DNA from: a virus
Direction: 5' to 3' (one strand)
Length of the DNA: 23,726 nt
Virus record (IMG/VR): IMGVR_UViG_3300031727_000054
Coordinates: 1-23,726 of that record
Shown: positions 1 through 23,726 of the stretch, piece by piece
Layout: every line of letters begins with the position of its first letter
Numbering within the stretch: the first letter of the stretch is position 1
Program-made: the position numbers and the translations under genes
Notes under the pieces: generated by a model
The model's input: the letters and a program-made list of their open reading frames with translations, nothing else
What the model was told of the DNA's origin: nothing
The model's database searches: none

Positions 1-2307
1 GTGGATGACAAATTTATACTCGTTCGGGCCTGTTTTAATAGCAGGTACGCACAATGCCCGATGAGCTGTTTCACTAAAACTCGCGACAGTGGCTACAGTG
101 TTCCAGTCCACCCAGTCCCTCTCCAAGCTGTGCAGCTCCCTTACCAAGTCTTCGTACCTACGGTACTCCACGTAGTTACTGCGGTCTCCTTTTATGTCGG
201 GGTCGTCACTATCATTGATCGAGTTCTCCACCCACCCGTGTACTGGCACCTCGATAAACTTGATATGCTTACACAGCTCCCAGGTCGGGTAAACCGCCAC
301 CATAAGAACCCACTCCGGCTCCTCATCATCGAACCACATGAACGTCGCGCCCTTGTACCAGTTCTGAAGGGTGTCAGCAACCAGGGGGTGGCAGCTCTCC
401 AGCTCCACCTTGTCCCGCGCATTAGAGTAAGCCGACAGCCCGCCTGAGTAATCGGTAGACCCGAAGGGCTTGTCAATGACGTAGGGCATGTAGTTGATTG
501 CGTTACCGTGCCGAACAGTGCCGTTCAGGTGGACTGGTTGCGTAGGGATCGGCCCTCCTCCGCAACGCTCGTAAGGCTTGTTCAGGTCGTCCACCTCGAT
601 CAGTGTCAGGTTCTGGAGGTGACACCCCGTTAATTGACGGAACAGCCGATAGGCGATCCTGTTTTCTTCTTTCTTCGTATTCTGAGCCTCGACCCTCACC
701 AACTCCGAGGACCACGGGTCAATAAAGTCAGCGTAACTGTGTCCGCCTGTGTCGCTCAACACCGCTCCGACGAAGAAAGTGGACATCGCGTCAACGAGAA
801 GTCTCCCCGGATAGATCGCAGCTCTGTTCGAGTTCGAGTAGTGAAAGGTGTCCAGTCTGGAGACGACTAAGTTTCTTCTGCCATCCACCATAACCGCAAC
901 ACGGTCACCTTTCGCAAAAACCGCCGCAGAGGGTGTAACAGTGTCCTCTACAAAACCTTCTTCCCCACCGGACACCGGAGTCGTCTGGGCCACTCCGAAA
1001 ACTGCTTCAGCCCGGTATATGCTTTGGTCCCTCGTGTCGCCGTCTAAAAATATAATGTCCAGCTCACGGGACCGAACAGACACCCGGACAACTGAAGCGA
1101 TCCGTACATACAGCTCCCTTGGGGTCAACACCCCCCTGGATCGGAGGTTGGAGGGCCCGTAAAGAGGGTGGCCGCTGCACACTGTTTTATTCTCCTTCCC
1201 CTCTTCGTCAACCCCCTCAACGGCAAAAGGCCGGAACACATTTCCGCTGATCGGCAGGGTCTGCCTGAACTGCCCGGCCGGACCATACGCATACAGCTCA
1301 TAGACTGTAGCACCACCGGCAATCACGGTAAAGTCCCCTACTGCGCCTACGGGATCTCCATTCAGGAATACCGCTGTCGCACCGGATATATCCCAAGAAA
1401 TAGTGTAGTCCCCACTCGGGGAGTCCACGTTGACAGGGTTTAGAGAATTAAACTCCTTATTCCCTGACTTAGCCAGTACAGCATCTGCGTCCGTGGAGAA
1501 ATAACCAGAGGGGGCCTTCGTAACTGTGTCGTCCCAGAATAACAACACTCTTTGGTTCACGTTCGCCACACTGATCTCAACAGTACTGTAGTGATCAGGT
1601 GTTCGGGCCTCGACAGTGTAGTCCCCCGGCAGCACCTCCGCTTCGAAGTACCCGTTGGTGCCTGTGCTGACAACATACTTATCAGTGGAATTCTGGATAA
1701 ACGCTACGTCGATACCCGGCAGGCCCTCGCCGATATCGAACTCCCCGTTGCTGTTGGCGTCTTCAAAAACTGTGCCGACCACCGCTTGGGTGGATTTGAC
1801 ACGGTACCCGAAGGTATGCGTGAGAACGTGGGACTCCGCGTCACCGGACCAATCACCGATAAGATGCCCGATCCCGAGTTCTGAAAAGTCTCTGGAGAGT
1901 ATACTCTTTCGGTGACCCCTGCCGTCCACTCCCGCATCTATGAAGAGGGTTTCGAACATCAGTTGAGCAGTGTCGTAGAGATCAAGGACCGCAGCAGAAG
2001 GGACGAGAGATATGTTTTCCCCATAAAGTGAGTAAGTGTAGGACGACGCATCGAATCGGTCTTTTGTGGACCCTGTAGTGGGGGAGTCGTGGGAGAAAAA
2101 ATCGTTGTCCAGCATGTCCTGGGAGTGATTGACTGCCAGAGTAGTGAGGTCGCTGTTGAGTATTAACGGCTGTTTCGCGTCCGGTGAAATAGTGCCGTCC
2201 GGCAAGCCCTCATTAAGGTCAATACCCAGGGAGGCCGCGTACTCCTCCGGGTTGCTTCTCGCAGAGTTGAACAGCTCCAGATAAAACAGCTCAAGATCAG
2301 TTGCCAT
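1..2307 (-). CDS. CAP-domain virion/tail protein, C-terminus cut by the window edge
   Basis: The frame is open for 769 codons from the ATG at 2307 to the left edge. It overlaps the preceding gene by 11 bases, so it belongs to the tail operon. Residues ~8-170 look like a CAP/SCP domain (Pfam CAP family): FNSARSNPEEYA near the start, NDFFSHDSP with His73, YGENIS with Glu97, GHRKSIL with His132, ELGIG, then LTHTFGYR in the place of the usual WTQxFG. Residues ~176-240 resemble an SdrD/SdrB-type beta domain with a calcium-loop pattern (DANSNGEFDIGEGLPG). An Ig-like stretch follows and then ~450 residues I do not recognise. There is no signal peptide, which fits a virion component rather than a secreted protein. 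CAP domains are found in secreted proteins of bacteria and eukaryotes; their function here is unknown. Host-surface binding is my inference. Domain call about 0.8; role uncertain. Confidence 0.85.
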   Translation of the reverse strand, partial: MATDLELFYLELFNSARSNPEEYAASLGIDLNEGLPDGTISPDAKQPLILNSDLTTLAVNHSQDMLDNDFFSHDSPTTGSTKDRFDASSYTYSLYGENISLVPSAAVLDLYDTAQLMFETLFIDAGVDGRGHRKSILSRDFSELGIGHLIGDWSGDAESHVLTHTFGYRVKSTQAVVGTVFEDANSNGEFDIGEGLPGIDVAFIQNSTDKYVVSTGTNGYFEAEVLPGDYTVEARTPDHYSTVEISVANVNQRVLLFWDDTVTKAPSGYFSTDADAVLAKSGNKEFNSLNPVNVDSPSGDYTISWDISGATAVFLNGDPVGAVGDFTVIAGGATVYELYAYGPAGQFRQTLPISGNVFRPFAVEGVDEEGKENKTVCSGHPLYGPSNLRSRGVLTPRELYVRIASVVRVSVRSRELDIIFLDGDTRDQSIYRAEAVFGVAQTTPVSGGEEGFVEDTVTPSAAVFAKGDRVAVMVDGRRNLVVSRLDTFHYSNSNRAAIYPGRLLVDAMSTFFVGAVLSDTGGHSYADFIDPWSSELVRVEAQNTKKEENRIAYRLFRQLTGCHLQNLTLIEVDDLNKPYERCGGGPIPTQPVHLNGTVRHGNAINYMPYVIDKPFGSTDYSGGLSAYSNARDKVELESCHPLVADTLQNWYKGATFMWFDDEEPEWVLMVAVYPTWELCKHIKFIEVPVHGWVENSINDSDDPDIKGDRSNYVEYRRYEDLVRELHSLERDWVDWNTVATVASFSETAHRALCVPAIKTGPNEYKFVIH

Positions 2308-3181
2308 GTTTGTACCCCGTAAAACAGGAGTCGAGGATTATAGGGAGAATGCGAAACGGGCAGTAATTCAGGTCGCCGCCGTTCTCTTCGCCCCATAGAG
2401 GAGCGTCCAGGGTGAGCACATTTGTGTGACCCGTGGACTCTTGGTACAGAGAAGTTATAGGCGCATCAGTATTCAGGGTGCCCACTGGGCCCTCGAACGA
2501 CCTGTTGACGATCCTCCTGCGGTTTACTTCGGGGGACCACGATCCGGCTTTTTCAGCGTAGGTGCTGCCGTAATGGTGAACTTCAGCAGCACCGGGCCGG
2601 AAATCGACGAGGGGCATTGCAAGTACTAAAACAAGACTGCCTGTTTCGTGCTGATACCGGTCAGTAAAGGGGACATTCAGGAAGGTGTCCGAGATATAGA
2701 ACTCCACGTCTTTCAAGCTCTTGATGGTCTCATTAACTACTCCTGCGGATTTTCTTATCTCTGAGGTTTTGATCAACTTCGGCGTACCCGTACCCGTCTT
2801 TTGGCATACCTTTATATCAGCCCGGTACGCCGCATCAGTGGTGTATTCTTCATCAGTGACCTCCATGATCCGGCCAGCCAGGATTTCGTAGGCACAGCAA
2901 AAACAAGCGTACTCATCGATAGCGATACCGCTTTCCCCGCCGATAACGATCACTGCCTGAGCGGCTCCAAAAATTATGTTGCATTTTATCTGGACGTTAT
3001 CCGCAGTGCTTATGTTTCTCTGGTACTGCTTCAGGCCCCTGAACTTCATGTGATTGTACAGCACTTCAAGCTCGGACATGGCCCTGTCCCTGAAGGAGTC
3101 CGCAAACGCAGTAGACACGCCGACATAATCCACTGTAGTGATTCTTGTCGGCAGCTTGAATAAAGGCGTCTGTTCAGACAT
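2297..3181 (-). CDS. Tail-region structural protein of unknown function
   Basis: The protein has 294 residues. The ATG overlaps the end of the upstream gene by 8 bases and the stop overlaps the CAP-domain gene by 11, so translation is probably coupled in the tail operon. I do not recognise a family. Residues 1-120 look alpha/beta with a hydrophobic stretch (IIFGAAQAVIVIGG, ~69-82) and a Cys cluster (CFCCAYE). The C-terminal half is beta-rich and polar. No signal peptide or clear membrane anchor is seen. Position between baseplate/fibre-like genes makes a tail or fibre-assembly role likely, but this is inference from context only. A chaperone or minor virion protein is equally possible. Confidence 0.75.
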   Translation of the reverse strand: MSEQTPLFKLPTRITTVDYVGVSTAFADSFRDRAMSELEVLYNHMKFRGLKQYQRNISTADNVQIKCNIIFGAAQAVIVIGGESGIAIDEYACFCCAYEILAGRIMEVTDEEYTTDAAYRADIKVCQKTGTGTPKLIKTSEIRKSAGVVNETIKSLKDVEFYISDTFLNVPFTDRYQHETGSLVLVLAMPLVDFRPGAAEVHHYGSTYAEKAGSWSPEVNRRRIVNRSFEGPVGTLNTDAPITSLYQESTGHTNVLTLDAPLWGEENGGDLNYCPFRILPIILDSCFTGYKHGN

Positions 3182-3638
3182 GACTGCTGTGCATTATTTT
3201 TACTAAAGCGTCGATACTCTCAACAGAGAAGTAACCGCCTCCGGGGTTAGACACCCCCAAGGACCAGTACCTCCCGACTAAAGTGCCTGGAACCCTGACA
3301 CGTTTTCTCTGGAAGCCGCTTGTGGATATAGGGACATCGATTTCCACTGGGTCAACTTCGTCCACCGATACCGTCAGAACTAAGTCTCCCTCAGACTCGA
3401 CACCGAGGTACACCGCGAAAATGGACTTGTTATGTTGGACCCCGAAGTCCGACAGGGGGGTAAAGAACTCCGACTGAATACCCGTCCCGTTGTCCTGTTC
3501 TCCCCCCAAGGTTGACAATCCCGTTCTACTGGCACCGAGGTAAACGTCCCCGAATTTCGCCATCGAATTAAAGGCGTAGTTATTATACTGCCCGATCCGC
3601 CACCCGGTCAACTCAATCTCGGTAGTTACGCATTTCAT
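3174..3638 (-). CDS. Small beta-rich tail-region protein, hypothetical
   Basis: The protein has 154 residues and starts at ATG 3638 behind a GAGAGGT Shine-Dalgarno. Only 3 bases separate it from the solenoid gene upstream, and its stop overlaps the next gene by 8 bases. The sequence alternates hydrophobic and polar residues (GDLVLTVSVDEVDPVEIDVP), which suggests a compact beta-sandwich, perhaps a carbohydrate-binding-like or receptor-tip fold. No family was recognised. Placement directly after the repeat protein suggests that the two work together in the tail tip or fibre. Low certainty about function, high certainty that the gene is real because of the SD and the tight operon packing. Confidence 0.75.
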   Translation of the reverse strand: MKCVTTEIELTGWRIGQYNNYAFNSMAKFGDVYLGASRTGLSTLGGEQDNGTGIQSEFFTPLSDFGVQHNKSIFAVYLGVESEGDLVLTVSVDEVDPVEIDVPISTSGFQRKRVRVPGTLVGRYWSLGVSNPGGGYFSVESIDALVKIMHSSHV

Positions 3639-3641
3639 TTT

Positions 3642-4784
3642 CTACCTCTCAAATTCAAGGTCCTCATAGGAACACGTTTCCGCCCCGTCTGAGCTGTTAA
3701 ATGCCCGGCCCTCCAGGACAATAGGCAAAAGAGTAAAACTCAGAGCACCTACTGGACTCACGTCGCCCTCCATAGTCAATTTCAACTTCCTCAGTTGAAA
3801 AACGAGATCCGAATGCAACCACGAACTGCCCTCCGAAGTCATTGTGGTTTCTTCAAGGGCCAAGAGTATTTCGTTAAGCTGGAGGCTGTCAGAGTCTCCC
3901 GTCAGCTGTACACCAAGTCTACGCAGGTCCAGGTACACAGAAGCAATTATCTCCGAGGACCCCTCCGCCACCAGATCAACTTTCTGGAGGGGTAGGGATA
4001 AATGAGCGGAGTATTCACTGCTACCTTGGGCAACCAGTAAAGCCTTTCGGAGCTTGAGATTTATACCAGCCCCGCAATATCCTGACAGCTTGGGGAACTG
4101 CAACTGAAAATCAACGTCCGCCAGTACCGGGTTGTCTGCTTTTGCTGTAAACCCTATCTTCCGGAGTTCGAGATCAAGCTGCCCTCCAGTGTACGAGTCA
4201 ACCAGAAGTCTTTCAAGCTCAACATCCAGGTAGTTGAACGAAGCGTTGCCGACCATCTGGAACACCACCTCTTTAGTGGTGAGGCTTATGGATGCACCGT
4301 AGTCACTGTACATCGCCAGATTGATGTGTTCCAGCACCAGTTCGAGACCCATGCTAAACCTCCCTGTTAAGATAATCGGTTCAAGTTCTATCTCTAAGTG
4401 CCCCCCCGTATTCAAGCTCAGGAGGATGTGTTCTAATTCTAAGTCTACGCCCCCGGAAATCGCAGCCGCACTTACGAGTTCCAGGCTTACGTGTTCGAGC
4501 GTAAACTCTATGTCGTTTTTAGAGGATGATGCAGTCCCGGCAACGTCAATTAACTCGGTTTCCAGGTCGAGTTCAGCTCCCGCGTGGCCCTCTAAGAGTA
4601 TGTGCTCTAAGGAAAATTCGAGTAAGCTGCCGGACGCTCCGGTTGCCTCAAGGGTCACCTCCTCCAGCACCAGCTCCAGAGCATTAGGCTCCAGACCTAC
4701 GGTATCCCATACCCAGAGGGATGATCCTGCCTCCAGAGTCGCCCAGTCCCCGGAGGACGTATTCGTGAATTTTGTATTAGCCAT
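3642..4784 (-). CDS. Tail protein built of ~17 short beta repeats (solenoid-like)
   Basis: The protein has 380 residues; its ATG overlaps the upstream stop by 8 bases. From about residue 34 to 360 it consists of tandem degenerate repeats of 17-26 residues. The core is two short runs of alternating hydrophobics, roughly L-x-L-x-L-E-x-I-x-L, followed by a small polar turn with Gly/Ser (examples: LEFSLEHILLEGHAGAE, VDLELEHILLSLNTGGH, LEIELEPIILTGRFSMG, INLKLRKALLVAQGSSE). I count 16-17 units. Early units carry Glu (LEH) where later units carry Arg/Lys (LRK), so charge changes along the molecule. This pattern suggests a beta-solenoid or stacked beta-hairpin rod. The N-terminal ~30 residues (MANTKFTNTSSGDWATLEAG) could be the attachment domain. 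I know no named family with this repeat. A fibre or spike shaft is inferred. Confidence 0.8.
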   Translation of the reverse strand: MANTKFTNTSSGDWATLEAGSSLWVWDTVGLEPNALELVLEEVTLEATGASGSLLEFSLEHILLEGHAGAELDLETELIDVAGTASSSKNDIEFTLEHVSLELVSAAAISGGVDLELEHILLSLNTGGHLEIELEPIILTGRFSMGLELVLEHINLAMYSDYGASISLTTKEVVFQMVGNASFNYLDVELERLLVDSYTGGQLDLELRKIGFTAKADNPVLADVDFQLQFPKLSGYCGAGINLKLRKALLVAQGSSEYSAHLSLPLQKVDLVAEGSSEIIASVYLDLRRLGVQLTGDSDSLQLNEILLALEETTMTSEGSSWLHSDLVFQLRKLKLTMEGDVSPVGALSFTLLPIVLEGRAFNSSDGAETCSYEDLEFER

Positions 4785-6723
4785 CGAAGCTCTCGTTGTA
4801 CGGCGGTGCTATGACGCAAACTTGAGCTGACAAAATCACTTCCTCCTGGAGCTTTGAGGTTACTCTGGTTTTAGTATCCGAAACATGCTCTATCTCCACT
4901 TTTGAGTCGTCGCACAGGAAAGCATCGTCCGAGCTGCCGAAAGTGGATAACGTCATCACTGTTTCAAGAAACGGAAATTCCGGCGTGTTGTCCCGTTCAG
5001 CGGACCTCATGAGCAACTTGACGTAAATTTCTGTGGTGCCCGCAGTGGGGGTGAAACCAGAGGTACACCCGTCTTTGAAGTCCTGAAGGGGATTCCCGCT
5101 GGTGATGCTGGACTCCACCACCCACGAAGCACCGTCCCACTTGTAAAAAATGCTGTTGTCGTCCGAAATAAGCCACAACGAGGTCGTGTTTGCGGCTTGT
5201 TCAGGAGTTGAGAACCCGCTGACACCTGAAACCTCTGAAGCAGAGGTGTATTTCAACGTGACAACCGCATCCGGTACCTCGTTATAATGTGTCTTAATGG
5301 GTTCAATAAGCTTCATGATCCCATCGTCTTCGTACACAAAGTAATAAGGGTACTTAACCGGGTGAAAAGCATTGATGAACTTTTTATGTTCCAAAAAACT
5401 GTAAGAATACAGTTCGATCAGCTCGTTAGGGCTTTCCGCTAAAAATACGCTGTTGCTAAAGTTTACTAAAAACTCGTCGAATACGTAGGAGCCCCCTTGG
5501 GTAAAACCAGAGAGATTCCAGGAGGCACAGTACTCCCCATCTAAGTAATCATAAGGGTACAGCTCATCATGGCTCGTCTTGATTAAGAAACCCTCGTCAG
5601 CCCCTGTTCCGTAGGGGTGCCTTAGCATTATGACCCCGGTAAACTGGACGTGTACTTCTCCCTCCGGTAAATATGGGTCATATCCCTCTGAAAACGCCCC
5701 ACCGTACTCCTTTATGTACGCGGAGTTCAAGTCGAATTCGGTGTACCCTAACGTTGATCTAAAAGGGCTTCCTAAATACGATATCGCGAATTCCTCTATG
5801 CCTACCACCCGTGAGTTATCGGCTGCGTACTTTAAGTAATCCGCTGGTAAAACATCCTCGTAGTTCGGGTTATCTGCTTCGTAAAAAATGCTTAAATCAC
5901 TCTTCAGTAAAACTATACCAGCGTTTACCGCGCCACCCACGTATATGTAAGAACCATACAGTAAAACATCGTAGGAAGCATACGGCCACGCTTCTGTTCT
6001 TGTCAGCCCCCAGGATGTGGTCTTAGTGTAAAAGTCGATTTTTTCAGTGCCGTCCAGGTAGGTCACGATTAACTCCGTGCCTTCAACACTGGCATAGTGA
6101 ACGGTACCTTTGCTTGAGTGGATCAGTGTTTGATCATAACCTGTCCCGTTCCATTCGTACAAAAGGACTAATGTGGTAGTGTACACCACTACTTTCGACC
6201 CGCCGTCGGACATCTTAATTCTTTCGTACGGAGAGAGGAGAACGTCCCCGGACCCACCAGGAAGAGTTATACTCTGTATCAGTTCAGGGTATATCTTCGG
6301 TTTTATAGCAACCCTGGTTGAAGTAACCAGGGAGTTAGCGTCTGAACTCATGACCTCCGGGAACGCCTGGACTATAGGGTAATATGAGACCCATACCTCG
6401 GTGTACCTCTTTCCCTCGGGGTCGCTCGTGTGGTCCAGCTCCAACCCCTCACCGGTTTTCACATGCTCCGCTTCCGCCAAAACGTAGCTCATCCCTGGGT
6501 GAACTCTTGCAGCGTATTCCCCTGCACCAAAAGCCGGGGTGTTTGTCAGGTCGTAGGTGTCTTTAAAAAACCCCATGACCCCCGCGCTACTGGTGACGTG
6601 CTCCAGCAGTCTGCTTGTGCAGAACCCGTCTCCGGGCTCACACAGCATTTTGTCCCCCTCGGAAAAAGTAGTCTCCGTTTCAATCAACTGTTTTATGTTG
6701 CTCCCGCACAATAGTAAATTCAT
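4777..6723 (-). CDS. Large beta-rich tail protein, possibly propeller-like
   Basis: The protein has 648 residues and starts in an ATGA overlap with the upstream gene's stop. The sequence is rich in Tyr, Asp, Gly and beta-branched residues. It has recurring short motifs in which a strand with a display-like pattern (LYEWNGTGYDQTLIHSS, IFYKWDGASWVVESS) repeats, as in beta-propeller or WD-like blades. The N-terminus (MNLLLCGSNIKQLIETE) and C-terminus (residues ~560-640, EIYVKLLMRSAERDN...) appear to be separate domains. No signal peptide and no lysozyme, peptidase or pectinase motif were recognised. Neighbours are other beta-rich tail proteins, so a host-contact or tail-tip role is inferred. The exact fold is unknown. 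Confidence 0.75.
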   Translation of the reverse strand: MNLLLCGSNIKQLIETETTFSEGDKMLCEPGDGFCTSRLLEHVTSSAGVMGFFKDTYDLTNTPAFGAGEYAARVHPGMSYVLAEAEHVKTGEGLELDHTSDPEGKRYTEVWVSYYPIVQAFPEVMSSDANSLVTSTRVAIKPKIYPELIQSITLPGGSGDVLLSPYERIKMSDGGSKVVVYTTTLVLLYEWNGTGYDQTLIHSSKGTVHYASVEGTELIVTYLDGTEKIDFYTKTTSWGLTRTEAWPYASYDVLLYGSYIYVGGAVNAGIVLLKSDLSIFYEADNPNYEDVLPADYLKYAADNSRVVGIEEFAISYLGSPFRSTLGYTEFDLNSAYIKEYGGAFSEGYDPYLPEGEVHVQFTGVIMLRHPYGTGADEGFLIKTSHDELYPYDYLDGEYCASWNLSGFTQGGSYVFDEFLVNFSNSVFLAESPNELIELYSYSFLEHKKFINAFHPVKYPYYFVYEDDGIMKLIEPIKTHYNEVPDAVVTLKYTSASEVSGVSGFSTPEQAANTTSLWLISDDNSIFYKWDGASWVVESSITSGNPLQDFKDGCTSGFTPTAGTTEIYVKLLMRSAERDNTPEFPFLETVMTLSTFGSSDDAFLCDDSKVEIEHVSDTKTRVTSKLQEEVILSAQVCVIAPPYNESFDG

Positions 6724-8927
6724 GATGAAAACAGTGGTCGAGTTTCAGTGCCGGAAACAACCAGGGATGTTCCTGTCGTCACAAAATCCGGGGTTCCCTC
6801 AACTGAGAGTACCCCTGCCGAAGTCCTTTTCAGGGGTCTGAACGAAGTGCCGTCGAAATGGTTTATGACCTCGGGCTCTGCCAGTCCAGGCCCGGTCACC
6901 TCCAAAAAACAGTGCGACGCTTTTGGAGCCAGGAGGGGGTATGTGGCTGATTGCTCCTTTATTAACAGTATATACGTGAACAGTGTTTGCATTGTAGAAA
7001 TGTCCACGCCCGGCATTCGGTCCCCATAGAGGACGACACTCTCTGCGTTATTTTTAGCCTCCGTTAAACTGGAGTAGGACACTAGACCACCAGCTGAGGT
7101 GACATAGTACAGGGGGTCGCTATCGAATTGTAGAAAAAACTTTAAATCCCTTTTCTCCGTTCCGGGGTTGTAGCTCTCAAAGCCGATGCCCGCAGAAGTT
7201 ATGTCGTTGTATCCGGACAAGTCGAACGTGACTTTTACGTAATGCGCCCCTATTTGTACGTGCGTCACTGGCACATTGTCAAAGTTCACGACATTGTACA
7301 GCTTCTGTAGCTCATTCCCGGAGGAGTAGAAATACACAACGTCCTCTTTTGCCCCGTTGTACATGCAGTAGTTAAGAGCACCAAACCATTTCGGTGTAGG
7401 GCTTATGAAATCTGTGATATAGCTGGAGAAGACTATGTGCCAATTTGGAAGAGTGTCCCAGTACTTAACGTTATTAGCGTGCCACCCTAGCGTGTAATTC
7501 TGGTTGGTAACTGATTTACCGTTTGTAAAACGGGATTCGAACCCAGAGGCGTAATTCAGAGTCTCCGTTACGTCCTTCCAAACCGAAACCAAGTTACTGC
7601 TCGTCGAAGTCCTACTCGCTAATTTAGGTGCTCTGACCCCCGTCACGCCTAGGGGGTGAAATACTTCCGAGTATACCAGGGTATCGCAGTTATAAGACCA
7701 GTTAATGCCGGAAACATACGTCCAGGAGGACGAATTCAGACGGAGTAACAATGCCCTGGAAGAATCCGAGTCCCACGCAATAGTGTATCCATCACCGGTT
7801 GCAAAAGTGGTACCTAGAGAAGAGTTTCGAGCACCCGAGTACGTAGGCCCGCTGGACCCATTTGAATTCAGGGTTGCGATATTGTCATCCTCTATTCCGT
7901 AAACAAGCCTATCAGTGGAACCATCCCAACCTATACAACTCCCCATGTGCCCTTGTCGAATACCGGATTCTATGGGAGCACCAACAGTGAATGCGCTAAC
8001 CCCGTCCCAAGCGTAAGGAAGCAGCATCCCTTCTTCCGTCTTAGTGTTAGTGTGTGTCGGGTGGCTCAAGTACAAAGTGCCGTTTGCCCCCCAAGTGGGT
8101 ATAAACACGATTCGATTAGTGCTAAACACGAACTCCGCAGGACGAGGTTCATCAGACCAAGCTAAGTACGAATTAACGGTACTAAATGTTTCAGTTGTGA
8201 AGTCGTATTCCAGCACATCCAAGTAAACTGAATAGCTCGCGCCGTTCTCAACCAACCGCGCCAGTGCAATGTGAGAATCGTCTATCTCTGCAACAGCGGG
8301 TACCGATATAAAGGTATCAGCAACAGTGGTACTGTACAATACGTGGTCTGTAGTCCGGTCCCCTAAGTTTATTTCCGTGGAGTCTATCTCCTCTGTACCC
8401 TTTATCACGTAATTAGAATCAGTAGTCCAGATTAATTCCGGCTCCGTGTCCCAGGACCCGACGGTACCGGTGTTAAACTCGAATCGGTAGTCCGCTGGTC
8501 CAGTAACTCCGTAATTAACAAGATTTTTTGGGCCAACGAGTTTATAGTGGTCGGGGATGGTACTTAAATCATAAGTGTTGCTACTGGAAAAAGAGAGTTC
8601 TGAGTTTAATAAATGGCCATCAGCCAGGAGGTACTCCTCGTCATACCCGAAGGTGTAAACACTGAAGTTGTCGGTCGTTCCGTCTTCCGGGTTATATGAC
8701 TGAACAAACCCGTCGGTCGGCGGATCGCAGGTACCGTAAAACGAAGTAATCTGGATGTCAGAAACGAACGCCTTTTCACCAGTGTACGACTCGTCCACCA
8801 GCCACCCGTTCCTGCCTGCTAGACCTTGGTTCGCGTACCTCAGTCCTTCGGTTCCGCAGGCGTCCCCACACCACACCATCTGAGTGGAGGGGAGAACCGG
8901 CCCTCTTGGAGTTCCTTCGCAGGTCAT
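6720..8927 (-). CDS. Large beta-rich tail protein, candidate receptor-binding component
   Basis: The protein has 735 residues and starts in an ATGA overlap with the 169-residue gene; its own stop overlaps the next gene by ATGA. The N-terminal ~45 residues contain Cys at 3, 20 and 24 (MVWCGDACG) and a Gly-rich turn region. The body has many short beta-strand/turn segments, including CIGWDGSTDRLVYGIEDDN and TIAWDSDSSRALLLRLN, that suggest a propeller of blades each near 50 residues. The C-terminal ~80 residues include HFDGTSFRPLKRT, a motif reminiscent of FDG-containing tail domains. I recognise no enzyme signature. By position it is a tail-fibre or adhesin-like virion protein. Paralogy with the downstream 648-residue protein is possible but not obvious by eye. 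Confidence 0.75.
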   Translation of the reverse strand: MTCEGTPRGPVLPSTQMVWCGDACGTEGLRYANQGLAGRNGWLVDESYTGEKAFVSDIQITSFYGTCDPPTDGFVQSYNPEDGTTDNFSVYTFGYDEEYLLADGHLLNSELSFSSSNTYDLSTIPDHYKLVGPKNLVNYGVTGPADYRFEFNTGTVGSWDTEPELIWTTDSNYVIKGTEEIDSTEINLGDRTTDHVLYSTTVADTFISVPAVAEIDDSHIALARLVENGASYSVYLDVLEYDFTTETFSTVNSYLAWSDEPRPAEFVFSTNRIVFIPTWGANGTLYLSHPTHTNTKTEEGMLLPYAWDGVSAFTVGAPIESGIRQGHMGSCIGWDGSTDRLVYGIEDDNIATLNSNGSSGPTYSGARNSSLGTTFATGDGYTIAWDSDSSRALLLRLNSSSWTYVSGINWSYNCDTLVYSEVFHPLGVTGVRAPKLASRTSTSSNLVSVWKDVTETLNYASGFESRFTNGKSVTNQNYTLGWHANNVKYWDTLPNWHIVFSSYITDFISPTPKWFGALNYCMYNGAKEDVVYFYSSGNELQKLYNVVNFDNVPVTHVQIGAHYVKVTFDLSGYNDITSAGIGFESYNPGTEKRDLKFFLQFDSDPLYYVTSAGGLVSYSSLTEAKNNAESVVLYGDRMPGVDISTMQTLFTYILLIKEQSATYPLLAPKASHCFLEVTGPGLAEPEVINHFDGTSFRPLKRTSAGVLSVEGTPDFVTTGTSLVVSGTETRPLFSS

Positions 8928-9433
8928 GGCACAGGAGAAAAGAAAATATTGACTCTGAGGTCAGAGAAAGCTTCCCCCAGAGAGGTAAGCCTCAGCTGCG
9001 TACTTGAAACAACAGTGACTTTTATACCTGAAGTCCTGACCTTGTTTTCGTGGAGTAACTGGACAACCGGGGCACCGCTCTTTGAGGTATCATGCTGCGT
9101 GTGGGTCACCACTACATTTCCTCCAGCTGTGAGAGTCGGCACCGACACCTGCTCAACTTGCAGTTTGTCGGTGCCTATGGTGTACACGATTTCCCAGTAC
9201 AGTGAGCTGTTCACCCTTACAACGTCCGGCAAAGAGGACGGTACGTCCCCTGACTTCAGCTTGTAGAAGTAGAACCTGTTGAACCGGTCCCACACCAAAC
9301 AAGTGTCGTTCGGGGTCAACGAAGCACCCGGTGAATCACTCGGCCTGTCCGGGTTCATATTAACCAGGGAGGGTTCGTCCACGTTCCCTGAGTTGGCAAT
9401 GAACTTCCGCAGATAGCAGGTGAACTCTGCCAT
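8924..9433 (-). CDS. Small tail-region protein, hypothetical
   Basis: The protein has 169 residues. The start is at 9433, only one base from the stop of the upstream gene, and the stop shares an ATGA overlap with the 735-residue gene. No convincing Shine-Dalgarno precedes it, so translational coupling is likely. The middle contains the strand pair ERVxxLTAGGNVVVTHTQHDTSKSG with a C-terminal beta-strand-rich end (VRTSGIKVTVVSSTQLRLTSLGE). This resembles the small beta-sandwich modules that sit at the base of tail fibres in many phages. It may be an adaptor joining the tail hub to the large proteins downstream. Function is inferred from position only. Confidence 0.7.
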   Translation of the reverse strand: MAEFTCYLRKFIANSGNVDEPSLVNMNPDRPSDSPGASLTPNDTCLVWDRFNRFYFYKLKSGDVPSSLPDVVRVNSSLYWEIVYTIGTDKLQVEQVSVPTLTAGGNVVVTHTQHDTSKSGAPVVQLLHENKVRTSGIKVTVVSSTQLRLTSLGEAFSDLRVNIFFSPVP

Positions 9434-9434
9434 A

Positions 9435-10163
9435 TTACAGGGTCGGCAACGTCGCTGACAGGCTGTCTATGGTCACTGTTCCGCCGTTGGTGACTGCCGT
9501 ATTGGACATGTTGAGTTGAGCCCCCGATTGAGCCACAGAGCCATCCAAGCGCACAGCAGAGGTACTTGCCCCGGTAGTCCGGGTTTTATCGTACCACCTG
9601 AACCACCCTGCGGTGTTGTCAGATACCCCCACCCCGGACCAGACTTCATCTGCCGCTTTGGACAGTGTTCCTCCTGAAGCGTCGTTGCAGTTGATGCCGT
9701 TGACCCCGCCTACTGCGAAAGTCCCGGAGTTCAGTGAAATCTCCACCAGGTGAGAAGTGCCCTCTGTGGCATCTGCGGATGACGGCTGGGTTCCTGGAAA
9801 AATCCTGATAACCCCGTTCCTCAGCAGATCACTCCAGGACCCCCCCGTTGCGGTGAACAGCGTAACTGTCGCTCCCGCTGCTTCTGCAACCAGGGAGCCC
9901 GATGCCACCTCGATATAGGACCCGTTCGTCGCCACCGACTTAACATCCCACACCCCGTTATTGGAAGCTGACCCGTAGACCAGGATTTTACCCTTCGCGA
10001 TCGCCTCGCCGAGACCGTTCCCGGAGTCCAGGATCTTATCCCCGCCGTTCGGCCCGGTGCCTACTTCAAAACTGATTGTGGTCACCGCAACCTCTACCGC
10101 AACAGGTACTGCCTTGCGGTCGAATATTGCGTCACGAAGACCTGTTGAAAGCCTGAGTGCCAT
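9435..10163 (-). CDS. Conserved phage virion protein with a probable inserted beta domain
   Basis: The protein has 242 residues and starts at ATG 10163 behind a clear AGGAG Shine-Dalgarno. The opening MALRLSTGLRDAI and the segment from ~108 on (WSDLLRNGVIRIFPGTQPSSADATEGTSHL, then TAGWFRWYD) match, from memory, a phage structural family of unknown function. In the versions I recall the two parts are close together. Here ~85 residues lie between them (roughly 22-105: TTISFEVGTGPNGGDKILDSGNGLGEAIAKGKILVYG...), which look like an independent beta domain inserted near the N-terminus. It follows the hub protein and precedes the tail-tip genes. A tail or decoration role is inferred; the family comparison is from memory and not computed. 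Confidence 0.75.
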   Translation of the reverse strand: MALRLSTGLRDAIFDRKAVPVAVEVAVTTISFEVGTGPNGGDKILDSGNGLGEAIAKGKILVYGSASNNGVWDVKSVATNGSYIEVASGSLVAEAAGATVTLFTATGGSWSDLLRNGVIRIFPGTQPSSADATEGTSHLVEISLNSGTFAVGGVNGINCNDASGGTLSKAADEVWSGVGVSDNTAGWFRWYDKTRTTGASTSAVRLDGSVAQSGAQLNMSNTAVTNGGTVTIDSLSATLPTL

Positions 10164-10172
10164 GTTGTTCTC

Positions 10173-11078
10173 CTAAAAGAAAATATTGAATATAAAAGAC
10201 TGGTCCCTCACCAGCCCGGAGCCTTGAGTTCCGACTCTTGGATAGCGAACTTTGTTGATCGACCTGTTCATAGCAGTGCCATCCGGTAACCCCAGGATAG
10301 CCCCATAACGCGACCCCCACATAGCGCACATGCCGGGAACCTCCAGACCCATGTCGAGACCCTCAACATAGTCCGTGGCAACAGACCACTCCAACGCAGG
10401 GTACCCCAGTACTTTTTTCTGTGTGAAATCTTCCGGTGTCGAGCCTTGAAAAAACCAAGTGGACTCTGAGTCTGAAACAAACACCCCCGACATAACGGGT
10501 TTTATCATCCGTACGTCGGAGGAAAACTGGACGAAGTTTTTCGACCTGTTGAAAAGGCCAGGAGCCCAGGGTTCGCTGAAGTAGACAACGTTGTCTACTG
10601 CCACACACATGCGCCCGTTATAGTACGCCAAGTGGTTTCCCACAGGAGCCCCGGTGAAATCCCGAGTAGTCACCGGCCCAAGGTACTCCCCAACGGGCCA
10701 GTCATAGGACTTTCCGTCACGGATAACACCGTTCTGTGTGCCGTTTGTGTAGTACGTTTCACTTCCTATCTGGCAAAAACTGATCCGGTCCCCTGTCAGG
10801 TTACCCCGCACACCAGTCAGCGACATATCCGGATTCACCCTATATAGACCTGTAGTTTTTCCTACAAAACAATCTCCGCCATCGCAGAACACGCTGTGAA
10901 AACTGCCTTCCTGAACCCGATCATACCCGCTTCTCCGGCTGACCCTCCCTGTTCGGTCATGGGAGATGTTCAGAGCTTTAGTCAGATCCGTAACCCCGCC
11001 TTCGGCAAAAGCAACACGGGTTTTCTGGACCTTCGTATTGAGCCCGTTAGAGGACGAAAAGAGCCTTATATTCTCCAT
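10173..11078 (-). CDS. Beta-propeller-like tail hub/stopper protein
   Basis: The protein has 301 residues; its start overlaps the adaptor gene by 13 bases. Motifs in order are MENIRLFSSSNGLNTKV, DLTKALNISHDRTGRVSRRSGY (a sharp basic turn), TGLYRVNPDMSLTGV, HLAYYNGRMCVAVDNVVYFSEPWAPGLFN, and DSESTWFFQGSTPEDFTQKKVLGYPALEW. The repeating pattern of strand, display of a value and turn is typical of phage proteins found just after the head-tail adaptor in short-tailed phages, like P22 gp10 in position. There it plugs the portal channel and joins the tail. I infer the same role. No enzyme motif is visible. Confidence in the family link is moderate. Confidence 0.75.
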   Translation of the reverse strand: MENIRLFSSSNGLNTKVQKTRVAFAEGGVTDLTKALNISHDRTGRVSRRSGYDRVQEGSFHSVFCDGGDCFVGKTTGLYRVNPDMSLTGVRGNLTGDRISFCQIGSETYYTNGTQNGVIRDGKSYDWPVGEYLGPVTTRDFTGAPVGNHLAYYNGRMCVAVDNVVYFSEPWAPGLFNRSKNFVQFSSDVRMIKPVMSGVFVSDSESTWFFQGSTPEDFTQKKVLGYPALEWSVATDYVEGLDMGLEVPGMCAMWGSRYGAILGLPDGTAMNRSINKVRYPRVGTQGSGLVRDQSFIFNIFF

Positions 11079-11725
11079 GTGTCATCCCTTATCGGCTCAG
11101 GTGAGGACTGGCCTTCCGAAATATAAGAGTCCAGGTTTTTAAGGTACTCATCGAACAAGGTCTTAAAATAAAGCGTGTTGGCCTGCGGACCCTCCAGTCC
11201 GTTTTCAATGAGCGGGTACAACCGCCACAGTGCAAAACTTTCCAACAGGACTCCCGCAAGCTCCTCTGGTATTCCTTCGGGTACATCCGAGTCTCGGACA
11301 AGTTTGTCCGGGTACCTGTAGAACCTGCACAACAGCTCAACCGCTTCTGCCGGAGTCCTGAAGTAATAAAGATATCCGTTAGAGACTGCCACCGTTTGAA
11401 CGGGTCCCTCAAATTCCCCAGTCCCGAATTCAGAGTTGGCCATGCGCAAAATAGCCAGGGAGGACGCTACCTCCACCCTGTCCTCCCCCGCCGCCTCCAC
11501 AGCGTACAGCCCGCGTTGGTAGGCCCAGTTCGCCGGAATGGCTACCCTGTTCGCGCCGGGAACCGTGCTGACTGTTCCCTCGGACTCCAAGCCAGGGAAG
11601 CGGACTTCCCTGGCGCAGAATGCCAAACCCTCGTTCAGGGCCTGGGTGATGAGGTCATCCGGTATTCTATCGGTGTCCTGTAAGTTGTTGGACACCCTGT
11701 TTCGCAGCTCCTCTAAAGTAGCCAT
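11066..11725 (-). CDS. Head-tail adaptor (P22 gp4-like)
   Basis: The protein has 219 residues. It starts at ATG 11725 behind AGGAG and overlaps the next gene by 13 bases. The N-terminus MATLEELRNRVSNNLQDTDRIPDDLITQALNEGLAFCAREV is a helical segment of the type that starts phage head-completion adaptors: regular xxLRxxVxxxL heptads and then a conserved DDLIxxALNEGL. A beta-rich middle (NRVAIPANWAYQRGLYAVEA) and a helical C-terminus (ESFALWRLYPLIENGLEGPQANTLYFKTLFDEYLKNLDSY) follow. Such adaptors form a dodecameric ring under the portal. Location between the capsid genes and the hub protein supports this. Length is close to the family norm. Confidence 0.75.
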   Translation of the reverse strand: MATLEELRNRVSNNLQDTDRIPDDLITQALNEGLAFCAREVRFPGLESEGTVSTVPGANRVAIPANWAYQRGLYAVEAAGEDRVEVASSLAILRMANSEFGTGEFEGPVQTVAVSNGYLYYFRTPAEAVELLCRFYRYPDKLVRDSDVPEGIPEELAGVLLESFALWRLYPLIENGLEGPQANTLYFKTLFDEYLKNLDSYISEGQSSPEPIRDDTWRI

Positions 11726-11734
11726 CCACTGCTC

Positions 11735-11998
11735 CTACTTGCGAGCGATTTTTGGTTTCGGCCCCTCCGGCGGCTTCTCCGGCTCTGCGGGCTTCTCCGG
11801 CTCTGCGGGCTTCTCCGGCTCTGCGGGCTTCTCCGCAACCACCATACCCTTGCGGTTCATCTCCACCAGCACGCGGGCGTCCTCGCGAGAGACTTCGCAG
11901 CCCCCGCTTGAAAAATCATAAGGGCCATCTTGCAACTTCGGATGGTTGTAGCTTTTCAGTGTTTCGGCCCTGCGACCTGTGTATTTTATGTAAGGCAT
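11735..11998 (-). CDS. Small post-capsid protein with Pro-rich repeat tail
   Basis: The protein has 87 residues and starts at ATG 11998 behind GGGAGAG. The N-terminal ~55 residues (MPYIKYTGRRAETLKSYNHPKLQDGPYDFSSGGCEVSREDARVLVEMNRKGM) form a small globular domain. The tail is three copies of EKPAEP followed by EKPPEGPKPKIARK, encoded by 18-bp direct repeats. This is likely an extended, basic-ended linker. Genes in this place often encode minor head or decoration proteins; that reading here is inference. The repeats make the tail length prone to change by slippage. Confidence 0.7.
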   Translation of the reverse strand: MPYIKYTGRRAETLKSYNHPKLQDGPYDFSSGGCEVSREDARVLVEMNRKGMVVAEKPAEPEKPAEPEKPAEPEKPPEGPKPKIARK

Positions 11999-12013
11999 AG
12001 TATCTCTCCCACG

Positions 12014-12040
12014 CTATACCGAAGGTTCACTCCGGTATAG
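12014..12040 (-). promoter_or_regulatory. Intergenic hairpin after the capsid gene
   Basis: In the 62 bases between the capsid gene and the next gene, CTATACCG and CGGTATAG form an 8-bp perfect stem with an 11-base loop (minus-strand RNA). There is no U-tract after it, so it is unlikely to be an intrinsic terminator. It could protect the abundant capsid mRNA from 3' exonucleases or tune read-through into the downstream genes. This role is inferred. Confidence 0.5.
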
Positions 12041-12060
12041 GCATTTGACATGTTAAGTTA

Positions 12061-13149
12061 TCAGCTGATTGTCAGCGGACAGTATGCGTCGTACGCGATA
12101 ACAGAGAAGTCTTTAGAGTTAAACCGAGACTTCTTCACCCCAAAGATGGAACCTGCGGTAATCGCCAGGGCGTTTCCACGGTCGTCCTTCTCCTCGTTCC
12201 AGGTGTACCGCTGCTGGGATGACTCCTGACCGTACGCGATAAGACCAGCCTGAGCACCCATAAACAACGCACGAGACGCCGGGAGGTTCGCAGCTGCCCC
12301 ATAGTCGTCAAACTGAACACAGTTACGGTGCTCGTGCATGATAACGTCGGCATACTCGCCCAAAGCACCGGTGTACATCTTTGCAGCAGGACCGCGATCC
12401 GTGGACTTGTGGACTGAAAGCCAATCGTTGTCAGTTGTGCCTGTTCGCAGCTGGTGTGCCATAACGGTGTGCATCAGGAAAACGAACTTCTTCTTACCCC
12501 CAACATTGAAAGGCTGCATCATAGGGTCAGTCAACTTCGCCTTCGCTGCCAGCCTTTCCACGTCGAAAAGGGTGATGGTGTCCGCGCTGTCCATGTCCGC
12601 AGCACCTGTGGCATTCCCGCCATACAGGATATGTGCGGCATCCGGGGCCTCCAGGGCATTGTTTGCTCGACCAGTCCAGGTAGTCGGATTATGGTATCCC
12701 AAAGTAACATCCCCACGGGCACCGGACAGGTAGAAGAAGATCTCTTCGTCCAGCTCTTCAGCCCACCATTCGGCCAGAGCATCCCGGCCCACTTTTCGCA
12801 TGATGTAGGGCACCCTCTGCTCGGACATCTTACCCTTGGACTTCGTGCTCTTACGCAGCTGGTTGATGAACAGCGAGTCATTGAAGAAGTTCAGAGCTTC
12901 TTCACCGGTTGCGTGACCCTCGATGGTGTTGTCACCCTCAATACCGGGATGTTGCAATTTCATGCGAAGCGCGACAGTGACCTTCTCACCGGCAGCTTTA
13001 TGCAAATCGTTCTTCAGCACCAGCAGACTGTCGTTACCCATGCCGATAAACTTGGCAAAGTACTGAGACTTCATCGCCTCAACAGCCAGGGAGGTACTCC
13101 AACGTTGGACCGCCAACGGGTCATTCAACGGAAATTCTGTAGCAGCCAT
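12061..13149 (-). CDS. Major capsid protein, N4-gp56 family (DUF4043-like)
   Basis: The protein has 362 residues and starts at ATG 13149 behind AGAGGAAC, 11 bases after the scaffold stop. Motifs typical of the N4-gp56/DUF4043 capsid family are visible: QRWSTSLAVEAMKSQYFAKFIGMGNDSLL, then KMSEQRVPYIMRKVGRDALAEWWAEELDEEIFFYL at ~100-140, then a GRANNAL / ADTITLFDVERLAAKA segment and a C-terminal FNSKDFSVIAYDAY. The family has an HK97-like fold and forms the icosahedral shell. A conserved MSEQRVP and DxAxxxWWA core is present. The genetic position directly downstream of the scaffold agrees. No frameshift or truncation is seen. Confidence 0.92.
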   Translation of the reverse strand: MAATEFPLNDPLAVQRWSTSLAVEAMKSQYFAKFIGMGNDSLLVLKNDLHKAAGEKVTVALRMKLQHPGIEGDNTIEGHATGEEALNFFNDSLFINQLRKSTKSKGKMSEQRVPYIMRKVGRDALAEWWAEELDEEIFFYLSGARGDVTLGYHNPTTWTGRANNALEAPDAAHILYGGNATGAADMDSADTITLFDVERLAAKAKLTDPMMQPFNVGGKKKFVFLMHTVMAHQLRTGTTDNDWLSVHKSTDRGPAAKMYTGALGEYADVIMHEHRNCVQFDDYGAAANLPASRALFMGAQAGLIAYGQESSQQRYTWNEEKDDRGNALAITAGSIFGVKKSRFNSKDFSVIAYDAYCPLTIS

Positions 13150-13160
13150 ATTGTTCCTCT

Positions 13161-14333
13161 TTAGTTACCTTTTAGGTATTCTTCTTGGGCTGCCGGGGAC
13201 AATCGGTCAAACTCTCCTTCAGTAAGAACCTTACCTGAGTGGGTTTTATCCGCACCCGATGTAGGAATATCGTCCAGGGAAGTGTAACCCTTCTTCGACC
13301 TTTTCTTTACTTTGGAAAGAACCTCTTTTTCCAGCTCGGCCCTGATTTCTTTTTCGACCTTTACTCGGATCTCTTTCTCCAGAGCTTTTGTATCAACGGG
13401 TTTCGACTCTTCTGCTTTCGACCGGGCGTTGACTAAGGCTTTGAGTACATCCGCAGCCAGGGTACCCAGGGGGACCGGGGTGTCGCCGTCCGGGGGGATA
13501 ACTTGGGTCGCGGGACTTGTGAGAAAGAACAGACTCTCTTTGAACCCGATACTCTCCGCGAACTCTGCGATGCCTTTCTGAACACCTTCGTCTGAAAAAA
13601 TGCCGGGGAGGGCTTCCTCCATAGCTTTTTCAGCGGCACTGTACTCTTCCTTCAAAGCTGCCTCGTAAGCTTCCTGGTCCTGAGCTTTTTTGTCGTCCAG
13701 GACTTTTTGCTGGGTCACTCGGTTCTTGAAATCGTAGTACTCACTGAGCTTTTCTGTATACTCAGCAGCCCCTACCGGATCGTCCTCAAACTTCTCCGCC
13801 AGCCTCGCTTTTGACAGCACGGTGAAGTCCTCGAACTTCTCCGCTTCGGCCTTCGTGAACAACCTGTCAGGTGCGGCTTCTGTCTTTTGAGCTTTGATCG
13901 CCGAAATTTCCTGCTTCAGCCTCCTAATATCCCCCCTGGCTTGGTGCAGGGCCTCTAAAGGCACGTACCCTTCCGGCACAGCGTCCTTCTTCTGGCTTTT
14001 CTCCTCGGAGTCAGTTTCAGTGTCCTCGGAGTCAGTTTCAGCGTCCTCGGAGTCAGTTTCAGCGTCCTCGGAGTCAGTTTCAGCGTCATCGGAGTCAGTT
14101 TCAGTGTCCTCGGTGTCAATTTCAGCGTCCTCGGTTTCAGTTTCAGCGTCCTTGGTGTCAGTTTCAGCGTCCTCGGAATCGCTCTCCTCCGGCGCATCTG
14201 GGTCCCCTAAATCAGCGGCTGACACTCCCTCCAACCCGAATTCACTGGGGTCGAAGTCTTGTGACACGTCCGGGGTATCGGCGGTGCCGCTTTCAGTAGA
14301 AAGCCCTTGTGAAGTTGCAGTTGAATCTCCCAT
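13161..14333 (-). CDS. Scaffolding protein with acidic heptad repeats
   Basis: The protein has 390 residues and starts at ATG 14333 behind AAGGAGC. N-terminal ~100 residues are acidic and carry eight tandem 7-residue units of the form SEDAETD (variants TKDAETE, TEDTETD). The middle (~130-290) is predicted helical and charged (EALHQARGDIRRLKQEISAIKAQ and further coiled-coil-like stretches). The last ~50 residues end in EVLSKVKKRSKKGYTSLDDIPTSG, with basic and short acidic parts typical of capsid-binding ends. Position immediately upstream of the capsid gene, high charge and coiled-coil character are standard scaffold features. It would be removed from the maturing head. Family assignment is by context and composition, not by a signature. 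Confidence 0.85.
   Translation of the reverse strand: MGDSTATSQGLSTESGTADTPDVSQDFDPSEFGLEGVSAADLGDPDAPEESDSEDAETDTKDAETETEDAEIDTEDTETDSDDAETDSEDAETDSEDAETDSEDTETDSEEKSQKKDAVPEGYVPLEALHQARGDIRRLKQEISAIKAQKTEAAPDRLFTKAEAEKFEDFTVLSKARLAEKFEDDPVGAAEYTEKLSEYYDFKNRVTQQKVLDDKKAQDQEAYEAALKEEYSAAEKAMEEALPGIFSDEGVQKGIAEFAESIGFKESLFFLTSPATQVIPPDGDTPVPLGTLAADVLKALVNARSKAEESKPVDTKALEKEIRVKVEKEIRAELEKEVLSKVKKRSKKGYTSLDDIPTSGADKTHSGKVLTEGEFDRLSPAAQEEYLKGN
14002..14180 (-). repeat. 21-bp tandem repeat encoding acidic heptads in the scaffold
   Basis: Eight to nine imperfect 21-bp units (TCAGTTTCAGCGTCCTCGGAG on the plus strand, with variants) lie inside the scaffold gene. The unit length is a multiple of three, so unit gain or loss would keep the frame and change only the length of the acidic N-terminal arm. 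Confidence 0.9.
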
Positions 14334-14368
14334 TTTACTTTTGCTCCTTAGTTCTTGATTATGTTTTA

Positions 14369-14494
14369 CGTCTTTCGGACGAATGTAAGTTTAACGTCTC
14401 AGGGACGAGTACAGCCGTTTAACGTCGCGCGGACGAACAGTAAAAATTTTTAACGTCACTTGGACGAAAGTCGGATTTTACGTTTCCGAAAACG
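14369..14494 (-). repeat. Array of five mini-hairpins with a fixed stem and variable loop
   Basis: In the gap between the scaffold and the upstream small gene, four copies of CGTC-N5-GACG lie at 14369-14381, 14395-14407, 14423-14435 and 14454-14466. A fifth related hairpin, CGTTT-CCGA-AAACG, lies at 14481-14494. Spacing is 26-31 bases. Copies two to four share the flank TTAACGTC...GACGA; the first has TTTACGTC. The five loop bases (tttcg, tcagg, gcgcg, acttg) differ in every copy while the stem is unchanged. Function is unknown; RNA-protein binding or packaging-related marking are possible. Confidence 0.8.
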
Positions 14495-14498
14495 CTCG

Positions 14499-14573
14499 TT
14501 ATACCCAGGAAATCTTAGAAAACCCTGTTCGATAGTTGTCACCTGATTCAGTTGTAACCCTCATGTTCCGGAA
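14499..14573 (-). pseudogene. In-frame remnant of a C-terminal module behind a TGA stop
   Basis: After the TGA that ends the 65-residue gene, the same frame continues FRNMRVTTESGDNYRTG... to TAA at 14499. The sister gene at 14828-15007 has the homologous module with CGA (Arg) in place of this TGA. It is therefore either a remnant cut off by a C-to-T change or a read-through extension. The nucleotide match to the other copy is 66 identical bases, which argues for a very recent duplication. Confidence 0.6.
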
Positions 14574-14582
14574 TCACGGATT
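14504..14582. repeat. 79-bp direct repeat, copy 1
   Basis: This segment matches 14848-14926 with 66 bases exact and 3 mismatches in the last 13, at a distance of 344 bases. In both copies it encodes the same C-terminal module in the same frame. The third mismatched site decides whether that frame has TGA (here) or CGA (other copy). Confidence 0.9.
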
Positions 14583-14771
14583 CACGGATTCTCTCCGTAG
14601 GGTAAACTCTAGCTCATCCCCTATTTTCTTGGTTTCCATGTCCGTCTGTCTGATTTTCGCTTCCACCAGTTTAGCATCCGCCTTTACTTTCTCAAGTTCT
14701 GCTCTCGTCAGTTCGACTTGCACTTCCGCCATTTTAAGTTCTAATTGTTCACGTTGCTCCTTAAAACCCAT
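14574..14771 (-). CDS. Small coiled-coil protein, hypothetical (65 aa)
   Basis: The frame starts at ATG 14771, 9 bases after a GGGG-rich stretch that can serve as a weak Shine-Dalgarno (CGGGGTACGTT). The protein is almost entirely charged and helical (KEQREQLELKMAEVQVELTRAELEKVKADAKL...). Its style resembles the helical C-terminus of the portal protein just upstream in the operon. It stops at TGA 14574; an equivalent Arg codon in its duplicated neighbour suggests that the original product was ~25 residues longer. It may be a head-assembly cofactor or a nonfunctional leftover of a portal-derived duplication. Function is not known. Confidence 0.6.
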   Translation of the reverse strand: MGFKEQREQLELKMAEVQVELTRAELEKVKADAKLVEAKIRQTDMETKKIGDELEFTLRRESVNP

Positions 14772-14790
14772 AACGTACCCCGTTCGGTAT

Positions 14791-14833
14791 TAGATTAGTA
14801 GTAGATTAGTAGTAGATTAGTAGTAGATTAGTA
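14791..14833. repeat. 11-bp tandem repeat, four copies
   Basis: Four units of TAGATTAGTAG (the last is one base short) lie between the two small genes. The period of 11 bp is close to one helical turn, and the sequence is full of stops in all frames. It could present repeated protein-binding faces or be neutral slippage DNA. Confidence 0.85.
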
Positions 14834-15007
14834 TTTACTTTGTTGCCCCCAGGAAATCTTAGAAAACCCTGTTCGATAGTTGTCACCTGATTCAGTTGTA
14901 ACCCTCATGTTCCAGAATCGTGGATTCTTTCCGTCGGGGACTCTTCTCTGCTCCGACAGAACTTTTTTTAATTTTCGCTTACAAGCGGCTTCATCTTGTT
15001 TCCGCAT
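14828..15007 (-). CDS. Small basic protein with the intact duplicated module (59 aa)
   Basis: The likely start is ATG 15007, 17 bases before the end of the portal gene; an alternative GTG at 15019 has no better Shine-Dalgarno. The first ~25 residues are basic and helical (KRKLKKVLSEQRR). Residues ~27-58 contain NPRFWNMRVTTESGDNYR and end in QQSKY. The module from NMRVTTESGDNYR to KISW also occurs, after a stop codon, behind the next gene. I do not recognise a family. It lies between portal and scaffold, where head-assembly accessory genes are common. Translation is probably coupled to the portal gene. Confidence 0.6.
   Translation of the reverse strand: MRKQDEAACKRKLKKVLSEQRRVPDGKNPRFWNMRVTTESGDNYRTGFSKISWGQQSKY
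14848..14926. repeat. 79-bp direct repeat, copy 2
   Basis: Partner of 14504-14582. It lies inside the 59-residue gene, where it encodes the last part of the protein in an open frame. Direction and frame are the same as in copy 1. Confidence 0.9.
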
Positions 15008-17051
15008 TTCCAGCACCACTGTTCAAGTTTTTAAAAGCATCCTGACCTATCTTGAAACCGTCCTGATCCACCTTCTGCTTATGCGCGTCGGCCTCTTTAA
15101 GTGCCGCAACAGCTTCAGCCCGGAGTTTCTCGGCTTCAGCCTCAGTCTTGCGGTTTTCCACTTGTGCGGTTTGTACTTTAAGGATGTGGTCTTCATCCTG
15201 TCTTCGTTTAGCCTGCTCCGCATCCGCCCGCTCGATCTCATCACGCTCCGCCCTGGTAAGGTTGTCATCCAGAACACTGGCCCCGGTAGCAGCTTTAACC
15301 TGCTTCAGCCACCTATCTTTCTCCGGTATATCCGATAACTCTAAGCCGAGGGAGAGCAGCGGTCCTATTGCTTCCGCCGGAGCTTTGTTCAAAGAACTGA
15401 AGATCAAATCCATGTTCTTCTCTCTCATTGTATCAGTCATTTCAACGGATGCCAACTTAATATCGAAAGAAGCTTGGGTAATGTCGTTTCTGACTTCGAT
15501 TACTTCTCCGGTTTCACCAAGTACTACCTCGTTCAATTTTACGAAAGCTTCGACTCCCGACATTCTGTCTGTTACTCGAAGAGCTTTTTCCGAGGTCCAT
15601 GTATCCTGAATGAGTGCTGACATCTTCTCCCCGAGGTATTGGATAGCCTGGAAGGAATTCTCCAGCAGGCTCGCCAATACAGTGGATTGACTGGCCTGCT
15701 TCTTGTCTAAAGCAAGGCCAGACTGAACCGCTGTCTGGTAACCCATAGACTCATCCCCGGCCCCGGAGATCTCCTTTATTTCCCTCTCACTATGTTCAGC
15801 AAATGCGAGCTGCGGGGAAGCCAGATCACCTAATTCCTGAATCCTCACCCTGTCTATTTTGTTCTCTTTGGTCACTATCAGGCCATCGAGCTTTCCGGCT
15901 TCCGCGTGAGCCCTGAAAGGGTCTTCGACAGCTTTGTTCTCAACAAAAGTTCTCCGGTCGTTCACTCGGGCAAGAGCATACGACCTCCTCTTATTGAGTT
16001 CCATATTCTGCTCCTTGATCTGCCGAGGGGCACCGAACGGCCTGCCGAACCTATCAACGTACCCTACAAAAGGAACATGGGGGTAACCCATAAAGGGCAT
16101 GGGCGAGGGGATATCATAGATCACGTAGTCCCCGAGAAACATACATACCCGGAGCTTCTTCACCTGAGCGGTCAGCACTTCGGAGGACTCCCGGATAATC
16201 GCCAACTGGTCCTGCGGCTCGTAGGCGTCCAGGTCGTAGGTCCGGCCGTCACGAGTTTTTGCGAAAAGCCCCTCTTCAGTGACACTGTACCACATTTCCA
16301 CAGGTCGAACCCTTCTTCTCTCGGAGTCGGTCCAGTACCCAGGTTGGCCCATCATCCTCTGGACCTCCTCGATCATGGTGGACTCGTCGTCGTGCATAAT
16401 AGGGATGTCGCCGTTCCCCACACCGCTCAGGTACCCGAACTGCTCCCTCAGATCGTTTGCACAGTGCGGCATGTAGTCACACAGGACATCCAGGTCCTTC
16501 CAGGCCGCAGAGAAAACGAACCGGCAGTTCTGCTCGTCCATAAACGGGTCGGAGTATGGGTCCCACCAGACGGTATGCCAAGGCAAACGTTCAAGTGTAA
16601 CAGGCTCTCTCCTCGGGTCATTACTGATACCGACTTTCACACATCCGAAACCGGTGATAATCTGGTCCAGAACCGCATCGGCTATCTTCTTGTCACCTTT
16701 GTTCTGGTCCCTGACACACATCAATGCTTCGGACATGAACTGTGCGACATCATTATCTTTTTTAGTCCTGCCCTTAGCGACAACATCCCTCTGGTTGTTG
16801 ATGAACCAACCGTGGATAAAGTTTACTATCGGAAAAATCCTGTTGGCGGTGATCGGCTTGATACGTTTCGCCTTCAGCAGCTCCGCAGCAAGATGCGGCC
16901 ATTGAGCCCCGTCACGAAACTCGTAGTCCTCCCAGCTCTCGGCCCTCCAGCCCCTATGAGAGGTATGAGCTTCAGCAACCCACGCTAAAAGTCGATTGAT
17001 ATCAACCTTAGTGCCTTGATCGTTACTTGAGTTTCTGGTCAGTCTTCTCAT
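14991..17051 (-). CDS. Portal protein, P22-like
   Basis: The best start is ATG 17051, 7 bases after GGGGAG and 2 bases past the terminase stop; GTG 17066 is an alternative 5 codons upstream. It encodes 686 residues. The N-terminal part matches the P22-type portal pattern: WEDYEFRDGAQWP, a segment ITANRIFPIVNFIHGWFINNQRD, then CVKVGISNDPRREPVTLERLPWHTVWWDPYS. Further on it has NMELNKRRSYALARVN and QTAVQSGLALDKKQASQSTVLASLLENSFQAIQYLGEKM. The last ~100 residues are a charged helical coil, as in P22 portals that form a barrel into the head. It forms the dodecameric DNA entry channel and docks terminase and the gp4-like adaptor. Confidence 0.9.
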   Translation of the reverse strand: MRRLTRNSSNDQGTKVDINRLLAWVAEAHTSHRGWRAESWEDYEFRDGAQWPHLAAELLKAKRIKPITANRIFPIVNFIHGWFINNQRDVVAKGRTKKDNDVAQFMSEALMCVRDQNKGDKKIADAVLDQIITGFGCVKVGISNDPRREPVTLERLPWHTVWWDPYSDPFMDEQNCRFVFSAAWKDLDVLCDYMPHCANDLREQFGYLSGVGNGDIPIMHDDESTMIEEVQRMMGQPGYWTDSERRRVRPVEMWYSVTEEGLFAKTRDGRTYDLDAYEPQDQLAIIRESSEVLTAQVKKLRVCMFLGDYVIYDIPSPMPFMGYPHVPFVGYVDRFGRPFGAPRQIKEQNMELNKRRSYALARVNDRRTFVENKAVEDPFRAHAEAGKLDGLIVTKENKIDRVRIQELGDLASPQLAFAEHSEREIKEISGAGDESMGYQTAVQSGLALDKKQASQSTVLASLLENSFQAIQYLGEKMSALIQDTWTSEKALRVTDRMSGVEAFVKLNEVVLGETGEVIEVRNDITQASFDIKLASVEMTDTMREKNMDLIFSSLNKAPAEAIGPLLSLGLELSDIPEKDRWLKQVKAATGASVLDDNLTRAERDEIERADAEQAKRRQDEDHILKVQTAQVENRKTEAEAEKLRAEAVAALKEADAHKQKVDQDGFKIGQDAFKNLNSGAGNAETR

Positions 17052-17053
17052 TA

Positions 17054-18526
17054 CTACGCTCCCCACAGGGTAGTTTCGTCAACCGTCCTGTCATCTTCTA
17101 ATCGCGACGGGGTGTCACCGTCGTCCCCTTTCACGTACATAGCTAAGTACTGTAGGCCATCATGCGGGTGCGAGTATTTGTTCTTCTCGGCCCGTTCACT
17201 GTACTTCGGCTCAGATCCGGTTACCTCAACCCTTTTAAACTGGTACCCGCTGTCAAAACCTTTGATCAAAGTCTTACACCGGGGGTGGATGGCAAAAGCC
17301 CCCTTTCCGTCTCGGAGCTGCTGAAGAAACCACCGCACTGCTTCCCACCTGATGTCCGGATCGTTGGTATTGGCGGGTTCCGCGTCAACGCCAAGAGAAC
17401 TCAGCTCCTTGAAGACCGTCACCTCATCAGTCTGGGCCCTTTGGTTGCCTGCCGGATCACCTATATATATGACGTCCGAGGCCTTCCGGTACTTGTTCTT
17501 AACCAGGGGGAGAAGCAGTCCGGTGGCGAACTGGTTAATGCCCATGCCGAAGGCCATAAGCTCGTCGAGGATTTGCAACCTCCCTCTGGGAGTGACCTGC
17601 CCTATAACCGCAGCGGGGGTCAAACCGAAGTCCAGGCCCACAATAATCGGCAGTCCCTCTATGAACTCGATCTTCTCGTCAATGTGCAGGTGACGGTTCC
17701 ATTGGTGCTCGTAAACAGGCTTTCCGGTATGGTACGCCCCGTATTCATTCGCAAGTCTCACGGCGATCCACTGGTCTGATTTTCCTTGCATTCCATCCTT
17801 ATAATAGTTCTTCGGCAGGTTTTGCAGGTTCTCCGCATTCGGGTTTGGTACCCATCCGCCGGTCCACTCCACTCTTTCGTCCGGTAGAGTACGCATTTCC
17901 CGCAGGACTCCGCCGGGCTGTTTAAAAAACGTCCACCCCTCTGGCTTAACCTCTTCTGCAAGATAGTAGTACCAAGAGTCTTCATCGGGCGCGTTTGTAT
18001 CACCAAGCATTCCGTGCCACGTCGCCCCGCCTTCCCACGGCGGCGGGAACCTTCCTGTTCTGAGATCCGCTTCATCGACTACCGCCTTATCCAATTCACA
18101 AGTTTCGTTCAGCCAAACACCGGTTACCTGGGTGCTTTTCAGCTTTTTCACTGACCCCGGCCTGTCAAGAGCCAGGAAGATCATCTCCGCCTCGACCACT
18201 GTTTTGTCGATGAGATGAAATCTCAATTTGTGGCTCGGCGGCTCCGCCCCGCCCCCTTTGTACTTTCCGAGGTCGCCGTATAACTCCAGCCAGTCCCGGA
18301 TCGTGGTGGTGTGCAGGTCCGAGTAGGTATTCCTTATCGCAAACCATCTGGTCCTCCGTATCCCCCGATAGGGCTCTTGCTCACACATGAGCGCGAAGAT
18401 CTTCTGGCAGCACTCATTCGTCTTGGCGGATCCCAGGGGGCCCATGATGAACATCCGCCGGTCCCGGCAGTCCCGAAATGCCCCCAAGACTTTGCCTTGA
18501 GGCCTGGTAAGAATCTCAACCTTCAC
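17054..18526 (-). CDS. Terminase large subunit (packaging ATPase/nuclease)
   Basis: The protein has 490 residues. It starts with GTG at 18526 and overlaps the upstream membrane-protein gene by 11 bases. The ATPase domain has Walker A GPLGSAKT (residues 29-36) and a Walker B-like VWLNE at 137-141, with Asn in the usual Asp place. The nuclease domain has the expected acidic residues: Asp299 in GLDFGLTP, Asp357 in IYIGDPAG and Asp456 in SHPHDGLQY. This enzyme cuts concatemeric DNA and pumps it through the portal. The length is near the family norm. The Walker B Asn is worth checking but does not by itself imply loss of function. Confidence 0.95.
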   Translation of the reverse strand: MKVEILTRPQGKVLGAFRDCRDRRMFIMGPLGSAKTNECCQKIFALMCEQEPYRGIRRTRWFAIRNTYSDLHTTTIRDWLELYGDLGKYKGGGAEPPSHKLRFHLIDKTVVEAEMIFLALDRPGSVKKLKSTQVTGVWLNETCELDKAVVDEADLRTGRFPPPWEGGATWHGMLGDTNAPDEDSWYYYLAEEVKPEGWTFFKQPGGVLREMRTLPDERVEWTGGWVPNPNAENLQNLPKNYYKDGMQGKSDQWIAVRLANEYGAYHTGKPVYEHQWNRHLHIDEKIEFIEGLPIIVGLDFGLTPAAVIGQVTPRGRLQILDELMAFGMGINQFATGLLLPLVKNKYRKASDVIYIGDPAGNQRAQTDEVTVFKELSSLGVDAEPANTNDPDIRWEAVRWFLQQLRDGKGAFAIHPRCKTLIKGFDSGYQFKRVEVTGSEPKYSERAEKNKYSHPHDGLQYLAMYVKGDDGDTPSRLEDDRTVDETTLWGA

Positions 18527-18896
18527 GCTTGATCTTTTCCAAAACCCTGTTAGTCTGGTTAATGTCGCTCACCAGCTCTCTGACAACAGTGGCAAGGTTG
18601 TTTATGTCTTCAGAGTTTCTACGCGGGAGCTGGCTGAAGGTCTCACTGTAGCTCATCAGGTTCGTGACCAACCCCTCCATTCTGGCAGTACGTCTGTCCT
18701 GGGACTCAATAAGCTGCTGGAGTAAGGCTTGCAGATTAGTCAAGTCAGTCACGTCTGCCTTACCGGTCTCTAAAGCACGAATCCGTCTATCGAACGACTT
18801 CAGGAAAAATGTCAGTACCCCCGCGTAAGAAGTCAACAACCACGTTAGTATACCGGGGGTCACGAGGAGTCCTACTATACGTTCTAAAGTACTCAT
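18516..18896 (-). CDS. Membrane-anchored coiled-coil protein
   Basis: The chosen start is ATG 18896 (126 residues, MSTLERIVGLLVTP...). GTG at 18941 and ATG at 18935 would add 13-15 residues but have no better Shine-Dalgarno. One transmembrane segment lies near the N-terminus (LLVTPGILTWLLTSYAGVLTFFL, ~9-31), followed by a basic turn and ~90 helical, charged residues with leucine heptads. It is next to a lipoprotein gene and sits between the two terminase genes. Membrane plus coiled coil next to a lipoprotein recalls an i-spanin/o-spanin pair or a holin-like protein, but neither signature is clear. Function remains open. Confidence 0.6.
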   Translation of the reverse strand: MSTLERIVGLLVTPGILTWLLTSYAGVLTFFLKSFDRRIRALETGKADVTDLTNLQALLQQLIESQDRRTARMEGLVTNLMSYSETFSQLPRRNSEDINNLATVVRELVSDINQTNRVLEKIKREG

Positions 18897-18965
18897 CTGG
18901 GTATCGCAATTATGTGGAAGTTGTCCTACGCCCATACGCACTTATGGTAAACTTTTCAAAGTGCT

Positions 18966-19553
18966 TCACTGTTCGTCCTCAAGGTACCCGACGGTCCCAC
19001 TGGTCTCCGAGGTATTGGTCGTCCCGCCCTGAGTAATAGTGCTCTCCGAGATTACGGTGTTGGCCGGGTCCTGGTCCAGGGCCTTATCGAGGGCTTTATC
19101 CGCAGTGTTCAACGACCGCCCCACAGTCCAGCCCACAAGAGCAGCGGGGGCGAGGTCCTTCGCCATTCCTCTGAACTCCTGCATGGTCTCCTTGAGCACC
19201 CCGGTCGGCATCGCTGTTTGGTTCTTCAGGAATCCCTCGACCGCATGAGCTTCAGGGCTGAACATCCCCACAACCTGAGTCGCCATCATGATCGCAGCGG
19301 CTGAAGAATCCGCCATAGGACTGGACAACACGTCCGCCTGGGATCTGATCCACTGTTGTTTTGTCTTCTCCCGCTCCTTAATAGCCAGGGATTTCGCCAT
19401 GACCTCCATCTGCACCGCTTCCTTGTATGCGTCCCACCGGGCAGTCTCGGACTTCTCCATAAGACCGCAGCCGCTCAATGCGGAAAGGAGTAGAAACGCT
19501 GAGGCGGCTGTGGGTATGGAAAGCTTTCGGGTTATGCGTTTGGTCGGCTTCAT
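18966..19553 (-). CDS. Phage lipoprotein
   Basis: The protein has 195 residues; ATG 19553 lies in an ATGA overlap with the small-terminase stop and has AGGGG before it. It begins with a basic n-region (MKPTKRITRKLS), a hydrophobic h-region (AASAFLLLSAL) and the lipobox LSGC at 26-29, so Cys29 is the likely lipidated residue. Residue 30 is Gly, not Asp, so outer-membrane delivery is expected by the E. coli rule. The mature part has helical segments (KEREKTKQQWIRS, ~60), a hydrophobic stretch SSAAAIMMATQVVGMF and LVGWTVGRSL. A role in lysis, superinfection exclusion or infection-vesicle formation is possible, but none is shown by the sequence. Confidence 0.8.
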   Translation of the reverse strand: MKPTKRITRKLSIPTAASAFLLLSALSGCGLMEKSETARWDAYKEAVQMEVMAKSLAIKEREKTKQQWIRSQADVLSSPMADSSAAAIMMATQVVGMFSPEAHAVEGFLKNQTAMPTGVLKETMQEFRGMAKDLAPAALVGWTVGRSLNTADKALDKALDQDPANTVISESTITQGGTTNTSETSGTVGYLEDEQ

Positions 19554-19981
19554 GTGTCCCCTCCTCGGAAGTCCTTCAGTATGACTGTCGGCACACTGTC
19601 GTCTTCCTGGTCGGTTTTCTTTTTTGAGGTACCCCGAAGCGCGTTAAGAGTGGCAGTGAGGGTGCGCAGTTCATTCGGGCTCATACTTTCCATAGCGAAG
19701 GAGGAGCTCAGACGGCCCAGGATGCGCCCTTCAACAGTGGCATACTTGCCCGCGAGGTACAGTTCTTTCGCGATCTCGTAGACTTCTAGTCTTTTTCGCG
19801 TCTCTTCGATAAAGTCCTCTTCGTCGCCTTGTTTCGGCCTGACCGGATCGAAGACCCTTTTCCACCCGTGCTGTTTCGCAAACTCCTTGAGAAAATCAGC
19901 GGAGTATTCTTCGCCGGAAGCGATTTCCTCGAAAGAGTGCCCGAGTATTTCGTATTGCAGTCTCAGGATTGCTTCATCCAT
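19550..19981 (-). CDS. Terminase small subunit (candidate)
   Basis: The protein has 143 residues and starts at ATG 19981; the stop overlaps the lipoprotein start in ATGA. N-terminal residues ~1-40 (ILRLQYEILGHSFEEIASGEEYSADFLKEFAKQHGW) have the spacing of a helix-turn-helix as in small terminases. A charged helical middle (~55-110) would form the oligomer. The C-terminal tail (QEDDSVPTVILKDFRGG) is of the type that contacts TerL. Position two genes ahead of the large subunit supports this. A general DNA-binding protein is the alternative. Confidence 0.6.
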   Translation of the reverse strand: MDEAILRLQYEILGHSFEEIASGEEYSADFLKEFAKQHGWKRVFDPVRPKQGDEEDFIEETRKRLEVYEIAKELYLAGKYATVEGRILGRLSSSFAMESMSPNELRTLTATLNALRGTSKKKTDQEDDSVPTVILKDFRGGDT

Positions 19982-20156
19982 GTCGTTGCTCTTCTTTTAA
20001 AATTGGCCCCCGGTGACCGGCGCACTCCTCCTCAAGCTGGTTTACCAGGGCGTTCAGGGCATTTAAGCTGCTTATAACAGTGTTCGCATCAGAACTTTTT
20101 GAGACTATACGAAGTTCATCTTTTATGCGACCTATAATTTTCAGTGCGTTCTGCAT
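19974..20156 (-). CDS. Small helical protein, first gene of the late operon (60 aa)
   Basis: The start is ATG 20156, preceded by GAGGTGGTC, a strong Shine-Dalgarno with 5-base spacing. The upstream in-frame ATG at 20186 lies almost at the expected transcription start, so it is rejected. The product (MQNALKIIGRIKDELRIVSKSSDANTVISSLNALNALVNQLEEE...) is a short charged helical protein with leucines that suit a helical hairpin or oligomer. Its stop overlaps the candidate small terminase by 8 bases. Function unknown; packaging-initiation or regulatory partners are possible. Confidence 0.65.
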   Translation of the reverse strand: MQNALKIIGRIKDELRIVSKSSDANTVISSLNALNALVNQLEEECAGHRGPILKEEQRHG

Positions 20157-20191
20157 GACCACCTCTTCAGTGAAGCTCCTATTCATTGCTC

Positions 20192-20219
20192 ATTATACTC
20201 GTACTCAAGGTAATTTCAA
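20192..20219 (-). promoter_or_regulatory. Sigma70-type promoter for the late operon
   Basis: On the minus strand TTGAAA, a 16-base spacer and a perfect TATAAT are seen (20214-20219 and 20192-20197). The predicted start of RNA is near 20185, about 30 bases ahead of the first gene's ATG. It is the only good promoter seen ahead of the leftward genes. Confidence 0.75.
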
Positions 20220-20238
20220 ACAAATAATTTATCAGCGA

Positions 20239-20257
20239 GGTTACAAAATTTGTAACC
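20239..20257. promoter_or_regulatory. Palindromic operator-like site, copy 1
   Basis: GGTTACAAA-A-TTTGTAACC is a 9-bp perfect dyad. Its centre is ~63 bases upstream of the predicted late start, the distance typical of class I activator sites. The binding protein is not visible in the window. Confidence 0.7.
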
Positions 20258-20289
20258 CCTGTTCAGTATGGGCCGAAAATTTTTCAGAT

Positions 20290-20307
20290 GGTTACAAAAT
20301 TTGTAAC
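20290..20307. promoter_or_regulatory. Palindromic operator-like site, copy 2
   Basis: The same core GTTACAAAATTTGTAAC lies 51 bases (about five helical turns) from copy 1, so a dimer pair could face the same side of the DNA. Twin spacing suggests cooperative binding or looping. One outer base pair differs from copy 1. Confidence 0.65.
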
Positions 20308-20342
20308 TTGGTGGTTGTCCAACTGGTTCAGGGGTTGGCGTT

Positions 20343-20388
20343 TCCACATACCCACCCCACCCCCCACCCCTGTACCCCACACCCCCAT
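20343..20388 (-). other. G-rich tract on the minus strand with G-quadruplex potential
   Basis: The plus strand is a long C-rich run (CCCACCCCACCCCCCACCCC and further C4/C5 blocks). The minus strand thus has at least six G-runs of three or more close together. It lies ~150 bases upstream of the late promoter. Structure formation is a prediction. Confidence 0.7.
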
Positions 20389-20576
20389 TAAAAACCACTG
20401 GTACAAATAATTACGCAAGTATCGTTTACTGAACCGAGCACTAACATACTTCTAATACGAATTGTTGAACTGCACTCGTATTAAAAACCACTGGTACAAA
20501 TAATTACACAAGTATCGTTTACTGAACAGTTAGTCCTATCAAGCACTTACATACTTCTAGTACAAATTGTTGGACC
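20387..20576. repeat. ~93-bp imperfect tandem duplication in the control region
   Basis: Copies at 20387-20470 and 20480-20576 both contain TTAAAAACCACTGGTACAAA, a CAAGTATCGTTTACTGAAC block, a GCACTNACATACTTCT block and AATTGTTGRAC. The second copy has an extra ~10 bases. No gene is seen here. The whole stretch 20187-20707 is control DNA with no convincing ORF. Confidence 0.8.
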
Positions 20577-20740
20577 TCACAGCTGGCCCACTTGTACCGC
20601 GTTTCTGTAAGTTACTGATATCACTGCGTTAATAAATTACTACTGACTGGCATACCTATTGCAATATAAAGAGTACAAGGACACAGTAACAGTGAATCAC
20701 TGGCCTAGTAGTAAAAAGCAAAAGAAAGCGAAATTAGTAA

Positions 20741-20769
20741 TTGACAGCAGGAACAGAACTTAGTAAAAT
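20741..20769 (+). promoter_or_regulatory. Rightward sigma70 promoter P1
   Basis: TTGACA at 20741-20746, 17-base spacer, TAAAAT at 20764-20769. The -35 is perfect, the -10 is one base from consensus, and an A-rich UP-like tract lies upstream. Confidence 0.9.
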
Positions 20770-20823
20770 AGAGGTGTAAAGAGTACAGCAGTAGAAAAAA
20801 GTAAAAGAAAGCGAAATTAGTAA

Positions 20824-20852
20824 TTGACAGCAGGAACAGAACTTAGTAATAT
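20824..20852 (+). promoter_or_regulatory. Rightward sigma70 promoter P2
   Basis: TTGACA at 20824-20829, 17-base spacer, TAATAT at 20847-20852. Same unit as P1, 83 bases downstream. Confidence 0.9.
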
Positions 20853-20906
20853 AGGGGTGTAAAGAGTACAGCAGTAGAAAAAAGCAAAAGAAAGCGAAAT
20901 TAGTAA

Positions 20907-20935
20907 TTGACAGCAGGAACAGAACTTAGTAAAAT
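20907..20935 (+). promoter_or_regulatory. Rightward sigma70 promoter P3
   Basis: TTGACA at 20907-20912, 17-base spacer, TAAAAT at 20930-20935. It is the closest of the three to the first plus-strand gene (about 205 bases). Confidence 0.9.
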
Positions 20936-20968
20936 AGAGAAGTAACCTGATCTTTGACAACTGAATAG

Positions 20969-20998
20969 CTGGAACACTCAAGTACAAGGACGTTCCAG
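20969..20998 (+). promoter_or_regulatory. 5' leader hairpin downstream of P3
   Basis: CTGGAAC and GTTCCAG pair over 7 bp around a 16-base loop about 27 bases after the predicted P3 start. It could shield the 5' end of the early transcript. No U-run follows, so it is not a terminator. Confidence 0.5.
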
Positions 20999-21020
20999 GG
21001 TAAAGAACGGTAAGAGTAAT

Positions 21021-21133
21021 CCGGCGGTCTGACAAACTGCCGGGTACTCTGTACTACTGAAGAGCCGGAGCGGTTGACCGGTTGTCCAGTAGTGCAGAGT
21101 ATAAGCAACTAACAGCTAAATAATACTAGGGAG
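21021..21133 (+). ncRNA. Structured leader RNA element, copy 1
   Basis: The element holds a first hairpin (CCGGCGGT / ACTGCCGG, loop CTGACAA) and a 15-bp stem formed by 21045-21059 and 21087-21101 (one U-G pair), enclosing a GC-rich inner hairpin (CCGG...CCGG). It then runs through AATACTAGGGAG to the Shine-Dalgarno of the first gene. It matches copy 2 with four substitutions and one 3-base indel. It is not a tRNA and I know no family for it. It could be a processing site (as T7 RNase III sites between early genes), a stabiliser or a regulator. Confidence 0.75.
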
Positions 21134-21139
21134 CGCACA

Positions 21140-21370
21140 ATGAAAACAGAATACGATAGATTTTTGTCTGAAATGAAAGCATCTGAAAAATACTGGAGAT
21201 TGTGTCAGGTGATTATAGAGGCAGCCGCAGCGAGGATATATAGGCGGATTATAGTGAATAATATCTATATAATCGCTTTTGTGAAAACTTTTTTGTACTG
21301 CGAGCTATGCCGGGCCGTAGAGGATCAAGAAGCTGATACATGGCATAAAACCAACCGCCCGGCGGTCTAG
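21140..21370 (+). CDS. Small early-region protein with one membrane-like segment
   Basis: The protein has 76 residues; ATG 21140 follows GGGAG with 6-base spacing. Residues 1-35 are helical and charged. Residues ~37-55 (RIIVNNIYIIAFVKTFLYC) are hydrophobic enough for a membrane segment, and a Cys pair CELC follows. The last codons (NRPAV) lie inside the first hairpin of leader copy 2, so coding and RNA functions overlap. No family was recognised. A small phage protein that acts on the host is a reasonable guess for this place, but not shown. Confidence 0.65.
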   Translation: MKTEYDRFLSEMKASEKYWRLCQVIIEAAAARIYRRIIVNNIYIIAFVKTFLYCELCRAVEDQEADTWHKTNRPAV

Positions 21371-21474
21371 CAAACTGCCGGGTACTCTGCACTACTGAAG
21401 AGCCGGAGCGGTTGACCGGTTGTCCAGTAGTGCAGAGTATAAGCAACTGACAGCTAAATAATACTACTAGGGAG
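21359..21474 (+). ncRNA. Structured leader RNA element, copy 2
   Basis: The layout matches copy 1. The 15-bp stem (21383-21397 with 21425-21439) is perfect here: the U-G pair of copy 1 has become C-G, which keeps pairing. The first hairpin extends to 9 bp by one more C-G pair, and its loop is CTAGCAA. It ends in a strong GGGAGG that serves the next gene. The stop codon of the preceding gene lies within it. Confidence 0.8.
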
Positions 21475-21480
21475 GTGAAC

Positions 21481-21705
21481 ATGCTACCTTGTGGGGAACT
21501 TAAAGCAGTAACCAGGGGAGGAAAGATAATTGGCTTTTACACCTTGCGGGATGACGACGTTTACGAGGTCGCATGGGTGGACGAATGGCAAACAATCCGA
21601 ACAACTTCTCTCGACACCCTCGCGGAAGTTAAAGCACTGCTGAATGAAGAGTATGAGAACCGTAAATTCTTGTATGGGGAGAATGCTTTACCGGTAGTAA
21701 AGTAA
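21481..21705 (+). CDS. Small acidic early-region protein (74 aa)
   Basis: The start ATG 21481 is chosen over GTG 21475 because GGGAGGTGA overlaps that GTG and sits at the right distance from the ATG. The product begins MLPCGELKAVTRGGKIIGFYTLRDDDVYEVAWVDEWQ, a beta-rich N-half with SH3-like alternation, then a helix (TLAEVKALLNEEYENRKF). No family was recognised. It follows leader RNA copy 2 and precedes a Cys-rich gene; a regulatory or host-interaction role is inferred from place only. Confidence 0.65.
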   Translation: MLPCGELKAVTRGGKIIGFYTLRDDDVYEVAWVDEWQTIRTTSLDTLAEVKALLNEEYENRKFLYGENALPVVK

Positions 21706-21722
21706 CCACGATAACCACGATT
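21706..21722 (+). repeat. Two 9-bp repeats ahead of a Shine-Dalgarno
   Basis: ACCACGATA and ACCACGATT lie in tandem, directly followed by AAGGAG of the next gene. The arrangement echoes the longer 8-bp array 220 bases downstream. Confidence 0.7.
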
Positions 21723-21735
21723 AAGGAGCTAGGAC

Positions 21736-21930
21736 ATGCCGAAAACCGGAGAAAACTACCCCTGCGGGCCTTGCGAACTACCACTTGAGTGCAACAGCTG
21801 TGGTACTATAATAACGGAGGAGAACGTTATAAACGAAGCCTGCACCGAAGAATGCGATATATGCGATTACTGCGGTATCGGAAAGTGCCCAGACTGCGGA
21901 GAACACTGGCACTGCGGTGGGTGCATATAG
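21736..21930 (+). CDS. Zinc-finger-like Cys-rich small protein (64 aa)
   Basis: ATG 21736 follows AAGGAG with 7-base spacing. The protein has 12 Cys and several CxxC pairs (Cys10/13, 19/22, 40/43, 43/46, 51/54, 60/63), with a His pair near the C-terminus (EHWHCGGC). This is enough for two or more zinc sites. The DYCGIGKCPDCGEHWHC segment is typical of zinc ribbons. It is probably a small nucleic-acid- or protein-binding protein. The family is not identified. Confidence 0.75.
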   Translation: MPKTGENYPCGPCELPLECNSCGTIITEENVINEACTEECDICDYCGIGKCPDCGEHWHCGGCI

Positions 21931-21940
21931 CGATAACACA

Positions 21941-22044
21941 AATAACCGAATAACCGAATAACCGAATAACCGAATAACCGAATAACCGAATAACCGAATA
22001 ACCGAATAACCGAATAACCGAATAACCGAATAACCGAATAAGGA
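21941..22044 (+). repeat. 8-bp tandem repeat, 12 copies plus a Shine-Dalgarno-bearing last unit
   Basis: AATAACCG is repeated 12 times without change from 21941 to 22036. The next unit, AATAAGGA, is a variant that supplies the AAGGAG Shine-Dalgarno for the gene starting at 22053. The array lies in the untranslated leader. Copy number could change by slippage. Confidence 0.9.
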
Positions 22045-22052
22045 GAATTACT

Positions 22053-22502
22053 ATGCCACGCCATGACAAACTTGTTGAACTGATGATTTCCGGTAAACTG
22101 CCGATGCCCGGCTACCTTACTAAAAGCGACGAGGACTTGGCGTTATGCGCACAAGAGTTTGAGAAAACTGCGTTACAGTACATCAAAGCTGTGGAACAGG
22201 GACGAATGATTTGCTTTATCCACGGAGTTTCGCGCTCCGGGATGACTAGACGCATGACCTTTAAAGCGTGCATCAGGAACAGGGCATTCGGCACGTATTC
22301 GTATATTGACCTGAACTGGTTCATCCATGCGGCAACAGGTACCCGACTCAACAAAGACCGTGAATTAGTAGTCGGGGGCTGCGGGATGAATATGGTGTTC
22401 GCCACAAACTATTCAGTGATCCACAGTTTACAGCGGTTAGGGTACCTGAAACCGAAGCGAGCTGAAAGACTGGCCCAGATGACACCTGAAGCAGTTTATT
22501 AG
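22053..22502 (+). CDS. Conserved phage protein of unknown function with SRSGMTR and GGCGM motifs
   Basis: The protein has 149 residues; ATG 22053 lies 7 bases after AGGAG. It holds a SRSGMTRR motif (HGVSRSGMTRRMTFKAC) and a GGCGMNM motif with a following FATNYSVI helix. I recall this combination from small phage proteins that usually have no assigned function. The N-terminus is a short helical part (DKLVELMISGKLP). No membrane segment or signal peptide is present. A regulatory or nucleotide-related function could be guessed, but nothing in the sequence proves it. Confidence 0.75.
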   Translation: MPRHDKLVELMISGKLPMPGYLTKSDEDLALCAQEFEKTALQYIKAVEQGRMICFIHGVSRSGMTRRMTFKACIRNRAFGTYSYIDLNWFIHAATGTRLNKDRELVVGGCGMNMVFATNYSVIHSLQRLGYLKPKRAERLAQMTPEAVY

Positions 22503-22519
22503 AGCGTTCTTAAATTTGT

Positions 22520-22880
22520 CCAACAGAATCAGCGCTATACTGGTCCTGTTGGGCGGATATCCAGGGGAGTTCGAGTTTTACTCTTCGGACTCTTCACTCT
22601 TATGGAACTCTTCGCGTTTACTCTTCGGGGTGTTTTTTACACTGATCCAGGGGGATGACTAGGGCTGCGAAGAGTAAAAGAGTTAATAGGGTGATTTGAA
22701 AATTTGAAAAAAATAAAATGTGCAGAGAAATATAGGAAAAATGGGTTTAACTCTTCGAGAGAGCCAAAAAATCCGCTCATCCCACCGGATCAGCGTTAAA
22801 AATCACCCCGAAGAGTTCGGGCGAAGAGTTCACGAAGAGTGAAGAGTTCCCCCTGGATATTTAGCCAACAAAATCAGCGC
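22520..22880. other. Large inverted-repeat region with GAAGAGT motifs, origin candidate
   Basis: No gene is seen here. Collinear arms pair: 22557-22567 with 22850-22860, 22589-22601 with 22835-22847, 22605-22615 with 22821-22831, 22620-22632 with 22804-22816, 22642-22648 with 22787-22793 and 22652-22658 with 22777-22783. The 118-base centre is AT-rich (TTTGAAAATTTGAAAAAAAT) and holds a nested pair 22668-22675 / 22749-22757. About ten copies of GAAGAGT or its complement occur. CCAACARAATCAGCGC flanks both sides (22520-22535 and 22865-22880). Multiple dyads plus AT-rich DNA fit a replication origin; a long RNA hairpin or a small mobile element is also possible. Confidence 0.7.
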
Positions 22881-23043
22881 AAACCTGAACCAATATTAAA
22901 AAATAGCACTTACACACTCTGCGGGAATCACTGAATAACTTTGTAAGTGACTGTAGTATAAGACTAAACGGACTTAGCGTGTAAAAACAACCCCATACGG
23001 CGGTCAAAACTCGACCGCTGATAAACTGAACCAGGAGACTGCT
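22881..23043 (+). promoter_or_regulatory. Gene-free spacer with two dyads ahead of the Cys-repeat gene
   Basis: CACTTACA (near 22907) and TGTAAGTG (near 22941) form a dyad, and GCGGTC/GACCGC flank an A-rich loop near 23000-23018. An AGGAG Shine-Dalgarno is at 23032-23036. A possible -10 box (TATAAG, near 22957) has no matching -35. No small gene was found. Confidence 0.5.
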
Positions 23044-23406
23044 ATGAAAATACTGAACGGGTATTACCACGACAACCACGGGAACAAATGGAGTTCCTCC
23101 TTATTCACCGAAGAAGAGGCCGAAGTGTTTGCGTCCACCCTGGTTAGCTGCACCAACTGCACCAACTGCACCAACTGCACCGACTGCAAAGACTGCACCA
23201 ACTGCACCAACTGCAACAAATGCAAACACTGCACTAACTGCGCTCACTGCAACAAATGCAAACACTGCATCAGCTGCACCGACTGCGATTACTGCAAACA
23301 ATCTAAAGGCTGCACCAACTGCACCGGCTGCGAACACTGCATCAGCTGCACCGACTGCACCGACTGCACCGACTGCACCGACAGCTTTTACCACATTTAC
23401 TACTGA
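23044..23406 (+). CDS. Protein with Cys at every third residue
   Basis: The protein has 120 residues; ATG 23044 follows AGGAG with 7-base spacing. The first 35 residues form a small domain (NGYYHDNHGNKWSSSLFTEEEAEVF). From residue 36 to 111 a Cys occurs at every third position (units CTN, CTD, CNK, CKH, CIS), 25 Cys in 26 places; the one exception is Ser87. The tail is SFYHIYY. DNA repeats are 9-base units. Cys-x-x arrays could bind metals or form a disulfide-stacked helix. I recall similar low-complexity Cys-triplet proteins in phage and gut-metagenome data but no function. Confidence 0.75.
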   Translation: MKILNGYYHDNHGNKWSSSLFTEEEAEVFASTLVSCTNCTNCTNCTDCKDCTNCTNCNKCKHCTNCAHCNKCKHCISCTDCDYCKQSKGCTNCTGCEHCISCTDCTDCTDCTDSFYHIYY

Positions 23407-23409
23407 TTA

Positions 23410-23473
23410 GGGAGACACCCTGAGAAATGGAACCGGGTATTACTACGGGAACAAACGGGGTGCCTCTTTATAG
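23410..23473 (+). pseudogene. Shortened copy of the Cys-repeat gene's 5' end
   Basis: Right after the Cys-repeat gene, a frame with CTG in place of ATG reads LRNGTGYYYGNKRGASL and a stop. It parallels the start NGYYHDNHGNKWSSSL of the gene at 23044. It has a GGGAG 5 bases upstream. It looks like a decayed duplicate with its repeat part deleted; weak CTG-start expression cannot be excluded. Confidence 0.5.
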
Positions 23474-23495
23474 ACCTAACCAAGGAGAACGACTG

Positions 23496-23726
23496 ATGAA
23501 ACGCACATTGACGCGGAAACAAGAACCTTTACACCATTATTACATGAGAGCGAAAGTAATCGGATCCAATGAGTTCATGACCGGTAACTGCTCCGGCCTC
23601 CGGGGTGACTGCTCCGACCTCCGGGGTGACTGCACCGACCTCCGGGGTGACTGCTCCGACCTCTGGGGTGACTGCTCCGGCCTCCGGGGTGACTGCTCCG
23701 GCCTCCGGGGCGTCTGCTCCGACCTC
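23496..23726 (+). CDS. Heptapeptide-repeat protein (CSGLRGD type), C-terminus cut by the window edge
   Basis: ATG 23496 follows AAGGAG with 8-base spacing; an in-frame ATG at 23427 has poorer spacing and lies in the remnant of the previous gene. Of 77 visible residues, 1-31 are basic and unfamiliar (MKRTLTRKQEPLHHYYMR). From Cys32 seven-residue units follow: CSGLRGD, CSDLRGD, CTDLRGD, CSDLWGD, CSGLRGD, CSGLRGV, with Cys at 32, 39, 46, 53, 60, 67 and 74. The DNA period is 21 bases. Similar repeats occur in unassigned phage and bacterial proteins as I recall. A Cys-ladder solenoid is possible. The gene continues beyond the window. Confidence 0.75.
   Translation, partial: MKRTLTRKQEPLHHYYMRAKVIGSNEFMTGNCSGLRGDCSDLRGDCTDLRGDCSDLWGDCSGLRGDCSGLRGVCSDL

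Follow-up and report, generated by a model that had tools for sequence, protein, structure and literature searches.

What is the role of a structured leader RNA that stands, in two nearly identical copies, in front of two small early genes of the same virus? The stretch of DNA in which this question arises, here called the window (G000), is an IMG/VR virus record of 23.7 kb, and its portal, major capsid and large terminase genes place the virus among the P22-like podoviruses. Structural genes are encoded on the - strand, and an early region on the + strand begins at about 20.7 kb. Three tandem predicted promoters of near-consensus sequence (TTGACA-17-TAAAAT/TAATAT, at 20741, 20824 and 20907) are followed there by leader copy 1, ORF1, leader copy 2, ORF2, ORF3, ORF4 and a cysteine-repeat protein, with leader copy 1 beginning about 80 nt downstream of the last predicted transcription start. 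The features needed for the argument are these:

20707 to 20955, + strand: three tandem 83-nt repeats, each with one predicted sigma70-type early promoter.
21021 to 21128, + strand: leader copy 1, with hairpin P1 at 21021-21043, hairpin P2 at 21044-21102, its inner hairpin at 21063-21083 and a mini-hairpin at 21104-21117.
21128 to 21133, + strand: Shine-Dalgarno AGGGAG of ORF1, recognized by its sequence.
21140 to 21370, + strand: ORF1, 76 aa, without a family match.
21359 to 21466, + strand: leader copy 2, with P1 at 21359-21381, P2 at 21382-21440 and the inner hairpin at 21401-21421.
21469 to 21477, + strand: Shine-Dalgarno AGGGAGGTG of ORF2, likewise recognized by its sequence.
21481 to 21705, + strand: ORF2, 74 aa, an orphan.
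22053 to 22502, + strand: ORF4, 149 aa, a conserved early gene that is 50% identical in the nearest relative (L004).

The idea that ORF1 and ORF2 form a duplicated gene pair was rejected, as the two are not similar by reading. No relative of ORF2 was found, and ORF3 showed just a weak resemblance to cysteine-repeat sequence. Cysteine-rich CTNC-repeat proteins (phrog_15341) are represented at 23044-23406 in the window and by several copies in a relative (L004/L165). The window contains further repeats: about a dozen perfect 8-nt units (AATAACCG) in the gap between ORF3 and ORF4 (21941-22044); long imperfect inverted repeats rich in GAAGAGT/ACTCTTC at 22540-22877, a possible replication origin, with similar motifs at the corresponding position in L004; and an 80-nt direct repeat (96%), with copies 344 nt apart at 14504-14583 and 14848-14927, in the interval that separates the portal gene from the following gene.

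The two leaders agree at 104 of 108 positions (96%), lie in the same orientation at a spacing of 338 and are set apart by four substitutions and by an extra CTA unit just before the Shine-Dalgarno of copy 2, as the first-pass annotation had described. The substitutions, given as copy 1/copy 2, are 21031 G/A, 21032 A/G, 21052 T/C and 21111 A/G. Two of them are adjacent in the loop of P1 and turn TGA into TAG, both of which are stop codons in the frame of ORF1: the TAG at 21368-21370 ends ORF1 inside the P1 loop of copy 2, and TGA occupies the equivalent place in copy 1. Another falls in the loop of the mini-hairpin, and the last converts a wobble pair, so that U21052.G21094 in copy 1 corresponds to C21390-G21432 in copy 2, again as first noticed. 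This had been called a stem-preserving change, which is correct insofar as one wobble pair is kept as C-G. The sole stem change is, however, single-sided, no double (compensatory) change was found between the window copies, and random placement of four substitutions preserves all 34 predicted pairs in 14% of cases (P = 0.14). Preservation of the stems from copy to copy is therefore weak evidence for structure, and we rejected the four substitutions as proof of it.

In the predicted fold, both copies share the same 34 pairs, beginning with P1, a GC-rich hairpin of 8 bp (9-10 when the U.G or C-G closing pairs are counted, and up to 10 in copy 2, where C21358-G21382 lengthens the stem). P1 abuts P2, which is built from 16 bp, a 1x1 A.C mismatch, an A-U pair, a 1x1 G.G mismatch and an inner stem of 6 bp with a 9-nt loop, giving 16 + 1 + 6 = 23 pairs in 25 layers. 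A 3-bp mini-hairpin lies 3' of P2, followed by the Shine-Dalgarno and ATG. The initial description of a GC-rich hairpin, a 15-bp stem with an inner hairpin and a Shine-Dalgarno, with the first stem extended in copy 2, is thus borne out, P2 now measuring 16 bp. Minimum free energies amount to -52.6 kcal/mol for copy 1 and -60.8 kcal/mol for copy 2 (z -4.96 and -6.11), and none of 200 shuffles folds as well as either. The antisense strand folds more weakly (-42.8 and -55.0, respectively) because U.G pairs turn into C-A. When the window was shuffled 200 times with dinucleotides preserved, no arm longer than 14 bp arose, against the 15-bp Watson-Crick arm of copy 2; once G-U pairs are allowed, 16 bp is unexceptional and is reached in 26 of 200. 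Within the full two-copy transcript each copy is predicted to fold on itself, with probabilities of about 0.93-0.99 for P1 and P2.

What the fold might do is narrowed by its surroundings. Predicted accessibility of the Shine-Dalgarno is the same after removal of P1 and P2; sequestration was therefore rejected, and a plain on/off switch is disfavoured. On the + strand neither copy was called as an intrinsic terminator, and no U-tract or T-run follows the stem. The hairpins stand 37-40 nt upstream of the start codon.

At its upstream side, copy 2 had been said to overlap the stop of the first gene, which holds for ORF1 as called. A conserved C-terminal peptide, FFVLRAMPGRRGSRS followed by a stop, nevertheless lies in the -1 frame of ORF1 at 21289-21336; its counterpart in L004 reads FFSLRAMTGRRGSRS, also followed by a stop, and 9 of the 13 base differences between the two genomes in this segment fall at third positions of the -1 frame. 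The match suggests that gene 1 may really end at 21336, reached by frameshifting or as the result of a broken ORF1; copy 2 would then start 22 nt downstream of it. The run T TTT TTG at about 21289-21295 is a candidate -1 slip site; the alternative is a frameshifted ORF1.

Is the element known from elsewhere? Only chance matches, and no sequence relative, came from blastn against phages (including INPHARED) and plasmids or from searching IMG/VR and GTDB for exact patterns, in a scope from which entries for this genome or a very close one may have escaped view. Among the matches dismissed as chance, one (L168) comprises 20 nt within an HNH-type reading frame (SSAEYK) and four (L169-L172) cover the inner hairpin only. 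A cmscan of the window against Rfam 15 returned no match at E up to 1, and no tRNA was found. A covariance model built from both copies (R1), the check proposed at the outset, was run over 160 related loci and 55 whole records; the window alone was significant, and the best outside match (L065, E = 0.02) was rejected as an unrelated intergenic hairpin. Since no sequence relative was found, the element itself is without covariation support. The nearest relative, L004, is the sole close one by TerL (83% identity, 61.8-kb contig). Over 66-68 nt, its early promoters share 81-83% identity with those of the window; they stand directly before genes, with short leaders, and the leader element is absent from the whole L004 record. 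The window-like promoters occur singly in L004, before two early genes. In the long operon of a relative (L165, 8889-8932, - strand), a 19-bp non-terminator hairpin lies about 45 nt before a gene start and is possibly a processing site.

Although the first-pass annotation knew of no described family with this layout, that statement proved too strong, as T7 R sites, the put RNAs of HK022 and the SAS/ESAS elements of actinophages share parts of it. In T7, three tandem host promoters (A1-A3) precede a long hairpin and the first small early gene, the same order as in the window; the T7 hairpin is found at about 844-911 with gene 0.3 at 925, compared with P1-P2 at 21021-21102 and ORF1 at 21140. Sites R0.3, R0.5, R1, R1.1 and R1.3 are also repeated in gene gaps and have about 23-25 helical layers. 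Two T7-type features are present here, a duplex of at least 22 nt and a place between early promoters and first gene as well as in gene gaps. A third, the asymmetric internal loop, is lacking in P2 when predicted folds are compared: the T7 sites consist of two roughly 9-10 bp stems around such a loop, without a preceding GC-rich hairpin, whereas in the window P1 precedes a 16-bp stem, two symmetric 1x1 mismatches flanking an A-U pair and a 6-bp inner stem. There is no sequence relation between them. The putL and putR sites of HK022 resemble each other, each with two abutting stem-loops in about 70-85 nt, and both lie downstream of early promoters (PMC9378689), an arrangement that the window resembles in its adjacent stem-loops, its two similar copies and their closeness to the early promoters; put stems are bulged, whereas those of the window are long, near-perfect duplexes. 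On the sense strand the put covariance model gave the element 8.1 and 5.4 bits, with unpaired positions, against 87-96 for HK022 putL/putR, and the conserved motif GG..CAGGATGA is absent; put membership was rejected on both counts. An antisense match of 18.5 bits, spanning P1 of copy 2 and ORF1, was judged to be chance. Judged by family criteria, the element does not qualify as a T7 R site, put RNA, SAS/ESAS or member of an Rfam family. By analogy, it may work like a T7 R site.

Guided by the T7-parallel layout and the unchanged access to the Shine-Dalgarno, we tentatively choose an RNase III-type processing or stability (end-protection) hairpin in early mRNA as the best explanation, to which we give slightly less than an even chance. 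It builds on what is directly observed, namely the copies, their predicted fold and their position after the promoters and before the Shine-Dalgarno sites. Transcription would begin at the three tandem promoters of host type, and P1 and the near-continuous 23-pair duplex of P2 would form in vivo ahead of each gene. The host's RNase III, or a comparable activity specific for double strands, would bind and cut P2 and split the messages of ORF1 and ORF2. The cut would leave the downstream gene a short leader with an exposed Shine-Dalgarno and the upstream gene a folded 3' end, and the stability and expression of each early gene could be set independently. To give copy 2, the entire unit from stop codon to Shine-Dalgarno would have been duplicated, either along with a small gene or around one. 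This explanation is consistent with a sense-strand fold far better than shuffles and weaker in antisense, with the high probability of P1 and P2 in the two-copy transcript, and with a duplex whose 23 pairs in 25 layers exceed the minimum RNase III target size of 22 nt (PMC5371410). The T7-like order, the lack of a U-tract and of a + strand terminator call, the Shine-Dalgarno access that argues against a sequestration switch, and hairpins of the same layout repeated in other phages with an ORF4 homologue (L018, L007, L046 and L078) also favour it. Against it stand the missing homologues and hence missing covariation, the same kind of promoters serving early genes without the element in L004, and the P2 stem without a T7-type asymmetric loop.

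The hairpins might instead remain uncut and act as a passive 5' stability or insulation element, shielding the mRNA from 5'-dependent decay or isolating the ribosome-binding site. Such a role agrees with very stable hairpins at their distance from the start codon, with no terminator and no effect on Shine-Dalgarno access; in addition, the highly structured ompA RNA is not cleaved by RNase III (PMC5371410), and structure alone therefore does not imply cleavage. A near-perfect duplex of 23 pairs is, however, within the size range of RNase III substrates, and copy 1 is set back from the 5' end of the transcript by about 80 nt. We consider a passive role unlikely.

Another possibility is that the site works at the DNA level, in binding of a phage or host protein, recombination or replication, and that the RNA fold is a by-product of the inverted repeats. 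In this context, SAS/ESAS elements (Cluster K mycobacteriophages and Microbacterium Cluster EF) and the inverted repeats of Clusters O/EG are relevant as repeated leaders with inverted repeats just upstream of small non-structural gene starts (PMC3203893, PMC7302621). An ESAS consists of 17-bp imperfect inverted repeats separated by 4-13 bp and adjoins the 13-bp SAS motif GGGATAGGAGCCC; those who described it saw little support for hairpins in the mRNA (PMC3203893). By reading, the SAS motif is absent at the start codons of the window, where the leaders end AGGGAGCGCACAATG and AGGGAGGTGAACATG. The 15-bp arms of copy 2 do form exact inverted repeats; copy 1, in contrast, has a T-G mismatch in DNA that makes a valid U.G pair in sense RNA only. 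Moreover, the duplicated unit comprises all 108 nt including the loops and the stretch to the Shine-Dalgarno, not the arms alone, and both copies stand in the same orientation before genes. A DNA-level site is thus quite improbable.

About 160 related loci were scanned for repeated segments folding much better than shuffles, ORF4 having served as bait for comparable early regions. The window and a few others were returned; besides the window, the set comprises five ORF4-neighbour loci from four phages and one TerL-neighbour locus, too few for statistics. The four metagenomic phages (L007, L018, L046/L047 and L078) hold 2-6 copies of intercistronic long hairpins unrelated in sequence to the window. 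These lie in early regions with an ORF4 homologue and occupy the whole interval between the stop codon that ends one small early gene and the ribosome-binding site or start of its successor; their stems vary from copy to copy but stay paired. Three of the four show several compensatory stem changes. In L018, 23 shared pairs contain 4 double and 1 single change with none broken, and slid pairings give 0; L007 has 4 double changes in 17 pairs; the three copies of L046 have double changes in 5 of 8 pairs, a value matched by 2 of 500 shuffles. The GC-rich phage L078 carries six copies, all inside the early operon of a 46-kb record (334-7683, + strand), with double changes in 3 of 17 consensus pairs, and some of them share the 1x1-pair-1x1 interruption of P2. 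A possible seventh, divergent copy (3020-3110) was left out of this count. With its six co-varying copies L078 is a richer case for the mechanism than the window. With only two sequences to compare, about 6% of shuffle controls attain the values seen in L018 and L007; each case by itself is therefore suggestive, and together they are more convincing.

Models R1 and R3 (the latter from L078) do not cross-match, and the window element was rejected as a member of the L078 family since R3 has no match in the window; the likeness is therefore one of layout and not homology. The hairpins of the other phages back the layout, not the mechanism in the window phage. Within the searched material the leader sequence is unique to this virus, and its layout is shared by unrelated viruses. 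Of the original proposal, a duplicated leader acting as a T7-style RNase III site, stability element or regulator, the duplicated leader is real, and T7-style processing or stability remains the preferred reading, based on the T7-like layout and on co-varying leaders of the same layout elsewhere; its strongest support is thus indirect. For this particular sequence the searched material yielded no further copies and no covariance support, an outcome that in part goes against the proposal by its own terms.

These comparisons also bear on a recent neutral duplication that carried the hairpin along without a selected function. Only four substitutions separate the copies, the element is absent from all relatives, the region is rich in other repeats, and the 14% of random substitution sets that keep every pair would suit such an origin. 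The copy ends, however, coincide with the hairpin base and the Shine-Dalgarno, the folds reach z values of about -5 and -6, and four other phages have the layout too, three of them with compensatory changes, which makes neutrality quite improbable. Weakest is put-like factor-independent antitermination, in which nascent P1-P2 would bind RNA polymerase and promote terminator readthrough in the early operon: apart from the paired stem-loops and two promoter-near copies shared with putL/putR (PMC9378689), the low model scores, the missing motif, the near-perfect duplexes and the lack of any intrinsic terminator called downstream within the window leave it only a slim chance.

Returning to the processing hairpin, the recurrence of the layout invites a broader and rather doubtful conjecture. 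Phage early operons might repeatedly evolve modular 'leader cassettes', exact stop codon-to-ribosome-binding-site units multiplied within a genome, whose hairpins are kept by compensatory change while their sequence is free. Each new small gene would come with a processing signal of its own and with homology at which further genes could be swapped, and the window element would be a young example with two copies and two hairpins. RNase III-type segmentation of early mRNA is best known from T7 and T3; if our reading is true, it also operates in P22-like phages and in others unrelated to T7, and processing hairpins evolve anew as duplicable units. The two hairpins in the window and six in L078, several with compensatory changes, provide a concrete and easily tested set. 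Processing of this kind would explain how small early genes can be gained without disturbing the expression of their neighbours.
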